Positions 1-64,000 of a DNA stretch of 64,000 bases are shown here, piece by piece. This stretch comes from Actinotalea lenta (GTDB taxonomy: Bacteria > Actinomycetota > Actinomycetes > Actinomycetales > Cellulomonadaceae): assembly GCF_030586465.1 (NCBI RefSeq), contig NZ_JAUQYP010000001.1:496001-560000 (forward strand), given 5' to 3'. The position numbers were made by a program, and so were the translations under genes. Position 1 is the first letter of the stretch; every line of letters starts with the position of its first letter. The notes beneath the pieces were generated by a model. The model saw only the letters and a list, made by a program, of their open reading frames with translations, ran no database searches and was not told where the DNA came from.

Positions 1-2
1 CG

Positions 3-1238
3 ATCCTGCGCCTGTTCCGGTCCGGGGGCAGCCGCTGGATCTCCCGGCTCGACGGGATGTTCGCGTTCGTGCTGGCGACGCGCGAGCGCATCGTCGCGGC
101 GCGCGACCCGCTGGGCATCAAGCCGCTGTACACCGCCCGCATCGGCGACGGGATGGCGTTCGCCTCCGAGCTCAAGGCCTTCGACGGCCTGCCGGTGGAC
201 TCCGTCGAGGCGATCCCACCCGGGTCGCTGTACGACACCCGGGACGGGCTGCGGCGGTGGTACCGCACCCCGCAGGGTGCCGCCGAGGTCGAGCCCGGGC
301 TGGACGTGGAGGCGACCGTCCGCGAGCTCCGCCTCGTCCTCGAGGAGGCGGTCGCCACCTGGATGGTCGCCGACGTCGAGGTCGGGTCGTTCCTGTCCGG
401 GGGCCTGGACAGCTCGATCGTCGCTGCGCTGGCCCAACGCGTACGGCTGGGCGCCGGGCGCAGCCCGCTCAAGACCTTCGCCGTGGGGCTGGAAGGTTCT
501 GCCGACCTCGCCGCGGCGCGCGCCGTCGCGCAGCACATCGGCTCCGAGCACCACGAAGGTGTCTTCACCGCCCAGGACGTGGCCCGGGCGTTGCCGCGCG
601 TCGTCTACCACCTGGAGTCCGCGGACGTGGACCTGGTGCGCAGCGCGATCCCGACGCTGTTCGCCGCGCGGCTCGCCCGCGAGCACGTCAAGGCCGTGCT
701 CACCGGGGAGGGGGCCGACGAGCTGTTCGCCGGCTACGCCTACCACCACGACTACGTCGAGGACCCCCGCGCGCTGGCCGACGAGCTCACCCGGTCGCTG
801 GGCACCATGCACCACATCAATCTCCAGCGCGTGGACCGGATCACGATGGCGGAGAGCCTGGAGGCCCGCACCCCGTTCCTGGACCGGGACCTCATCGACG
901 TCGCGCAGTCCGTCCCGGCGGCGCTCAAGCTGTGCCGGACCGACCCGGACGGCGCGGAGTCCACCGGCGAGACGACCGAGAAGTGGGTGCTGCGCAAGGC
1001 CGTCACCGATCTGCTGCCACCCGACCTGGTGTGGCGCAAGAAGGCCCAGTTCGACGAGGGCTCGGGCACGGTCGACGCCCTCTCGACAGCGCTGGCCGAG
1101 GTGCTCGGCGTGACCGGGCCCGTGAGCCGGGACCAGGAGGCCGCGGTGTACGAGCGGCTCCTTCGCGAGCAGTACGCCGACCCCGACCGGGTCCTGGCCG
1201 CCGCCGGCACCTGGGCCGCCCAGCGCGTACCGGTCTGA
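3..1238 (+). CDS. asnB: Asparagine synthetase (glutamine-hydrolysing) family, 5' end cut by window
   Basis: The reading frame is open from the window edge, so the true start lies upstream; 411 residues are visible. The first part reads like the end of a class II glutamine amidotransferase domain ([10 protein letters not shown], then [11 protein letters not shown]). The synthetase domain follows, with the ATP pyrophosphatase loop SGGLDSS about 115 residues after the internal Met at position 57, and the downstream motif [11 protein letters not shown]. Family knowledge: such enzymes use glutamine ammonia and ATP to amidate aspartate in the cytosol, though actinobacterial relatives may amidate other substrates. 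The N-terminal catalytic Cys is outside the window, so glutamine use cannot be confirmed. A separate class I amidotransferase-like gene follows 57 bp downstream. Confidence 0.85.
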
Positions 1239-1295
1239 GCCGAGCCGGGCACTCGGACTCGCGCCGGATCGTTGGGTCAGACGTCGGGAGGCGTC

Positions 1296-2042
1296 ATGGC
1301 ACACCCGGACGTGGTGGTGTGGGAGGCGGACGGCAGGCCCCTGCCGCGGCTCGGCTACGGCGCACGGCTCGCCGCGCCGCTGCGCGGTCTCGGCGCACGG
1401 GTCGTGGTCGTGCCGTACCGCCGTCGCGCCCTGACCGCGGCCGAGCTGTCCGCACCCGTGCACGTGCTCTCCGGCGGCGAGACGACCTCCTTCGCGGGCG
1501 ACCCGGCGACGCGCCGCACCCTCGCCGACGTCACCGGGCTGCTGCGCCGGGCCTGGCGGGGCGACGCGACAGTGATCGGGGTGTGCCTGGGAGCCCAGCT
1601 CATCGCCCGCGCCATCGCCCCGGCGCTGCCCCCGTCCTTCCCGACGAGCGGCATGGAGGTCGGCCTGTGCCCGGTCGACGGCCCTGGCGGCCCGATCGCG
1701 GTCGGCCAGCTGCACTACGAGCAGATCGACCCGGCGTTCGCCGAGGTCGACGGCGTCCGGCTGACCCACACCAACGACCACACCCGCGTGCAGGGCTTCA
1801 CGTGGGGGCCGAGCGTCGCCGGCTACCAGTTCCACCCGGAGTGGGACCCGGGGGACGTGGCCGCAGTGCTCGACCGGCACGCCGCACTGCTCGACCTGCG
1901 GCACGCGGAGCCGAGCACGGCCCTGGCCTCGGTGCACCTCGAGCAGGGGAGCTGGTCGGGACGGACGGTCACCGAGCTGCTGGTGGCCCCCGTCGCACGA
2001 GCGCTCGCGCCGGGCCGTGCGCACGAACCGGGAGCCGCATAG
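1296..2042 (+). CDS. Class I glutamine amidotransferase-like protein
   Basis: A 248-residue single-domain protein. It has the nucleophile elbow GVCLGAQ (Cys97) and the C-terminal FHPEWDP motif (His180, Glu182), so the Cys-His-Glu triad of class I amidotransferases looks complete. The ATG at 1296 is preceded by GGGAGG at a normal distance; an in-frame TTG at 1272 has no such signal. Lone enzymes of this type hydrolyse glutamine or gamma-glutamyl compounds, or donate ammonia to a partner. It lies 57 bp behind the asparagine synthetase-like gene on the same strand, so joint transcription is likely, but a functional partnership is only inferred. The true substrate is unknown. Confidence 0.8.
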
Positions 2043-2113
2043 TCCGGGCAGGGGGGAGGACGGGCCGCGTCGGCGCGGCCACGTACCCTGACCGGGCCGA
2101 CGAGAGGAGAGCG

Positions 2114-3922
2114 ATGCCGACCCCCATCGACGTGCTGCGCACCGTCTTCGGGTACGACTCCTTCCGGGGGCAGCAGGCCGAGATCGTCGACACCGTCGTG
2201 GGCGGCGGTGACGCCCTGGTGCTCATGCCCACCGGTGGTGGCAAGTCGCTGTGCTACCAGATCCCCGCCCTCATCCGGCCGGGGACCGGCGTGGTGGTCT
2301 CCCCGCTCATCGCCCTCATGCAGGACCAGGTCGACGCGCTGTCCGCGCTCGGCGTCCGTGCCGGTTTCCTCAACTCGACGCAGAGCTGGGAGGAGCGCCG
2401 CGGGACGGAACGCGCGCTGCTCGCCGGGGAGCTCGACCTGGTGTACCTGGCGCCGGAGAGGTTGCGGCTGCCCGACACCGTGGAGCTCCTGGGCCGGGCG
2501 GACGTCGCACTGTTCGCCATCGACGAGGCGCACTGCGTGTCCCAGTGGGGGCACGACTTCCGTCCGGACTACCTCCTGCTGCACGTGCTGGGCGAGCGCT
2601 GGCCGGACGTGCCGCGCATCGCGCTGACCGCCACCGCCACCCGAGCAACGGCCGCGGAGATCAGCGAACGGCTCGGGCTCGACGGCGCCCGGACGTTCGT
2701 CGCGAGCTTCGACCGGCCCAACGTCACCTACCGCATCGAACCCAAGGACAACCCACGCCAGCAGCTGCTCCGGCTGATCCGCACCGAGCACGACGGCGAC
2801 GCGGGGATCGTCTACTGCCTGTCCCGCGCAAGCGTGGAGCAGACGGCCGAGTTCCTGGTCGGGCACGGCATCCCCGCGCTCCCGTACCACGCCGGCCTGG
2901 ACAACCGGACGCGGGCGGCGAACCAGGCCCGGTTCCTGCGCGAGGACGGCGTCGTCATGGTCGCGACCATCGCGTTCGGGATGGGCATCGACAAGCCGGA
3001 CGTGCGGTTCGTCGCCCACCTGGACCTGCCCAAGTCCGTCGAGGGCTACTACCAGGAGACCGGCCGTGCGGGCCGCGACGGCCTGCCGTCCACCGCGTGG
3101 CTGGCCTACGGACTGGCCGACGTGGTGCAGCAGCGCCGCATGATCGACACCTCCGAGGGCGACGCGGCGCACCGCCGGCGGCTCGGTGCGCACCTCGACG
3201 CGATGCTCGCACTGTGCGAGACGGTGCACTGCCGGCGGGTGCAGCTGCTGCGGTACTTCGGCGAGGAGTCTGCGCCGTGCGGCAACTGCGACACCTGCCT
3301 GGCCCCGCCCGACTCCTGGAACGGGACCGTCGCGGCGCAGAAGCTGCTCTCCGCCGTGGTGCGGCTGGACCAGCGCGGCCAGCGATACGGCACGGGACAC
3401 GTCATCGACATCCTCGTGGGCAGGGCGACGCCCAGGGTGACCCAGCTCGGGCACGACTCCCTGAGCGTGTTCGGGGTCGGGTCGGACCTGGACGAACGCA
3501 CCTGGCGTGGCGTGGTGCGCCAGCTGCTGGCGCAGGGGCTGCTGGGCGTGGACGCGTCCGGCTACCAGACGCTGCACCTGGTCGAGGCGAGCCGGGCGGT
3601 GCTCAGCGGCGACCGGGAGGTGCGGTTGCGCCGGGAGGCTGCGCGGCCGGCCAAGGCGCCGCGCGCGCGGTCGGCGAAGGCGTCGTCCGCCGCCGATCTT
3701 TCCGTCCAGGACGCCGAGCTGTTCGAGCGGTTGCGCACCTGGCGCGCGCAGGTCGCCAAGGAGCAAGGCGTCCCTGCCTACGTGGTGTTCCACGACGCGA
3801 CGCTGCGCGCGATGGCGCAGGCGCGGCCGACGTCCCTCGACCAGCTCGCCGGGGTCAGCGGCGTCGGCGCGGCCAAGCTCGACCGGTACGGCGAGCGCGT
3901 CCTGGAGGTCCTGACCGCCTGA
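2114..3922 (+). CDS. recQ: ATP-dependent DNA helicase RecQ
   Basis: 602 residues with the full RecQ layout. The Walker A motif PTGGGKS lies near residue 39-45 and the DEAH box is [17 protein letters not shown]. Motif VI is [10 protein letters not shown], and a four-Cys zinc site includes CGNCDTC. A winged-helix stretch follows, and a C-terminal HRDC domain ends at the stop ([16 protein letters not shown]). RecQ unwinds DNA 3' to 5' in recombination and stalled-fork repair. The ATG at 2114 has a GAGAGGAGA ribosome-binding site, and a TACCCT hexamer upstream could be a -10 element. The length and the HRDC domain match standard bacterial RecQ, unlike the second RecQ-like gene at 24.7-26.9 kb. 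Confidence 0.96.
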
Positions 3923-3943
3923 GCCCGGCACGGGCGGAGGTGC

Positions 3944-4390
3944 TCAGGCGCCCGGGTCGTCGCCCACGGGTTCGAGGACGACGAGGGGGATCACCCGGTC
4001 GGTCTTGCGCTGGTAGCCGGCGTACTGCGTGTGGGACCGGATCAGCTCCGGCCAGCGCTCGGCCCGCTCCTCGTCGGACATCACGCGGGCGCGGCGGCGC
4101 TCCGGGGCGCGACCCTCGAGGCGGACCGTCACCTCAGGGTTCTCGCGGAGGTTGAGGAACCACGCGGGGTGCCGGTCGTCACCGCCTCGGGAGGCGACCA
4201 CCACCAGACCGTCGCCGACACGCATCGGCGCGGTGAGCATGGTCGAGCGCGGCTCGCCCGACCGGCGTCCCACGGTGGTCAGCTCCAGCGCCGGTGTGCC
4301 GCCGAGCCGCCACCCCAGTCGGCCGAAGGACACCGCGATGAGAGCGCGGTGCACGACGTTCATGGCGGTCAGGGTGAACCGGCTCGGCAC
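3944..4390 (-). CDS. Deazaflavin (F420)-dependent nitroreductase family protein
   Basis: A 148-residue protein of the DUF385/Ddn-like family. Recognisable parts are the hydrophobic N-terminal helix region, a TTVGRRSGEPRS segment, and HPAWFLNLRENPEVTVRLEG, which is typical of split beta-barrel F420H2- or FMN-binding oxidoreductases. Members reduce quinones, nitro compounds or other small molecules, often near the membrane. The GTG start has GGGAG about 6 nt upstream. The gene converges on recQ; between them lies a small GCCCG-gca-CGGGC hairpin at about 3923-3935. The exact cofactor and substrate cannot be read from the sequence. Confidence 0.8.
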   Translation of the reverse strand: MPSRFTLTAMNVVHRALIAVSFGRLGWRLGGTPALELTTVGRRSGEPRSTMLTAPMRVGDGLVVVASRGGDDRHPAWFLNLRENPEVTVRLEGRAPERRRARVMSDEERAERWPELIRSHTQYAGYQRKTDRVIPLVVLEPVGDDPGA

Positions 4391-4495
4391 GAGGACTCCC
4401 GGTGGGCTCGGCGGTGGGACGTCTCATCGTCCCCGGCTGCGGACGACGGCGCGCGCCGGGTGCACGAGGCGGCCCGCGGACCTGCGTCGAGGGCG

Positions 4496-4738
4496 TCAGA
4501 CCGGGCGCCGGTCCGCGCTCTGGCCGCTCGAGGTCGCGCCGGTCGTCGTGGTCGCCGTCGGTGAGGTGCACTGACCGCCCGCGCGGTCCCGGACCACGAT
4601 CCCGCCGCGCCCGTGCGGCACGGGCAAGAGCGCCGCGACGGCGACCAGGACCACCGTCGCCCCGGCCATCGTGAGGTTCAGCGCATGGACCGGCAGGTCA
4701 CCCCAGAGCATGTCCATGAGGACTTCCACGTGGTGCAC
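4496..4738 (-). CDS. Small single-pass membrane protein B, paralogue of the 6550-6846 gene
   Basis: An 80-residue protein with one hydrophobic helix at about residues 20-40, followed by PHGRGGIV and a Thr/Ser-rich tail. It aligns with the small protein encoded at 6550-6846: both begin Met-His, carry Asn-Leu-x-Met near the helix, and end it with Leu-Pro-x-Pro-x-Gly-Arg-Gly-Gly-Ile-Val. I chose GTG at 4738 because AAGGAG lies 6 nt upstream; the downstream ATG at 4717 lacks this and would lose the conserved start. It is the last gene of the cytochrome b set, 112 bp beyond the partner gene. A role as an accessory subunit is inferred from position and duplication only. Confidence 0.65.
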   Translation of the reverse strand: MHHVEVLMDMLWGDLPVHALNLTMAGATVVLVAVAALLPVPHGRGGIVVRDRAGGQCTSPTATTTTGATSSGQSADRRPV

Positions 4739-4850
4739 GACAAGCTCCTTCCTTGCCGGGGGAACGAGGCAGCCAGGACACCGCACGCGGCTTCAAGGGC
4801 CCTGCAGACCTCCTGGGAGCACGCCGGGAATGCAGGATCGGCGAAGCCGG

Positions 4851-5843
4851 TCAGTGACCGTCGCGGTAGTAGCGCCGCCACACCAACCGGTGCAGGCCGA
4901 GCACCCGCGGCAGCTCACGCAGTCCGGGGATGAACGGGAGCAGCATCACCACCAGCGTGAACACCACGACGATGGCCATGATGTAGATGTCGCCGTTCGC
5001 CGTGAGCGTCGCGGCCAGGCCGCTGTCCGCCTCGGAGTTGAAGAACGGCAGCTGGTACCAGAACGAGAACGGCGCGAGCCACTGCTGACCCGGGTAGGAG
5101 CCGGTCTCATTCATCATCCCCCACTGGTTGCCCTGCAGGTGGGTGGCGCTGGCCGCGGCATCCAGGTACCCGCCGTCACCCATGAACAGGATCTGCTTGG
5201 TGTTGTCCGTCGAGTAGAAGTTGCCCGGGGCGGCGAGGATCCCGTCGAGCGCACCTGAGGCGGCCATCGCCTCCAGCCCGGAGGCGAGAGTGGGGACCGG
5301 TCCGTAGTCGCCGGAGGCCACCTTGGTCGGATCACCACCGGCGGCAGGGTCGTTCAGCGCGTTGTCGTAGGCCGTGGTCCACGCGGTGCGCTGGTCAGCC
5401 GTCGCCGCCGCCCACCGGCTCAGCGCCGCCGAGACGTCGCCCGGCTGTGCCTGGGACTGCAGGGGGGTGATGACGAAGTCGGTCGCCGGGTCGACCGGGA
5501 TCCGCACGCCCATCGCGGTCTGCAGGTTGACCGGCCCGAGGTTCTGCCCGGTCCCGCCCGTGTTGTACGGCGGTCCGTAGGTGGCCGACTCGGACGTCCC
5601 GGCGAGCTCGGAGACCGTCGTGTCGTAGAAGTCCTGCGGCATGTCGGTCGCCCACGCCTTGAACGTCAGGGCCGGGTCGTCCGGCGAACCGAGGAACGAC
5701 GCGAGGCCCACCACCACGACACCGACCACGAGGAGGGCGATCAGGCCCTCCCGGAGAATGTCGTAGTGCCGCTTGGGCCCGCGCCAGGGGGTGGTCTCCA
5801 GCTGGTGCTGAACGCCGTGGAGCTCGCGCGACGCCGCCATCAT
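4851..5843 (-). CDS. Cytochrome b partner: two-helix membrane protein with subunit-IV-like C-terminus
   Basis: 330 residues. A transmembrane helix lies at about 32-52, a large domain of roughly 230 residues follows, and a second helix at about 286-306 leads into PFIPGLRELPRV and HRLVWRRYY. That last stretch resembles the end of cytochrome b C-terminal domains or b6f subunit IV. The central domain (Gly/Ala/Thr-rich, with LQTAMGVRIPVDP) is not one I recognise and is probably outside the cytoplasm. Its start overlaps the stop of the cytochrome b gene in an ATGA arrangement, so translation is probably coupled. A menaquinol-oxidising subunit role is an inference. No Rieske protein or cytochrome c gene is nearby. 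Confidence 0.65.
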   Translation of the reverse strand: MMAASRELHGVQHQLETTPWRGPKRHYDILREGLIALLVVGVVVVGLASFLGSPDDPALTFKAWATDMPQDFYDTTVSELAGTSESATYGPPYNTGGTGQNLGPVNLQTAMGVRIPVDPATDFVITPLQSQAQPGDVSAALSRWAAATADQRTAWTTAYDNALNDPAAGGDPTKVASGDYGPVPTLASGLEAMAASGALDGILAAPGNFYSTDNTKQILFMGDGGYLDAAASATHLQGNQWGMMNETGSYPGQQWLAPFSFWYQLPFFNSEADSGLAATLTANGDIYIMAIVVVFTLVVMLLPFIPGLRELPRVLGLHRLVWRRYYRDGH

Positions 5844-6553
5844 CGACCTTCCTCCGCGTCACGGGCCTGCTCGACCCGGGCGGCGTCGATGGGAGGCACC
5901 ACGCCGCGCAGCCGCACGAGCACCACGTGGATCGCGACGATCACCAGGATGATCGCGGGGAGCAGGAACACGTGGACCAGGAGGGCCTGCCCGAGGTTGG
6001 CGACGTTGAACCACGCGCCGACGCCCGCGGCGTTGAGCCCGTCCTTGGCCTCGAACGAGATCCACTGCGAGTCGAAGTTGGTCTGGACCACGTAGCCCGT
6101 GAGGCCCGCGATGATCGAGACCAGGAACGCGATCATCCCGGTGATCCAGGTGCGGGCACGATGCCCACGCCAGGCGGCCATCGAGAACTTCCCGACCAGG
6201 TGCACGAGCATGAACATGAAGAACAGCTGCACGGACCAGAAGTGCAGGCTGTTGAACCAGTGCCCGACGCCCGAGGTGTGGTACCAGGAAGGCCCCTCGA
6301 AGGCGAGCACCACGCCGGACGCGATGATCATCGCGAGCGCGGCGAGCGTGAGCACGCCGAACACGTAGATCCAGGACGCCACGTAGCTCGGTTGGGTCTC
6401 AGGGAGCAGCTGGTCGTAGGGGAGGTCGTGCTCGAGCCGGTGGCGGAGGCGACCGATGAGGCTCGTCGGCGCGGCGTCGGTCCGGTCTGCAGCGACGAGC
6501 GGGGCCGCTGCAGAGCGAGCGCCTTCGTTCGCCGCTCCTGCGTGCGCGCTCAT
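5840..6553 (-). CDS. b6-type cytochrome b (N-terminal, four-helix type)
   Basis: 237 residues with about four membrane helices. Two histidine pairs sit in helices B and D: His104/His118 (14 apart) and His194/His209 (15 apart). The 15-residue second spacing is the cytochrome b6 pattern, so two b hemes are expected across the membrane. The protein ends after the fourth helix, so the quinone-site C-terminal half must come from another polypeptide, presumably the downstream gene. Both junctions in this set are ATGA overlaps (6550-6553 and 5840-5843), showing a tight operon read right to left. Quinol oxidation is known for the family; the electron acceptor here is unknown. Confidence 0.85.
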   Translation of the reverse strand: MSAHAGAANEGARSAAAPLVAADRTDAAPTSLIGRLRHRLEHDLPYDQLLPETQPSYVASWIYVFGVLTLAALAMIIASGVVLAFEGPSWYHTSGVGHWFNSLHFWSVQLFFMFMLVHLVGKFSMAAWRGHRARTWITGMIAFLVSIIAGLTGYVVQTNFDSQWISFEAKDGLNAAGVGAWFNVANLGQALLVHVFLLPAIILVIVAIHVVLVRLRGVVPPIDAARVEQARDAEEGR

Positions 6554-6846
6554 CGCCGGTCCCCCGTCGGCTCATCGGACGTGCGGGTCACGGCCGGGGT
6601 GCCGTCCCCGGGCGGCGGTTCGGCGGCGGCCGCGTGATCGCCGGTCGGCGGGTCGGCGTCCGTGCGCGGCCCCCCGGAGGTCGGTGACACGATCCCGCCA
6701 CGGCCTGCGGGGAACGGCAGCACGAGCGCCAGCACGAAGAGCGCGACCGTGATGCCGACCATGATCAGGTTGGGGACGGAGATCGACAGCCAACCCCAGC
6801 TCACGTACGTCGAGGGATCGACGGGGATCGACGCGAACACGTGCAT
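6550..6846 (-). CDS. Small single-pass membrane protein A, first gene of the cytochrome b set
   Basis: A 98-residue protein with one hydrophobic helix (about residues 23-45), ending in LPFPAGRGGIV and followed by a long Pro/Thr/Asp-rich tail. The chosen ATG at 6846 has GGTGGAG upstream. Longer in-frame versions run into sequence shared with the helicase gene and look non-coding. It overlaps the cytochrome b start by ATGA and has a paralogue at the other end of the set (4496-4738). The repeated GRGGIV signature just after the helix suggests both copies dock to the same kind of partner. I do not recognise a named family. Confidence 0.65.
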   Translation of the reverse strand: MHVFASIPVDPSTYVSWGWLSISVPNLIMVGITVALFVLALVLPFPAGRGGIVSPTSGGPRTDADPPTGDHAAAAEPPPGDGTPAVTRTSDEPTGDRR

Positions 6847-6943
6847 GACGGCTCCACCCTGCCGAGCAATGTGAACCAGATCACCGTCCACCCCCCGGCT
6901 GCGAGCAGGCTGTGACGTGGCTGGGAATTCGCCGGGAATCCGG

Positions 6944-9016
6944 TCAGGCCACGCCGAGCCACAGCCCGTCGCGGGCCCGGGTGATCGCGGAGTGCAGCTC
7001 GCGGCGCTGCAGCTCCCAACGCTCGCGGTCCGCAGCACCCGCCGGCGGGTCGCCGCGCTCGAGCAGCTCGGCACAGACGTCGGGCAGCAGGACGTGGGAG
7101 AACTCCAGGCCCTTGGCACGCTTGATGGTGCCGACCTTGACGGCGGCCACCTGGGTGCCGTCGTAGTCGGTGAGCAGGAGCACGCTCAGACCGGCCGCAC
7201 GCAGCGCATCGGCGGCGTGGACCGCGGCGCCGTTCGTGGCGCACAGCACCGCCACGCCAGCGGTCCCCGCGTCACGGGCCACCGTCCGGGCCCGGGCGAT
7301 CATCGCGACGTGCTGCTCGCGTCGGGACCCGCAGCGCTCGAGCACGGGCTCGGCGCCGTTCCGCCGCACCTGCTCGGGGCGCTCCCCGGAGACGACTCCC
7401 CCGTCCAGGTCCGTGACCTCGTCCCCGGCGACGACCCGGTGGGCCAGGTCGAGGATCTGCGCAGTGTTGCGGTAGTTGGTGGTCAGCACCACACCGCGGC
7501 CTGCCACCGAGACCCCGACGTCAGCCAGGGTCCAACCGCCCGGGTACACCGCCTGCTGCACGTCACCGATCAGGGTCAGCCCGTCGCGCACATCGCCCAC
7601 CAGGCCGTGCAGCAGACGCACCCCGGCCGCCGTGAGGTCCTGCACCTCGTCCACGATGACGGCCGAGTAGGGGACGTCCAACGGACGTCGACGCAGCTCG
7701 TCGGCGGCCATGAGAACCAGGTCGTCGGCGTCGTGGACGCCGAGCGCCCCGAGCCGGCGCTCGTAGGCGCGGTACAGCTCCCACAGCGCCGCGCGTTGGT
7801 CCCGGCTCATCGGGTAGCGCCGGCCGGTACGTGCGATGTCGAGATATCCGGCGAGGTCCGTGATGCCGCGGCCCTTGATGACCTTGCTGATCTCCACCCG
7901 CCAGTAGCCCGGCCCGCAGTCCGGCACGTGCAGCGGGTTGTCCGGGGCCAGCGCGGCGAACGCGTCGTCGAACGCGATGCGCGCGATGGACTCGTCCACG
8001 GCCACCCGGACGCCGCGAGCCGCCAGCAGCCGGCGCGCCCACTCCTGGACGCAGACGAGCTGTACGCGGTCGGCGACGTCAGGGGCCAGCGCGGCGAGCT
8101 GATGACGGAGCACGTCAGGCAGCGTCTGCACCAAGGACGTGACCAGCACGGTGCCCGGTCGGCTCCGGGCGAGGTAGGCGGCACGGTGCAGGCCGACGAG
8201 GGTCTTGCCGGTCCCGGCCCCTCCGCGGATCCGGCACGGACCGTTGAAGGAACGCCGCACGAGGGCGGCCTGGGCGGGGTCGAGAACGGCCATCCAGCTC
8301 TCGACGGGGCGAGCAGCCGCACCCGCCACCAGGGCCTCGTCCACGTCCAACGTGCTGGGGTGCGTGCGTCCGTCGTGCGGTGTCGGGACCTCGGGTAGCT
8401 CGAGGACGACCGGCACCAGGTCGGGCAGCATCTCGCGGAGCCGGGCGAGCACGAGCTCGACCTCGACCGCCGGGAGCCGACTGCCGTACGACGCGACGTG
8501 GCGGAGCAGGTCGGCCTCACCCACCAGCCGCACCGGTCCGATCCGGCGGTCCACACCGCGGGCGTCGGTGACCACCACGACGGGGCGCACCTCCCCCGGC
8601 GCCAGGCCGACCTCGACGAGCTCGCCCTCGGCGCGGTAGGCGACATCGGCGAGGGCGAGCACGTCGTCCGTGACATCCCGGTCACCGTGCAGGACCTGAT
8701 CGCCCTCGACCTGCAGGTCCTCGGCGACGTCGAGCAGGAACACCCCGCCCGGACCCACGAGCACCAGAGCGGCGTGATGGCGGCGGTCACGTGGCGGCCT
8801 CGGGTCGCGGAACACGTGGTGGCCGACGGACGCCAGCGCGACCAGGGACCTGGCCACGCTCTCTCGGGCGCCTTCACGACCGGCGTCCGGTCCGGGGACG
8901 GCGGCGGCCACCGGGGCGTCCGCCGTCGACGCCACGCGGGGCGCCGTACTGCTGCAGGCGCGCAGGGGTGCCAGATGCCGGTGCCGGTCGGTGCTGAGGA
9001 ATGCGGTGGAGGCCAT
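6944..9016 (-). CDS. UvrD/Rep-like helicase with N-terminal NERD-like domain
   Basis: 690 residues. The N-terminal third resembles a nuclease-related NERD domain (ESVARSLVALASVGHHVF, then LVLVGPGGVFLLDV). Superfamily 1 helicase motifs follow: Walker A GGAGTGKT, Walker B VIVDEVQDL, LIGDVQQAVYPGG, the TTNYRNT motif, KVGTIKRAKGLEFSHVLLP, and a terminal SAITRARDGLWLG. The ATG at 9016 has an AAAGGGGG ribosome-binding site. Family knowledge links such proteins to DNA unwinding and repair, sometimes to defence; here there are no obvious defence partners. It is divergent from the riboswitch gene, with about 180 bp between its start and the riboswitch. Confidence 0.85.
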   Translation of the reverse strand: MASTAFLSTDRHRHLAPLRACSSTAPRVASTADAPVAAAVPGPDAGREGARESVARSLVALASVGHHVFRDPRPPRDRRHHAALVLVGPGGVFLLDVAEDLQVEGDQVLHGDRDVTDDVLALADVAYRAEGELVEVGLAPGEVRPVVVVTDARGVDRRIGPVRLVGEADLLRHVASYGSRLPAVEVELVLARLREMLPDLVPVVLELPEVPTPHDGRTHPSTLDVDEALVAGAAARPVESWMAVLDPAQAALVRRSFNGPCRIRGGAGTGKTLVGLHRAAYLARSRPGTVLVTSLVQTLPDVLRHQLAALAPDVADRVQLVCVQEWARRLLAARGVRVAVDESIARIAFDDAFAALAPDNPLHVPDCGPGYWRVEISKVIKGRGITDLAGYLDIARTGRRYPMSRDQRAALWELYRAYERRLGALGVHDADDLVLMAADELRRRPLDVPYSAVIVDEVQDLTAAGVRLLHGLVGDVRDGLTLIGDVQQAVYPGGWTLADVGVSVAGRGVVLTTNYRNTAQILDLAHRVVAGDEVTDLDGGVVSGERPEQVRRNGAEPVLERCGSRREQHVAMIARARTVARDAGTAGVAVLCATNGAAVHAADALRAAGLSVLLLTDYDGTQVAAVKVGTIKRAKGLEFSHVLLPDVCAELLERGDPPAGAADRERWELQRRELHSAITRARDGLWLGVA

Positions 9017-9199
9017 GGAACCCCCTTTCACAGGAAATGTCGGCCGCACCCCGATTCGCCTTGATCGTCGCGAAGGGTGAGTTTCGACGGCCGGATCGTC
9101 CCCTGGCCGGGCCGGCGGCCGCGGGACGCGCACGTGTGGAGGGGATCGGGCTCGCGTAGGGGCCGGCCGCAGTGTGTCGGGGGCGCCTGCTACACCTGG

Positions 9200-9288
9200 G
9201 GGCGGTCACGAGGTCCAGCGCCAAGCCCCCCGGCTTGCTGGCCGGCAACCGCGCCCCGCGCACGGTGCCCCCGGGGGAAGACCCGCCC
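9200..9288 (+). promoter_or_regulatory. S-box-like riboswitch (SAM-IV or SAM-I/IV variant type)
   Basis: P1 is formed by GGGC-GGTC at 9200-9207 and GACC-c-GCCC at 9280-9288. P2 is CCAGC (9215-9219) with GCTGG (9237-9241), with an inner stem AAGCC (9223-9227) and GGCTT (9232-9236). The invariant-looking GCTGGCCGGCAACC follows, then P3 (ACC-GCGC with GCGC-ac-GGT) and GTGCCCCCGGGGGAAGACC. From memory, the order, the loop and the GGCAACC and GACC elements match actinobacterial SAM-IV aptamers closely. Between it and the start codon, GGCC-cgcgc-GGCC abuts the AGGAGG, which could sequester it. The ligand class is inferred. Confidence 0.75.
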
Positions 9289-9346
9289 ACGCCAGCCGGC
9301 GAGGGAAGCAGCGACGCGGCGGCCCGCGCGGCCCCAGGAGGTTCTC

Positions 9347-10033
9347 ATGACCTGCATCCCACCCACCGATCCCGAGGTGCCCACCGCGGCTGCGGACCTG
9401 GCGGCCTGCCACTGGGTGGTCCGGTTGCCCGACGGCGGGCTGCGCTGCGCGGTGCACGACGTGAGCACCGCTCCGTGGAACCCGGCTCGGGGCTGCGCCC
9501 TGCCCGTCGCGGGCCTGTGCCACGTGTGCGCACGCGAGGCGGTACCGATCGACCACCGGTTCTCCTGGTCGTTCGTCTGCCCGAGGTGCGGCGGCATCGA
9601 TCGCGCGATCGGCAGGCAGTTCGGCGCCGTGAGCGCCACCCCCATCCGGGGGCAGCGCATCTCGGTGATCGACACCCTCTTCGGCCGCCTGCACCCCGAC
9701 CGAGCCCCCGCCATCGAGGTGATCGAGGCCGAGGCGCGGTACAGAGCGACCCGGGAGGTCCCGCCCCCGCTGAGTCCGTACGCCGAGCTGTCCGCACGCT
9801 TCACGAACGAGGTCGGGCGACTGGCGGGCGCGATCGGGGACGTGGCGGCCCCGCCCACGTGCGCCGATCCCTCGGTCAGCCTGGTGCGTTGGCAGGCCGC
9901 GCACCCGCCGTCCGTCGCGGCGAGCGCGGAGGCCTACCGGCGCCTGGTCGTGGGCCGGCACCCGTGGCTCGTGCTCCTGGAGCCGCGCGTGACGGACCGC
10001 GCGTGGCTCGAGAGCTTGATCGCCGATGCATGA
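9347..10033 (+). CDS. Unknown Cys-rich, probably zinc-binding protein under a riboswitch
   Basis: 228 residues, no membrane segment and no named family that I recognise. The N-terminal half has a cluster of possible metal ligands: ACHW near residue 18, then RCAVH, GLCHVCARE and FVCPRCGGID, consistent with one or two zinc ribbons or treble clefs. The C-terminal half is helical and rich in Ala, Arg and Pro. AGGAGG lies 6 nt before the ATG at 9347, so the start is firm. The leader holds an S-box-like riboswitch, so expression probably responds to S-adenosylmethionine or a related metabolite. A link to sulfur or methyl metabolism is inferred only from that leader. Confidence 0.7.
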   Translation: MTCIPPTDPEVPTAAADLAACHWVVRLPDGGLRCAVHDVSTAPWNPARGCALPVAGLCHVCAREAVPIDHRFSWSFVCPRCGGIDRAIGRQFGAVSATPIRGQRISVIDTLFGRLHPDRAPAIEVIEAEARYRATREVPPPLSPYAELSARFTNEVGRLAGAIGDVAAPPTCADPSVSLVRWQAAHPPSVAASAEAYRRLVVGRHPWLVLLEPRVTDRAWLESLIADA

Positions 10034-10148
10034 GAGGGAGACGGGTGCATGGCGCGGTGCCACCGTCACGCCGGGCCTGCCTGCCTGCGGCGGTCGTGCA
10101 GCCGTGTGGTGGTCGGCGGCTGTCGGTGCGGTCGGGTTGAGTACAGGC

Positions 10149-10265
10149 ATGAGCGAGGAGCACTGGGCCTGCGGGTTCTGCGGCAACGAGGGCGTCGTGC
10201 CGGACGGGGAGACGATCGACACGATCCAGTGCGACGTCTGCGGCGAGCCCGTCCTGCCCGCCTGA
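10149..10265 (+). CDS. Very small zinc-ribbon-like protein
   Basis: 38 residues with two Cys-x-x-Cys pairs, CGFC near the N-terminus and CDVC near the C-terminus, which is the pattern of a minimal zinc ribbon. The ATG at 10149 has no clear ribosome-binding site, but TTGAGT lies 6 nt upstream, similar in position to the -10-like hexamers of leaderless genes in this window. Partner and function are unknown. It follows another Cys-rich protein gene by 115 bp on the same strand. Its small size makes chance possible, but the paired Cys motifs argue for a real gene. Confidence 0.55.
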   Translation: MSEEHWACGFCGNEGVVPDGETIDTIQCDVCGEPVLPA

Positions 10266-10335
10266 CCCCGGCCGTTGTCCACAGCTCCGCCGAACGGGCC
10301 ACGTCGAGGAGTCGACGTTGCTAGGTTCCCGAGCC

Positions 10336-10977
10336 ATGAAGCAGGGGGCACTGTGGTGGACGTCGCGCACGCCACGGTGGGCGGTCGCACTTGTCGTCAT
10401 CGCGTCGGTCGGCGGGTGCACCGCCCGTGGGCAGGCCCCGAGCCCGACGGCCCCGATGGCCTCGGCGAGGCGGGCCGTCATGCCGCCCACGACGGCGGCC
10501 CCCTCACCGCCCCGACCGACCGAGCCGGCCAAGCCGACCGGCTGGACGCGCGGCGGCGATGACGACGCCGTCGCCGCGGCCCGGTACTTCCTGGACCTGT
10601 ACAACTACGTCCGCGCGACCGGCGACCTCACCGAGTGGGACGCGCTGTCCGACCCGGGCTGCGAGTTCTGCGCCAACACGCACACGAGGGTCGCGGAGGT
10701 CTACCAAGCCGGTGGCCGACTCGATGGCGGCACCGTCGCGGTCTCGGATGGAGCCCTGATCGACTACACCCCGGAGCTCCACGTGCACAGCGTGCAGTTC
10801 GCCTACACCGCATCTCCCACCACAGAGTTCGACCGGTCGGGCGGCGCGGTCCGAACGGCTCCCGAGGGCGGCGGCTACGTCGTCGTCGAAGTCGGCTTCA
10901 CTGGAGAGCGGTGGATGCTCGTGACGGGCGACGCGCGCAGCCGATCAGTCGCCCCGATCGGCAGTTCCACACCGTGA
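10336..10977 (+). CDS. Lipoprotein, DUF6318-like
   Basis: 213 residues. A signal peptide ends in the lipobox VGGC (Cys28), followed by a Pro/Thr/Ala-rich linker to about residue 70. The globular domain starts near AARYFLDLYNYVRATGDL and contains CEFC; it resembles the actinobacterial DUF6318 domain of membrane-anchored proteins with unknown ligands. The ATG at 10336 lacks a ribosome-binding site, but TAGGTT lies 8 nt upstream, suggesting a leaderless mRNA. Its stop overlaps the GTG start of the next gene (GTGA), so the two products are probably made together at the cell surface. Confidence 0.75.
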   Translation: MKQGALWWTSRTPRWAVALVVIASVGGCTARGQAPSPTAPMASARRAVMPPTTAAPSPPRPTEPAKPTGWTRGGDDDAVAAARYFLDLYNYVRATGDLTEWDALSDPGCEFCANTHTRVAEVYQAGGRLDGGTVAVSDGALIDYTPELHVHSVQFAYTASPTTEFDRSGGAVRTAPEGGGYVVVEVGFTGERWMLVTGDARSRSVAPIGSSTP

Positions 10978-11891
10978 CGCCTCACCGGAGCCGGCAGCGC
11001 TCACATGCAGTCGGCCTTGCGATCCTCGGCTTGCTCGTCACGACGAACGCTGCGCCGTTCCACACGGCCCAGTCGTCCACGGACCGCTTACTGGACTCGG
11101 CCCCGGACTTTGCCGGTGACGCGCACGGGAGCAGCGTCAGCGTCCGCGCCCAAGGGGCCTCACGGCGCGAGCCGTCCACGGGCGCCGAACAACCGCCGAA
11201 GTCCTCGGGTGCGCCGCGGTACCAGTACCGGCGGATCGCGGCGAGCTACTGCGGTGGCGAGGACGGGCCGGTCGCCCCGGGGCAGCGGTGCGTGGCCGAG
11301 ACGGACGGCGGCGTCCTCGCGAGGCTCTGTGCCGACGGCACCGGGGCCCGGCCGCCGCAGTTCCGGCGCGAGATCGACGACGCGGGGGCCCCGGTCAGCG
11401 GCTGGGTGCAGGTCGACAACGGCGGCTGTCCCGAGGACCCTCCCGCCGAGGTCGTCGTCAGCGCCTCCGACTTCGCCGAGCTCCCGCTGGAACCTTTGCC
11501 GGTGCACGTGCAACCCGCCCGTGGATCAGCCGTGGTCGGCATGGACCTGATCATGTACACCGAACCGGCACCCCAGATCTTGTCCACCACGATCCTCGGC
11601 GTGCCCGTGACGATCACCGCCACCCCGGTCCGCTACGTCTGGGACCAGGGCGACGACCAGCCGCTGCTGGTCACGACCGACCCGGGTAGGCCCTACCCCG
11701 ACCAGACGGTGGCGCGCCCGTTCCGCCGGCACGGCGACTACGACGTGACGTTGACCACGACGTGGACCGGCACCTACCAGGTCGACGCCGCCGGCCCGCA
11801 GCACCCGATCGCAGGCGTCGCCACCACCACGTCCCGCCCCTTCCACATCCACGTCGTCGAGCTGCACGCCCACCTCGTCGCCAATCCGTGA
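10974..11891 (+). CDS. Secreted protein of unknown function with PKD-like C-terminal region
   Basis: 305 residues beginning at a GTG that overlaps the stop of the upstream lipoprotein gene. A hydrophobic stretch at about residues 13-26 looks like a signal peptide or anchor. A variable Ser/Pro-rich segment follows, then a region with four spaced cysteines (SYCGG, QRCVAE, RLCADG, GGCPED) that could form disulfides. The C-terminal part (YVWDQGDDQP, then FRRHGDYDVTLTTTW) reads like a PKD-type beta-sandwich. The tight coupling to the DUF6318 lipoprotein suggests a joint envelope function. No enzyme motif is visible. Confidence 0.65.
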   Translation: MTPHRSRQRSHAVGLAILGLLVTTNAAPFHTAQSSTDRLLDSAPDFAGDAHGSSVSVRAQGASRREPSTGAEQPPKSSGAPRYQYRRIAASYCGGEDGPVAPGQRCVAETDGGVLARLCADGTGARPPQFRREIDDAGAPVSGWVQVDNGGCPEDPPAEVVVSASDFAELPLEPLPVHVQPARGSAVVGMDLIMYTEPAPQILSTTILGVPVTITATPVRYVWDQGDDQPLLVTTDPGRPYPDQTVARPFRRHGDYDVTLTTTWTGTYQVDAAGPQHPIAGVATTTSRPFHIHVVELHAHLVANP

Positions 11892-11956
11892 GCGCCTGCC
11901 GCGCCGCGACCAAGCAGGGCGGCCCCCCGGGTCGATCAGCAGCCCACACTGGACGC

Positions 11957-12724
11957 ATGGCGCTGCCCGACGACCCCGACCACCCGGCGGTCACCATGCG
12001 CGTCCACCCGGACCTTCGCTTCCTGCTGCCGCCCGGCCGCCGGGGCGGGCACCTGAGCGTCCGCGCGTGGCCCACCGACACCGTCGGCCACGTCGTCCAG
12101 GACGCGGGCATCCCTCTGACCGAGGTCGGCGCCCTCACCCTGAACGGCGAGCCCGTGGACCCCGGAGGCCGCGTCGCGCCGGGCACCCTTGACGTGGACC
12201 CGGTGCTGCGGCCTCAACCCACCCCCACCATGCCGCCCCGATTCCTGCTCGACGTCCATCTGGGCACGCTCGCGCGACGGCTGCGACTGCTCGGTCTGGA
12301 CACCACGTGGTCCCCTGACGCCGGCCGCGCGGACGATGCCGAGCTGGTCGCGCGAGCCGCGGACGAAGACCGCGTCCTGCTGACCCAGGACCGGCGGCTG
12401 CTGCACCGCCGCGCGCTCCGCTTCGGTGCCCTGGTGCGCGGCCACGACGTGGCCGACCAGCTGGACGACGTGCTCGACCGGTTCACCCCGCCCCTGCTGC
12501 CGTGGACCCGATGCGTCGCGTGCGGCGCGCCACTTCGGAAGGTGAGGCGTGCAGACGTCGTCGACCTGCTCGAGCCCGGCACCCTGCGGACGTACGACGC
12601 GTTCTCGCAGTGCACGTCCTGCGGGCGGGCGTACTGGCGCGGCGCGCACGCCAGCCGTCTCGAGGAGCTCGTCGACCACGCCCGAGGTGTCGTGGCGGCG
12701 CGGCTACGGGCGGCGCCACCATGA
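11957..12724 (+). CDS. Mut7-C RNase domain protein with N-terminal ubiquitin-like domain
   Basis: 255 residues. An N-terminal beta-grasp or ubiquitin-like region spans about residues 12-85 (VGHVVQDAGIPLTEVGALTLNGEPVD). The Mut7-C region starts at RFLLDVHLGTLARRLRLLG and continues with ADEDRVLLTQDRRLLHRR, which holds acidic residues of a PIN-like nuclease fold. A zinc ribbon built from CVACG and CTSCG follows. Family knowledge suggests RNA cleavage, but activity in bacteria is poorly known. The ATG at 11957 has no ribosome-binding site; CACACT lies exactly 6 nt upstream, as in other leaderless candidates here. Confidence 0.8.
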   Translation: MALPDDPDHPAVTMRVHPDLRFLLPPGRRGGHLSVRAWPTDTVGHVVQDAGIPLTEVGALTLNGEPVDPGGRVAPGTLDVDPVLRPQPTPTMPPRFLLDVHLGTLARRLRLLGLDTTWSPDAGRADDAELVARAADEDRVLLTQDRRLLHRRALRFGALVRGHDVADQLDDVLDRFTPPLLPWTRCVACGAPLRKVRRADVVDLLEPGTLRTYDAFSQCTSCGRAYWRGAHASRLEELVDHARGVVAARLRAAPP

Positions 12725-12765
12725 CGTCGGCGCCGCTGGGTCTCGGCCGGGTGAGCCGGCGCCGC

Positions 12766-13152
12766 TCAGGCGAGTGCCCTGTCCTTGAGGCGGTCGAACT
12801 CCTGGGGCGTGATGGCACCGGCGTCGAGCAGCTCCTTGGCCCGAGCGATCTCGGTGGCCGGACCCGTGCCGGCGACCGAGCGCAGGTAGTCCTCGGCGGC
12901 TTGCCGATCCGCACGCGCGGCCTGCGCGCTGCGCCGCGCCATCCCCTGACCGCGGGCGATGAGGTAGACCACCATGGTCAGCACCGGCAGCACGATCAGC
13001 GCCACGAGCCACAGCGCCTTCCACCAGCCGCTCAGCTCCCGGTCGCGGAACAGGTCGCTGATCACGGCGACCAGAGCCCACAGATAGGCGATGAAGGCAA
13101 TCACCCAGAAGAACAGCCAGAACGCGTCCCACAGACTGCTGAAGATGTGCAC
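12766..13152 (-). CDS. Small membrane protein with SHOCT domain
   Basis: 128 residues. Two hydrophobic helices (about residues 5-32 and 44-67) are separated by FRDRELSGWWKALW, an arrangement seen in PLDc_N-type small membrane proteins. A cytoplasmic Ala/Arg-rich linker leads to a C-terminal SHOCT motif (AKELLDAGAITPQEFDRLK). SHOCT is a short domain found at protein ends and thought to mediate oligomerisation. The GTG start has GGGGAGA upstream. It converges with the Mut7-C gene, leaving about 40 bp between the stops. No specific role can be assigned. Confidence 0.75.
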   Translation of the reverse strand: MHIFSSLWDAFWLFFWVIAFIAYLWALVAVISDLFRDRELSGWWKALWLVALIVLPVLTMVVYLIARGQGMARRSAQAARADRQAAEDYLRSVAGTGPATEIARAKELLDAGAITPQEFDRLKDRALA

Positions 13153-13344
13153 GGCGATCTCCCCTCGATGAGGTGATGCAGGCCGCGCTCGCGCTCGACG
13201 GACAACTCGACGGACACCGCGCCGAGCCCGGCCCGCCGACCCCTGGTCGGCAGCCCCGACGCTACGCGCGGGGACCGCTCCGGGGGCAGGTGCTTTCGGC
13301 GGTGGTGCGCGGCCCGTGCAGTCGTCATGGCGTGATCAGCCCGC

Positions 13345-13378
13345 CCACGCCCTCGGGTCGTGGTCACCGAGGGCGTGG
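13345..13378 (-). terminator. Strong hairpin after the 13389-13973 gene
   Basis: A perfect 12-bp stem (CCACGCCCTCGG with CCGAGGGCGTGG) and a 10-nt loop lie 10 bp beyond the stop of the minus-strand gene at 13389. There is no T-run, as is common in high-GC actinobacteria. It would end minus-strand transcription from the type VII-like locus side. Confidence 0.65.
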
Positions 13379-13388
13379 AGCGGGAGAG

Positions 13389-13973
13389 CTAGCGCTCCGG
13401 CTCCCATGCTGCGGCAGCCAGGGTCGCGAGCTCGGCGGCCAGCTCCTCCGTCCCCCCGCGCGAGGCGGGAAAGAGGCTGCCCTCGGGGCGTCGCATCGCC
13501 ACCAGGAGCAGCCTGGTCCCTTCTGCGGTCGTGAACCGGACTGCCGGGTTCTGCCGCTCGGAGGCGGACCCCATCGTCACGTCCACCGCGGCGATCTGGG
13601 ACCACGGGAGGCAGATCACGGTCTCCGAGCCACGCCAGATCGCCACCTCCTGGGCGGTCCAGGCCAACGTGAGTCGGGTGCCTTTGCGGAGTTCGAGCCC
13701 CCGGATGCCGAGCGCTTCGCGCAATGACACGTCCGCCCAGACCCCGTGCAGGGTCCACCCGGGGCGCTCCGTGGCGAGGGCGGAGCGCGCTGCCGTACTC
13801 CGGCGGCCCCACTCGCGGAATCCCACGACCATCCCCACGGTGAGAACCGCCGTCACGAGCAGCGGAACGGCCAGGGCGTCGCCGCGCCACCATGAGTGCA
13901 CCAGCATGACGAGCATCGCCGCCACCCCGACGACGGTGCCGGCCGGGGGAAGCTTGTGCCGCAGGTCTTTCAT
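13389..13973 (-). CDS. Two-helix membrane protein with PH-like cytoplasmic domain
   Basis: 194 residues. Two adjacent helices occur near the N-terminus (GTVVGVAAMLVMLVHSW and LLVTAVLTVGMVVGF). A beta-rich domain follows (LELRKGTRLTLAWTAQEVAIWRGSETV at its core, written here as one region) that resembles bacterial PH-like folds. I chose the ATG at 13973 because GAAGGAG lies 5 nt upstream; the frame stays open to 13997. It is separated by 120 bp from the last gene of the type VII-like cluster and has a terminator after it. It may be a peripheral member of that cluster, or independent. Confidence 0.65.
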   Translation of the reverse strand: MKDLRHKLPPAGTVVGVAAMLVMLVHSWWRGDALAVPLLVTAVLTVGMVVGFREWGRRSTAARSALATERPGWTLHGVWADVSLREALGIRGLELRKGTRLTLAWTAQEVAIWRGSETVICLPWSQIAAVDVTMGSASERQNPAVRFTTAEGTRLLLVAMRRPEGSLFPASRGGTEELAAELATLAAAAWEPER

Positions 13974-14093
13974 GTCGTCTCCTTCGCTCGGCGGCACCCC
14001 ACGGGTCCCGCTCGTCTTCCTGCACCGTCGGGACAGGACTCCTCCGTGGCGCGCGGGCGCGCCGTGGTCACTCGGCGCGCTGGCGCGTCATGG

Positions 14094-14672
14094 TCACGTC
14101 CGTGACGGGCCCGGGTAGGGCCGGATGGTCGCGACGATCGCGTCGAACAACCCGACAAGCGCGTCCTTGAGCTGGAACGCCGGCGTGCTGAAGGACACGA
14201 GGACGAGGCCGCCGCCGTCCTGCGGGTCGAACCAGTACTCCGCCACGGTCGAGCAGGCCGCACCGAGCGCGGGTGAGCCGTCGCCGTCGCGCACCCGACG
14301 GATCACCCGGCCGAACGCGCCGTCGGTGGCAACCCACTGACCGGCGGACCCGGGCTGGGCTTCGACCGCTGCGAGCCCTCCTGCCGGGTGTGGTAGCCGG
14401 TAGACCGCCATGGTGGCCGGGATGGCGACGTCGTCTGTCCGCATGAGCGACACCGCCAGGAAGTGGCCCCCCGCACGCGTCGCCGCAGCGGCCGCCCGGC
14501 CCAGCTCCTCGCGGAGCTCGCGGCGCAGGCCGGCGCGCTCGTCGGACCGGTCGACCTGCCGCGCGATCAGGGCTGTGATCGAGCGTCGCGTCGCACCTGG
14601 CTCGGACAGATCGATCGTCCACCAGTCCACCGGCAGGGCGACGCCGATCGTGGGTCCCCGAGCGCGGTTCAC
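14094..14672 (-). CDS. Unknown protein, last gene of the type VII-like operon
   Basis: 192 residues, soluble, no recognised domain. The N-terminus GVALPVDWWTIDLS followed by a long Arg/Glu-rich helix is a pattern I associate with small proteins near actinobacterial type VII genes. The rest alternates strands and ends with a hydrophobic FDAIVATIRPYPG segment. The GTG start overlaps the preceding stop (GTGA), so it is translated together with the 14669-15196 gene. Being tied by overlaps to WXG100-like genes suggests a chaperone, adaptor or accessory role in secretion; this is inference from context. Confidence 0.6.
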   Translation of the reverse strand: MNRARGPTIGVALPVDWWTIDLSEPGATRRSITALIARQVDRSDERAGLRRELREELGRAAAAATRAGGHFLAVSLMRTDDVAIPATMAVYRLPHPAGGLAAVEAQPGSAGQWVATDGAFGRVIRRVRDGDGSPALGAACSTVAEYWFDPQDGGGLVLVSFSTPAFQLKDALVGLFDAIVATIRPYPGPSRT

Positions 14673-15196
14673 GGGTCCACCGGCTCGAGCGGGAGCCGCC
14701 CGTGGGAGTCATCGCCGCCGCAGCGGAGCTCGTAGACGTCCACGACCACGACCAGCTCGCACGCGTCGATCGACCCGTCCGGAAGCTGCAGGTCGACGGG
14801 CTCCCGACCACCGTCGGCCAGGGGCAACCACACCTGATGGGGCTCCAGGAACTGAACCCCATACAGGTCGGACAGCTCCCTCTCGACCCGGTCGCGGGCC
14901 GCGTCGCGCTCGACCCACCACCGGTCGTCGGCCGCGCGCTGGCGGTCACCGCGGTCGTCCATGGCCACGAGGAAGCCGACCGTGCCGACGGCAATGGTCG
15001 CGACGGCGAGCCAGACCAGGCGCCACGGCAACGCCCAGCCGTACCGTCGCATGCGGGGGAGGTGCCAGTGCACAAGGGTGGCGAAGCCAGCCATGCCACC
15101 GAGGAGCACGAGGCCGAACACCGTCATGAGCCACGTCGGTGAGCTCTCGAGGTGGGTGCGGGCCGGGATGTCCGGCACAGCCACGAGGCGGATCAT
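14669..15196 (-). CDS. Two-helix membrane protein of the type VII-like operon
   Basis: 175 residues with helices at about 22-42 and 56-78, then a soluble C-terminal domain of about 95 residues rich in acidic and basic residues (WWVERDAARDRVERELSDLYG). No known domain was recognised. The start at 15196 overlaps the upstream stop (ATGA), and its own stop overlaps the next start. The position could fit a membrane component of the secretion apparatus, but it does not look like EccB, EccD or EccE. Confidence 0.6.
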   Translation of the reverse strand: MIRLVAVPDIPARTHLESSPTWLMTVFGLVLLGGMAGFATLVHWHLPRMRRYGWALPWRLVWLAVATIAVGTVGFLVAMDDRGDRQRAADDRWWVERDAARDRVERELSDLYGVQFLEPHQVWLPLADGGREPVDLQLPDGSIDACELVVVVDVYELRCGGDDSHGRLPLEPVDP

Positions 15197-15771
15197 CGGG
15201 CGTCCTCGTGCACGAGCTGCAGGCTGTCGGCGAGGGTGAACGCATCCTCTGTGGCGAGCTGGCAGCAGGCGCCGTCGGTGGTGTGCAGCTCGACCAGTGC
15301 GGCGATGGCGGCACCGGTCGGGAAGACGGCCCAGGAGAAGAGGTTGTCGATCACGCCGGTCCACGGCCGCCGCCGGATCGACACCTCGAGGACGCCCTGT
15401 CCCGGCCCGAGCTGGTCCAGCTCCACGGACCGCGCCAGCTCCTCGACACGCCGGGGAGGCTGAGCATGCTCGCGCTCGGTCGCGTACTCGCTGGGGGACG
15501 GGCTCTCGGCGTCAGAGAGGTCGACCAGGCGCACGTGACCCGACACGAGGACGCGGCCGGTCCGCGGGTAGGGGTGGGCGACAACCGCGACCAGGCCCTC
15601 CAGACCAGCCGCTCGACGATGCAGCCTGGCCACGGAGCGACGGAACCGTCTCTCCGCCCGGCGCGGGAGAGGGACCCCCACCTGGACGGCTGCGGGGAGC
15701 TCCGCCGGACCCCACAGCACCGCTCCCGGCGGCACTGCCAGGCGGACGGAGGCGATGTCCAGCGCGCTCAT
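15193..15771 (-). CDS. Unknown soluble protein of the type VII-like operon
   Basis: 192 residues, no membrane helix, no family recognised. Notable segments are LAVPPGAVLWGPAELP at the N-terminus, a basic RRAERRFRRSVARLHRR stretch near residue 40-55, and a C-terminal hydrophobic region (FSWAVFPTGAAIAALVELHTTDGACCQL). It overlaps both neighbours by 4 bases, so it is an obligate member of the operon. It shares a similar size and operon spacing with the 14094-14672 product, and the two could be related in role, though I see no clear sequence identity. Confidence 0.55.
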   Translation of the reverse strand: MSALDIASVRLAVPPGAVLWGPAELPAAVQVGVPLPRRAERRFRRSVARLHRRAAGLEGLVAVVAHPYPRTGRVLVSGHVRLVDLSDAESPSPSEYATEREHAQPPRRVEELARSVELDQLGPGQGVLEVSIRRRPWTGVIDNLFSWAVFPTGAAIAALVELHTTDGACCQLATEDAFTLADSLQLVHEDAR

Positions 15772-17060
15772 CGCAGGCCCACCGGGTCATCGCTGGCGAC
15801 CGCGTCCGCGACGCCCTGCACCAGGCCCTGGACGTCCAGCACGTGGTCCACGACGCGCACCCCGACGTCCAGGCGCAGCGCGGGAAGCTGGGCGTCGAGC
15901 GCCTCGCGCACGAGCGTGGAGTTTCCCGCCAGCTTCTCCGATCCGGCGAGCGCGGCACGTTCGACGTAGACCTCCGGGTCCCCCATGCGTGCGATGAGCC
16001 GAATCCCCATGGGCAGCTCCTTGATCTGGTCGTTGAGGTTCTTGGTCACGGTCCAGAGCTCCGAGAGGCTCCGGATGGGGGGCCTCTCGAGTCCCCCCTT
16101 GAGCACGTCGGGGACCAGGGCCTCCGGGTCCGCCCGTCGGGCCGGGTTGCCCGAGCGCAGCACCTTGCTGGCGGAACGCTGGTGGGCGACCTCGCGCATG
16201 ACCACGCGCCCCTCTTTGATGCCGTTCGCTGCGACCCTGCCAAGCCCGAGGGTCGCGAAGCCGACCGCATCGATCGCAAGATCCCAACCGCCGCCCTCAC
16301 GGGCGGCAGCCAGGGCGAGGTCCGCCACGGTCTTGACGATCGCGGCGACCGTCGCCGTCGCCGCGAGGATCTCGCCGAGGATGGGCACCCAGCCGAGCAC
16401 GATGGTGGCCACGCCGGCGACGTTCCCGACCGCGCTCGCGACCTCGGACAACACCCGTGCCGCATCGGAGACGTTCTCCCAGACGGAGTCGTGCAGCCCG
16501 TCGCTCCGCGTCTTCTCCTCGATCCTGTCCACTGCGCGTTGCGCTGCACGGTCACGGAGCTGGACCACGTGATCGAGCTCGGTCTGCGCCCGCGCGAGCG
16601 CCATCACGGCGTCGTCACGGGCCGCCCGAGCCCGGGCGAGGGCCCCGGCAGAGGCGGCCGTCGTCCCGGGCTCGTCCGAGACCAGGGCCCAGCGCCGGAC
16701 CTCGGCCTCCGCCTCGTTGCGCGCCTGCTCGGCACGCTGGGCGTGCTGGAGGGCGACGAGCGAGTCGACCTGCGCGCGATCCAGGGCAACCGCGTAGTCG
16801 GCCAGCGCGCCTCCCACCGCTTCGTAGCGTCCGTGCGCGTCACCGATCTCTGATGCGACCTGCCGGGCACGGCCGCGAACTGCAGACACCGCCGCAGAGA
16901 CCATCTCCTGCGCGGCGGCGACGCGCCCGAGGGCCTCGGCGGTGTTCTGGATGTCCGCCGCCACGCCCCGGTAGGCGCTCGCCGCCGCCCGCACCGCGCC
17001 CGGGTCCCCCGGGACGGGGTCCCTCGTCGCGAGCGGGTACCACGAGCAGGGCCGCGTCAT
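15768..17060 (-). CDS. Putative type VII secretion substrate with helical N-terminal signal domain
   Basis: 430 residues. The first ~170 residues are almost entirely helical (AAASAYRGVAADIQNTAEAL, and later long Ala/Glu/Arg coiled segments), like the putative T7SS signal domain that precedes effector regions in actinobacteria. A hydrophobic stretch at about 215-260 (VGNVAGVATIVLGWVPILGE, then ATATVAAIVKTVADLAL) follows, similar to the central hydrophobic part of large substrates. The C-terminal ~170 residues have no toxin motif that I recognise. The ATG at 17060 overlaps the stop of the small WXG100-like gene. There is no obvious adjacent immunity gene. Confidence 0.65.
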   Translation of the reverse strand: MTRPCSWYPLATRDPVPGDPGAVRAAASAYRGVAADIQNTAEALGRVAAAQEMVSAAVSAVRGRARQVASEIGDAHGRYEAVGGALADYAVALDRAQVDSLVALQHAQRAEQARNEAEAEVRRWALVSDEPGTTAASAGALARARAARDDAVMALARAQTELDHVVQLRDRAAQRAVDRIEEKTRSDGLHDSVWENVSDAARVLSEVASAVGNVAGVATIVLGWVPILGEILAATATVAAIVKTVADLALAAAREGGGWDLAIDAVGFATLGLGRVAANGIKEGRVVMREVAHQRSASKVLRSGNPARRADPEALVPDVLKGGLERPPIRSLSELWTVTKNLNDQIKELPMGIRLIARMGDPEVYVERAALAGSEKLAGNSTLVREALDAQLPALRLDVGVRVVDHVLDVQGLVQGVADAVASDDPVGLR

Positions 17061-17350
17061 CCCTCGCCCTTCAGAGCCGTGACGAAGCTGGTGTCAAGCT
17101 CCTCGAAGCCGTCACCGATGCCGGTGCACGCCTCGGCCAACGCCTGGATGCCGGCGACCACCCTCTCCCGTCTGTCGTCCCACTCGTAGGCGAAGCCGCG
17201 CACGCACGCCGCGAGCCTGTCGTGGCCGATCGCGGGCGACAGGTCGCTGCTGCGGGCGTTGGCGTGCTCGAACTCGAGCGCCACCCTTCGCAGCGCGGCG
17301 CCGGTCTCCCGTAGGCGCGTGGTGTCGAGGACCAGGTCGGTCACGTCCAC
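17057..17350 (-). CDS. WXG100-like small helical protein (T7SS-associated)
   Basis: 97 residues, predicted as a helical hairpin: one helix at TRLRETGAALRRVALEFEHA, a second at FAYEWDDRRERVVAGIQALAEACTG. It resembles the EspC or WXG100-like partners that pair with larger substrates. The printed GTG start has AAGGGG immediately before it, which is tight; the in-frame GTG at 17344 would have better spacing. Its stop overlaps the start of the 430-residue putative substrate, so the two are probably co-translated as a secretion pair. Confidence 0.65.
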   Translation of the reverse strand: MDVTDLVLDTTRLRETGAALRRVALEFEHANARSSDLSPAIGHDRLAACVRGFAYEWDDRRERVVAGIQALAEACTGIGDGFEELDTSFVTALKGEG

Positions 17351-17398
17351 CCCCTTCGACGTGGCGGCGCCGCCGGCGCCGCACTGTGGTCCCGCCGG

Positions 17399-17695
17399 TC
17401 AGCCGCGCAGGCCGGCGGCCAGCTGCGTGTCGGCGTCCTCCAACGTGGTCGCCGCGTTGCGCAGGTACTCCCCGAGGTTGGCGAGCGCAGCCACCGTCTG
17501 GGTGGTGCCCTGGGTGAACTGGCGATACGTCTCGCCGAAGGCCACGGACGCCTGGTCCGTGACGAAGCCGGAGGAGACCAGCGACTCGATGAACGCCTTC
17601 AGCTCGTGAAGGGTCGTGGTGATCTCCTCCTGACCGGTGGTCAGCCGCGTCGCCGCGTCACGCATGTCCTGGTAGCTGACGGTGAGATTGGCCAT
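17399..17695 (-). CDS. WXG100 family (Esx-like) protein
   Basis: 98 residues in the typical WXG100 length. Helix 1 spans about 8-38 and helix 2 about 50-90 (YRQFTQGTTQTVAALANLGE). The turn where Trp-x-Gly is usual reads SSGF here, so the signature Trp is absent while the Gly is kept. Family members are secreted as helical dimers by the EccC ATPase. The ATG at 17695 has AAGGGGC upstream. An AT-rich pocket at about 17757-17790, unusual for this window, separates it from the ATPase gene and may hold its own promoter. It is probably the main small substrate of the locus. Confidence 0.75.
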   Translation of the reverse strand: MANLTVSYQDMRDAATRLTTGQEEITTTLHELKAFIESLVSSGFVTDQASVAFGETYRQFTQGTTQTVAALANLGEYLRNAATTLEDADTQLAAGLRG

Positions 17696-17830
17696 GTGCG
17701 CCCCTTGGTGGTGTCCCGAGTCCCGCGGCCGACGGTCGATCGCGGCCCTCAGGACACTAGTCGTCAAAACACATCAAAGGGGATCAAACGGCCCACCTGT
17801 GGATGACAGAGGTCTGGTCCGCGACGCCGG

Positions 17831-20800
17831 TCAGTCGGGGACCGGCACCTGCACCCGCCGGAGCCGCCCGTGCTCGACCAGCACCCCCCGTCCCGGGGGG
17901 AAGTCCGCGCGCGCCATCCGCGGAAAAGGGGTCCGGAAGAGCGCGTCCCCGTCGAGGTGGTCGGGCTGGAGCACGAGCCCTCGTCGGCCGTTGCGCACCT
18001 CGGCCACCAGGGGCCAGGAGGAGCCCCACGTGCTGGTCTCCGACTCGGCGATCACCAGGTGGTCGTTGCGCCGCGCCGCCTTGACCGCCTGGGTGAGCGG
18101 AGCTTCGGCGGGACCCCCGAGGAAGTCGCTGAGCCCCTCGACGACCAGCACGATCCCTGGCCCGTCCGGGGGCTCCGCCAGCTCGATCAGCAGGGCCGAC
18201 GCGAGCGCCGCAGCCTCGCCGGCCCCCGCCGCCGTGCGCGTCCAGACCCCGGCGGCGTGCACCGGAGACCGGCGCCCACCGAGGAAGTACAGCCGGGCGT
18301 CCGGGTCGAATCGCCTCAGCGCCGAGCCGAGCGCGGCGAGCGCCGTGGTGCGGCCGCTGCCGGGCAGACCGGCCAGCAGGAATGAGCCCCGCGGGTCGAA
18401 GCCGACCGGCGCGAGGGTGTCGTCGGCGAGCCCCAGGAGCGGGAGGCCGTCGACGGAGGTCGGCAACGACGAGGTTCGTACGAAGGCGGACAACCGCCGG
18501 ATCGGCGGCGCAGGGCGGGCCCCGGACGCCCGGAGCCGCTCGGCCAGCGCCGCCACCGCAGCCGCCTGCTGAGCCGGTGCAGGACCGCCCGCCACCGCGA
18601 TCTGCAGCTCCTCGCAGGTGCCCGCGATCACGGCCCGGCCCGGTGGTGACTGAGGGCCGAGGACGTCGGCGGGCACCCCCAGCGCGCCGTACGCGGTCTC
18701 GTCCGCCTGGCGCAGGACCACGCGGTACGGCACGCTGCCCGCGAGCGCCGTCGGCAACGCGCCTGGGCGTTCCGCGGCCATGGCCACGTGAACCCCCAGC
18801 GGGCGCCCCTCGGCGAGCACCCGCCCGAAGACGGACCAGGACTGGGCCCGGCCGGGTTCGCTCTCGTAGGCCTCGCGGAACGCCGCGAGCCCGTCGACCA
18901 CCAGCAGGATGCGGGGCTCGTCGTGGTCACCGGTCAGGGCGCGGTACTCCGCGATGGTTCCGGCGCGCGCGGCGGCGTAGCGCGACGCGCGCTCGTCGAG
19001 GAGGTCGCGCAGCATGCGCATCGTGCGTGCCACGCGTTCCGTGTCCCGCCCCTCGACCACAGAGCCGACGTGCGGCAGGTCCTCGAGCATGGCCAGGCCG
19101 CCGGCACCGAAGTCGAGCCCGTACACCCACGTCGGCCCCTGGGACCGGCCCGCGCCCAGCACCAAGGTGCGCAATAGGGTGGACGTGCCGGAGCCGCTCG
19201 TGCCGTAGGCGACCAGCGCACCGTCCCGGTCCGGGCGGTGGTGCAGCACACGCTGCTCCTGGAGCGCCGGGAGGTCGACCAGGCCCAGGACGAGGGCGCC
19301 GTCGGAGTCACCCGGATCCTCACGACCCGTCGGCGTCGCCACGTCAGGCGCCGACGTCCCAGCGGGCACCACCGGAGCGGCCGCGGCTCTCGCCAGCAGG
19401 CGTTCCAGCGGCACGACGTGCTCGAGCTCGGGCAGCCACGGCCTGCGCGGGGCGGGCAGGTCGAGCCGCTGTGCGGCGGCCCCTATGGTCCCCACGATGC
19501 GCGCGACGTCCGTCGGACCGTCCGCGTGAGGGTCCTCGGCGGGCGACGACGGCACGTCCCACGGCTCGCCGGGACCGAACGACAGCGATTCCACGCCCAC
19601 CGTCACCGGTGGTGGCGCGGCCGCGGTCCGGCCGCCCGCGTACCCGGACTGGAACAACGCGATGCGGCCGGGCCCCGTGCGGACCGCGCCGCGTCCGGGC
19701 ACGCCGGGGTCGAACTGCGCCGCGACGGGTGACCCGAGGACGTCGACCGAGTCGTGCTCGTCGGCCATCCGCAGAGCGATGCGAAGGGCGGCATTGGCGC
19801 GCAGGTTGTCCGTGATGACGCCGGCGGGGCGCTGCGTCGCCAGGATGAGGTGCAGCCCCAGGGACCGTCCGCGTCGCGCCACGTCGATCACACCTTCGAC
19901 GAACTCGGGGACCTCGGTGGCCAGTGCCGCGAACTCGTCCACGACGATCACCAGTGCGGGCGGCGTCTCGGGGTGCCCGGCGCGCTCCAGGGTGAGCAGG
20001 TCCTTCGCCTTCGTGCGTTGCAGCAGTCGCTCGCGGCGGCGCAGCTCGGCACGCAGAGAGGCCAGCGCCCGCCGCACCAGGTGCGGGGACAGGTCGGTGA
20101 CCAGCCCCACGGCGTGCGGCAGGTGGACGCAGTCGGCGAACGCCGAACCACCCTTGTAGTCGACGAACAGGAAGGAGACCCGGTCCGGGCTGTGCGCAGC
20201 AGCCATCCCCAGGACCCATGTCTGGAGGAACTCGCTCTTGCCCGAACCCGTCGTCCCGCCGACCAGGGCGTGCGGGCCCTGAGTTCGTAGGTCCAGGACG
20301 AAGCCGTGCTCAGGGCCTTGCCCCACCAGCGCGCGCAGGGTCGCGTCGGGCCGGTGCGCGCTGGGCGCGAGCGCGCCGGTCCGGTCCAGGAGCGAGGACG
20401 TCTGGCGCCACCGCTCTGCCACACGGTCCGGGTCCTCAACGAGGTCGGCGCCGGCCAGCGCGAGGAACGAGGCCGTGCGGGGCAGATCGGACTCGTCGAC
20501 CACGGGAGCGCCGGCGTCGACCACGGCCGCCAGATCGCGCGCCAGGTCACCGGCGGTCGCGAGGGCAAGGGGCTCCACCGCGACCGGGGTCCACCGGCCG
20601 TCGAGGACCAGGCCGACGGTGGCGGATGCGCCGGGGTTCTCGACCTGCACGAAGGCACGGCACACCGCGGGCAGCCGCTGGACCGAGCCGGCGCACCACA
20701 GCACGTGCACCCCGGCCGACGGGCCTTCCTCGGCGAGGCGGACGACGCGACCGCGATCCACCGGGGCGTCGTCCTCGACCAGGACCAGGACGGCCGGCAC

Positions 20801-22306
20801 GGGACGATCGCCGCGTGACCAGGTCGCTCGCGCGGCGACCAGCTCCTCGAGGTGCGTGACCAGCGTGAGCGCGGCCGCCGGGCTCGAGGCGAGGTGCGGT
20901 CCGGGCAGCGGACTGTGCGGCGAGGTGGTGTGCGGCAGCCACGCGAGCCAGCGCCAGTCGTCGGCGCCGGTACCGACCAGGCCCGCGACCACGAGCTCGG
21001 CGGGTGAGTGCAGGCACACGAGCTGGGCGACCAGGCCCCGGGCGGGACCCCGGTCGCGGCCCACCACACCGATCGCCCCGCACTCGCGCAGGTCGACTGT
21101 CACCGGCACACCGTCGATGGTCGAGAACCGGTTGCTGACTTCCTCGAGCGCCTCCCAGTGCTCAGCGACGGCACGTCCCCGAGGCGGCAGCGCCACCGTC
21201 GTGCGGGCGGGTGCCCGACCCGTTCCGAGCCTGGCCACGAGGAACTCCGGGTGCTCGGGGCGCCGCGCCCAGAGCAGTGGTGAGAGCTGCCGGGCACCGA
21301 GCACGGCCTCCCCGGTCGAGGGTGCCTCACCCAGCCGCGCCCGGCGCTCGGCCTCGTGTCGACGCGCCAGGTCCGCATCGAGCCGGTCGAGGTCCCGGCG
21401 GAACTGCTGTGCGCGGTGCCGCCACTCGCGCCGACCGGCGAGGTGCTTGTCCAGGTAGGCGCCGAGCATGAGCACCGGGCTCAGCCCGACGAAGATCAGG
21501 CTGAGCGGATTGTGCATCGTGACCCACAGGACCGCACCCAGCAGCAACGGCGCGACCAGGGCCACCAGCGGGAAGCGACCCGACGACGCAGGCTCGGGCG
21601 GGACCGGGGCCTCCACCGCGTCGGGTGGCAGGCGCGGCACCACCCGGGGTGACCGGTTGAACGGCACCACCGCCCCGACGCCCGTCGTCCGAACACCCGC
21701 GAGCGGCGTGACCCGGATGACCGTGTCGCCGAGGAGCACCACGTCGGTCGCCCGCAGGACTGCGCGTTCGACGGTGCTGTCGCCCACCGTCAGGCCCGAG
21801 GTGCCCGCGTCGACGATCTCGATGTCCTCGCTCACGTGCACGCGCGCGTGCAGCGGCTCGACGCGGGGGTCGGTGAGCGGGACGTCGGCGTCCACGTGCC
21901 GACCGATCGTGCTGACCCCGGTCGGCAGGGTGTGCTCCGCACCCTGGTCCGGCCCGAAGAGCACGGTCAGCCGGGCCGCAGCAGCCGCCAGCGCCTCGGG
22001 GCACGGCTCGCCCGGACGGGGGTGTCGGACCGACGCGCCGCCGGGCACCAGACGCAACCAGGAACCGGCACGGATCCCTGACTCGACCATCCCCGTGCTG
22101 CGGCGGAGCGACCGGCGGACGGCATGGTCGGGGGTCTCGACCTCGAGCGTCACAGCGCCGGAGACCTGCGGCGAGCCGGCCGACGCCCCAGGGGCCGCCC
22201 TCGCGAGGGCGTCGGCCACGTCGCCGACCGTCGCCGAGACGTCGGTCGTGACCACGATGTCGCGGTCCGGCCCACCGTCGACGCGCAGGGTCAGCTTCGT
22301 CCTCAC
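17831..22306 (-). CDS. EccC/EssC-like FtsK/SpoIIIE ATPase with FHA domain
   Basis: 1491 residues. Order: a YukD/ubiquitin-like N-terminus (about 2-60), an FHA domain (about 115-205, with IGRHVDADVPLTD), two membrane helices (about 246-282), then three FtsK-type ATPase modules. Module 1 has an intact Walker A, GGTTGSGKSE, at about 683-692 and Walker B LVIVVDEFAAL. Module 2 reads GTSGSGTST and module 3 GLPGSGRTT, so both lack the usual Lys. This fits type VII motors, where the first ATPase drives transport. The GTG at 22306 has no ribosome-binding site but TAGCGT 8 nt upstream, supporting it over longer versions. EccB, EccD, EccE and mycosin genes are not in the window. Confidence 0.88.
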   Translation of the reverse strand: MRTKLTLRVDGGPDRDIVVTTDVSATVGDVADALARAAPGASAGSPQVSGAVTLEVETPDHAVRRSLRRSTGMVESGIRAGSWLRLVPGGASVRHPRPGEPCPEALAAAAARLTVLFGPDQGAEHTLPTGVSTIGRHVDADVPLTDPRVEPLHARVHVSEDIEIVDAGTSGLTVGDSTVERAVLRATDVVLLGDTVIRVTPLAGVRTTGVGAVVPFNRSPRVVPRLPPDAVEAPVPPEPASSGRFPLVALVAPLLLGAVLWVTMHNPLSLIFVGLSPVLMLGAYLDKHLAGRREWRHRAQQFRRDLDRLDADLARRHEAERRARLGEAPSTGEAVLGARQLSPLLWARRPEHPEFLVARLGTGRAPARTTVALPPRGRAVAEHWEALEEVSNRFSTIDGVPVTVDLRECGAIGVVGRDRGPARGLVAQLVCLHSPAELVVAGLVGTGADDWRWLAWLPHTTSPHSPLPGPHLASSPAAALTLVTHLEELVAARATWSRGDRPVPAVLVLVEDDAPVDRGRVVRLAEEGPSAGVHVLWCAGSVQRLPAVCRAFVQVENPGASATVGLVLDGRWTPVAVEPLALATAGDLARDLAAVVDAGAPVVDESDLPRTASFLALAGADLVEDPDRVAERWRQTSSLLDRTGALAPSAHRPDATLRALVGQGPEHGFVLDLRTQGPHALVGGTTGSGKSEFLQTWVLGMAAAHSPDRVSFLFVDYKGGSAFADCVHLPHAVGLVTDLSPHLVRRALASLRAELRRRERLLQRTKAKDLLTLERAGHPETPPALVIVVDEFAALATEVPEFVEGVIDVARRGRSLGLHLILATQRPAGVITDNLRANAALRIALRMADEHDSVDVLGSPVAAQFDPGVPGRGAVRTGPGRIALFQSGYAGGRTAAAPPPVTVGVESLSFGPGEPWDVPSSPAEDPHADGPTDVARIVGTIGAAAQRLDLPAPRRPWLPELEHVVPLERLLARAAAAPVVPAGTSAPDVATPTGREDPGDSDGALVLGLVDLPALQEQRVLHHRPDRDGALVAYGTSGSGTSTLLRTLVLGAGRSQGPTWVYGLDFGAGGLAMLEDLPHVGSVVEGRDTERVARTMRMLRDLLDERASRYAAARAGTIAEYRALTGDHDEPRILLVVDGLAAFREAYESEPGRAQSWSVFGRVLAEGRPLGVHVAMAAERPGALPTALAGSVPYRVVLRQADETAYGALGVPADVLGPQSPPGRAVIAGTCEELQIAVAGGPAPAQQAAAVAALAERLRASGARPAPPIRRLSAFVRTSSLPTSVDGLPLLGLADDTLAPVGFDPRGSFLLAGLPGSGRTTALAALGSALRRFDPDARLYFLGGRRSPVHAAGVWTRTAAGAGEAAALASALLIELAEPPDGPGIVLVVEGLSDFLGGPAEAPLTQAVKAARRNDHLVIAESETSTWGSSWPLVAEVRNGRRGLVLQPDHLDGDALFRTPFPRMARADFPPGRGVLVEHGRLRRVQVPVPD

Positions 22307-22396
22307 GGGCGGCGACGCTAGCGACGGCGCCGGTCGAGGCGGGGCTCCCCGGGGGATCTGTGGACGACGGCGACGACGGCGAGCGGTCGTCGTCGT

Positions 22397-22412
22397 GTCC
22401 CGACCTCGGGAC
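22397..22412 (-). terminator. Short hairpin after the ABC permease gene
   Basis: GTCCCG-acct-CGGGAC forms a 6-bp stem with a 4-nt loop, 11 bp beyond the stop of the minus-strand permease gene. It has no T-run. It would separate the ABC operon from the FtsK-type gene transcribed on the same strand. Confidence 0.4.
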
Positions 22413-22422
22413 GGGCGCGCTG

Positions 22423-23226
22423 CTACAGGCGGTCGTGACGCGTCCAGCCCTGCCGGACCCGCCACACAGCCAGAACCCAGGCCGCCGAGGCGACCGCGAT
22501 GAGGACGGCGACGCTGCGCCACACGGCCGCGGCGTCACCCGCGAGTGCCCCGGTGAGCCCGGCCATGCCCCAGTACCCGGGCGAGATCGGCGCCACGTGC
22601 TGCACGGCCGTCGGCAGCAGGGTCAGGGGCACCAGGGCGCCGCCCAGCCCGGTGAGCACCAGGCCGCCGACGTCCTGCGCCGCAGCCAGCTCGTCACGCG
22701 AGCGCACCAGGGTCGCCAGCGCCATCCCGATCGCCAGCAGCATCACCAGCCACGCGGACTCGGCGACCAGCAGTAGCCAGGGGTGCCCGACGCGCAGACC
22801 CAGCAGCGCAGCCCCGAACCCGAGGACCACCCCCTGCTGGGCGACGAGGAACCCCAGGGCGGGCACCGCCTTGGCGGCCAGCATCTCCGCCGGGGATGTC
22901 GGGCTGGTCCGCAGCCGGTCCCAGGTGCGCCACGTCCGCTCGGACACGATCCCCGATGCGACCATCGACAGGGCGAGCAGCGAGAACATCACCGCCATCC
23001 CGGTCACCGAGCGCGCGGTCCCGTCCCCCGCCGCCGCCTCGTACAGCGGTCTGAGCAGGATCATCAGGACGACGGGCATCACGAGCCGGCTGACGATCGG
23101 ACCGGGTTCGCGGAGCATGAGGGTCATCCCCATGCGGACCATCGCCGCGAACCGGCCGGCCGCGTCCCGGGCGTCCCCCGGTCCGACCCGCACACCCACG
23201 GCTACCGCTGCCTCACGCCGCATCAC
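22423..23226 (-). CDS. ABC-2 type transporter permease
   Basis: 267 residues with about six membrane helices and the layout of ABC-2 exporters: a cytoplasmic N-terminus with MVRMGMTLMLREPGPIVSRLV, the first helix, then an ERTWRTWDRLRTSP segment followed by AEMLAAKAVP. This pattern marks drug- or antibiotic-type exporters. It overlaps the ATPase gene by 14 bp and is under the same divergent control region as the TetR gene. ATG codons at 23226 and 23223 are both possible. The likely role is export of a toxic compound or antibiotic sensed by the TetR protein. Confidence 0.88.
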   Translation of the reverse strand: MMRREAAVAVGVRVGPGDARDAAGRFAAMVRMGMTLMLREPGPIVSRLVMPVVLMILLRPLYEAAAGDGTARSVTGMAVMFSLLALSMVASGIVSERTWRTWDRLRTSPTSPAEMLAAKAVPALGFLVAQQGVVLGFGAALLGLRVGHPWLLLVAESAWLVMLLAIGMALATLVRSRDELAAAQDVGGLVLTGLGGALVPLTLLPTAVQHVAPISPGYWGMAGLTGALAGDAAAVWRSVAVLIAVASAAWVLAVWRVRQGWTRHDRL

Positions 23227-24079
23227 GCACCTCCTCGCCCTGGCCGAGGGCGACGATGAGGTCGTCGAGGGTCGCGTGCTGCACGTCGATGCTCCGCAGC
23301 CGGCGGCCCGCGGAGGCCAGCTCCGCGAGCGTGGTGCCGGGGTCCTGGGTCCGGATGACCCGGGGTCCGTCGGCGCCGCCGTCCGCGAACCGTACGACCA
23401 GGCGGGACGGCAGCCCTGCGAGCAGGGCGGCCTGCGAGTCGCGGGCGACCACGCGTCCGGCGCGCATCACCGCGAGGCTCGCGTCCAGCTCCACGAGCTC
23501 GGGCAGGTAGTGCGTGGTGTAGAGGACGGCTGCGCCGGCGTCGGCACGCCGCCGGACGGCGGCGAGCAGCGCCGCTCGGGTCTGCGGGTCCGCGCCCACC
23601 GTCGGCTCGTCGAGGAGCAGCAGGGCCGGGTCACCGACCAGCGCGCACGCGGCCTGGGCCCGGCGCCGTTGTCCACCCGAGAGCGTCATCACGGGGCGGC
23701 CGGCGAGCTCGGACAGGCCCAGCTCGTCGAGGACTTCGGTGATCGCTCGCGCACGTCGGCCCGCGCGGATCCCGGCGAGCCCCGCGCAGAGCGAGAGGTT
23801 CTGCCGCACCGTCGCCGTCGCGTAGAGCTGCAGCTCCTGCGCGGCGACCCCCATCATCGCGCGTGCGCGCCGGGGCGCGGCCAGGGCGTCGACGCCCGTG
23901 ACACGGACCTTCCCGGCATCCGGGACGACCAGGCCGGTGATCACGTCCATGGCGGTCGTCTTCCCTGCGCCGTTGTGGCCCACCAGCCCCACGACCTCGC
24001 CCGCGGCGACGTCCAGGTCGAGACCGTCGAGCGCCACCACGTCCCCGTACCTCTTGCGCAGACCCACCACCTCGAGCAC
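23213..24079 (-). CDS. ABC transporter ATP-binding protein
   Basis: 288 residues with Walker A GHNGAGKTT, Q-loop region AAQELQLYATATV, signature LSGGQRRR, Walker B LLLLDEPTVGAD and H-loop TTHYLPE. This is the DrrA-like class of ABC-2 exporters. I chose the GTG at 24079, 6 nt after AGGAGG; another GTG at 24082 is closer. The next gene encodes the permease. The intergenic region to tetR holds three GTATAC boxes, so substrate-induced expression is likely. Confidence 0.9.
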   Translation of the reverse strand: MLEVVGLRKRYGDVVALDGLDLDVAAGEVVGLVGHNGAGKTTAMDVITGLVVPDAGKVRVTGVDALAAPRRARAMMGVAAQELQLYATATVRQNLSLCAGLAGIRAGRRARAITEVLDELGLSELAGRPVMTLSGGQRRRAQAACALVGDPALLLLDEPTVGADPQTRAALLAAVRRRADAGAAVLYTTHYLPELVELDASLAVMRAGRVVARDSQAALLAGLPSRLVVRFADGGADGPRVIRTQDPGTTLAELASAGRRLRSIDVQHATLDDLIVALGQGEEVRDAA

Positions 24080-24138
24080 CACGCACCTCCTTCTCGGCAG
24101 ACCGCCGGTCACGCCGCACACCGCAGTGGGACGCCCCT

Positions 24139-24174
24139 CATGTATACGTTGTATACGTCTACCGTGTATACATG
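24139..24174. promoter_or_regulatory. TetR operator overlapping the regulator's own -10 and start codon
   Basis: CATGTATAC (24139-24147) and GTATACATG (24166-24174) form a perfect 9-bp inverted repeat, and a third GTATAC lies at 24151-24156. The right arm includes the ATG of the TetR gene at 24172. The putative -10 TACCGT (24160-24165) lies between the boxes, 6 nt before the ATG. Bound repressor would therefore block both its own start site and the region upstream of the ABC genes. Confidence 0.75.
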
Positions 24175-24714
24175 GCACCTCGCAAGAACCAGATCCTCAG
24201 CACGGCCCTCGAGATCGCGGACGAGTTCGGCCTCGACGCGGTCACCATGCGTGCTGTTGCGAACCGCGTCGGCATCACGCCGATGGCGCTGTACCGCCAC
24301 GTCGAGGACAAGGAGGCCCTGCTGGACGGGATGCTCGAGCTGGCGATGAGCGAGGTGCCGGCGCCGCCCGCAGACCTCGGCTGGGAGGCGCGCCTCACCG
24401 AGCTGGCGGGAGGGGTGCGCGACATGGCGCGGCGTCACCCGGCGGCGATCGGCCTGGCGTTCAGCCGTCCCGGCTACACGCCGGGCGTGCGGCGCCTGGT
24501 CGGCGCGATCCACGAGGCATTCGCCGACGCAGGAGTCCCCGAACGGCACCGCGCCCGGCTCGAGCGGATGGTGAGCACGTTCGTCGTCGGGTTCGCCGTG
24601 TCGGAGGTGTCCGGTCGCTTCCCGCACGACCAGGCCGAGGGACTCGCCCGCGAGTTCGCTCGGGACCTGCGTGACCTGATGGGCGTCGTACGCGCCGTGG
24701 CGACGGAGGACTGA
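24172..24714 (+). CDS. TetR/AcrR family transcriptional regulator
   Basis: 180 residues. The N-terminal helix-turn-helix is typical (ILSTALEIADEFGLDAVTMR, then RVGITPMALYRHVEDKEALLDGM). The C-terminal ligand domain is of the TetR_C type seen with drug exporters. The ATG at 24172 has no ribosome-binding site; TACCGT 6 nt upstream indicates a leaderless message. It is divergent from the ABC exporter, with GTATAC boxes in between. It probably represses both itself and the exporter until a ligand binds. Confidence 0.92.
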   Translation: MAPRKNQILSTALEIADEFGLDAVTMRAVANRVGITPMALYRHVEDKEALLDGMLELAMSEVPAPPADLGWEARLTELAGGVRDMARRHPAAIGLAFSRPGYTPGVRRLVGAIHEAFADAGVPERHRARLERMVSTFVVGFAVSEVSGRFPHDQAEGLAREFARDLRDLMGVVRAVATED

Positions 24715-24735
24715 GGCCCGGGCCGGCGCGCCTTC

Positions 24736-26916
24736 CTACCCCACGGCCAGCGCGAAGGGCAGGACGGCTGAGGCGCCGGCCAGCCGCAGCGCGCGCGCCG
24801 CGACCGTCATGGTCCAGCCGGAGTCGACCCTGTCGTCGACGAGGAGCACCGACCGGCCCGGGAGACCGGCGAGCGCACCCTCGCCCAGGGCGAGCCGGAG
24901 CCTGCCGTGCACCGTGGCCAGGCGCTGCGCCGAGTTCACGTCGTGGCGGGAGGCACCGGGACCGGGACTCACCACCCCGACGACGGGCACCTGGAGGTGC
25001 CGCGCCACCCCGGTCGCCAGGTGCTCGACCAGCGTCGGGCGTGACGCCGAGCGCACCAGCACCACGCCGTCCACGTCCGGACCCCACGCGTCGAGCACGT
25101 CGAGCGCCGGCCTGCGCAGCGGCGAGGGAAGCTCGCCGTCACGCGGCACGCCGTCGGGGTCCGGCGCGAACAGCTCGCGCAACGCCCGGCCGAACGCGAT
25201 CCCGTCCAGCCGCCCGACCGCGCGGCCGGGTTCCGCGCGCTCAGCCTCAGGGATCCGCCCCGACAGCGGCACCTCCAGGGCCGACATCTGGGGAGGCCAC
25301 TGACGGCGCGATGCGATCTCCACGCCGGGGACCTCGACCTGCGCACGGGCCCGCGCGACGGCCTCGTCATCCGGGAGGACGTCGCGCGAACCCCCGAGGC
25401 ACACGTCGCACCGGCCGCAGGTCCACGTCGGGTGCTCGCCCAGCGCCGGGTCGTCGAGCGCGGCCCGCAGGAAGGCCATCCGGCACCGGTCGCCGGCCGC
25501 GTACTCACGGATGGCGGCCTGCTCGGCCCGGCGGGTCTCGGCGACCCGCGCGTAGCGCTCGGCGTCGTAGGACCACGGCTGCCCGGTGGCCCGCCAGCCG
25601 CCGCGGACGCGGGTCACCGCACCGTCCACGTCGAGCACCTTGAGCATCATCTCGAGGCGGCTGCGGCGCAGGTCGATGCGCGGCTCCAGGGCCGCCGTGG
25701 ACATCGGGGCGTCGGAAGACGCCAGCACGTCGAGGGTCGCGCGCACCGACGCCTCGTCGGGGAAGGCCTGCGAGGCGAACCAGTCCCAGATCGCCGCGTC
25801 GTCCCGGCCTGGGAGCAGGACCACGTCGGCGCGGTCCGTGGCACGCCCCGCACGACCCACCTGCTGGTAGTACGCGATCGGCGACGGCGGGGCTCCCAGG
25901 TGCACGACGAACCCCAGGTCCGGCTTGTCGAAGCCCATCCCGAGCGCCGACGTCGCGACCAGCGCCTTCACACGATTGGCCACGAGGTCTGCCTCGCACT
26001 GCAGGCGCTCGGCAGGCTCGGTCTGACCCGTGTAGGCCCGCACGGCGAGGCCCGCGGCCCGCAGTCGCTCGGCGGTCTGCTCCGCCGCCGCCACGGTCAG
26101 GCAGTAGACGATCCCCGAGCCCTCGAACCGGGGCAGGTTCGCCTCCAACCAGGCGAGCTGGGCCGCGTGGTCGCCCAGCTGCCGCACCGCCAGGTGCAGG
26201 CTCGTGCGGTCCAGCGTGCCGCGCAGCACCAGGACGTCGCCGGTCGCAGCGTGCCGCGTCCCCGCGAGCTGCTCGGCCACGTCGGCGGTGACCCGTGCGT
26301 TCGCGGTGGCCGTGGTCGCGAGCACTGGGGTGCCGGCAGGCAGGTCCTCCAGCAGGGTGCGGATGCGGCGGTAGTCGGGACGGAAGTCGTGCCCCCAGTC
26401 GGAGATGCAGTGCGCCTCGTCCACGACGAGCAGGCCTGTGGTGGCGGCGAGGCGCGGAAGCACCTCGTCGCGGAAGCCCGGGTTGGTGAGCCGCTCGGGC
26501 GAGACCAGCAGCACGTCGGTCGAACCGTCGGCGACCCGCGCGGCTACGTCGTCCCACTCGGTGACGTTGGCCGAGTTGATGGTCTCGGCGTTGATGCCTG
26601 CCCGGCGCGCGGACTCCACCTGGTTGCGCATCAGCGACAGCAGAGGCGACACGATGACGGTCGGTCCCGCGCCCTTGGCCCGGAGCAGCGCGGTGGCGAC
26701 GAAGTACACCGCCGACTTCCCCCATCCCGTGCGCTGCACCACCAGGGCGCGCCGGCGGCCCACGACGAGAGCCTCGATCGCGCGCCACTGGTCGGGGCGC
26801 AGCTCGGCGTCGGCACGGCCGACGAGGGCTCGGAGCACCTCGTCGGCGCGGGCGCGGAGAGCGGGGTCGGGGGCCGGGTCGGGGCCCGGGTCGCGGTCGG
26901 GGTTCGGCTGGGTCAT
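24736..26916 (-). CDS. RecQ-like DNA helicase with C-terminal phosphoribosyltransferase-like domain
   Basis: 726 residues. Helicase part: Walker [34 protein letters not shown], and motif VI QQVGRAGRATDR, followed by a zinc cluster ending CGRCDVC. There is no HRDC domain. The last ~200 residues instead resemble a type I phosphoribosyltransferase fold, with SVLLVDDRVDSGWTMT in the place of the PRPP loop. ATG at 26916 is favoured: CAGACT lies 7 nt upstream as a leaderless -10, and there is no ribosome-binding site. Longer starts at 26946 and 26955 are possible. Helicase activity is expected; the role of the tail is unknown. Confidence 0.85.
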   Translation of the reverse strand: MTQPNPDRDPGPDPAPDPALRARADEVLRALVGRADAELRPDQWRAIEALVVGRRRALVVQRTGWGKSAVYFVATALLRAKGAGPTVIVSPLLSLMRNQVESARRAGINAETINSANVTEWDDVAARVADGSTDVLLVSPERLTNPGFRDEVLPRLAATTGLLVVDEAHCISDWGHDFRPDYRRIRTLLEDLPAGTPVLATTATANARVTADVAEQLAGTRHAATGDVLVLRGTLDRTSLHLAVRQLGDHAAQLAWLEANLPRFEGSGIVYCLTVAAAEQTAERLRAAGLAVRAYTGQTEPAERLQCEADLVANRVKALVATSALGMGFDKPDLGFVVHLGAPPSPIAYYQQVGRAGRATDRADVVLLPGRDDAAIWDWFASQAFPDEASVRATLDVLASSDAPMSTAALEPRIDLRRSRLEMMLKVLDVDGAVTRVRGGWRATGQPWSYDAERYARVAETRRAEQAAIREYAAGDRCRMAFLRAALDDPALGEHPTWTCGRCDVCLGGSRDVLPDDEAVARARAQVEVPGVEIASRRQWPPQMSALEVPLSGRIPEAERAEPGRAVGRLDGIAFGRALRELFAPDPDGVPRDGELPSPLRRPALDVLDAWGPDVDGVVLVRSASRPTLVEHLATGVARHLQVPVVGVVSPGPGASRHDVNSAQRLATVHGRLRLALGEGALAGLPGRSVLLVDDRVDSGWTMTVAARALRLAGASAVLPFALAVG

Positions 26917-27089
26917 CACGGGCAGTCTGCCCCGACGAGCCGACATCCCGCTCACCCGGCCGAGGCGCCGGTGGAAGAAGCGAGGCGCGGGGGGCGGCTT
27001 CGGGCGGGGGCGCGGCCGGCGCGGCCGGCGCGGACGCCCCGTCGGTTGTCCACAGATTCCATCCCGGTCGCCCCACCGTCACCTGTCAC

Positions 27090-27105
27090 TCGTACGCTTG
27101 TTCGA
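27090..27105. promoter_or_regulatory. LexA/SOS-box-like operator
   Basis: TCGTAC-gctt-GTTCGA matches the mycobacterial and actinobacterial LexA box (TCGAAC-N4-GTTCGA) at 11 of 12 arm positions. It contains TACGCT (27093-27098) as a plausible -10 and ends where the AAGGAGG of the HNH gene begins. LexA bound here would block transcription until DNA damage. Confidence 0.7.
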
Positions 27106-27118
27106 AGGAGGTGATCTC

Positions 27119-28882
27119 GTGACGGCAGGGGCGGGCGGCTTGACCTTGGGCGACCGGAGGCTCCCTCCGCGTGCGACCGCGACGGGCGGCTCGGGCGCAC
27201 CGGGGACCGGCGGCGCGCAAGCGCAGGACGCTCAACGTTCGGGCCGCCCCGACGCGTCCCCCGCGGACCATGGCACCGTGCTCGCCGCACGGATCGCGCG
27301 AGTACGGGCGGAAGTCGCCGCGCTCATCGCGCTGGAGCCGGACGTCGACGGCGAGACCGGGCCGAGCCTGCACGCTGAGCTGTGCACCGCAACGGACCAG
27401 CTGCGCGGGTTCGCGGCCCGGATCCTGGCGCGGGTGGAGGCGGACGGCCGCTGGTCCGACGGCGGGTCGCGCACCTTCCCCGACTGGGCAGCCCGCACCC
27501 GACGCGCGTCCAAGGGTGCGGTGCGCCGGGAGGTGGCACTCGGCCGCGCACTCGACGAGACCCTGCCGCACATGGCGGAGGCCGTAGCCGCAGGAACGGT
27601 GACGCTCGAGCACGCCCAGGTCCTCGCGCGCGCCGCCGACTCCTCGCCTGCGCGTCGGGCGGCCCTGCTCTCGGGCGCACCGGGCCGGGACGAGGAGGCC
27701 CTCGTAGAACTGGCCACGCGAACGCCGGTAGACGTCTACCGCCGCGCACTCGACCGCTGGGGAACGAGCGTGGACACCACCTCGGCGGAGCGGGAGGAGG
27801 ACGCCGCATGCGCACGGGAGTACCTGACCGTGGCGCGGCGGCGCGACGGGGTTGCCCTGCAAGGGTTCCTCGCCCTGGAGAACGCCGAGCTGGTCTCCTC
27901 CGCCCTGCGCGCCGTCGCCGGCGTCCCCGCCAAGGACGACACCCGCACCCGAGAGCAGCGGCAAGCCGCGGCGCTCGTGGACGCCGCGCACCTCGTCCTC
28001 GACCGGGGGCTCGCGGGAGGGGGCAATCAGGTCCGGCCTCACCTGCTCGTTCATGTGCCGCTCGAGACGCTCGAACGCCTCGAAGCGGTCGATGCCGAGG
28101 GCGCGGAGGTCGACGGAGCATCCGGCGATCTCACGCCGGAACGCTTCGACAGCACCGAACCCGCCCAGCTGTCCGACGGCACCCCGCTGACCCCCACGAC
28201 GCTCGCTCGTCTCGCCTGCGACGGCGAGCTCACGCGAATCGTGTTCGGCGCCGACGGCGCCGTCCTCGACGTGGGACGCGCCCAGCGCACCTACAGCGGG
28301 CAGCAGCGCCTGGCCGTCATCGCGCGCGACGCTTCGTGCCGCTACCCGGGATGTGGCGCCCCGCCGACGCTGGGTGAGGTTCACCACGTGCTGTCGTGGG
28401 CGGATCACGGCCGGACCTCGGTCGCGAACGGAATCCTCCTGTGCTGGTACCACCACAGAGTCGTCCACCAGCAGCGGATTCGGATCCGACGTGTCGGCGG
28501 CCGCTGGCGGTTCAGTCGACGCGACGGCACACCGATCACCGAGTCGGGATCGCCGCCGACCGAGCCGAACCCTGAAGGAGCATCCGGGGGTCGGCCTGAC
28601 GCTCGAGTGCCAGGCAAGCGCGCCACTGATGCGCGCGCCTCCGAGAGCAGCATCCCCGGCACCCGCGCGGACGGCACCCGCGCGGACGGCACCCGCGCGG
28701 ACGCCAATCGCGCCGCGGGTACCCGCGCGCCCGACCGGTCTCGAACCGGCGGACGGTCGAACGACCCAGCAGGCCCGGAGCCGGCCTCGTGGGGTGGGCC
28801 GTCGCGCACCGGTCGTGCCCCATCCCGAGACCGGTCCGCGACGGGGCAGCTCGCGCTGGACCTGGGACAGGCGGGCCCATGA
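27119..28882 (+). CDS. DUF222 and HNH endonuclease domain protein (13E12-like), likely SOS-controlled
   Basis: 587 residues. An Ala/Gly-rich start precedes the DUF222 region (about 60-330, helical, with WAARTRRASKGAVRREV). The HNH nuclease lies at about 395-460 with CRYPGCG, VHHVLSWADHG and LCWYHHRVVH, which keep the His, Asn and Cys ligands. The tail is low-complexity and holds repeated GTRAD units. The GTG at 27119 follows AAGGAGGTGA, an excellent ribosome-binding site. A LexA-like box covers the promoter. The 13E12 family is often multi-copy in actinobacteria, and some M. tuberculosis copies are LexA-regulated. The substrate is unknown; a selfish or damage-linked nuclease is possible. Confidence 0.88.
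   Translation: MTAGAGGLTLGDRRLPPRATATGGSGAPGTGGAQAQDAQRSGRPDASPADHGTVLAARIARVRAEVAALIALEPDVDGETGPSLHAELCTATDQLRGFAARILARVEADGRWSDGGSRTFPDWAARTRRASKGAVRREVALGRALDETLPHMAEAVAAGTVTLEHAQVLARAADSSPARRAALLSGAPGRDEEALVELATRTPVDVYRRALDRWGTSVDTTSAEREEDAACAREYLTVARRRDGVALQGFLALENAELVSSALRAVAGVPAKDDTRTREQRQAAALVDAAHLVLDRGLAGGGNQVRPHLLVHVPLETLERLEAVDAEGAEVDGASGDLTPERFDSTEPAQLSDGTPLTPTTLARLACDGELTRIVFGADGAVLDVGRAQRTYSGQQRLAVIARDASCRYPGCGAPPTLGEVHHVLSWADHGRTSVANGILLCWYHHRVVHQQRIRIRRVGGRWRFSRRDGTPITESGSPPTEPNPEGASGGRPDARVPGKRATDARASESSIPGTRADGTRADGTRADANRAAGTRAPDRSRTGGRSNDPAGPEPASWGGPSRTGRAPSRDRSATGQLALDLGQAGP
28658..28702 (+). repeat. Three tandem copies of a 15-bp unit inside the HNH gene tail
   Basis: GGCACCCGCGCGGAC occurs three times in a row and degenerates further downstream. 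It is in frame and encodes GTRAD repeats. It looks like a slippage-prone, length-variable linker. Confidence 0.85.
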
Positions 28883-28971
28883 CATGCCCCCGCGCACCCG
28901 GCACGCGCAGCGGCACCGGGATCCGGCACCGGGCGACCGAGCACCCGGCACGACGCACCCGCCCGCCAGGC

Positions 28972-28987
28972 CGCCGCGACCGCGGCG
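28972..28987. terminator. Hairpin between convergent HNH and ABC exporter genes
   Basis: CGCCGC-gacc-GCGGCG forms a 6-bp GC stem with a 4-nt loop between the two stop codons (28882 and 28998). It could serve both strands. The rest of the 115-bp gap carries repeated CACCCGGCAC/GGCACCGGG words but no gene. Confidence 0.4.
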
Positions 28988-28997
28988 TGCCTGCTCG

Positions 28998-30803
28998 CTA
29001 CGCCGCCGCGAGTGCGGCGTAGCGGCCGGCGCGCGCCAGGAGGTCCGCGTGCGCCCCGGACTCGACGACGCGGCCGTGGTCGAGAACTGCGATCTGGTGG
29101 GCATGCCGCACCGTCGACAGCCGGTGGGCGATCGTGATCGTGGTCCGTCCGCGGGAGAGCTGCTCGAACGCTGCCTGGACGGCGCGCTCCGTCTCGGTGT
29201 CCAACGCGGAGGTCGCCTCGTCCAGGACGAGGATCGCCGGATCGCGCAGCAGCGTCCGGGCGATCGCGATGCGCTGGCGCTCTCCCCCCGAGAACCGGTG
29301 CCCGCGTGACCCGACCATCGTGTCGTAGCCCTCTGGCAGGCCCGCGATGACGTCGTGGACCCGCGCGGCGCGCGCGGCCGCCTCGATCTCCGCGTCGGTC
29401 GCCTCGGGGCGCGCGTAGCGCAGGTTCTCCCGCACCGTGGTGTGCAGCAGGTAGGTCTCCTGGGACACCACGCCGACGGTCCGAGCCAGGTCGGCGAGGG
29501 ACACGTCGCGCACGTCGATCCCGTCGATCGTCACCCGGCCGGTGCCGACGTCCTGCAAGCGAGCCACCAACGCCGCCAGTGTCGACTTGCCCGAGCCGGT
29601 CTCCCCGACCAGAGCCAGGGTGGTCCCGGCTGGGACGTCGAGGGTGACGTCGGCGAGCGCCGGCTCCTCGGATCCGGGGTACGTGAACCCCACGCCCTCG
29701 AGGCGCACGTGACCCCGGACGTCCGTGAGCGGGACCGGCTGGGCCGGGTCGGCCACCTCCACCGGCAGGTCGAGGTACTCGAAGATCCGGGCGAAGAGCG
29801 CAAGCGACGACGTCAACGTGACCCCGACGGACAGCAGGCCCATCAGCGGGCGGAACAGCCCCGACTGCAGCGCGGTGAAGGCCACGAGCGTCCCGATCGT
29901 CATGCCGCCCCGCGTCGCCGGGAGCCCCGCAGCGAGGTAGATGGCGGCCGGGATCGCGGCGAAGATCACACTCATGGTCGCCCAGCGCCACCGGCCCGCC
30001 AGCTCGGAGCGCAGCTCGAGGTCGATCAGCCGCGCCGAGGACGCCGTGAACCGCTCGACCAGAGACGGTCCCGAGCCGAGCGTCTTGCTCAGCTGCACTC
30101 CGGAGACCGACAGGCCTTCCTCGATCACGACGTTCAGATCAGCCAGCTCGCGTTGCCGGCGTGCCACGATCTCGCGACGCAGGTGCGCCACCTTCCGGGT
30201 CAGGTAGATCGCCGGCGGCATCACGAGCAGGGAGATCAGCGAGAGCTTCCAGGACAGCGCGAGCATGGCGACCGCCGTCGCGACCGCGGTCGTGAGGTTC
30301 GACGCGATCGACGTCGCGGTGGAGGTGACGACCTCCTGCATGCCGCCGATGTCGTTGGTGATCCGCGACTGGACCTCCCCCGTGCGGGTCCGCGTGAAGA
30401 ACCCGAGCGACTGGCGCTGGAGATGGGCGAAGACGTCCGTCCGCAGCGTGTGCATCACACGCTGACCGACGCCCGTGCTGATCCAGGTCTGCACCACACC
30501 GAGCACACTGGTCAGGGCGGCCACCGCCACCATCGCCAGCACCAGGCGGACGAGCAGCCCGACGTCCTGGCGTGGCAGGGCCCGGTCGATCACCGAACGC
30601 AGCAGGAAGGGCTGGGCCATCGACACCACCGACGACACGACGATGATCGCCGTCACGGCGGCCAGCGAGACGCGATGGCCCACGAACAGCCGCGCGATGC
30701 GCCGCAGGGACACGCGCTGAGCCTCCTCGCGTTCCTGCGCGGTGACTGGCCGCGGTACTCCGTACCGGCCGCCGCGCGGGGGCCCCCCGGACCGACTCGA
30801 CAT
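28998..30803 (-). CDS. ABC transporter, fused permease and ATPase (exporter half-transporter)
   Basis: 601 residues. Six membrane helices fill residues ~35-315, with the coupling region RQSLGFFTRTRTGEVQSR. The ATPase follows with Walker A GETGSGKST, signature FSGGERQR, Walker B ILVLDEATSALD and H-loop IAHRLSTV. This is the type IV exporter class (MsbA/LmrA-like), acting as a dimer to export lipids or drugs. The ATG at 30803 has AAAGGAG upstream. It is divergent from a MarR gene with overlapping palindromes between them, so MarR control is likely. Confidence 0.93.
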   Translation of the reverse strand: MSSRSGGPPRGGRYGVPRPVTAQEREEAQRVSLRRIARLFVGHRVSLAAVTAIIVVSSVVSMAQPFLLRSVIDRALPRQDVGLLVRLVLAMVAVAALTSVLGVVQTWISTGVGQRVMHTLRTDVFAHLQRQSLGFFTRTRTGEVQSRITNDIGGMQEVVTSTATSIASNLTTAVATAVAMLALSWKLSLISLLVMPPAIYLTRKVAHLRREIVARRQRELADLNVVIEEGLSVSGVQLSKTLGSGPSLVERFTASSARLIDLELRSELAGRWRWATMSVIFAAIPAAIYLAAGLPATRGGMTIGTLVAFTALQSGLFRPLMGLLSVGVTLTSSLALFARIFEYLDLPVEVADPAQPVPLTDVRGHVRLEGVGFTYPGSEEPALADVTLDVPAGTTLALVGETGSGKSTLAALVARLQDVGTGRVTIDGIDVRDVSLADLARTVGVVSQETYLLHTTVRENLRYARPEATDAEIEAAARAARVHDVIAGLPEGYDTMVGSRGHRFSGGERQRIAIARTLLRDPAILVLDEATSALDTETERAVQAAFEQLSRGRTTITIAHRLSTVRHAHQIAVLDHGRVVESGAHADLLARAGRYAALAAA

Positions 30804-30817
30804 CCCGGCTCCTTTCC

Positions 30818-30838
30818 TGAGGTTTCCTCACTATGAGG
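30818..30838. promoter_or_regulatory. Overlapping inverted repeats, putative MarR operator
   Basis: TGAGG-ttt-CCTCA-cta-TGAGG makes two overlapping palindromes that share the central CCTCA arm. The right half falls at the -35 position (17 nt before TAGTCT at 30857-30862) of the marR promoter, and the left half lies just upstream of the ABC gene's AAAGGAG. Binding would affect both divergent genes. Confidence 0.6.
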
Positions 30839-30868
30839 CACCAACAGGACCCTGGCTAGTCTTGTTCC

Positions 30869-31297
30869 ATGCGGGACGACCCTCTGGACGCCGACGAGAC
30901 GCTGGTCGAAGCGTTCTGGTCCGTGGCCCACCTGCTCCGCAAGGCCTCGCACACCGCGCTGGCGCCCCTGGGCCTGACGCCCGGGCACGCTCGGGCGCTC
31001 GGCACGCTCGCTCGCCACGGCCGGATGCGGCTCAACGCGCTGTCGGAGCACCTGCGGATCGCCGCCCGCTCGACGACGGAGGTCGTGGACGCCCTCGAGG
31101 CGGACGGGCTAGTGATCCGCGAGCCGGACCCCACCGATCGCCGGGCAACCCTTGTCACCCTCACGCCTGAGGGCGTCGAGGTGGCCCACGAGCTGAAGCG
31201 AGCACGCGCCGTCGAGGCCGAGTCCCTCTTCGGCCGCCTGAGCTCGGACCAGCGCGCGGAGCTGCGGCAGCTCCTGGACGTCCTGAGGGCGCCCTAG
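30869..31297 (+). CDS. MarR family transcriptional regulator
   Basis: 142 residues with the MarR winged helix: LTPGHARALGTLARHGRMRLNAL, recognition helix region IAARSTTEVVDALEADGLV, and the wing DPTDRRATLVTLT. Members bind palindromes as dimers and release them on binding phenolic or drug-like ligands. TAGTCT lies exactly 6 nt before the ATG and there is no ribosome-binding site, so the mRNA is probably leaderless. It likely regulates itself and the divergent ABC exporter. Confidence 0.92.
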   Translation: MRDDPLDADETLVEAFWSVAHLLRKASHTALAPLGLTPGHARALGTLARHGRMRLNALSEHLRIAARSTTEVVDALEADGLVIREPDPTDRRATLVTLTPEGVEVAHELKRARAVEAESLFGRLSSDQRAELRQLLDVLRAP

Positions 31298-31402
31298 CCC
31301 GGTAGCTCCGGCACCACGGACGTCAGCGCACGACCCGCCGCACGAGCACCGGCGCACGTCGTGCTGGGGTGCGCGGCGACGCACGCCGTACCGGAGCGCG
31401 TG

Positions 31403-31693
31403 TCAGCGCAACGGGTACCAGCGCGATCCCCAGCGCCGGGTCACCCTGCTGACCTCCACGTCGACAAGCTCGTCGACCCTCTCGACGATCGCGCGCCCGA
31501 AGCCGGCGGCGGTCAGGTCGTCGGGCGCCTCGTAACGCACCGTCAACCGAGGCCGACCCGCCGCGATCTCGATCTGGCCGTGCTCGACCGCCGTGAGGTC
31601 GCGCCCCGCCTCGATCGCGGTCGGCAGCACGGCGGCGGGGTCCGCGCCCGCCCGCATCAGCCCGACGACGATCCGGACGCGGTAGGAGGGCAT
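31403..31693 (-). CDS. Small unknown protein
   Basis: 96 residues, soluble, no family recognised. It has an alternating strand-helix pattern (YRVRIVVGLM, AVLPTAIEAG, IEIAAGRPRLTVRYEA) and ends in RRWGSRWYPLR. TACGGT lies 5 nt before the ATG, one base closer than in other leaderless candidates; no ribosome-binding site is evident. It is divergent from the MFS gene. The 105 bp between its stop and the marR stop holds no clear feature. Confidence 0.55.
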   Translation of the reverse strand: MPSYRVRIVVGLMRAGADPAAVLPTAIEAGRDLTAVEHGQIEIAAGRPRLTVRYEAPDDLTAAGFGRAIVERVDELVDVEVSRVTRRWGSRWYPLR

Positions 31694-31767
31694 ACGTCAC
31701 CGTAGCCACCGGGACCAGCACGCCCGGTTTGGCGTCGCGGCACCTCAGGCTCCAGGCTGAGCGCACC

Positions 31768-33177
31768 ATGACGTTCGCCACCCGTGCCGAGGTGGGCTTC
31801 CGCTCCGAGCGAGGCCCCGTGCTCATCGCACTGATGACCACGACCGGCCTGGTCGCCATCGACGCGACGATCCTTGCGACCGCAGTGCCGACCATCGTCT
31901 CGGAGCTGGGCGGGTTCACCAGCTTCCCGTGGCTGTTCTCCATCTACCTGCTCACCCAGGCCGTGTCGGTCCCGATGTACGCCAAGGTCGCCGACACGAT
32001 CGGCCGCAAGCCCGTGATCCTGCTCGGGATCGGGCTGTTCCTGCTGGGCTCGGTGCTGTGCGGCGTCGCCTGGTCGATGCCGGCCCTCATCGCGTTCCGC
32101 GCCCTGCAGGGCCTGGGCGCGGGCGCGGTCCAGCCGATGTCGGTCACCATCGTCGGCGACATCTACACCCTGGCCGAACGAGCCCGCGTGCAGGGCTACA
32201 TCGCGAGCGTCTGGGGTGTCGCCTCCGTGGTCGGGCCGACCCTCGGCGGCGTGTTCAGCCAGTTCCTGAGCTGGCGCTGGATCTTCTTCGTCAACCTGCC
32301 GCTCGGCCTGGTCGCGGCGTGGCTCCTGGTCCGCCGGTACCACGAGTCCGTCGAGCACCGCGAACACCGGATCGACTGGCTCGGCGGCGCGATCCTCACC
32401 GTTGGACTGAGCCTGGTCATCCTCGCGACCCTGGAGGGTGGCAACGCCTGGGCCTGGGACGCGTGGCAGAGCGTGGGGGCCTACGGGCTGGGCGGGTCAC
32501 TGCTCGTCGTGTTCGCCGCCGTCGAGCGCCGTGCTGCCGAACCCGTGCTGCCGATGTGGGTGTTCTCGCGTCGCCTCCTGGCCACCACCGCGACGATCGC
32601 GGTGGGCGTGGGCGCGATGCTGCTGGGCGTCACGACCTACGTGCCCACGTTCCTCGAGGCGCTGCTCGGCGTCACGCCGTTGACCTCGGGACTCACCCTG
32701 GCGATGCTCACCATCGGTTGGCCGATCTCCGCGTCCCAAGCCGGCCGGGTGTACCTGCGCATCGGCTTCCGGAGCACCGCGATGATCGGCGTGGGCGTCG
32801 TGATCGTCGGCACCGTCGGTCTCGCCGTGGTCTCCGCGACGCCATCAGTGCTGCTCACCGGGTTGAGCTGCTTCGCGATCGGTGCGGGGCTCGGGTTCGT
32901 CGCCGCGCCGTCGCTCATCGCCGCGCAGTCCAGCGTGCAGTGGGGCGAGCGGGCCGTCGTCACCGGGACCAACATGTTCTCCCGGTCGATGGGCAGCGCG
33001 GTGGGCGTCGCCGTCCTGGGCGCGCTCGTCAACGGCGTGATGCGCGACCAGTCGGCGGCGGCGGACCCGGCCCTGTTCGGCACCGCGGCCACGCGAGCGT
33101 TCTGGACCATCGCCGGCGTGGCTGTGCTCACCGCGGTGGCGGTCCTGGCGATGCCTCGGGACCGACCGGCGGCGTGA
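31768..33177 (+). CDS. MFS transporter, DHA2-like drug exporter family
   Basis: 469 residues with about 13-14 hydrophobic helices. It has the DHA motif LVAIDATILATAVPTI near helix 1, motif A KVADTIGRKPVILLG and the motif C-like GVASVVGPTLGG in helix 5. It probably exports cationic drugs or dyes in exchange for protons. I used the ATG at 31768; the frame is open to 31729. Upstream, CTCAG (31744-31748) and CTGAG (31757-31761) form a small inverted repeat that could be an operator, and the ribosome-binding site is weak. It is divergent from the small 96-residue gene. Confidence 0.9.
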   Translation: MTFATRAEVGFRSERGPVLIALMTTTGLVAIDATILATAVPTIVSELGGFTSFPWLFSIYLLTQAVSVPMYAKVADTIGRKPVILLGIGLFLLGSVLCGVAWSMPALIAFRALQGLGAGAVQPMSVTIVGDIYTLAERARVQGYIASVWGVASVVGPTLGGVFSQFLSWRWIFFVNLPLGLVAAWLLVRRYHESVEHREHRIDWLGGAILTVGLSLVILATLEGGNAWAWDAWQSVGAYGLGGSLLVVFAAVERRAAEPVLPMWVFSRRLLATTATIAVGVGAMLLGVTTYVPTFLEALLGVTPLTSGLTLAMLTIGWPISASQAGRVYLRIGFRSTAMIGVGVVIVGTVGLAVVSATPSVLLTGLSCFAIGAGLGFVAAPSLIAAQSSVQWGERAVVTGTNMFSRSMGSAVGVAVLGALVNGVMRDQSAAADPALFGTAATRAFWTIAGVAVLTAVAVLAMPRDRPAA

Positions 33178-33299
33178 GCGGCCGGCGCCGGGCGGCCACC
33201 CGCGCCGCGCGCCTCCGGCACCGAGGCGGGCCGGACGACCCTCGGACCGCCGCCGCCCGTGCGCAAGAATCGGGTACCCGCGCGTCCAGGAGCGACCAC

Positions 33300-33779
33300 A
33301 TGAGCTACCCCGCACCACCCGGCCAGGTGTACCCGCCGCCCCCGCTGGTGCCGCAGAGCTCCGACGGTGTGCGGGTGCTGCGATGGGTGCTCGCGGCGCT
33401 GCTCGCGATCGGCTGGGTGGCGGACGGCCTGCACACCCCCGCTCAGCTGCTGCCGGGCGTGACCCTGCACTGGTCCGGGGTGGCTTCGCTCGCGACGCTG
33501 ATCCTCCTCATCGTCGGACCGCAGCCGCGGTGGGCCACCAAGTGGGCGTGGTTCTGGCTGCTCGGCGTCGGGCCGATGTCGGTCGTGTTCCTGCTGGCCG
33601 AACCCGTCCCCGTGTGGCAGACCAGCCCGGCCTACGCCCGGCCGCAGCGGCTCACCGGCGGTTGGGCATTCCTGCTCGCCATCGTCGGTGGCCTGCTGCT
33701 GAATGCCCTGGCCTCGCTGGTGGTCACCCCCTGGCTGGACCTCGTCCGCGCCGGGTACGCCGGCTGGTGGCTCCCTTAG
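33300..33779 (+). CDS. Unknown four-helix membrane protein
   Basis: 159 residues. A short Pro-rich cytoplasmic start (PAPPGQVYPPPPLVP) precedes about four helices: VLRWVLAALLAIGWVAD, ASLATLILLIVG, KWAWFWLLGVGPMSVVFLL and WAFLLAIVGGLLLNAL. There are no catalytic motifs. The ATG at 33300 has CCAGGAG upstream. Its TAG stop overlaps the TAA stop of the convergent DUF427-like gene (TTAG at 33776-33779). The 120 bp between it and the MFS gene shows no other gene. Confidence 0.7.
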   Translation: MSYPAPPGQVYPPPPLVPQSSDGVRVLRWVLAALLAIGWVADGLHTPAQLLPGVTLHWSGVASLATLILLIVGPQPRWATKWAWFWLLGVGPMSVVFLLAEPVPVWQTSPAYARPQRLTGGWAFLLAIVGGLLLNALASLVVTPWLDLVRAGYAGWWLP

Positions 33780-34540
33780 CTCTCGACCGTGACCTTCGAG
33801 TCGTCGAAGCACAGGAAGCCGGGGACCTCCGAGGCGTCACGCAGCGGCTCGTCGTAGCTCCAGGCCACGTCGGCGACCCCACCCAGCTCCGGCGGGAGCG
33901 AGTGATAGGTGGCCCAACCCTTGTAGGCGCAGACCGTGCGCGAGTCGCTGGGGACCAGGTGCTCCGTCGCAACGTCCTCACGTGGCAGGTACCAGCGCAG
34001 CGGGAGACTGGTCTCGAGCAGGGCCACCGGGCGCCGCGAGTCCGCCAGCACCGTGTCGCCCACGCGCACCACGACGTGCCGGTCACTGCGCACCGTGTCG
34101 ATCCGGTGGAACGGGTCGTGCGGATGCCCGGTCACGGACTGGTCCTCCTCCGTCCAGTCGAACGGCGCCCAGTCGACCACCACCCGCCCACCCAGGTCCG
34201 GGTCGTCCGGGCGGAACGCCGCATCGAACGTCTCCCCGTCGACCCGCACCGCGAGGGCCTGCCCCGGGCTCAGGTGCCACCCGAACGGGTGGGACGGGAG
34301 CAGGACCGGCGGGAGGTCGACCGGTGGCGGGGGCAGCACGGTCGGGACGAGCGGAACCAGCATGTCGGACTCCGGCACTGCGTACTGCGCCACGACGCGC
34401 CGTGGTTCCCACACCACCAGCACGTCGGTGCTGTCCAGCACCGGGGTCCCGCCGCGGGCAGCTCGTACCCGACGCGGCGTGGGGACGACGCGGAGCTGGT
34501 CACGGACCGAAGCGAGGTGCGCACCGAGGTCGACAGCCAT
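33776..34540 (-). CDS. DUF427-type protein, two-domain
   Basis: 254 residues. Two related beta-rich halves are visible: the first has STDVLVVWEPRRVVAQYAVPE, the second RHVVVRVGDTVLADSRRPVALLE and YLPREDVATEHLVPSD, then VCAYKGWATYHSL and VAWSYDEPL, which are typical DUF427 blocks. The function is not established. The ATG at 34540 is chosen because CACGAT lies 6 nt upstream; longer frames to 34651 look non-coding. It converges with the small membrane protein gene. Confidence 0.8.
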   Translation of the reverse strand: MAVDLGAHLASVRDQLRVVPTPRRVRAARGGTPVLDSTDVLVVWEPRRVVAQYAVPESDMLVPLVPTVLPPPPVDLPPVLLPSHPFGWHLSPGQALAVRVDGETFDAAFRPDDPDLGGRVVVDWAPFDWTEEDQSVTGHPHDPFHRIDTVRSDRHVVVRVGDTVLADSRRPVALLETSLPLRWYLPREDVATEHLVPSDSRTVCAYKGWATYHSLPPELGGVADVAWSYDEPLRDASEVPGFLCFDDSKVTVES

Positions 34541-34678
34541 GCCTCGATCGTGCGACGCCCCCGAGCCGGACGCGAGCCGGTGCAGGACCTCGATCGTCTG
34601 CGCCCTCCCGTTCCGGTGCCCGGTGCGGCATCCTGAGAACAGGCGGCGCACCGACGCGCGGCCGGGACAGGAGGCGCT

Positions 34679-35002
34679 GTGGAACCCTCACCCGCGCCGC
34701 CCCGCGTCCCGCCGACGCTGACCGTCGAGATCCAGCCCGTCGTCGTGAGCGTCGCCGGGCACACCATCCGCGGTGAGTTCACCCCCGCCACACGCGAGCT
34801 GCGCATCGTGACCCGCCCGTGGTCCGGCACGACGTTCGCCTCGCCGGCCGCGGCCGCGCATGCCGTGGTGCGGTACTTCGCCGTGGGCCGCCCGGTGCGG
34901 ACGCTGGACCGCCCCGTGTGGCGGCTTGCCGGCTCCGGTGCAGTGCTGCGCGCCACCGCGACCCACCGCCTGCACACGGCGGCGCACCGCACGGCGTGCT
35001 GA
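34679..35002 (+). CDS. Small unknown protein ending in a tandem duplication
   Basis: 107 residues, basic and Ala/Thr/Arg-rich, no known family. The core TLTVEIQPVVVSVAGHTIRG and a helix at SPAAAAHAVVRYFAVG are the most structured parts. The GTG start has GGAGGCGCT upstream. The stop codon lies within a 22-bp perfect tandem duplication (34984-35027), so the last seven residues and the TGA are repeated downstream out of use. The gene is divergent from the DUF427-like gene. Confidence 0.55.
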   Translation: MEPSPAPPRVPPTLTVEIQPVVVSVAGHTIRGEFTPATRELRIVTRPWSGTTFASPAAAAHAVVRYFAVGRPVRTLDRPVWRLAGSGAVLRATATHRLHTAAHRTAC

Positions 35003-35027
35003 CTCGCACCGCACGGCGTGCTGACTC
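34984..35027 (+). repeat. 22-bp perfect tandem duplication across a stop codon
   Basis: GCACCGCACGGCGTGCTGAC plus TC is present twice, back to back. The first copy contains the stop of the 107-residue gene. The lack of any mismatch suggests a recent event. Confidence 0.9.
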
Positions 35028-35097
35028 ACCCGCCCGCTGACTCCATACCCGCCACGTGCGAGTGGCCGTGGCGCCCGCGGCGCGCCACGCTGAGTCC

Positions 35098-35583
35098 ATG
35101 ACCGACCCCCACGTGCTCGACCCGAGCTGCCTGCCCACCCCGTTCACCGCGCAGGAGATCCGGGCGAACTCTCCGGCCGGCCGCACGGTGCGCACCCTCG
35201 TCGAGACGCCGGACGACCCGCCTGTGCACGAGGTGTCCCGGTTCGTCGAGGTCGACGCGCACGGGGCGCACCTGGAGAACTGGACGGAGAAGGCCGACGG
35301 CACCCGCACCCCGGCCGAGCGGTACTACGCCACCTGGCGCACCCTGCAGGAGCATGCCTTGTTCCCCACGGACGCGACCCGGGTCGAGCGCGTCATGCTG
35401 GCCACCCAGCTCGGCGAGCTGCTGTGCACCCGCTACACGGTCACCCGTGACGACGGCCGGGTGTCCCGGTTCTGGTTCGACACCGGCCGGCCCGGCATGC
35501 CCGTCGCGCACGACCACACGGACGCCTCCGGGCGGACCGCGCTGGCGGTGTCCATGGTGAGCGACGAGGTGGTCGTGGGCTGA
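35098..35583 (+). CDS. Unknown protein, 161 residues
   Basis: No recognised domain. The sequence is acidic, with a region of alternating strands: VHEVSRFVEVDAHGAHLENW, a helix with AERYYATWRTLQEHALFP, then LGELLCTRYTVTRDDGRVSRFW. The ATG at 35098 has CACGCT exactly 6 nt upstream and no ribosome-binding site, supporting a leaderless start over the longer frame from 35056. The next gene starts 31 bp after its stop and has its own -10-like hexamer, so the two are adjacent but may be independent units. Confidence 0.6.
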   Translation: MTDPHVLDPSCLPTPFTAQEIRANSPAGRTVRTLVETPDDPPVHEVSRFVEVDAHGAHLENWTEKADGTRTPAERYYATWRTLQEHALFPTDATRVERVMLATQLGELLCTRYTVTRDDGRVSRFWFDTGRPGMPVAHDHTDASGRTALAVSMVSDEVVVG

Positions 35584-35614
35584 GTCCTGGCCAGGAATCC
35601 GCCACACTGGTGCC

Positions 35615-36094
35615 GTGGCTCAGCACTGGTACGCATTCAGCGCCACGGACGACGGCGTCGCCCTCCTCGTCGACGCCGTGCTGCGAGCGACCCGTCCCCA
35701 CGCGTTGCTCGCCGAGGCGCGGGCCAAGGACGGCCTGGACCCGGCCGCCCCGGCCGACGTCGTCGAGGCCTGGACCGCGCTGACCCGCCGGCGGCACCGA
35801 GGCTTCGAGGCGGTGGGCAGCTGGCTGCGTCGGCTGGCACACCTGGAGGTCCCGGTCCGGGTCGCGCACGGTGACCTCGAGGGCTGGGAGCAGCTGGCCG
35901 CGTGCGCGCCGTGGGTGGACACCGTCGATGTGCTCAAGCCCGGGCAGCTCCCGATCGCGCGCATCCACGACGGCGGCCGCACCGCGGTGCTCACGCTGCC
36001 GGACGCAGAGGGTCAGCAGCTCGCGGTCGAGGTCGCGCAGGCGGCCTCCGTGGAGCAGCTGCCGGAACCGCGACCCTGGTACAGGTGGAACTGA
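35615..36094 (+). CDS. Unknown protein, 159 residues
   Basis: A soluble protein with a helical first half (GVALLVDAVLRATRPHALLAEAR and EAWTALTRRRHRGFEAVG) and a beta-rich second half ending in EPRPWYRWN. No family recognised. The GTG at 35615 lies 6 nt after CACACT, the same spacing as its upstream neighbour. The following 135 bp before the GDPD-like gene hold that gene's likely promoter (TAGCGT at about 36194) and nothing else that I can see. Confidence 0.6.
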   Translation: MAQHWYAFSATDDGVALLVDAVLRATRPHALLAEARAKDGLDPAAPADVVEAWTALTRRRHRGFEAVGSWLRRLAHLEVPVRVAHGDLEGWEQLAACAPWVDTVDVLKPGQLPIARIHDGGRTAVLTLPDAEGQQLAVEVAQAASVEQLPEPRPWYRWN

Positions 36095-36229
36095 CCCGTC
36101 GGGTGTGAACCACCACCGCTGAGGCCGTGAATCTCCTGCGAACACTCGGCCAACGTCGCGCGCATGAAGTCCCCCGACGGTCGGTCGCCGCTTAGCGTGA
36201 TGGCGAGTGCCGACGGAAGGGGACCGACG

Positions 36230-36994
36230 ATGTCCAGCACGTTCCGCCAGCGGGTCGTGGGCCGCCGCGGTGCGGCCGCCCTGGCTCCCGAGAACACGCT
36301 CGCGGCCTTCGAGGCGGGCTACCGCGCCGGCGCCGACGTCCTGCACGTCGACCTGCGCCTCACCGCCGACTGGCACGTGGTCGCCATGCACGACGAGACC
36401 GTGGACGCGACCACGGACGGGGACGGCAGGGTCGGCGACCTGGACCTCGCCTCCCTCCGGGGCCTCGACGCCGGGTCGTGGTTCGACCCGAGGTTCGCCG
36501 GCGAGCGCGTGCCCACCTGGGACGAAGTGCTGGAGCTCGCCGTCGTCCGCGACGTCGACGTGCTCGCCCACCTCCACGGGAGCTGGTCCGGCCTGGAAGC
36601 GGCGCTGGTCACGGACGCCGTCCTGGACGCCGGGTTCGGTGCCAGGACGACCGCCGCGAGCTCCGACCCGGGCACCCTCGACGCGGTCGCCGCCGCCGAG
36701 CCCGGCGTGCGCCGCTCGCTCGTGCTGCACCGCAGCGACCCGGACCTGGTGGCACGGTGCGTGGACCTCGCGCTGGACACCTGCAGCCCGCACGGCCGGT
36801 TGCTGATCCAGCAACCGGGCCTGGTGGCACGGTTGCACGACGCGGGAGTCGGCGTGCTGGGCTGGGCACTGGACGACCCGGCCCTGTGGCGACGGGCCGT
36901 CGACCTCGACGTGGACGCGATCGTCACGGACGACCCGGAGCGACTTCGGGCCTGGCTTCGACCCGAGGTCCCGGCGCAGCGGCGCGCGGCCTAG
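36230..36994 (+). CDS. Glycerophosphodiester phosphodiesterase family, active site degenerate
   Basis: 254 residues with the GDPD layout: GRRGAAALAPENTLAAF at the start, LHVDLRLT, HVVAMHDETVDATTDG, and a C-terminal VLGWALDDP...IVTDDPERL. In active enzymes the first motif is His-Arg-Gly and the second has Glu-x-Asp. Here the His is Arg12 and the Glu is His39, while Asp41 and His54 remain. Loss of one catalytic His and one metal ligand suggests altered or lost activity. The ATG at 36230 has GGAAGGGG upstream. Its TAG overlaps the TAG of the convergent gene (CTAG at 36991-36994). Confidence 0.8.
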   Translation: MSSTFRQRVVGRRGAAALAPENTLAAFEAGYRAGADVLHVDLRLTADWHVVAMHDETVDATTDGDGRVGDLDLASLRGLDAGSWFDPRFAGERVPTWDEVLELAVVRDVDVLAHLHGSWSGLEAALVTDAVLDAGFGARTTAASSDPGTLDAVAAAEPGVRRSLVLHRSDPDLVARCVDLALDTCSPHGRLLIQQPGLVARLHDAGVGVLGWALDDPALWRRAVDLDVDAIVTDDPERLRAWLRPEVPAQRRAA

Positions 36995-37434
36995 CTGTCG
37001 GCCAGCGCGCGGGCCTGCTCGGCCCAGGTGCCCAGCGTCCCGGACGCCCGGACATTGGCGGTCCGCAACGCGGCGCGCAGGTCCTCCTCGGTCGCGACTG
37101 CGACCGCGGCGTAGGTCTCGAACCCCGCGGCGACCAGAGCAGCAGCGATCTTCGGGCCGACTCCCTCGATGCGGGTGAGGTCGTCGGCCGCCCGCACCGC
37201 CTCCGGGGTGGTCGGGACCGGCGCCGGGGTCCGTGCGACGTCCGGCTCGGGCTCGGCGTCACGCACCGGAGCCGGGCCGGGCGCCGGGCTCGGGACGGGC
37301 TTCGGCTCCCACGACCCGCCGGCCTCCGTCCACGTGTCGTCGTCCCGGAGCAGGCGTAGCACCCAGACCACCCCGCCTCCGAGGAGCAGGAGCAGCAGGA
37401 CCCACCAGCCGGTACGACGCTTGTGATCACGCAT
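36991..37434 (-). CDS. Membrane-anchored helix-hairpin-helix protein
   Basis: 147 residues. One helix at about 9-24 (WWVLLLLLLGGGVVWVL), a Pro-rich linker, and a C-terminal HhH-type domain (LTRIEGVGPKIAAALVAAG, then FETYAAVAVATEEDLRAAL). Such domains bind DNA or mediate protein contacts in other families; here the function is unknown. The ATG at 37434 has TTGGAT 6 nt upstream and no ribosome-binding site. It converges with the GDPD-like gene and its stop overlaps that gene's stop. Confidence 0.7.
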   Translation of the reverse strand: MRDHKRRTGWWVLLLLLLGGGVVWVLRLLRDDDTWTEAGGSWEPKPVPSPAPGPAPVRDAEPEPDVARTPAPVPTTPEAVRAADDLTRIEGVGPKIAAALVAAGFETYAAVAVATEEDLRAALRTANVRASGTLGTWAEQARALADS

Positions 37435-37483
37435 GCGCCAATCCAACCACCGGCGTCCACCACGCGTGGGGTGGACCCGGCGG

Positions 37484-38017
37484 CTACGACCGCTGCCGCG
37501 CGCGGTAGGCGGCCACCGCGTTGCGGTTCCCGCACGCCGCGGAGCAGTACCGACGCGACCGGTTGCGGGACAGATCCAGGACGACCCCCGCACAGGTGTC
37601 GTCGGCGCACACGCCGAGGCGCGACGTCTCCCCGGTGCGGATCACGTCCACCATCGCCATGGCGGTCTCGACCACGATGCGGCGCGCCAGGGCGGCGTCG
37701 GGCGCGATGGCGTGGATGTGCCAGTCGTGCCGACCGTGCCGGACCAGCTGGGGCACCGCGCGCTCGTCGGCGAGCATCGTGTTGACGAGCTGCGCGGCGG
37801 GGTCACGCTCGGCGAGCAGGAGCTCGCGCACGGCGGGTCGCAGCGCCCGGACCTCCGCGAGCTCAGCGGCGGTGCCGTCCCGCCGCCCGGTGTACTCCCA
37901 GGTGTCCAGGAAGCCGGTCAGCTCGTCGACCGTCGTGAGGGTGTCCGGCTCGAGCGCGCTGTTCGCCAGCGCGACGGCCGCCTGGAGGGCTACGACGGTG
38001 TCATGAGCGAAGACCAC
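37484..38017 (-). CDS. CGNR zinc-finger (ABATE) transcriptional regulator-like protein
   Basis: 177 residues. An N-terminal ABATE-type helical domain (ALANSALEPDTLTTVDELTGFL, and AELAEVRALRPAVRELL) is followed by the CGNR finger: GVCADDTCAG, then RRYCSAACGNRNAVAAYR. These proteins are thought to be stress- or substrate-responsive DNA-binding proteins. The GTG start lies 6 nt after TAACCT on the minus strand, so the mRNA is probably leaderless. It is divergent from a DMT transporter with only 38 bp between the starts, making it the likely regulator of that gene. Confidence 0.88.
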   Translation of the reverse strand: MVFAHDTVVALQAAVALANSALEPDTLTTVDELTGFLDTWEYTGRRDGTAAELAEVRALRPAVRELLLAERDPAAQLVNTMLADERAVPQLVRHGRHDWHIHAIAPDAALARRIVVETAMAMVDVIRTGETSRLGVCADDTCAGVVLDLSRNRSRRYCSAACGNRNAVAAYRARQRS

Positions 38018-38055
38018 GTTGACAGGTTACAGCGGGACCCCTAGCGTCATCGGCC
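38018..38055. promoter_or_regulatory. Interleaved divergent leaderless promoters (CGNR gene / DMT transporter)
   Basis: On the plus strand TTGACA (38019-38024), a 17-nt spacer and TAGCGT (38042-38047) lead to the ATG at 38056, 8 nt further. On the minus strand TAACCT (38029-38024) lies 6 nt before the GTG at 38017. The plus -35 overlaps the minus -10 by one base, so the polymerases must exclude each other. The entire region between the starts is 38 bp. Confidence 0.7.
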
Positions 38056-39123
38056 ATGACGGAGATGGCTCATGACGCTGTCGTGAGCCCGCGCCCCCGG
38101 CTCGCGTCGGGCCTCGCGCTCGCGCTGATCTCGGCCGTCTCGTTCGGGACGTCGGGCACCCTCGCGCGCGGGTTGCTGGACACCGGCTGGAGCCCAGGAG
38201 CGGCGACCCTGCTCCGGGTGGCGCTGGCGGCTCTCGTGGTCGCGCCGCTCGGGGCGGTCGCGCTGCGCGGGCGCTGGGGGGTGCTGCGCCGCAACCTCGG
38301 CGTCGTGATGCTCTACGGAGTGCTCGCGGTGGGCGCGGCGCAGTTCTGCTACTTCTCCGCGGTGCAGTACATGAAGGTCGGCCCGGCGCTGCTGATCGAG
38401 TACACCTCTCCCGCCGTCGTCGTGCTGTGGATGTGGCTCCGGCACCGGCAGCGACCCGGGGTGCTGACGTTGACCGGCGCAGCGCTGGCCGGGCTCGGCC
38501 TGGTCCTCGTGCTGGACCTGGTGGGCGGCCTGGGCGTGAGCCCGGCGGGCGTCGGGTGGGCGCTGGGTGCGATGGTCGGCAACGCGACCTACTTCGTGGT
38601 GTCCGCCGACGACCGCGTCGACCTGCCGCCCCTGACGCTGGCCGGCGGCGGTCTGGTGGTCGGCGCGGTGGTCCTCGGGCTCTTGGGCGCCGTCGGGCTG
38701 CTGCCGATGTCGCTCTCCGCAGCCGACGCGGTCTATTCGGGGCACGCCGTTCCGGTCTGGGTCCCGGTCCTCGGGCTAGGGCTGGTCTCCGCGGCGGCCG
38801 CCTACACCACCGGGATCGCGGCGGCCAGGCGGCTGGGCTCGCGGCTCGCGGCGTTCGTGGCGCTGACGGAGGTGCTCGCCGCGATCGTCGCGGCGTGGCT
38901 CGTGCTCGGCGAGGTGCCGATGGCCGTGCAGCTGGGCGGTGGGGTGCTCGTGGTGGCCGGCGTCGTCGTCGTGCGCCTGGGCGAGGCGTGGCGGACGGGC
39001 GGCACGCCGCGACCGAGCGAGAGACGTCGGGGCTCCGGGAGCGCGCGCCGGCCGGCGAGCGCGGCGGGTGCCACTGCGGCGCAGCGGAAGCAGGCCACGG
39101 CGCGCGGGCGGCCGATCGCCTGA
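38056..39123 (+). CDS. DMT (EamA-type) transporter
   Basis: 355 residues with about ten helices in two EamA repeats (LALISAVSFGTSGTLARG in the first, GVGWALGAMVGNATYFVVSA in the second). It resembles RhaT/EamA metabolite exporters. The C-terminal ~38 residues are strongly basic and disordered (ERRRGSGSARRPASAAGATA), which is unusual for the family. The ATG at 38056 is leaderless in appearance, with a good -35/-10 promoter. The gene is divergent from a CGNR regulator. The substrate is unknown; amino acids or metabolites are typical. Confidence 0.9.
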   Translation: MTEMAHDAVVSPRPRLASGLALALISAVSFGTSGTLARGLLDTGWSPGAATLLRVALAALVVAPLGAVALRGRWGVLRRNLGVVMLYGVLAVGAAQFCYFSAVQYMKVGPALLIEYTSPAVVVLWMWLRHRQRPGVLTLTGAALAGLGLVLVLDLVGGLGVSPAGVGWALGAMVGNATYFVVSADDRVDLPPLTLAGGGLVVGAVVLGLLGAVGLLPMSLSAADAVYSGHAVPVWVPVLGLGLVSAAAAYTTGIAAARRLGSRLAAFVALTEVLAAIVAAWLVLGEVPMAVQLGGGVLVVAGVVVVRLGEAWRTGGTPRPSERRRGSGSARRPASAAGATAAQRKQATARGRPIA

Positions 39124-39125
39124 TC

Positions 39126-39149
39126 GACGCACCGACGCACCGACGCACC
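39126..39149 (+). repeat. Three tandem copies of an 8-bp unit
   Basis: GACGCACC is repeated three times directly after the DMT transporter stop. It lies in the 78-bp gap before ogt and encodes nothing. Confidence 0.85.
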
Positions 39150-39201
39150 GAGATCGCCCTGCACGAAGGTCGACGCGCTCGCGTGTGGTGCACTGAGCAC
39201 C

Positions 39202-39684
39202 GTGACAGGCGTGCGCTGGCGGGTGCTGCCCAGCCCGGTGGGGCCGCTGCTCCTGGGCGCGCAGGGGCCACACCTGCGCCGGATCGCCTTCACCGACGAG
39301 GAGCCGACGGGGCTGGCCGGCCCGGACGCCGGCTCGCTCGAGGAGGCGGTGCTCGCCGAGACCGCGCACCAGCTCGGCGAGTACTTCGCCGGCGAGCGCG
39401 AGCGGTTCGAGCTCCCCCTCGCACCGCGGGGCACTGACGTGCAACGCCGGGTGTGGTGGGCGCTGGCCGACCTCGGCTACGGCACGACGGTCTCCTACGG
39501 CACGCTCGCCGCCCGCGTGGGCGGGTCGCCGCGCAGCGTCGGGGCAGCCCTCGGCGCGAACCCCATCGTGATCGTCCTGCCGTGCCACCGGGTCGTCGGC
39601 GCGGACGGTGGTCTGGTGGGTTTCGGAGGGGGCGTGGCACGCAAGGAGACACTCCTCGCGCTGGAGGGTTCGGCGCTGCTGTGA
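39202..39684 (+). CDS. ogt: Methylated-DNA--protein-cysteine methyltransferase
   Basis: 160 residues. The active-site motif is IVLPCHRVVG with the acceptor Cys128, and the DNA-binding helix region SPRSVGAALGANP precedes it. The N-terminal domain has the usual RNase-H-like start (RWRVLPSPVGPLLLGA). The protein transfers methyl groups from O6-methylguanine or O4-methylthymine to itself once. The GTG at 39202 lacks a strong ribosome-binding site. It stands alone between the transporter gene and a convergent protease gene, with a hairpin after the stop. There is no Ada-type regulatory domain. Confidence 0.95.
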   Translation: MTGVRWRVLPSPVGPLLLGAQGPHLRRIAFTDEEPTGLAGPDAGSLEEAVLAETAHQLGEYFAGERERFELPLAPRGTDVQRRVWWALADLGYGTTVSYGTLAARVGGSPRSVGAALGANPIVIVLPCHRVVGADGGLVGFGGGVARKETLLALEGSALL

Positions 39685-39691
39685 CATGCGC

Positions 39692-39709
39692 CGCAGGGGC
39701 GACCCTGCG
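39692..39709. terminator. Hairpin between convergent ogt and M50-like genes
   Basis: CGCAGGG-gcga-CCCTGCG is a perfect 7-bp stem with a GNRA-type tetraloop, 7 bp after the ogt stop and 28 bp from the convergent stop at 39738. It is likely to act in both directions. Confidence 0.6.
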
Positions 39710-39737
39710 CCGTGAGCGTCGCCCGACCACGAGGGCA

Positions 39738-40328
39738 TCACGGCCGACCGAACGCCCACCAGGCGGCCAGGAGCCCGCAACCCAGCGCGACCGCCCAGAA
39801 CAGGCCACGCCACAGCAGCGCGGGGACATGGGTCCGGCGCGCCAGCTGATCGGCATCGGAGAGCCGCGCACCCTCCCCGACCGCGCGGAGCGCACCCACC
39901 AGCAGCGTCCAGGTGAGCAGCCACGCGACCGGCTCCGGCTCGAGCGTCGTCGCGGCGAGCAGCGCAGCCCCGAGCAGCAGGATGGTCAGGAACCCGTACA
40001 GGTTGCGCATCAGCGGGAGCAGCAGCGCCACGGCCACGAGGAGGACGGCGGGGACGGCCCCGGGCTTGCCGTGCGTCGTCAGCCAGGCGCACCCGAGGCC
40101 CGCGAGCGCCGGGGCCGGGTAACCCGCCGCGAGCAGCAGGGCTCCGCCACCGCGCGACCGGGTCAGGCCCGAGGTGTCGGCGTGGATGCGGACCCGGGCA
40201 GGATGCCCGCTCAGCACCGCCACGAGCGCGTGGCCACCCTCGTGCAGGGCGGTGATCAGGTGCCGGACCGGTCGCCACGCGATGGCGATCACCACCACGG
40301 CCGCTGCCAGCGTGACGAACGGCGTCAC
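39738..40328 (-). CDS. M50-like membrane metallopeptidase
   Basis: 196 residues, about five or six helices. The zinc motif HEGGH (HExxH) lies near residue 29-33, in ITALHEGGHALVAVLSGH, after a first helix. The rest is hydrophobic with LLLPLMRNLYGFLTIL and LLTWTLLVGALRAVGEG. This is the M50B type found in actinobacteria. The GTG start overlaps the ABC permease stop (GTGA), so it is translated with the exporter. It may cleave a membrane protein or regulator tied to that exporter; this is inferred from the operon only. Confidence 0.75.
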   Translation of the reverse strand: MTPFVTLAAAVVVIAIAWRPVRHLITALHEGGHALVAVLSGHPARVRIHADTSGLTRSRGGGALLLAAGYPAPALAGLGCAWLTTHGKPGAVPAVLLVAVALLLPLMRNLYGFLTILLLGAALLAATTLEPEPVAWLLTWTLLVGALRAVGEGARLSDADQLARRTHVPALLWRGLFWAVALGCGLLAAWWAFGRP

Positions 40329-41104
40329 GTGGCCGTGTCGCGTCGCAGGAAGCCCCAGAAGCCCGTCGCGACCGCGACGCCCGTCAGCGTGACGAGGAGC
40401 CCCATGCGGGACACGTCCAGCCCGTTGACCACCGGCCGGTGCCCGGCGTACCACCAGTACGGCGAGATCGAGGCCAGCCAGTCCAGGTCGGCCAGCGGCC
40501 CGGCCCACGAGGCGAAGTAGGCCAGCACCGCCAGACCCGCGCCCGTCGCGAGCGCGATGCCACGACGCCCGGTCAGCGCGCCGACCGCGTAGCTCACCGC
40601 CCCGATCGTCACCCCGAACAGCCACAGCGCCAGGCAGGCCCCCGCGAGGTGGCCGATCGGGATCTCCATCGCGAGAACCGCGTCGAGCACCGCCAGCACG
40701 ACGAGCGTGGCGAGGACCGGTACCGCCACCGCGGCCAGCAGCACGACGAGCCGCTCCAGGTAGACACGGGTCCGGCTCACCGGCGCCGCGAGCTCGAGCT
40801 CGAGCAACCCGGCCTCCTCCTCGCCGGCGATCAGGCGTGCGCCGGCGCCCACCGCGCACGCCACCAGGACCGCCATGCCCACCAGGCCGAAGACCGTCAT
40901 GTGCAGATACCCGGCGCCCGAGCTCAGCGCGTCCCAGCCCAGCGCGTTCACCACCGCCTCGGGGAACGAGGCCAGCATCGCGTCGGTATCCATGGTCTGC
41001 ATCATCGGGAAGAACAGCGCGTACAGCGCGGCCACGCCGGCGACGGCCACGCTCCACCACCCGATCCCGCGCCGGCGCGCGCGCAGCACGCCCTGGACGA
41101 TCAT
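40325..41104 (-). CDS. ABC-2 type exporter permease
   Basis: 259 residues with six helices. The cytoplasmic start (VLRARRRGIGWWSVAVAGV) leads into a first helix and an external loop with a conserved-looking FPMMQTMDTDAMLASFPEAV. GEEEAGLLELELAAPVSRT follows, the typical elbow of ABC-2 permeases. The ATG at 41104 overlaps the ATPase stop (ATGA). The family exports antibiotics or lipid-linked compounds. Confidence 0.85.
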   Translation of the reverse strand: MIVQGVLRARRRGIGWWSVAVAGVAALYALFFPMMQTMDTDAMLASFPEAVVNALGWDALSSGAGYLHMTVFGLVGMAVLVACAVGAGARLIAGEEEAGLLELELAAPVSRTRVYLERLVVLLAAVAVPVLATLVVLAVLDAVLAMEIPIGHLAGACLALWLFGVTIGAVSYAVGALTGRRGIALATGAGLAVLAYFASWAGPLADLDWLASISPYWWYAGHRPVVNGLDVSRMGLLVTLTGVAVATGFWGFLRRDTAT

Positions 41105-41982
41105 GCGGCGCCCTCCCGGTACAGGTCGAGGAAGATGTCCTCGAGCTCGCGGTCCTCGGCGCGGATCCGCGTGACGTGCCGCGGCGCCACGGCACGCAGC
41201 AGCGCGTCCGGCTCGCCGTGCAGCAGCAGTCGCACCGTGGCCCCGTCCACGTGGACGTCGCTCACCCCGGGCAGGTCGACGAGCGCAGCGTCCACCGGTG
41301 CGGCGAAGGTGAGCTCGACCTCCTGCCCGGCCCTCGCCCGCAGGCCCGCGATGTCGTCGACGTCGACCACGCGTCCGCTCCGCACGATCGCCACCCGGCG
41401 GGTCAGCTGCTCGACCTCGGCGAGCACGTGCGAGGACAGGAAGACCGTCGCGCCGTCCCCGGCGACCTCGGCGACCAGGGTCCGGAACTCCTGCTGGAGC
41501 AGCGGGTCGAGACCCGAGGTCGGCTCGTCCAGCACGTACAGCTCCGGTGCGTGCATGAAGGCCTGGACCAGGGCGATCTTCTGCTTGTTGCCGCGGGACA
41601 GCGTGCGGATGGGGCGCCGCAGCTCGACGCCGAACCGTCGGACCAGGTCGTCCAGCCGCGGCGCACCGCCACGCAGGGACGCGAGGTACCCCAGGTACTC
41701 CGCGCCCGTCAGCGTCGGCGGGAGGGCGGGCTCGCCGGGCAGGTACCCGATCCTCGACCGCAGCTGCGGACCGGCCGTGCGCGGGTCCTGACCCAGGACC
41801 TCGACCGTCCCCGCGGTGCGGCGGATGAGGTCCAGCAGGATGCGGATCGTGGTGGTCTTGCCCGCACCGTTCGGACCGAGGAAGCCCAGCACCTCGCCTG
41901 ACGCGACGTCGAGGTCCAGGCCGCGCAGGGCGTGCACGGAGCCGTAGTCCTTGACGAGCCCCGACGTTCGGATGGCGGACAT
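41101..41982 (-). CDS. ABC transporter ATP-binding protein
   Basis: 293 residues. Walker A GPNGAGKTT, Walker B LYVLDEPTSGLD and H-loop SSHVLAEVE are normal; the signature reads LSRGNKQK rather than LSGGQ, as in many ABC-2 drug and bacitracin-type ATPases. The C-terminal ~80 residues form the usual regulatory extension. AGGA lies before the ATG at 41982. It heads a three-gene operon with the permease and the M50-like protease, all joined by 4-base overlaps. Confidence 0.9.
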   Translation of the reverse strand: MSAIRTSGLVKDYGSVHALRGLDLDVASGEVLGFLGPNGAGKTTTIRILLDLIRRTAGTVEVLGQDPRTAGPQLRSRIGYLPGEPALPPTLTGAEYLGYLASLRGGAPRLDDLVRRFGVELRRPIRTLSRGNKQKIALVQAFMHAPELYVLDEPTSGLDPLLQQEFRTLVAEVAGDGATVFLSSHVLAEVEQLTRRVAIVRSGRVVDVDDIAGLRARAGQEVELTFAAPVDAALVDLPGVSDVHVDGATVRLLLHGEPDALLRAVAPRHVTRIRAEDRELEDIFLDLYREGAA

Positions 41983-42057
41983 GTCTTCGTCCTATCACCC
42001 GCGCGGGCACGCCGGGGTGCGATCGGCGGGCCTGGCCCGACACCGGCGAGGAGCCGG

Positions 42058-42099
42058 CCGGCCCGGGACGGGGATCAGCCGGCCCGGGACGGGGATCAG
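42058..42099 (-). repeat. 21-bp perfect tandem duplication across a stop codon
   Basis: CCGGCCCGGGACGGGGATCA plus G occurs twice without mismatch. The second copy contains the TGA (42096-42098, minus strand) of the 289-residue membrane protein gene. It resembles the 22-bp duplication at 34984-35027 in size and in covering a stop. Confidence 0.9.
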
Positions 42100-42965
42100 C
42101 CGGACACCAGGAGGAAGATCACGCCCAGCGCGGTGCCCAGAACGCCCCCCACCAGGGCGGTGAGTGGCCGGCCGAGGCCGAAGCCCTCCCGTCGGGCCTG
42201 CAGGTAGGACCATCCCCCGAGGAACAGCGCGACCGGCCCGAGCACCCACACGAGGACAGCAGCGATCCCGATCCAGGCGCCGTAGGCCGCCTGCCACCGG
42301 CCGGGGGGCCGGCTCAGCACGTCGACGGGGTGTGGGGGAGCCGTCCGCGCGCCCTCGGGCGCGGGTCGGGTGGCGGGACGCGCGGTGGCAGGTGGGGTCG
42401 GGAGCGGGGCGGAGGCAGCGGGCTGCCAGCCCACCGCGGGGACGACCACGGCTGAGGCGACCGTCGCGGCGCGGGGGCCGGGCACGACGGCGCGAGGGTC
42501 GGGAAGCGCGGCGTGGGAGCCGGGCGCGACGGCGCCTGGAACCGCGGCGCGAGGGCCGGGCACGACGGCACGAGGGCCTGGAACCGCGGCATGGTCAGGC
42601 CTCGCGGGTTGCGTGAGCTCGGCCTCGATCTCCTCGATCGGTCGCAGGGCGGGAAGCACGGGAGCGTCCATGAGGGTCCCCGGCATACCGAAGCCGTCGG
42701 TGACGGCGGCAGGCTCGACCACCCGGACGTCGGAGGGGGCGGCGGTCTCGACGTGGACGTCGTGCTGCCTCAGCTGCCTCCTGCTCGGCGCCGCCGCGGT
42801 CGGGGGCTGCGGCCCGGCCGAATCTGCCGCGGGGGCGGTCGAAGCCGGACCGGGGTCTCCCGATCCCGGGCTGGCGTCCGTCGCGGCGCGTCGCCGCTCG
42901 AGCTCGCGCAGCTCACGGCGGGTGAGGGGGCGGTCGGCCGGGGACCGGGCGGCGGTCTCGGTCAT
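42096..42965 (-). CDS. Pro/Ala-rich membrane protein with two C-terminal helices
   Basis: 289 residues. The first ~215 residues are disordered and low-complexity, with repeated VPGPRA-type units at about residues 125-168. Two helices follow near the C-terminus (AWIGIAAVLVWVLGPVALFLGG and LTALVGGVLGTALGVIFLLV), joined by WSYLQARREGFGLGRPL. No catalytic motif. The ATG at 42965 overlaps the stop of a small upstream ORF. The first residues TRRELRELERRRAA look like a helical patch and could bind a partner. The role is unknown. Confidence 0.65.
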   Translation of the reverse strand: MTETAARSPADRPLTRRELRELERRRAATDASPGSGDPGPASTAPAADSAGPQPPTAAAPSRRQLRQHDVHVETAAPSDVRVVEPAAVTDGFGMPGTLMDAPVLPALRPIEEIEAELTQPARPDHAAVPGPRAVVPGPRAAVPGAVAPGSHAALPDPRAVVPGPRAATVASAVVVPAVGWQPAASAPLPTPPATARPATRPAPEGARTAPPHPVDVLSRPPGRWQAAYGAWIGIAAVLVWVLGPVALFLGGWSYLQARREGFGLGRPLTALVGGVLGTALGVIFLLVSG

Positions 42966-43036
42966 CGGGTCCTCCCGCCCCGCCGCGCCGCACGGGGCGC
43001 GCGGCGCTTCCGCGCGGCGCTGCTGCGGTGGGTCAT
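42962..43036 (-). CDS. Tiny basic upstream ORF, translationally coupled
   Basis: 24 residues, MTHRSSAARKRRAPRAARR and four more, with ten Arg and one Lys. GGAG lies upstream of the ATG at 43036, and its TGA overlaps the ATG of the 289-residue gene (ATGA). It may be a leader that sets translation of the next gene, or a real small protein. No similar peptide is known to me. Confidence 0.35.
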   Translation of the reverse strand: MTHRSSAARKRRAPRAARRGGRTR

Positions 43037-43187
43037 GGGTGGCTCCGTGCTCGGGACTGCTGCGTCTATCGGCAGGTCGCCGGCGGTTCCTGATGCCCCG
43101 ACCAGGTGAACCAACCCGACATCCAGCCACGAACAGGACACCTGGTGACGACGGGGACCGGGCACGCCGCGGTGGCAGAGTGCCCGG

Positions 43188-43859
43188 GTGCGACATGGAC
43201 GTCTGCGGCGGTGGGCGCCTGTGCTCGTGCTCCTGGTCGTGGCCGCGGTTGCGTGGTGGGCGTCGATGCCCGACCCGGGGCCACCCGTGGTCGTCCCCGC
43301 GGTCGACGTCGCCACTGCCCGAGACCGGCTCGCCGAGCTCCCGGTGCACGAAGCGCTCCCGTCGACGGGGTACCGGCGCGAGGAGTTCGGGAACGGGTGG
43401 GCAGAGCGCGACGGGTGCTCCACGCGCGAGCAGGTGCTCGCCCGCGACCTCACCGGTCTGGCGCGGGCCGGCTGCCGGGTGCTGACCGGGACCCTCGAGG
43501 ACCCCTACGGCGGTTCCCGGATCGCGTTCACCAGCGATCGACCGTCCCAGGTGCAGATCGACCACGTCGTCGCCCTCGCGGACGCGTGGCGGACCGGCGC
43601 GCAGGACTGGAGTCCGGCCGAGCGCACCGCCTTCGCCAACGACCTGGTGAACCTGCTGGCCGTCGCCGGCGACCTGAACCAGGACAAGGGGGCGTCCGAC
43701 GCCAGCGCGTGGCTACCGCCGGCCCGGTCCCTGCGCTGCCCGTACGTGATCCGGCAGATCGCGGTGAAGGCACGCTGGGGGTTGTGGGTCACGCCCGCGG
43801 AACGGGCTGCGCTCGACCGGGAGCTCGGGCGGTGCCGCACCGTCGTCGTCGACCCGTGA
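43188..43859 (+). CDS. Secreted HNH nuclease (DUF1524/GmrSD-C-like)
   Basis: 223 residues. An N-terminal anchor or signal (VLVLLVVAAVAWWASMP) is followed by a region with GYRREEFGNGWAERDGCSTREQVLARDL, then VQIDHVVALADAWRTGAQDW and LVNLLAVAGDLNQDKGASDAS, the classical DUF1524 HNH core with its His and Asn. Two further Cys pairs could form disulfides outside the cell. Such proteins degrade extracellular DNA for nutrition or competition. The GTG at 43188 has CAGAGT 6 nt upstream, without a ribosome-binding site. Confidence 0.85.
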   Translation: MRHGRLRRWAPVLVLLVVAAVAWWASMPDPGPPVVVPAVDVATARDRLAELPVHEALPSTGYRREEFGNGWAERDGCSTREQVLARDLTGLARAGCRVLTGTLEDPYGGSRIAFTSDRPSQVQIDHVVALADAWRTGAQDWSPAERTAFANDLVNLLAVAGDLNQDKGASDASAWLPPARSLRCPYVIRQIAVKARWGLWVTPAERAALDRELGRCRTVVVDP

Positions 43860-43862
43860 ACC

Positions 43863-44123
43863 TCAGCGCGGGCGGTGGAACGTCACCCGCTGGACGAGCT
43901 CGCGCACCTGCCCGGCCGTCATGAGCAGCCGGGAGCGCTCGGTGGACTCCCAGGCGTCCTCGACCCCCAGGTCGCCGGCCGCCTCCTCGACCAGGAAGCC
44001 GGCCGGTGAGCCCGGCTGACGTTCCATCGGCGTGATGCGATACGTCACGGGGTGGCCGCGCAGGGGGTGCGCACCGTGCAGGTACGCCGACGTGCCGCGG
44101 CTCGGGACGGTGGGGGCAGACAT
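43863..44123 (-). CDS. Small unknown protein
   Basis: 86 residues, soluble. It contains SAYLHGAHPLRGHPVTYRIT and a short helical C-terminus with SRLLMTAGQVRELVQRV. A GAGAGGAGG ribosome-binding site lies before the ATG at 44123. It converges with the secreted nuclease gene, only 3 bp between stops. No function can be assigned. Confidence 0.6.
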   Translation of the reverse strand: MSAPTVPSRGTSAYLHGAHPLRGHPVTYRITPMERQPGSPAGFLVEEAAGDLGVEDAWESTERSRLLMTAGQVRELVQRVTFHRPR

Positions 44124-44216
44124 GTCGACCTCCTCTCACCAGTTCCTATCGGCACTCCGGCGTCAAGGTTGACCACCGAGGGACGACAGACGGTGCGGTC
44201 GGCCGCGCGGGGGTCG

Positions 44217-44963
44217 TCAGGCAGAGGCGAACGCCGCGAGCCCCAGCTGGACCGAGCGGTCGAACAGCAGCTCCCGCTCCTCGGCGGGCAGCGACTCGTC
44301 GGCGAAGAGCAGGTCGGAGATGGTGCAGATCGCCAGGGCCTCGCCGCCCTCGCGGTCGGCGACCGCGTACAGCGCCGCCGCCTCCATCTCCACCGCGAGC
44401 GTGCCGTGCGCCACGAGCTCGGCGTTGGTCGCCTCACGGTCCGCGTAGAAGGTGTCCGAGGAGAGCACCGGACCGACGTAGGTCTTCGAACGGCGGGCGC
44501 GGCGACGGCGCCCGGTGGGCGGTGGGTCCCCCACCCCGGCAGCGCGCGCGGCGCCCGCGAGCAGCGCATAGCTGGGCACGTGGCTGTAGTGGATCCCGGG
44601 GATGCGCAGCGCGGTCATCTGGGAGTCGGTGTGCGCGGCGTTGGCGATCACCACGTCACCCACCTGGAGGTGCGGGGCCATGCCCCCGGCCGTCCCGATC
44701 CGGATGATCCGCCGCACGTCGTAGAACCGGAACAGCTCGGTGGCGTAGATGCTGATCGACGGCATGCCCATCCCGGAGGCGAGCACGCTCACGGGCGCGC
44801 CGTCGAACGTACCGGTGTAGCCGAGGATGCCGCGGACGTCGGTGACGAGGCGGGCGTCGTCGAGCACCGTCTCCGCGATCCGGGAGGCCCGGCGTGGGTC
44901 ACCGGGCATGAGGACGTCGGGGGCGAAGTCACCGGGCTCGGCGCCGAGGTGCGGAGTGGCCAT
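44217..44963 (-). CDS. deoD: Purine nucleoside phosphorylase, DeoD-type
   Basis: 248 residues. Typical motifs of the trimeric or hexameric nucleoside phosphorylase family: VLMPGDPRRASRIAE, SGMGMPSISIY, RIIRIGTAGGM, AVEMEAAALY and ICTISDLL with the catalytic Asp. The enzyme splits purine nucleosides with phosphate to ribose-1-phosphate and base. A basic, Pro-rich insertion (PPPTGRRRRARRSK) lies before the SSDTFYAD segment and is absent from E. coli DeoD as I remember it. The ATG at 44963 has TAGGGT 7 nt upstream and no ribosome-binding site, so longer frames are unlikely. Confidence 0.9.
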   Translation of the reverse strand: MATPHLGAEPGDFAPDVLMPGDPRRASRIAETVLDDARLVTDVRGILGYTGTFDGAPVSVLASGMGMPSISIYATELFRFYDVRRIIRIGTAGGMAPHLQVGDVVIANAAHTDSQMTALRIPGIHYSHVPSYALLAGAARAAGVGDPPPTGRRRRARRSKTYVGPVLSSDTFYADREATNAELVAHGTLAVEMEAAALYAVADREGGEALAICTISDLLFADESLPAEERELLFDRSVQLGLAAFASA

Positions 44964-45086
44964 GCGCGGAACCCTAGTCCGCCGATCCGCCGGGCACATC
45001 GCCCCGCCCGCTGCCGGGTACCTGCCGACGCTGTTCCGTCCCGATCTGCGCGTCACGCCCGATCGTCGGGACCGAGCGGCGGACCC

Positions 45087-45746
45087 TCACGGCTTCTCGA
45101 GGGGGACGTCCGTGCCCTTGAAGGACAGCTCGAGCGCCTGGGGGCCCACGTGCACGGCGTCCAGGACGACCCCGTCCGGCAGCCCGGAGATCGGCACCGA
45201 CATGTTCTCGAAGGCGTCGCCCAGGCCCAGAGGGAGGTCGGCGGGCGCGACCGAGACGCCGGCGAGGGTGAGCTGCGTGACCTCGAGGTCCACCCGGTCG
45301 CCCCGCAGGTGCGGGACCACCGTCGCCGACAGGGGGGCCGCCCGGAGCGTGGCGACCAGCGCGCCGCCCTCGATCGAGATGTCGAGCTCCTGGCCGAGAG
45401 CCGCGGTCATCGCAGCCGGGGTCATCTCCGCGGTGCCGGAGAGCGCCCCGGCCCGCGGGTGGTCACCCGCGGTGACGTCGGTGAGCGTGGCATGCAGGCG
45501 GTCGAGCTCCACGCCGTCCGCAAGCAGGGCGTCGGCCGTCACGGTGAGCGTGTCGAACCGCCCGCGCAGGACCTGCGGCGTCACCACGGGGCCACCCACC
45601 GAGACCCGAGGGTTCTGCATCCCGATCGCGACGAGCTCGTTCTCGATGATCGCCTCGGTACGGTGACGCAGCACGAGGTCCCCGGCGGCAGCGGCGGCGC
45701 CGAGCAGGACCAGGACGAGCACGAGGACGAGGACCCTGCGGAGCAC
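45087..45746 (-). CDS. LmeA-like DUF2993 family protein
   Basis: 219 residues. A signal or anchor (VLVLVLVLVLLGAAAAAG) leads to the DUF2993 domain, with VSVGGPVVTPQVLRGRFDTL, a repeated pattern of strands, and a conserved-looking VDLEVTQLTLAGVSV. Family knowledge: mycobacterial LmeA is a periplasmic lipid-binding protein in lipomannan maturation; the function here is only inferred. The GTG start has TAGGGT 6 nt upstream. It is divergent from the small 112-residue gene. Confidence 0.85.
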   Translation of the reverse strand: MLRRVLVLVLVLVLLGAAAAAGDLVLRHRTEAIIENELVAIGMQNPRVSVGGPVVTPQVLRGRFDTLTVTADALLADGVELDRLHATLTDVTAGDHPRAGALSGTAEMTPAAMTAALGQELDISIEGGALVATLRAAPLSATVVPHLRGDRVDLEVTQLTLAGVSVAPADLPLGLGDAFENMSVPISGLPDGVVLDAVHVGPQALELSFKGTDVPLEKP

Positions 45747-45845
45747 GCCACGACCCTACGGGCAGCGTCGCGGCGCGGTCATCTCGCGACCCCCTTTCGC
45801 GTACCCCCGTCCGCACATAGCCTGAAGACCTCGACGAGGAGCGCC

Positions 45846-46184
45846 ATGTCGCTGTACCAGGCACCGACGACGCCGAGGTCCCGCGGACTGACCCGGCTGT
45901 GGAACCGGTTCGCGCACCGGACGGACCTGGACGCACTGGCGGCGCTGGACCGCCAGCTCCGACTCGAGGGCCGGCTGGGCGCCGTCGCGGCGCTGCTCCG
46001 GCGCATCGAGAACGACGAGCGGATGTTCGCCCGCGGTCAACGCTTCATCGCGACGAAGGACGCCTACGACGCGCTCCTGGCCGACGCCTGCCGGCTCGCG
46101 GAGGTGCCGCCGGCGCGCGCCTGCACGGAGGACGAACGCCTCCGGGTCGAGCTCGAGCTCTCCTCTCTCGGCTGGAGCTGGTGA
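45846..46184 (+). CDS. Unknown helical protein
   Basis: 112 residues, almost entirely helical and charged (LDALAALDRQLRLEGRLGAV, then ALLRRIENDERMFARG and AYDALLADACRLAEV). No domain recognised. The ATG at 45846 has GAGGAGCGCC before it. It ends 6 bp from the convergent sbcC stop. It may be a small regulator or scaffold; there is no direct evidence. Confidence 0.65.
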   Translation: MSLYQAPTTPRSRGLTRLWNRFAHRTDLDALAALDRQLRLEGRLGAVAALLRRIENDERMFARGQRFIATKDAYDALLADACRLAEVPPARACTEDERLRVELELSSLGWSW

Positions 46185-46190
46185 CCCGCG

Positions 46191-49100
46191 CTAGGCGCGA
46201 ACCGTGAGCGTTGAGGCGCCGTCCGGACGGCGGCGGATCTCGATGCGCTCCGGGATGGCGGTCTTCAGCGTCTCCACGTGGGAGACCACCCCGACCACCC
46301 GTCCACCGTCGCGAAGCCGGGACAGCTCGGCGAGGACGACCTCGAGGGTCTCGGCGTCCAGGGCACCGAACCCCTCGTCGATGAGCAGCGTGCCGAGCTC
46401 GACCCCGCCCGCCTCGGCCGTCACGACGTCCGCCAGCCCGAGGGCCAGGCACAGGGACACGTAGAACGTCTCGCCGCCGGACAGGGTGCGTGGGTCGCGG
46501 GCCACACCGGTGCGGTGGTCGACGACCTGCATCGCCAGGCCGAGGCGGCGCGTGCGCACCGCTTCCCGCTCCGCGCTGCGCACCAGCTCGTAGCGGCCGT
46601 CGGAGATGCCGGTGAGGCGGGCGTTGGCTGCGGCGACCAGGTCCTCGAAACGCTGCCCGAGCACGTAGGTCGCCAGCGTGAGGGTGCCGGCACCGCCGCT
46701 CGCCGTCGCCACGTTGGCCATCCGGACCACGGGCGCGGCTGCTGCTCGCTGGGCGTCCAGCTCCGTCACGGCGGAGGCGAGGTCTGCGGTCGCCGTCCGC
46801 GTCGCGTCCGCGCGGTCGGCGAGCACCGCGGCCTCCCGCTGCCCGGCCTCGGCCCGGTGCTGGGCGGCATCGAGCGCCTCCTGCGCACGGGCCAGCACGG
46901 TCCCGTCCACCGCGTCCGGGAGGTCGGCGAGCTCGGGTGCCTCCAGCGCAGCACCCACGCGAGCGCGTTCGCGGTCGTAGCGGTCCAGCTCGTGGCGCAG
47001 CGCGGCGATCTCGCCGGCGGGCAGTCGGTCGCGCAGCGCGTCGTGCAGTGCGACTCCTGCGGCTGCCAGGGCCTCGTCACGCTCCCGCTCGGCGGTCCGG
47101 TGGTGGTCCGTGGCGTCGACGAGCACCCGCAGCGCGGCCGACCAGCGGCGGGCCTCCCCGGCGCGACGGGCGAACTCCTCGTCGCGAAGCCTGGCCGAGG
47201 GCGCACCATCGGCAGCGGCCAGCACCTCGAGCTCGTCCTCGGCGAGCCGTGCGGCGAGGTGCTCGGTGCGCTCCTCGTCCAGCGCGATGGCGCTGGCCCG
47301 GTCGGCCACCGCCGCGCGCCGGTCGGCGAGGTCCTGGTCGAGGGTCTCGATCTCCCGGGACAGCTCCGCCACCCGGTCCTGAGCCGCTCGGGCCTCGGAC
47401 ACGGCGACCTGCGCGGCCGCGACGGCCCGCTCGGCCTGCTCCGCGTCACCGCCGGCGGCCTCCCGCCTGGCGGCGACCGCGGCGCGGAGCACCTCGACCT
47501 GCGTGACCGCCTGCTGGAGCGCGTCCTGGGCGGCCGCGCGCGCGGCCTCGGCCAGCTCGGGGTCCTCCGGCGCGCGGGTCGGCCGTACATGGGAGGCGGG
47601 CGCCGGGTGCTCGGTGGAGCCGCACACGGCGCACGGTCGCCCCGGGACCAGCTGCGCGGCGAGCTCCCCGGCGATGCCCGCGATCCGGGCCGCGTGAGCG
47701 CGAGCAAGAGCGTCCACGGCGTGTCGGGCGTCCTCCTCGCGCGCGAGGGCGCTCTGCTCAGCGACGTCGAGCTGCTCGGTGAGCGGCGCGATCTCGCGAG
47801 CGGCAACCAGCCGGGTCCCGGCCTGCGCGAGCTCCACCTGTGCCGGGGCGAGGCCCGAGGCCGCCGCGCGCGCACCGTCGCGCTGGGTCACGAGGCCGGC
47901 ACGTCGTCCGGGGAGCTCGGCCAGCTCCTCGCGCTCCCGCTGGACCGTCCCGCGCGCCGCGAGCGCCGACTCCCGCCGAGCCGCGAGGTCGTCGCGGCGC
48001 GCCGCCAGCCCGTCCTCGAGGGCCACGGCCCGCTTGAGCCGCTCGCGGGTCGCCGCGCACAGCTCGAGCTCGCCGTCCAGCGCCTTGAGCACCACGTCGG
48101 GGTCGCCCTCGCCGACCACGGCACGCAGATCGGGGGACGCGGCGGCCCTGGCCCGCGCGTGCTCGTCGGCCGCACCGGACATGGCCTCGCCGGCGCGCCG
48201 CTCGCCCTCGATCCAGGGCCACACCCGCTCGACGACCTGCGCGGCCTCCCAGCGGACGGACCGCTCCGTGTGCGAAGGGGTCTCAGCCTCCAGGGCCGTC
48301 CACTCCCGCCGCAACGCGTCCCGACGCGCGACCCGGGCAGCCACCTCGCGCAGCCGGTCGTGCTCGGTCCGGGCCGTCGCGGCCTGGGTCGCGGCCTCCT
48401 CGGCCTGCTCCTGCGCACGGTGCGCCTGCTGGCTCAGCCGGTCCAGGACTGTCCCGGCCAGCGCCGCGGCCTCGGCCGGCGGTGCCGAGGCCAAGAGCTC
48501 GGACAACGGCACCTCGGACCCGTCGAACGGCGCGGCGGCAAGGTCGCCGACCGCACCGCACAGCTGGGCGACCCGACGTGCGACGACCTGCTCGGCCTCG
48601 GTGACGGCCCTGGTCGCATCCGCTCGCATCCGCTCCAGGCGCTGCTGGACCCGGTCGAACACCTCCGTGCCGAACACCTTCTGCAGCAGGCTCCGACGCT
48701 GCTCGGGATCGGCCCGCAGGAACGCGGCGAACTCGCCCTGCGGCAGCACCACGGTCTGCACGAACTGCGCGCGGTCGAGACCGACCACCCGCTGGATCTC
48801 GAGACCGACCTCGTCCATCCGGGAGCTCAGCAGGTCGCCGGGCGCATCCGGCGACGTCAGCCGCCACAGCCGAACTCCGGCAGGCTGGGTCGTGGTCCCG
48901 CTGCCACGTTGCTTGGGCCGGGGGTACGCGGGGGTCCGCCGCACGCGGAACAGCCCGGCGCCGGTCGCGAAGGTCAGGTCGACGTAGGTCTCCGCGGCCG
49001 CAGGGGCGTGGGCCGAGCGCAACCGGTCCTCCGACGCCCCCGCCGACGCGACCTTGCCGTACAGAGCGAACACGACCGCGTCGATCAGCGTGCTCTTGCC

Positions 49101-49217
49101 CGCCCCCGTCGCACCCTCGAGCAGGAACAGCCCGGACGCCCCGAGCTCGTCGAAGTCCACCGTGTGCTCACCGGGGAACGGGCCGAGCGCCCCCAGCGAC
49201 ATCCGGACGAGCCTCAT
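46191..49217 (-). CDS. sbcC: Nuclease SbcCD ATPase subunit C
   Basis: 1008 residues. Rad50-like: N-terminal Walker A (GATGAGKSTLIDAVVFALYG), long coiled coils to the zinc hook CAVCG near residue 530, a second coiled coil, and the C-terminal ABC part with LSGGETFYVSLCLALGL and LLIDEGFGALD. It forms the SbcCD complex that removes hairpins and protein-blocked ends. The start overlaps the sbcD stop by 4 bases (49214-49217). Typical length and domain order. Confidence 0.95.
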   Translation of the reverse strand: MRLVRMSLGALGPFPGEHTVDFDELGASGLFLLEGATGAGKSTLIDAVVFALYGKVASAGASEDRLRSAHAPAAAETYVDLTFATGAGLFRVRRTPAYPRPKQRGSGTTTQPAGVRLWRLTSPDAPGDLLSSRMDEVGLEIQRVVGLDRAQFVQTVVLPQGEFAAFLRADPEQRRSLLQKVFGTEVFDRVQQRLERMRADATRAVTEAEQVVARRVAQLCGAVGDLAAAPFDGSEVPLSELLASAPPAEAAALAGTVLDRLSQQAHRAQEQAEEAATQAATARTEHDRLREVAARVARRDALRREWTALEAETPSHTERSVRWEAAQVVERVWPWIEGERRAGEAMSGAADEHARARAAASPDLRAVVGEGDPDVVLKALDGELELCAATRERLKRAVALEDGLAARRDDLAARRESALAARGTVQREREELAELPGRRAGLVTQRDGARAAASGLAPAQVELAQAGTRLVAAREIAPLTEQLDVAEQSALAREEDARHAVDALARAHAARIAGIAGELAAQLVPGRPCAVCGSTEHPAPASHVRPTRAPEDPELAEAARAAAQDALQQAVTQVEVLRAAVAARREAAGGDAEQAERAVAAAQVAVSEARAAQDRVAELSREIETLDQDLADRRAAVADRASAIALDEERTEHLAARLAEDELEVLAAADGAPSARLRDEEFARRAGEARRWSAALRVLVDATDHHRTAERERDEALAAAGVALHDALRDRLPAGEIAALRHELDRYDRERARVGAALEAPELADLPDAVDGTVLARAQEALDAAQHRAEAGQREAAVLADRADATRTATADLASAVTELDAQRAAAAPVVRMANVATASGGAGTLTLATYVLGQRFEDLVAAANARLTGISDGRYELVRSAEREAVRTRRLGLAMQVVDHRTGVARDPRTLSGGETFYVSLCLALGLADVVTAEAGGVELGTLLIDEGFGALDAETLEVVLAELSRLRDGGRVVGVVSHVETLKTAIPERIEIRRRPDGASTLTVRA

Positions 49218-50353
49218 GACGCCGGCTCCCGAACGGCCTCGTAGGCCCGGGTCAGGACGGCCAGCTCGGCCGGGTCGGGCTCGGCACCCGTGACGTGCGC
49301 CACGAACTCCGCCAGCAGCTCGACCGGGTCGCGGGTCGGGGTGACTGCGACCGACGGGGGTGCTGCCGTGCGCGCAGGCCTGTGCTCGACCGAGAGGGCG
49401 TGCGGGAAGGCGGCACGCACCCGGGCGTACAGGTCCGGTGGCCGCCGGTCGTCGGTCGCGACGACCCGGACCCAGTCCTGCCCGTGCAGACCGCCGCCCC
49501 CCTGGGCGAGGACGAGCTCCAGCTCCCCCACCAGCTCCGTGAGTCGCCGTGGCACAGGGGCCGGCACCAGCTCGACACGTGGCGGACCGCTGGCCTCCAG
49601 CTCGACCAGAGCCGTGGACTTGCGGTGGTTCCGCTCGGAGAACGAGTACGCCAGCGGTGAGCCGCTGTACTGCACCACCTGGCCCGGTGCGCCGTCGATC
49701 CGCTGCGGGCCGTGCAGGTGCCCGAGCGCCACGTAGTCCACCCCCTCGAAGACCCCGGCCGGCACCGAGTCGACACCGCCGACCCGGATGTCACGTTCCG
49801 AGTCCGAGGCGGCGCCGCCCAGGACGAAGGCGTGCGCCATCACCACCGACCGCATGCCCGGCCGCCCTGCGAGATCGGTCCGCACCCGGTCCATCGCCGC
49901 CGCGGTCACGGCCTCGTGCGAACGGGGCAGCGGCTCGCCGTCGCCGAGCACATCGCGCACCCCGTCCGGGTCCAGGTACGGAAGCGGGTAGACCGCGACC
50001 GCGTCGTCCAGCAGCACCGGGGTTCCCACCTGATCCGGGCGGGCACGCAGGTGCACGCCCGGTCGCATCAGCGCGGCACCGAAGCCGAGCCGGATCGCCG
50101 AGTCGTGGTTGCCGGGGGTCAGCACCACGGTCGCCGTCTCGCTCAGTCGTGCCAGCGCGTGCGCGAGCAGCTCGACGGCCTCCACCGGCGGGATCGCCCG
50201 GTCGTACACGTCGCCTGAGACCAGCACCGCGTCGACCCGCTCGCCCCGGACCAGCTCGACCAGGTGGTCCAGGTAGGTCGCCTGGTGCTCGAGCATGCCG
50301 ACGCCGTGCAGGGTTCGACCCAGGTGCCAGTCGCTGGTGTGCACGAGCCGCAT
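49214..50353 (-). CDS. sbcD: Nuclease SbcCD subunit D
   Basis: 379 residues. Mre11-like phosphoesterase motifs: HTSDWHLGRTLHG, VSGDVYDRAIPP, LTPGNHDSAIRL, AHAFVLGG and LGHLHGPQ. They bind two Mn ions. The nuclease works with SbcC encoded by the overlapping next gene. The ATG at 50353 is a leaderless candidate: TAGCGT lies 7 nt upstream and no ribosome-binding site is seen. Longer reading frames (to 51058) run under the divergent peptidase gene and are spurious. Confidence 0.95.
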   Translation of the reverse strand: MRLVHTSDWHLGRTLHGVGMLEHQATYLDHLVELVRGERVDAVLVSGDVYDRAIPPVEAVELLAHALARLSETATVVLTPGNHDSAIRLGFGAALMRPGVHLRARPDQVGTPVLLDDAVAVYPLPYLDPDGVRDVLGDGEPLPRSHEAVTAAAMDRVRTDLAGRPGMRSVVMAHAFVLGGAASDSERDIRVGGVDSVPAGVFEGVDYVALGHLHGPQRIDGAPGQVVQYSGSPLAYSFSERNHRKSTALVELEASGPPRVELVPAPVPRRLTELVGELELVLAQGGGGLHGQDWVRVVATDDRRPPDLYARVRAAFPHALSVEHRPARTAAPPSVAVTPTRDPVELLAEFVAHVTGAEPDPAELAVLTRAYEAVREPAS

Positions 50354-50570
50354 GCCCAGGACGCTAACCGCCGCCCCCGACACGGCCCCGACAACCCGCC
50401 GTCCACCCCCGTCGCCGAGCGACGTCGCGGACCGGCCGCCCTGCGCTGCGCCGGACGGGTCATCTCCGGGCCGGCCCGGCGCGCCGGGGATCAAGACTGC
50501 GGCCGGGGGCGCCGATGGCAAGATGCTGGAGGCCCGCCCCACTGCGAGGCGCCCCGGACCTGGAGGATCG

Positions 50571-52676
50571 ATGACGCTCAGCACGCCCTTCCACGACCTG
50601 GACGAGTACGTGGCGCTGCCGCGGCTGTCCGGCCTGGTGCTCTCGCCGGACGGCTCACGCCTGGTGACCACCGTCTCGACGCTGAACCAGGACCGGACCA
50701 CCGCACACACCGCGCTGTGGGAGATCTTCCCGACTCGCTCCAAGCCGGCCCGCCGGCTGACCCGGAGCGCGCAGGGCGAGACGGGCGCAGCCTTCACCCC
50801 CGACGGCGACCTGCTGTTCACCTCCAAGCGCCCGGACGCCGACGCGAAGGAGTCCGAGAAGCCGCTGGACACCCCGGCGCTGTGGGTCCTGCCCGCCGGT
50901 GGCGGCGAGGCGCGCGTCGTGGCCACCCGACCGGGCGGCGTGGCGGGGGTCAAGACCGCACGCTCGTCCGCCGCGGTGGTGTTCTCCACCCGGATGCTGC
51001 CGTCCGCGCTCGACGCCAAGGACGACGAGCGCCTACGAACGCTGCGCAAGGACACCAAGGTCTCGGCGATCCTGCACGACGGCTACCCGGTCCGGTACTG
51101 GGACCACGACCTGGGCCCGGATGCCCCGCACCTGGTCGGCTGGCACTTCACGCATGCCGACGAGCCGGCCCGCGCGGTCGAGGTCGCCAGCCGCAGCGTG
51201 GAGCACCTCGACGTGACAGACCTGACGCCGACGCCCGGCGCCGCGCTCGAGGAGGCGGACTACGACCTGTCGCCCGGCGGCGGCTTCGTCGTGTCCACCT
51301 GGCGCGTCCCCGGCGCGAAGGCCGAGGCCCGCACCCACCTGGTCCGGATCGATCTGGACACCCAGGACGCCGCGGACCTCGCCCGGCACGACGACGCCGA
51401 CCTGGCCGCGCCGGTGATCTCGCCGGACGGACGGCAGGTCGCCTACCTCGCCGAGACGCTCTCCACGCCGGAGCAGGCACCGCAGGTCCAGCTCTTCGTG
51501 CTGCCCCTGGACGAGGCGGGCCTACCTGGCGGGACCCCTCGCCGGGTCGCCGCCGACTGGGATCGCTGGGTGACCGGTCTGCAGTGGCTGCCGGACGGCT
51601 CAGGCCTGGTGGTCACGGCCGACCAAGGCGGCCGCGGTCCGGTGTTCGTCGTGGACCTCGCCGGGGACGCCGTGCACCAGCTGACCGACGACGACTACAC
51701 GTACTCCGACCTCCAGGTCGCCCCGGACGCCGGCGTCGTCTACGCGCTGCGCACGTCCTACCTGGCGCCCCCGCACCCGGTGCGCATCGCCCTGGCCGAC
51801 CGGGACGTGCCCGCCGGGACCGTCACCGTGCTCCGCGCACCCGTCCCGCCGCCCACCTTGCCGGGCTACCTCGAGGAGGTCTTCGCGACGGGCACGGACG
51901 GAACGCCGGTGCGCGGCTGGCTGGCCCTGCCGGACGAGGCGACCGCGGAGTCGCCGGCGCCGCTGCTGCTGTGGATCCACGGCGGCCCGCTGGGGTCGTG
52001 GAACGCGTGGTCGTGGCGGTGGAACCCGTGGCTGATGGTCGCGCAGGGCTACGCCGTGCTGCTCCCGGACCCGGCACTGTCCACCGGCTACGGCCAGGAG
52101 TTCATCCAGCGCGGCTGGGGTGCGTGGGGCGCGGCACCGTTCACGGACCTCATGGCGGTCACCGACACGGTCGAGGCGCGGCCCGACATCGACGCCACCC
52201 GCACCGCTGCGATGGGCGGCTCGTTCGGCGGCTACATGGCGAACTGGGTCGCCGGGCACACCGACCGGTTCAGGGCGATCGTCACGCACGCCAGCCTGTG
52301 GGCGCTCGACCAGTTCGGGCCCACGACGGACGCTGCGTTCTACTGGGGCCGTGAGATGACCCCGGAGATGGCGCTGGAGAACTCCCCGCACCGGTTCGTC
52401 GAGCAGATCGGCACCCCGATGCTCGTGGTGCACGGGGACAAGGACTACCGCGTACCGATCGGCGAGGGCCTGCGCCTGTGGTACGAGCTGCTCTCCCGGT
52501 CCCGGCTCGCCGCCGATGACCAGGGGCGTTCACCGCACCGCTTCTTGTACTTCCCCGACGAGAACCACTGGGTGCTCTCCCCGCAGCACGCCAAGGTCTG
52601 GTACTCCACGGTGCTGGCGTTCCTGTCCGAGCATGTGCTGGGCGAGGAGCCGAAGCGCGCCGAGTCCCTGGGCTGA
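50571..52676 (+). CDS. S9 family prolyl oligopeptidase or acylaminoacyl peptidase
   Basis: 701 residues. A beta-propeller N-terminal domain (repeated LSPDGSR-type blades) is followed by an alpha/beta hydrolase domain. The triad is visible: Ser551 in GGSFGGYM, Asp625 in HGDKDYRVP and His666 in DENHW. Such enzymes cut short peptides, often after Pro or at acylated N-termini, in the cytosol. No signal peptide. The ATG at 50571 has TGGAGGATCG upstream. The likely use is in peptide turnover. Confidence 0.93.
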   Translation: MTLSTPFHDLDEYVALPRLSGLVLSPDGSRLVTTVSTLNQDRTTAHTALWEIFPTRSKPARRLTRSAQGETGAAFTPDGDLLFTSKRPDADAKESEKPLDTPALWVLPAGGGEARVVATRPGGVAGVKTARSSAAVVFSTRMLPSALDAKDDERLRTLRKDTKVSAILHDGYPVRYWDHDLGPDAPHLVGWHFTHADEPARAVEVASRSVEHLDVTDLTPTPGAALEEADYDLSPGGGFVVSTWRVPGAKAEARTHLVRIDLDTQDAADLARHDDADLAAPVISPDGRQVAYLAETLSTPEQAPQVQLFVLPLDEAGLPGGTPRRVAADWDRWVTGLQWLPDGSGLVVTADQGGRGPVFVVDLAGDAVHQLTDDDYTYSDLQVAPDAGVVYALRTSYLAPPHPVRIALADRDVPAGTVTVLRAPVPPPTLPGYLEEVFATGTDGTPVRGWLALPDEATAESPAPLLLWIHGGPLGSWNAWSWRWNPWLMVAQGYAVLLPDPALSTGYGQEFIQRGWGAWGAAPFTDLMAVTDTVEARPDIDATRTAAMGGSFGGYMANWVAGHTDRFRAIVTHASLWALDQFGPTTDAAFYWGREMTPEMALENSPHRFVEQIGTPMLVVHGDKDYRVPIGEGLRLWYELLSRSRLAADDQGRSPHRFLYFPDENHWVLSPQHAKVWYSTVLAFLSEHVLGEEPKRAESLG

Positions 52677-52711
52677 GGCCGGGGGGCGGATCGCGGGTCG
52701 GGCTGTCGGCG

Positions 52712-52842
52712 TCAGGGGGCCGACGGCCAGGACTCGGGGATCCGCCCGTCGGGCGTGGCCGGGACGACGCCGTGGTAGGGCGTGAGCGTTCGCCAGGTCT
52801 GGACGTCCGGGTCCTCGATGAGGAGCACGACCGAGCTCCCAC
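52712..52842 (-). pseudogene. Remnant of a gene (C-terminal fragment)
   Basis: On the minus strand a coding-like frame reads SSVVLLIEDPDVQTWRTLTP and PATPDGRIPESWPSAP to a TGA at 52712, with GC-rich third positions. Upstream of about 52842 the frame changes into Arg/Pro-rich shadow sequence. This looks like the end of a lost gene cut at its 5' side. No family recognised. Confidence 0.4.
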
Positions 52843-53098
52843 CAGGTGTCGGGCACCGTCGACATCGGCGCTGAGGCGGATGGGCTGGCGCTGGACGCGT
52901 CTGCCCACGAGCTCTACGTGGCCAGCACGGACGCCGGGACGGCATCCGTGATCGACACCGACTCCGACGCAGTGGTCGACACCATCGCGCTCAAGGCCGG
53001 GACGGGCGGCGTGCAGGTGGACCCGTCGAACGGAGACGCGTACGTGGCCAACTGGCGCGAGGGGACGCTGACGGTGCTGACCGCTGACCGCCGGCTGA
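52843..53098 (+). pseudogene. Fragment of a YVTN/YncE-type beta-propeller gene
   Basis: The frame encodes two clear blades, GTVDIGAEADGLALD...LYVASTDAGTASVIDT and GDAYVANWREGTLTVL, in the style of YncE-like secreted propellers. It has neither start nor a full set of blades; an intact member would hold about seven. It begins abruptly where the minus-strand fragment ends and turns into non-coding sequence before the patatin gene. It is probably the trace of a deletion. Confidence 0.5.
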
Positions 53099-53110
53099 CG
53101 GCTCCCACCG

Positions 53111-53992
53111 TCAGCACCAGAGCGTGGCGACCCGCTCGGCGACGGCCCGCCCCTGGGCGTGGCCGGCACGGGCGGAGGGCGGGCGCGTTGACTGGTCCAT
53201 CAGGTTGCCGCCGAAGGCGTCGAGGGAGCGGTCGTCGGGGAGGACGACCTCCACGCGGCTGCCACCGGCGCGTAGCTCGGCGACCTGGGCTGCGAGGTCC
53301 GTGCCCCACTCGAGCGGCATCCGGGTCCTGCCGCCGAGTGGCGAGAGCACCAGCACCCGCTCGTACCCGGCAGCCAGGTCGGCGTTCTCGTTGCGACGGT
53401 AGGCGCCGTCGAGGTAGCGGTCCTCGCCGATCCGGTACGGCAGGCCGCTCGACGTGCTGGCGGCGACCGCGTCGACCAGGTCGACGCCGCTCCCGCGGTC
53501 GAGCACGACGGGCTCACCGGTCCGGGCGTCGATGGCTGTGAGGAGCAGCGCTCGCTCCGGCCACACCGCGCCGGGCAGCCGCGCGGCGACCGTGGCCCGC
53601 CATCGCCCGGACCAGGAGCCGTCTGACGCGGCCTCGAGCTCGCAGGCTGACGCGCCGAGCCTGCGGCGCATGTCGGCGACGTCCTCCGCAGCGGCGATGA
53701 TGCGCCCGGTCCGCTCGAGGTGGTCGACCGCCGGGCCGCCCGGGCCTCGGCCCGCGCGGGACCCGCCCGCACCCCCCGGCCGCGAGGACGGCGCGGCCAG
53801 GACGTCGGCGAGGAGGTCAGCCGGCGACCTGCCGGCGATCTGGGCCGCCGCGGTCGCACCGGCCGAGGTGCCGACCACCAGGTCGGCCCCGGTCACGTCG
53901 ACCCCGGCGTCGCTCAGGCCCGTGATCACACCGATCAGCCACGCGTTGCCCGCCGACCCGCCACCGCCCAGCACCAGCGCGCGTCCCGTCAC
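53111..53992 (-). CDS. Patatin-like phospholipase
   Basis: 293 residues. The oxyanion motif GGGGSAGNAW, the nucleophile GTSAGAT and the Asp motif DGAYRR are all present, so the Ser-Asp dyad looks intact. These enzymes hydrolyse lipid acyl esters. The protein is cytosolic or peripheral, without a signal peptide. The GTG at 53992 lies 8 nt after TAGAGT and has no ribosome-binding site. The region 52.7-53.1 kb before its stop holds the decayed fragments. Confidence 0.88.
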   Translation of the reverse strand: MTGRALVLGGGGSAGNAWLIGVITGLSDAGVDVTGADLVVGTSAGATAAAQIAGRSPADLLADVLAAPSSRPGGAGGSRAGRGPGGPAVDHLERTGRIIAAAEDVADMRRRLGASACELEAASDGSWSGRWRATVAARLPGAVWPERALLLTAIDARTGEPVVLDRGSGVDLVDAVAASTSSGLPYRIGEDRYLDGAYRRNENADLAAGYERVLVLSPLGGRTRMPLEWGTDLAAQVAELRAGGSRVEVVLPDDRSLDAFGGNLMDQSTRPPSARAGHAQGRAVAERVATLWC

Positions 53993-54046
53993 GACCGCGG
54001 ACTCTACGCACGCGGCACCGCGATCTCGAGCAAAATGGGCGGCCGC

Positions 54047-54862
54047 TCAGTTCACGGTGTCACCGTCGGCGGCGAGCGAGACGTCGGTCGGCAGCGGCAG
54101 CGCCTCGAGGTCCGGGTGGGCCAGCACGGCGTCGATCAGCGGAGCCGGGCCGCCGACCACGGTGGAGTCGAGGTCGATCTCAGTGGCCAGGCACCATGAC
54201 CCGTCGACGGCCCACAGCAGGTTCGGGCTCTGATGCCACGAGCCGATGCCCGCTGTCGACCACGGCCCGTCGGCGTCGAGCACCGTCGCGACGTCGGCCA
54301 ACGCCCCCCGGAACAGCAGATAGCTGCGATGGGGCAGCTCCAGCCGTGGTGCCTCGAGCACGTCGGGCTCGAACGCGCCACGGACCGACCGCCCCCGCTG
54401 TCGCGTCTCGAGCTCGTCCGCCGTGGGCTCGCCGTCCGACGCGAACAGGACGGAGACGCCTCCCCCGTCGATCCAGCCGAACCCCTCCCACAGGCCGGCG
54501 ACCACCTCGGCGGCCGCGCCCCGGTGGGTCGCCAACGCCTCGACCACCGCGCCGTAGGTGACCGCGTCGAGCGTGCCGACCCGCGGTGCGTAGCCCGGCC
54601 ACCGGCCGTCGTCCGCGCGCCACGGGTCCGGGGCGCCGACCAGGCGCCAGAACTGCACAGCGGGATGCACCGTTGTGCCGCATGCAGCGGCCACGTCTCC
54701 CCACCGCGCCGGGGTGCCGTCGGCGGTCTCCGCCGGGTGGAGCACCCGGGCGTAGGCCTCGTAGCCAGCGGGCACGAGCGAGCCGACCCGGGCGCCCAGC
54801 GGGCCGAGCCGCTCGACGAGCCACTGCCCCGCAGCGACGTGATGCTCGTGGGTCAGCGCCAT
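54047..54862 (-). CDS. Unknown protein, 271 residues
   Basis: Soluble, no family recognised. The N-terminus reads AAGQWLVERLGPLGARVGSLVPAGYEAYARVLHP, which recurs in several actinobacterial hypothetical proteins as I remember. Trp-rich segments follow (FWRLVGAPDPW, GLWEGFGWIDGG, WHQSPNLLWAVDGSWC), and DLDSTVVGG near the end. ATG at 54862 is preferred: CAGGAT lies 7 nt upstream, as in other leaderless genes; 54871 is an alternative. The gene might bind a ligand, but no evidence shows which. Confidence 0.6.
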   Translation of the reverse strand: MALTHEHHVAAGQWLVERLGPLGARVGSLVPAGYEAYARVLHPAETADGTPARWGDVAAACGTTVHPAVQFWRLVGAPDPWRADDGRWPGYAPRVGTLDAVTYGAVVEALATHRGAAAEVVAGLWEGFGWIDGGGVSVLFASDGEPTADELETRQRGRSVRGAFEPDVLEAPRLELPHRSYLLFRGALADVATVLDADGPWSTAGIGSWHQSPNLLWAVDGSWCLATEIDLDSTVVGGPAPLIDAVLAHPDLEALPLPTDVSLAADGDTVN

Positions 54863-54924
54863 GCCGCCCATCCTGGCGCACGGCCCTCGCGTTCAGCGCG
54901 ATGCTCGACCCCCGTCGGAGGCCA

Positions 54925-55263
54925 TCAGCTCGTGGAGAACTCCAGCGGCACCTGGTCGGAGAGCCCGAGCAGGTCGAGCATCTCCAGCAGCAGCGTCGGC
55001 GGGTCGCGCAGCACGACGGGCCGGCCGTCCTCCTGGGCGGCGCGCAACAGCTGCAGGATGAACGCCAGCCCGGAGGAGTCCACGAACTCCATCGCATCGG
55101 CGTCGACCACCACCGGGCCCGACCGCACCAGGGCGTGCGCCATCACGGCACTGGCCTGAGCACGCAGCGACTCGTCCACCGAGCCCCACATCCGCACGAG
55201 CGTGCCGTCCGGGATCTCGATCGCCTCGAGGCCACTGGCCTGCTCCGGCCACACGCTCGTCAT
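54925..55263 (-). CDS. STAS domain protein, anti-sigma factor antagonist-like
   Basis: 112 residues, a single STAS domain. The phosphorylation motif is FVDSSGLAFI, with the Ser that RsbW-type kinases modify. No partner kinase or sigma gene is nearby. GAGGGAG lies before the ATG at 55263. It may control a general-stress sigma factor; the universal stress protein gene just upstream fits a stress context but does not prove it. Confidence 0.85.
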   Translation of the reverse strand: MTSVWPEQASGLEAIEIPDGTLVRMWGSVDESLRAQASAVMAHALVRSGPVVVDADAMEFVDSSGLAFILQLLRAAQEDGRPVVLRDPPTLLLEMLDLLGLSDQVPLEFSTS

Positions 55264-55366
55264 CGCACTCCCTCGCTGCTGTGCCGTCCGCGGCTCTGCA
55301 CTGTAGGACGTGCGGGTGACAGGCGGGGTTCCCCGCGGGGACGATCCGCCGCGCGGACGCCGAAGG

Positions 55367-56233
55367 TCACCCGTGCCGCGCCGCGACGTGGTGCGTGCGG
55401 GCGACCAGCACCGGGCACGCGGCGTGCAGGACCACGGTGTGGCTCACGGAGCCCAGCAGCACGCGGGTCAGCCCGTGCCTGCCGCGGCTGCCGACCACGA
55501 GCAGGCGCGCGTGCTCGGCGGCGTCCAGCAGGGCGGTCGCGGGCTGGTCGTGCACCAGTCTCGTGTGCACCACGAGGTCGGGGTACTGCTCGGCCAGGCC
55601 CGCGGCGGACTCCGCGAGCGCGACCTCCTCCTCTTCCCGGATCCCTGCGGTGTGCTCGGCGATCACGGCGTCGCCGGCGGTGTAGACCGACGGTTCGAGC
55701 CAGGCGTGCACCACGTCCAGCGACTGACCGCTCCGGTCCGCCTCCGCGGCCGCGATCGCCACCGCCTCGAGGCTGTCGGCCGAGCCGTCGACGCCGACCA
55801 CCACACCGGCGGCGTCCGGGGCGACCGCGCCCGGCACCACCGCGACCGGGTGTGGCGCCGCGGCCGCGATCTGATAGGCGAGCGAGCCGGAGAAGACCCG
55901 CTCACCGGCCGACAACCGGTGCGTGCCGACCACGAGGAGCTCCGCGTCCTCGGCCAGGTCGGCCAGTGCCTCGGCGGGCCGTCGGGGGTCGACCACGGTC
56001 TCCACCCGGATTCCCGGCACCGCCTCCCTCGCGTGCGCGACCGCGTGGTCCAGCAGCTGCTGACCCGCTGCCTGCACGCCCTGGTCCCACAGCACGTCCA
56101 CGGCCATGATCGGATGGCCCACGGCATGGACCAGGCGGAGGACCGCACCCCGCTGCTCGGCGGCGCGCGCAGCCCACGCGACCGGGGCTTCGCTGTGCGG
56201 CATGTCCTCGACGCCGACGACGACGCGCTTCAT
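55367..56233 (-). CDS. Universal stress protein, two tandem USP domains
   Basis: 288 residues in two halves. Each begins with VVVGVE/D and contains an ATP-binding loop: GTHRLSAGERVFSGSLA in the first, GSRGRHGLTRVLLGSVS in the second. Acidic Asp residues follow the first strand of each half. USPs respond to starvation or hypoxia in actinobacteria, where tandem forms are frequent. The ATG at 56233 has GGGAGGTGG upstream. It is divergent from the NmrA-like gene. Confidence 0.92.
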   Translation of the reverse strand: MKRVVVGVEDMPHSEAPVAWAARAAEQRGAVLRLVHAVGHPIMAVDVLWDQGVQAAGQQLLDHAVAHAREAVPGIRVETVVDPRRPAEALADLAEDAELLVVGTHRLSAGERVFSGSLAYQIAAAAPHPVAVVPGAVAPDAAGVVVGVDGSADSLEAVAIAAAEADRSGQSLDVVHAWLEPSVYTAGDAVIAEHTAGIREEEEVALAESAAGLAEQYPDLVVHTRLVHDQPATALLDAAEHARLLVVGSRGRHGLTRVLLGSVSHTVVLHAACPVLVARTHHVAARHG

Positions 56234-56384
56234 CGGGTCCACCTCCCGGCGGGCCGGGCCGCGGCGGATCCGCGTGCGGCCCGCTCCCCCCATCGTCGCG
56301 CCGTCGGACGTCGCGCACCAGGGCTTCGGGTCCCCGCGAACCGGCATCCGGGCGTTCCCGAGCCGACTGTGCCACGCTGCCGTC

Positions 56385-57215
56385 ATGCGGATCGGCATCA
56401 CAGGCGCGACGGGGCACATCGGCGGGCTGGTGGCGGCGGAGCTCGCCGCCGACGGGTTCGCCCAGCGGTTGCTGGTGCGTGACCTGCGCCGCGCGCCGGC
56501 GCTGGCGTGCAGCGAGATCCGGCAGGTCGCCTACGGGGCGGACGCGACCGAGGCGCTGGACGGGGTACGGACGCTGCTCATGGTCTCCGGGGCGGAGAGC
56601 GCGGACCGGGTGGCCGAGCACCGCGCCTTCATCGACGATGCGGCCGAGGCCGGGGTGGAGCACGTCGTCTACACCTCGTTCGAAGGCGCCGGACCGGACG
56701 CGACGTTCACCCTGGCCCGCGACCACGGCGAGACCGAGGAGCACCTCAAGGCCTCGGGCATGAGCTGGACGTTCCTGCGCGACAACCTCTACCTGGACCT
56801 GGTGCCGTTCTTCGCCGGCGAGGACGGCGTGCTGCGTGGGCCGGCGGGCGACGGCCGGTTCGCGGGGGTGGCGCGGGCAGACGTCGCTGCGGTGGCGGCG
56901 CACGTGCTGCGGGACCCCGCCCGGCACGCCGGGCGCACCTACCGGCTGTCCGGACCGGAGGCGATCACGCTGGACGACGTGGCCCGCATCGCGGGGGCCG
57001 CGACCGGCCGCGAGCTGCGCTACGAGGCGGAGACCGTCGAGGACGCGTACGCCTGGCGGCGGGAGACCGGCGCCCCCGACTGGCAGCTCGACGCATGGGT
57101 CTCGACCTACCTGGCGATCGCGTCGGGGGAGCTGGGCGAGGTGACCGGCGACGTCGAGCGCCTGCTGGGTCGGCCGGCGCTGTCGCTGGAGCAGGTGCTC
57201 GCCGAGGCCGGCTGA
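56385..57215 (+). CDS. NmrA-like NAD(P)-binding protein (SDR family)
   Basis: 276 residues. The Rossmann start is GITGATGHIGGLVAAEL, and the fold continues with RTLLMVSGAES and VVYTSFEGAGPDATF. The extension GRTYRLSGPEAITLDDVARI is typical of azoreductase/NmrA-type proteins. It may reduce quinones or act as a redox sensor. CACGCT lies 6 nt before the ATG at 56385 and there is no ribosome-binding site. It stands alone; the next 690 bp contain no intact gene. Confidence 0.88.
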   Translation: MRIGITGATGHIGGLVAAELAADGFAQRLLVRDLRRAPALACSEIRQVAYGADATEALDGVRTLLMVSGAESADRVAEHRAFIDDAAEAGVEHVVYTSFEGAGPDATFTLARDHGETEEHLKASGMSWTFLRDNLYLDLVPFFAGEDGVLRGPAGDGRFAGVARADVAAVAAHVLRDPARHAGRTYRLSGPEAITLDDVARIAGAATGRELRYEAETVEDAYAWRRETGAPDWQLDAWVSTYLAIASGELGEVTGDVERLLGRPALSLEQVLAEAG

Positions 57216-57327
57216 CCGCGGCGACCGACCGGCGCCGACTCCGCGGAGTGAGCCCTGCGGCGTGGCCGAGGGCGGTGATCTCGATCGCCGGGCGGAGCCT
57301 CACCTGGGTCCAGCGTTCCGAACGACG

Positions 57328-57606
57328 TCAAGCCCCGTCCATGCCGTCGCGACCGCGAGACCAGGACGACGAGACGCCGCAAGGCGAGCGCCACCGGACC
57401 TGCACACGCCGCCGTGGCGACCACGGCCGCGGGAACGCCGATCGCCGGCCCGGTCGTGCAGCTGGACGTGGCGGGATCGCGTCAACGCAGACCCCGCCCT
57501 GCACGCCCCGCACGAGGACGACCACGAGGACCGCCACCACCGCGATGGTGTGCCAGAGCTACGCCTGCGACGGACGGCTCTCCACCAACGGACCATAGGA
57601 CCCCAT
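57328..57606 (-). pseudogene. Possible broken membrane-protein gene in a 690-bp gap
   Basis: The gap 57216-57905 has no intact gene. On the minus strand an ATG at 57606 reads MGSYGPLVESRPSQA, then a TAG at 57559-57561, then LWHTIAVVAVLVVVLVRGV in the same frame. A second hydrophobic stretch (GVPAAVVATAACAG, then ALRRLVVLV) lies further on in another frame. Third positions are GC-rich in each piece. One nonsense and one frameshift change would explain this. A chance origin cannot be excluded. Confidence 0.25.
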
Positions 57607-57905
57607 CGCCGCGACGCTGTGTCGCCTTGCCATCTGCGGCATGAGCGCTCGTGAGCAGCCGGCGCGGCGAGGAGCATGGGAGGCACGGTTCGGCGTCCGC
57701 ACTGTGGACGGCCCCGCGCGGATCGGTGTCTGGGCGCCGCTTCGCCGCGTGGGCTGCCGGGACCGCGCGGCCGCTGCGCACTGGGCGGCGCGCGAGTGGG
57801 GCGCCGTACCGCTCCACCCGTATCCGGCGTTCACCTGAGCGTTCCGCGGCCGGCCCACGAGAATCGACGCGACCCCACGTCCCACCTCGGGGAGAATGGC
57901 GGGTC

Positions 57906-60900
57906 GTGAGCGAAGGACCCCCGTCGGAGCCGAGGCGCGGCTCCCGCTCACCACAGCGCGGGCGCCGCGGCAGGCGACCTGCAGGGGATCGCGGCGGCCG
58001 GCCCTCCCAGAACAGCGACACCGGGCGGGGGCAGCGACCCGACCGCCCCGACGGCCAGCGCGCGGCCGCCGCCCGCGAGCGGCGTGCCACGGCGCGGCGC
58101 GCGGTGGTCGTCCCGCCGATCACCTACCCCGAGGCACTGCCGGTCAGCGCGCGTCGCGCCGAGATCGCCGACGCGATCCGCGAGCACCAGGTGGTGGTCG
58201 TCGCGGGCGAGACCGGCTCCGGCAAGACCACCCAGCTGCCCAAGATCCTGCTCGAGCTCGGCTACGGCCGCGCCGGCCAGATCGGCCACACCCAGCCACG
58301 CCGGATCGCCGCCCGCAGCGTCGCCGAGCGGATCAGCGAGGAGCTGACCGGCGGGCGCGACGCGCTGGGCAGCGTCGTCGGCTACCAGGTGCGGTTCACC
58401 GACGCCTCCAGCGAGCAGACCCTGGTCAAGGTGATGACCGACGGGATCCTGCTCGCGCAGATCCAGCGCGACCCCGGCCTGCTGGCCTACGACGCGCTCA
58501 TCATCGACGAGGCGCACGAGCGCAGCCTCAACATCGACTTCCTGCTCGGCTACCTGACCCGGCTGCTGCCGCGCCGGCCGGACCTGCGGCTGGTCATCAC
58601 GTCGGCCACGATCGACTCCGAGCGGTTCGCGCGGCACTTCGGGCGGCCCGCCGGCGGCCAGCGGCCCGACGGGGGCGAGGCGGAGGTCGTGCCCGCGCCG
58701 GTGGTCGAGGTCACCGGACGGACCTTCCCGGTCGAGGTCCGCTACCGCCCGCTCACCCCCGACCCGGAGCCGGACGAGGAGCACCCCGAGGACGCACCGG
58801 CACCGGCCCGGCCGCGCACCCAGGGCGCGTCCGGCCGCGGCGTGCGCACCGGGGCGGCGGGCCGCGGCGACGAAGCGCGCGACCTCATGACCGGCATCTG
58901 CGAGGCGGTCGACGAGCTGTCCGCCGAGGGGCCGGGCGACATCCTGGTGTTCCTGTCCGGCGAGCGCGAGATCCGGGACGCCGACGACGCCCTGCGCACC
59001 CACCTGGGCGACCGGCTCGACCCGCGCCACCCCCGGCACACCGAGCTCCTGCCGCTGTACTCCCGGCTGTCCGCGGGCGAGCAGCACCGGGTGTTCGAGT
59101 CGCACCCGGGGCAGCGCGTGGTGCTGGCGACCAACATCGCCGAGACCTCGCTGACCGTGCCCGGGGTGCGATACGTGGTCGACCCCGGGACGGCACGCAT
59201 CTCGCGGTGGTCCAAGGCGACCAAGGTCCAGCGGCTGCCCATCGAGCCGATCAGCCAGGCGTCGGCCCGGCAGCGCTCCGGCCGCTGCGGGCGGGTCGCC
59301 GACGGCGTGGCGATCCGGCTGTACTCCGAGACCGACTTCGGCTCGCGGGCGGAGTTCACCGAGCCGGAGATCCTGCGCACGTCGCTGGCCAGCGTGATCC
59401 TGCAGATGATCGCGGTGGGCGTGGCGGCGAGCCCCGAGGACGTCGCGACGTTTCCGTTCGTCGACCAGCCCGACACCCGAGCGGTGCGCGACGGCGTGCA
59501 GCTGCTGCTCGAGCTCGGTGCGCTCGCCGCGGCGAGGGGCGGGGACCGCGACGGCCTCCGGCTCACCGACGTCGGACGCGCGCTCGCGCAGCTGCCGATC
59601 GACCCGCGGCTGGCCCGGATGATCGTCGAGGGCGGGCGGCGCGGAGTCGCGCGCGAGGTGATGATCATCGCCGCGGCACTGTCCATCCAGGACCCCCGCG
59701 AACGTCCCGCCGACTCCCGCGACGAGGCCGACGCGGCGCACCGCCGGTTCGCCGACCCGACGTCGGACCTGCTCGCCTACCTCAACCTGTGGCACTACGT
59801 GCGCGAGCAGCAGCGCGAGCTGTCCGGCAGCGCGTTCCGCCGGATGTGCCGCACCGAGCACCTGAGTTTCCTGCGCCTGCGCGAGTGGCAGGACGTGGTC
59901 ACCCAGCTCAAGCAGCTCGCCAAGCCCCTCGGCATCACCGTCCGGCCACCCGCCCGCACCGACGCGCCCGCCGCTGACAACGCCCTGCGCCGCGACTGGG
60001 ACGGCGAGGCGATCCACCGCTCGGTCCTGTCCGGCCTGCTGTCCCAGATCGGGCAGCAGGAGGCGACCGAGGTCCGCACCGGGCGCACCTCCGGGACCGA
60101 GCGCGACCGCCGCGGACGACCCCGTCCGCGCAACGAGTACGTCGGCGCGCGCGGGGCGCGGTTCGCGATCTTCCCCGGCTCCGGCCTGGCGAAGAAGCCG
60201 CCGGCGTGGGTGATGGCGGGCGAGCTGGTCGAGACATCCAGGCTGTGGGCCCGCGACGTGGCGCGCATCGAGCCCGAGTGGGCCGAGGAGCTCGCCGAGC
60301 ACCTGGTCAAGCGCACGTACTCCGAACCCGCCTGGTCCGGCAAGCGCGGCGCGGCGATGGCCACCGAGCGTGTCACGCTCTACGGCGTCCCGATCGTCAC
60401 CGGTCGACGGGTGCTGTACGCGAAGGTCGACCCCGAGCACGCCCGCGAGCTCTTCCTCCGGCACGCGCTGGTCGAGGGCGACTGGACCACCCACCACCGG
60501 TTCTTCCACACCAACCGGGCACTGCTCGCCCAGGCCGAAGAGCTCGAGCAGCGCGCCCGACGCCGCGACCTGGTGGTGGACGACGACGCACTGTTCGACT
60601 TCTACGACGAGCGCGTGCCCTCCGAGGTGGTCTCCGCTCGGCACTTCGACACCTGGTGGAAGGGCGCCCGGCGCCGCGACCCGGACCTCCTCACGTTCGA
60701 CCCGGCGATGCTGCTGGCGGCCGACGCCGAGGAGGCGCGTGACCCGACGCTGTACCCGGACCGCTGGCCGCAGGGCGACCTCGAGCTGCCGCTGACGTAC
60801 GCCTATGACCCGGGCACCGAGCACGACGGCGTCACCGTGCACATCCCGATCCAGGTGCTCGACCGGGTCGTGCCCGACGGCTTCGACCGACTGGTGCCCG

Positions 60901-62300
60901 GCATGCAGGCCGAGCTCGCGGTCGCCACGATCCGCGCGCTGCCCAAGCCCGTGCGCGTCCAGCTGGTCCCGGCACCGGACGTCGCGGCCGCCGTGGTGGC
61001 GTGGCTGGCGGACCAGCCGTCCTGGGCGGACACCGTACGGGCCGGGGACGCTGCACCGTCGTGGCATGCCACGTTCGCCCAGGCCGTGCGCGAGCTGCGC
61101 GGCGTGGAGATCCCACCGGACGCGTTCGACGACTCCCGACTGCCCGCACACCTGCGGATGACGTTCCGGGTGGTCGAGGACCGCCGCGACGGTGCGATCG
61201 TGGTGGACGACGGGCACGACCTGGTCGCGCTCCAGCACCGGCTGGCCGCGCGGTCCGAGCAGGCGATGCGCTCGGCCATGCGCGATGCGCTGCGTCGGGC
61301 CGTGGCGGAACGGGACGCCACGGCGGCCGCCGAGGCGGAGCACGCCCGGCTCTCCGCACCCGGGCCACGCCCCACACCGGCGCCGGGCCCTCGGCCCGGC
61401 CATGACCTCGAGCGCACCGGCCTGACCACCTGGCCGGACCTGGATCCGATCCCGGAGCAGGTCAGCGCCGAGACCTCCGGGGTCCGGGTGGAGGGCTACC
61501 CGACTCTCGTGGCGGCAGCCCCGTCGGAGCGCGCGGCGCCGGTCGACCTGCGCGTGCTGGCCCGTCCCGACCCACGTCGGCACGCGGTGGCGGTGCGCGA
61601 GCTCCTGCTGGGCGAGCTGGCGCTGTCCACGGGACGCGTGACGAGTCGCTGGAACGCGCAGCTCTCGCTCGCGCTGGGCGCTTCGCCGTACCCGAGCACG
61701 CCCGCGCTGGTCCTGGACCTGCAACGGGCCGCGGTCGACGACCTGCTCGCACAGCACGCCGGGCCGGGCGGTGCGGCCGGCCTGCGTGATCGCGCCCGGT
61801 ACGAGGACCTCCGCTCCCGGCTGCGCGACGTGCTCGAGGACCGCGTGCACGCCGTCGCGCGCACCACGGGCGACGTGCTCGTCGCCGCGCGCGAGCTGGA
61901 CGTCGACCTGCGGGCGTCGACCAGCCTCGCGCTGCTGTCCGTCGTGCACGACCTGCGCGGCTGGGCCGACGGGCTGGTGACCGACCGGGTCGTCTCCGAC
62001 GTCGGTGCGCAGCGGCTCCCGCACCTGGTGCGCTACCTGCGGGCGGCCCGGCACCGGCTCGGCAAGGCCGCGGAGAGCCCGTCACGCGACGAGGCCCTCG
62101 CCTGGCAGGTGCACGAGCTCGTGCAGGAGTACGAGGGCGCGCTCGCGAAGGCGGCGGCCGCGCCTCCCGACCTGGAGCGCGACGCGAGACTTGCGCAGGT
62201 GCGGTGGATGCTCGAGGAGCTCCGCGTCTCGCTGTTCGCCCAGCACCTGGGCACGCCGCAACCGGTGTCCGCCAAGCGCATCCGCACCGCGCTCGCGTGA
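57906..62300 (+). CDS. hrpA: ATP-dependent RNA helicase HrpA
   Basis: 1464 residues. A basic, Gly/Arg-rich N-terminus (about 1-65) precedes the DEAH helicase: GETGSGKTTQLPK, IIDEAHERSLNIDFLLGYL, ITSATID, TNIAETSLTVPGV and QRSGRCGR. HA2/OB-fold domains and the long HrpA C-terminal region follow to LFAQHLGTPQPVSAKR. E. coli HrpA is about 1300 residues, so this is slightly longer through the N-terminal tail and a linker near residue 280-320. The GTG at 57906 has GGGGAGA upstream. HrpA resolves stalled ribosomes or processes mRNA. The whole gene carries a spurious 1368-codon antisense frame. Confidence 0.95.
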   Translation: MSEGPPSEPRRGSRSPQRGRRGRRPAGDRGGRPSQNSDTGRGQRPDRPDGQRAAAARERRATARRAVVVPPITYPEALPVSARRAEIADAIREHQVVVVAGETGSGKTTQLPKILLELGYGRAGQIGHTQPRRIAARSVAERISEELTGGRDALGSVVGYQVRFTDASSEQTLVKVMTDGILLAQIQRDPGLLAYDALIIDEAHERSLNIDFLLGYLTRLLPRRPDLRLVITSATIDSERFARHFGRPAGGQRPDGGEAEVVPAPVVEVTGRTFPVEVRYRPLTPDPEPDEEHPEDAPAPARPRTQGASGRGVRTGAAGRGDEARDLMTGICEAVDELSAEGPGDILVFLSGEREIRDADDALRTHLGDRLDPRHPRHTELLPLYSRLSAGEQHRVFESHPGQRVVLATNIAETSLTVPGVRYVVDPGTARISRWSKATKVQRLPIEPISQASARQRSGRCGRVADGVAIRLYSETDFGSRAEFTEPEILRTSLASVILQMIAVGVAASPEDVATFPFVDQPDTRAVRDGVQLLLELGALAAARGGDRDGLRLTDVGRALAQLPIDPRLARMIVEGGRRGVAREVMIIAAALSIQDPRERPADSRDEADAAHRRFADPTSDLLAYLNLWHYVREQQRELSGSAFRRMCRTEHLSFLRLREWQDVVTQLKQLAKPLGITVRPPARTDAPAADNALRRDWDGEAIHRSVLSGLLSQIGQQEATEVRTGRTSGTERDRRGRPRPRNEYVGARGARFAIFPGSGLAKKPPAWVMAGELVETSRLWARDVARIEPEWAEELAEHLVKRTYSEPAWSGKRGAAMATERVTLYGVPIVTGRRVLYAKVDPEHARELFLRHALVEGDWTTHHRFFHTNRALLAQAEELEQRARRRDLVVDDDALFDFYDERVPSEVVSARHFDTWWKGARRRDPDLLTFDPAMLLAADAEEARDPTLYPDRWPQGDLELPLTYAYDPGTEHDGVTVHIPIQVLDRVVPDGFDRLVPGMQAELAVATIRALPKPVRVQLVPAPDVAAAVVAWLADQPSWADTVRAGDAAPSWHATFAQAVRELRGVEIPPDAFDDSRLPAHLRMTFRVVEDRRDGAIVVDDGHDLVALQHRLAARSEQAMRSAMRDALRRAVAERDATAAAEAEHARLSAPGPRPTPAPGPRPGHDLERTGLTTWPDLDPIPEQVSAETSGVRVEGYPTLVAAAPSERAAPVDLRVLARPDPRRHAVAVRELLLGELALSTGRVTSRWNAQLSLALGASPYPSTPALVLDLQRAAVDDLLAQHAGPGGAAGLRDRARYEDLRSRLRDVLEDRVHAVARTTGDVLVAARELDVDLRASTSLALLSVVHDLRGWADGLVTDRVVSDVGAQRLPHLVRYLRAARHRLGKAAESPSRDEALAWQVHELVQEYEGALAKAAAAPPDLERDARLAQVRWMLEELRVSLFAQHLGTPQPVSAKRIRTALA

Positions 62301-62430
62301 TCCACGTGGGAGGCGCGTCGCTGAGGCGTTCGCCGGTCCCGTTCCGGACGTGGGGGCTGGTCCCGAGCCAGTAGGCTCGACGTGCGCCGAGAGTGCTGCG
62401 TGGTCGGCTGTGCGGATGGAGGGAGTGACC

Positions 62431-62985
62431 ATGCCCCTGCGTCTGATGGACCTGGCCCTGCCGCTGCCGGTGGTCAACCGACGCACCACGGCGCTGGAAG
62501 CAGCCCGGCGGATCGCCGGCGACCGGCTCTCCGCCCTGGTGGTGGCCGGCGACGACGGCACCCCCGCGTTCGTCGTCCCCGCCGTCGACGTCCTCGGGCT
62601 GCTCATCCCGCTCTACCTGCGGGAGGACACCCGGCTGGCCGGCGTGCTCGACGAGTCCGCCGCGGAGGAGCTGTGGGGACAGGCCGACCGCCGCACCATC
62701 GGCGAGCTGCTGGACTCCGAGGACGTGCGCGTCTACGACATCCTCCGGGTGGACCCGGACGCCACCCTCGTGGAGGTCGCCACCCTGATGGCCGCCGCGC
62801 ACACGTCGATCGCGCTGGTCGAGGCCGAGCACGTCCACCGGGGGCACGGCACCCATGCCACACCTGCCGGCGACCGCGAGACCGACGAGCCCCGCGCCGT
62901 GGAGGAGGTCGAGCCGCACTTCATCACGTTGCCCACCGTGCTGGACGCCGCTCTCACCGCACGCGGGGGTGGCCGGACCGCATGA
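62431..62985 (+). CDS. CBS domain protein
   Basis: 184 residues. Two CBS motifs: LPLPVVNRRTTALEAARRIAGDRLSALVVAG, and VYDILRVDPDATLVEVATLMAAAHTSIALVE. CBS pairs bind adenosine nucleotides or SAM and gate transporters. The stop overlaps the start of the SLC13-type transporter (ATGA), strongly suggesting that this is its regulatory subunit. GGAGGGAGTGACC precedes the ATG. TAGGCT at about 62372 may be the -10 of the pair. Confidence 0.88.
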   Translation: MPLRLMDLALPLPVVNRRTTALEAARRIAGDRLSALVVAGDDGTPAFVVPAVDVLGLLIPLYLREDTRLAGVLDESAAEELWGQADRRTIGELLDSEDVRVYDILRVDPDATLVEVATLMAAAHTSIALVEAEHVHRGHGTHATPAGDRETDEPRAVEEVEPHFITLPTVLDAALTARGGGRTA

Positions 62986-64000
62986 CGATCCAGGTCGTCG
63001 CCGGCCTCGTGGTCTTCCTCGGGGCCTACGTGCTCATCGCCACCGAGAAGCTCCCGCGCGCCACCGTGGCGCTCACGGGCGGTGCGCTCATGGTGCTGCT
63101 CGGCGCCACCGACGAGGCGGGGATCTTCTTCTCCGAGGAAGCCGGGATCGACTGGCACGTCATCTTCCTGCTGCTCGGCATGATGATGATCGTCGGCATC
63201 CTGCGCCAGAGCGGGGCGTTCGAGTACCTGGCGATCTGGGCCGCCAAGCGGGCCCGCGGGCGCCCCTTCGTGGTCATGGCGATGCTCATCGTCATCACCG
63301 CGATGCTCAGCGCGGCGCTGGACAACGTCACGACCGTGCTGCTGGTGGCCCCCGTGACGCTGCTCATCGCCGACCGGCTCGGGGTGCCGCCCGTGCCGTT
63401 CCTCATCACCCAGGTGATGGCCTCGAACATCGGCGGTGCCGCCACCCTGATCGGCGACCCGCCGAACATCATCGTTGCCAGTCGTGCGAACCTCACGTTC
63501 CTGGACTTCCTCGAGCACCTGACGCCGCTGGTCATCGGCCTCATGATCGTGTTCATCGGGCTCGCGTGGCTGCTCTTCGGCCGAAGGCTGCACCACGACG
63601 CCGAACGGGCCGCCAAGGTGATGGCGCTCAACGAGCGTGAGGCGATCAAGGACACCCGGCTGCTCATCACCTCGGTCGCCGTGATCGCCCTGGTGCTCGC
63701 CGGGTTCGCGCTGCAGGGCGTGACCCACCTGGACCCCGCGGTGGTCGCACTGCTGGGCGCGGGGCTGCTCGCGCTCCTGACGCGGCTCGAGGCCCGCAAG
63801 GTCGTCGCGGACGTCGAGTGGGAGACGCTGCTGTTCTTCGCGGGCCTGTTCGTCATGGTCGGTGGCCTGGTCAACCTCGGCGTGATCGACCAGCTCGGCA
63901 AGGCCGCGACAGACGCGGTGGGCACCAACTACGCCGGTGCCGGGGTCGCGCTGCTGGTGGGCTCGGCCCTGGTGTCCGGGATCATCGACAACATCCCCTA
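62982..64000 (+). CDS. SLC13/ArsB-NhaD superfamily transporter, 3' end cut by window
   Basis: 339 codons are visible from an ATG that overlaps the CBS gene stop. About eight helices so far. Landmarks are HVIFLLLGMMMIVGILRQSG, ALDNVTTVLLVAPV, and NIGGAATLIGDPPNII, which are the hairpin-loop motifs of ion transporters in this superfamily (anions, arsenite or Na+/H+). The C-terminal part starts again with WETLLFFAGLFVMVGGLV and ends in VSGIIDNIP at the window edge. The linked CBS protein implies ligand-dependent gating. The ion cannot be told from sequence. Confidence 0.9.
   Translation, partial: MTIQVVAGLVVFLGAYVLIATEKLPRATVALTGGALMVLLGATDEAGIFFSEEAGIDWHVIFLLLGMMMIVGILRQSGAFEYLAIWAAKRARGRPFVVMAMLIVITAMLSAALDNVTTVLLVAPVTLLIADRLGVPPVPFLITQVMASNIGGAATLIGDPPNIIVASRANLTFLDFLEHLTPLVIGLMIVFIGLAWLLFGRRLHHDAERAAKVMALNEREAIKDTRLLITSVAVIALVLAGFALQGVTHLDPAVVALLGAGLLALLTRLEARKVVADVEWETLLFFAGLFVMVGGLVNLGVIDQLGKAATDAVGTNYAGAGVALLVGSALVSGIIDNIP

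Follow-up and report, generated by a model that had tools for sequence, protein, structure and literature searches.

The window analysed here, a stretch of DNA of 64,000 nucleotides, contains a SAM-IV riboswitch aptamer of a variant subclass at positions 9204-9316 of the forward strand, an assignment based on its score against Rfam RF00634 and on covariation in 40 aligned sequences. The aptamer is followed on the same strand by its likely target, a gene (9347-10033) that encodes a protein of 228 amino acids with a CxxC-x16-CxxC core, as seen from its translation and from family alignments. This protein is referred to below as P0001, and the gene family to which it belongs as group A. The gene has an ATG at 9347, a stop codon at 10031-10033 and a Shine-Dalgarno sequence, AGGAGG, at 9336-9341 (forward strand); the ATG lies 30 nucleotides past the end of the aptamer match and 63 nucleotides past the GACC of helix P1, a distance given as 59 bp in the preliminary description. 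Divergent from the riboswitch, at 6944-9022 of the reverse strand, is a gene for a 692-residue helicase of the UvrD type (Pfam UvrD-helicase, E = 1.4e-15). Downstream of the target gene, positions 10150-10266 hold an open frame of about 38 amino acids with two CxxC pairs (MSEEHWACGFCGNEG...), for which no Pfam family was found in one scan, the scanned frame being possibly off by one base.

The SAM-IV identity of the aptamer is firm. Scanning the whole 64-kb window with cmscan gave a match to RF00634 of 61.2 bits (E = 2.2e-8), against a gathering score of 38 bits; the match spans the full model (1-116 of 116), its score was reproduced on 601 bases, and no other Rfam family in the window exceeded its own threshold. 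The S-box-like riboswitch proposed earlier for positions 9200-9346 is thus confirmed by the covariance-model search that had been suggested for it. It is the sole SAM-IV detected in its own genome (three contigs, 3.3 Mb), where a search for SAM-I at E <= 0.001 gave no match, and SAM-IV is present in 7 of the 19 genomes of the genus and in 133 of 150 genomes sampled from the family. The helices, all on the forward strand, are P1 (GGTC/GACC, 9204-9207/9280-9283), P2a (9215-9219/9237-9241) and P3 (9244-9246/9267-9269 and 9249-9251/9263-9265), with the core GCTGGCCGGCAACC at 9237-9250; the pseudoknot PK-1 is formed by CCCCC in loop 2 (9227-9231) and GGGGG at 9273-9277. A candidate second pseudoknot, PK-2, would pair CCGCG in loop 3 (9256-9260) with CGCGG at 9315-9319 or GCGCGG at 9326-9331, giving a helix of 5-6 bp; taken alone, the 5-bp candidate of the window is within chance (p = 0.79 against shuffled tails). 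The available text of PMC6890682 places the SAM-IV pocket at residues 2-4, 7-8, 63-65 and 77. When these are mapped by position and by eye onto our 40-sequence alignment (A3), T3, C4, G7, A8, GGTGC and GACC are found to be invariant. By this mapping, the aptamer appears to keep the nucleotides of the SAM pocket and probably binds SAM.

The aptamers in front of group A genes form a distinct subclass. Compared with 36 canonical SAM-IV aptamers (excluding the alignment row CAN_L009, which is the G010 variant again), 12 group A aptamers have two more nucleotides in loop 2, a P3 of the form GGCAACCG..CGGTGCC, and 12 rather than 11 nucleotides from GTGCYCC to the end of GACC. The 12 aptamers first aligned score 57.8-75.6 bits against RF00634, the canonical aptamers 112-118 bits at 30 loci and 73.7-90.4 bits at the six loci of the same genus. 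The subclass can be described by the pattern GGCAACCN{8,24}GTGCYCCNNNNGGAAGACC. Genomes from 84,980 species yielded 37 stretches with this pattern. Of these, 36 are credible; the remaining stretch (L089), which is without P1, was dropped as chance. There were no sites in viral contigs. Within the family the pattern has 39 sites, distributed over 33 of 221 genomes, and a reversed-pattern control gave no match in the same 221 genomes.

Covariation supports the structure. Across 40 aligned sequences 99.0% of cells are paired, and both sides have changed at 9 of 23 pairs, a number reached in none of 500 shuffles. Every helix is 97-100% paired in the A3 alignment, and pairs in which both partners have changed occur in P2a, P2b, PK-1 and P3; P1 is invariant within the alignment, and PK-1 is 97% paired over the 40 rows with both-side changes at two of its five pairs. 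PK-2, taken over the 40 sequences together, is likewise supported, since its mean length is 5.4 bp against 4.3 bp in shuffled tails, the highest of 200 shuffled means being 4.75. The aptamer structure is under clear selection. Among the SAM-IV literature matches listed, as far as their text was available, there was no report of such a variant subclass or of its targets. At three sites outside the family (L118, L137 and L140), P1 is GCTC/GAGC or GCTT/GAAGC instead of GGTC/GACC, which is a compensatory change. Two further observations concern other SAM-IV loci. In L005-L007, canonical loci from the same genus, a very short cysteine-containing frame (such as VRMCSCL) was seen by eye directly after the switch; it resembles a cysteine leader peptide and may provide stacked control by SAM and cysteine. 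In L008, a SAM-I (S-box) aptamer (1291-1385, reverse strand) and a SAM-IV aptamer (1501-1636, forward strand) lie close together on opposite strands, pointing apart.

The product of the target gene had been described as an uncharacterised, cysteine-rich, zinc-like protein of 228 residues, and our analysis agrees with this. P0001 has four cysteines in two CxxC pairs of the zinc-ribbon type (C58, C61, C78 and C81), all of which are invariant in the alignment of 17 family members and very probably bind zinc. The protein has no Pfam or NCBIfam match above cut-off, no matching family in PADLOC 2.0.0 and none in PHROGs. An AF2 model built from 15 sequences (pLDDT 75, pTM 0.76) gave no PDB match at E <= 0.001 in Foldseek. 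Two matches to TRIM25 in a PDB profile search, at E = 0.3, were disregarded. P0001 and one group B protein (see below) had no match in phage records, and one group B protein and a group A protein from Micromonospora had none in plasmid records. The gene family of P0001 is a previously undescribed one.

The pairing of group A genes with SAM-IV is constant in the searches made and extends beyond the family. Searching 150 family genomes with P0001 gave matches in five, its own and G086 included; the G086 match (L051, E = 3.9e-4), which has no SAM-IV and whose frames look like other genes, was rejected as noise. The copy in G010 is 41% identical to P0001 over 207 aligned columns and also has a SAM-IV upstream. 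At E <= 1e-4, a profile of four proteins had matches in 11 of the 221 genomes of the family, that of P0001 again included; a profile of 17 proteins added five more among 394 genomes of the class, and none were added by 396 genomes of the phylum. In all 16 family and class genomes (221 and 394 searched) with a match at E <= 1e-4, a SAM-IV above threshold is located directly upstream on the same strand, a count to be read with the fact that 7 of the 17 profile members were originally found behind aptamers. The genome searches themselves used protein sequence only, so that copies lacking the switch could have surfaced. The synteny comparison called for in the preliminary description has come out in favour of a conserved pairing. 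Five weaker family matches (5.7e-4 to 0.01) lie outside this set: only G070 has a SAM-IV at the site, and the other four (G170, G155, G151 and G077), being without one, were treated as noise. Two of the 16 genes are possibly broken, as there is an internal stop within the match in G515 and an apparent frameshift in G198. In the latter (L057) the gene seems to be split, with a frame of 145 amino acids and the C-terminal part in another frame.

Genes other than group A also follow the variant aptamer. The 36 credible pattern sites precede 14 group A genes (called with profile A2 at E <= 6.3e-7, several of the genes being already within that profile), 13 group B genes, 5 group C genes and 4 others. 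Group B proteins, of about 110-150 amino acids with a GHxxH and WHH-type core, were grouped by eye, and four of them (L084, L090, L093 and L105) are only weakly alike; group C was grouped by eye and then aligned. Larger flanks were read for 32 of the 39 family sites; group A follows the aptamer at 22 of these, group C at 5, group B at 3 and none of the three at 2, as judged with profiles that contain some of the same proteins. Both group C proteins scanned match the phage repressor family phrog_3929 (6.4e-24 and 3.6e-31), and group C has tblastn matches to 172 Streptomyces phage records. Group B also occurs apart from the switch: a group B match was obtained in 19 genomes of the class, and SAM-IV was found with it in 4 (L122, L125 and L137, and L140 with model R1; for L131, L138, L139 and L140 the only model used was R1). 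Upstream of group B genes that are without SAM-IV (L123, L124 and L126-L135, in f19 genomes) a motif like TGTTTC-n-CGTGTGACG seems, by eye, to be shared, and perhaps represents a different control of the gene. L165 has, at 13223-13344 on the reverse strand, a second aptamer resembling SAM-IV (R1, 56.6 bits), noted together with 11132-12259 on the forward strand; it precedes a gene of 277 amino acids without a Pfam family, beside an HSDR_N-type restriction gene.

How the switch would act on its target is suggested by relatives with short leaders. In some of these (for example L080 and L108), the 3' strand of the candidate PK-2, ACAGG, is part of the Shine-Dalgarno sequence, and the single 5-bp helices are individually not above chance. 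This arrangement would imply repression of translation by SAM. In the window, the Shine-Dalgarno sequence lies further downstream than in the short-leader relatives. The preliminary description had instead attributed translational control to a GGCC-CGCGC-GGCC stem. The palindrome is indeed present, at 9321-9333, but when 9204-9352 is folded without constraints, the result gains no stability over shuffled sequences (z = 0.07) and does not single out the stem, so its role as a switch element is unsupported. In the unconstrained fold of the window the 5' strand of P1 pairs with the region of the start codon, and no such pairing was seen by eye in the leaders of L080, L082 and L103. A scan for promoters and terminators found none.

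The genes that are found repeatedly near variant aptamers in different lineages are of a defence or DNA-processing kind. The helicase in the window is most similar to the PADLOC model C3a187 'NERD+UvrD' (1.1e-23), with the best stretch in the helicase part; it has no Pfam NERD match up to E = 1, and its N-terminus is NERD-like by eye only. In six Cellulosimicrobium/Isoptericola-type loci the group A and NERD-UvrD genes overlap, the stop of the former with the start of the latter, and these loci have vWA genes within about 6 kb in every case and SIR2-like genes near three. Two Oerskovia genomes are laid out in this way too (vWA, a gene with no Pfam family, SAM-IV, a first gene, NERD-UvrD), with a group C gene and a T5orf172 gene in the place of group A. 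The switch heads an operon with a NERD-UvrD helicase in two lineages. In a distant family (L144), the group A gene is surrounded by part of a type IV restriction enzyme, vWA, ADP-ribosylglycohydrolase and SIR2/ThsA-like genes, as well as HNH, metallophosphatase and NERD-UvrD genes. At least one such defence-type gene is found at 10 of 17 group A loci, among which L070 and L144 are themselves query sources, in addition to the window with its helicase; there are none at the six canonical SAM-IV loci of the genus.

To put numbers on this, 32 of the 39 family sites, with about 1.5 kb on each side, were compared with 36 canonical loci of about 3 kb. Defence-type genes were found within 1.5 kb at 11 of the 32 variant sites, counting the helicase of the window, and at none of the 36 canonical loci; the sites are phylogenetically non-independent, six of the 11 being close relatives in two genera. 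The 14 counted queries comprised seven from L144, which is not in the set, and seven from loci that are (L070, L073, the window and L087, which shares its contig with L156). Restricting the queries to those from L144 gives counts of 8 of 32 and 0 of 36. None of the neighbours sought was present within 1.5 kb at the other 21 of the 32 sites. The link to defence-type genes is suggestive, an association in a few lineages and not proof of function.

Taken together, we tentatively favour, with somewhat less than even confidence, the view that the locus is a SAM-repressed SAM-IV switch on a defence-type accessory gene. A SAM-IV of a distinct actinobacterial subclass sits in the leader of a group A gene; when SAM is plentiful the aptamer would be bound, P1, PK-1 and PK-2 would be stable and the translation start would be hindered, in some short-leader relatives because the 3' strand of PK-2 covers part of the Shine-Dalgarno sequence. 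As SAM falls, the group A gene would be translated, giving a small four-cysteine protein, very probably with bound zinc, that most likely acts in an accessory or regulatory capacity at a DNA-processing, defence-type locus centred on a NERD-UvrD helicase. Because some actinobacterial relatives of the pair adjoin genes of a phage-defence type, the switch may control something beyond sulfur metabolism.

The strongest competitor, in our view somewhat less probable, is an ordinary metabolic SAM-IV: group A would be a component or regulator, so far unrecognised, of methionine, sulfur or one-carbon metabolism, and its defence neighbours would be incidental. The two SAM-IV targets named in the available text of the sources are metabolic: cysteine desulfurase (PMC8079986) and O-acetylhomoserine sulfhydrylase (PMC3774663). 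One variant aptamer (L094, among the four sites with other genes) directly precedes a metE-like gene (Meth_synt_2, 4.4e-11), a relative of which, 88% identical, lies about 3.3 kb upstream of the switch at the group A locus L076, and defence neighbours are lacking at many group A loci. However, a metE-like gene occurs in just 2 of the 48 loci searched (L094, which is not group A, and L076), whereas neighbours of the NERD-UvrD, vWA and SIR2-like kinds recur across family boundaries, and the first gene of one and the same locus layout can be either a group A gene or one for a phage-repressor-like protein. The weight given to the defence-type reading was kept despite the metE-like gene of L076 because the defence neighbours are the recurring ones. 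Of the methyl or sulfur link originally proposed for the gene, the aptamer itself and the two metE-like genes near relatives speak for it, but the recurrent neighbours do not.

A bolder form of the defence-type reading, which we consider unlikely, is that the subclass serves as an alarm for SAM depletion. A phage that destroys SAM to escape methylation-dependent defences, for example, would cause SAM to collapse and so release a defence operon, made up of a group A or group C protein and the NERD-UvrD helicase, close to vWA and SIR2-like genes. If this were true, a riboswitch would be serving as a sensor of infection. Less probable still is a reading of the variant aptamer as a leader that moves or hitch-hikes and comes to stand before unrelated genes, with a pairing of little functional meaning; the presence of groups A, B and C and of other genes behind one subclass would fit, but SAM-IV is kept in all 16 genomes with a group A match at E <= 1e-4, from several families, and the structure is clearly selected. 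Finally, it is very improbable that the ligand of the subclass is a different SAM-like molecule (such as SAH), as its deviating loop 2, P3 and joint before P1 might suggest, or that it is an ON switch, which the P1 pairing with the start codon region would fit, given that P1 GGTC/GACC, GA at 7-8 and GGTGC are kept, in line with the pocket in the available text of PMC6890682, and that the pairing is absent by eye in the three leaders mentioned and comes from a fold no better than shuffles.

Through these findings, three undescribed small protein families gain a shared and testable input signal, SAM. The findings also place SAM-IV switches in surroundings other than the metabolic ones usual for them, in some lineages beside defence-type genes. 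If the link is true, the level of SAM as a timer of an anti-phage or DNA-processing response becomes testable.

Among known systems, the aptamer is closest to SAM-IV itself (RF00634), with which, going by the available text on the cryo-EM structure (PMC6890682), it shares P1, P2a, P2b, P3, PK-1 and the pocket nucleotides. Unlike canonical members, the subclass differs in loop 2, in P3 and in the spacing before GACC, and scores lower against RF00634; the methionine or sulfur target that is usual for SAM-IV, without defining it, is replaced here by P0001, a protein without a known family. The earlier alternative of SAM-IV or SAM-I/IV can be narrowed to the former: the SAM core is common to both, but SAM-I/IV (RF01725) is described as lacking PK-1 in the available text of PMC6890682, and PK-1 is present in the window aptamer. 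With regard to candidate defence systems, a NERD-UvrD helicase like that of PADLOC C3a187 and RTasNERD-Hel has group A as its neighbour in genomes of the Cellulosimicrobium/Isoptericola type and in a single distant family, while P0001 itself matches no PADLOC model. The remaining likeness is to phrog_3929, of the Streptomyces phage R4 type, which is matched by the targets of group C and not by the window gene, a member of group A; in contrast to the phage family, the group C genes are bacterial and stand behind SAM-IV.
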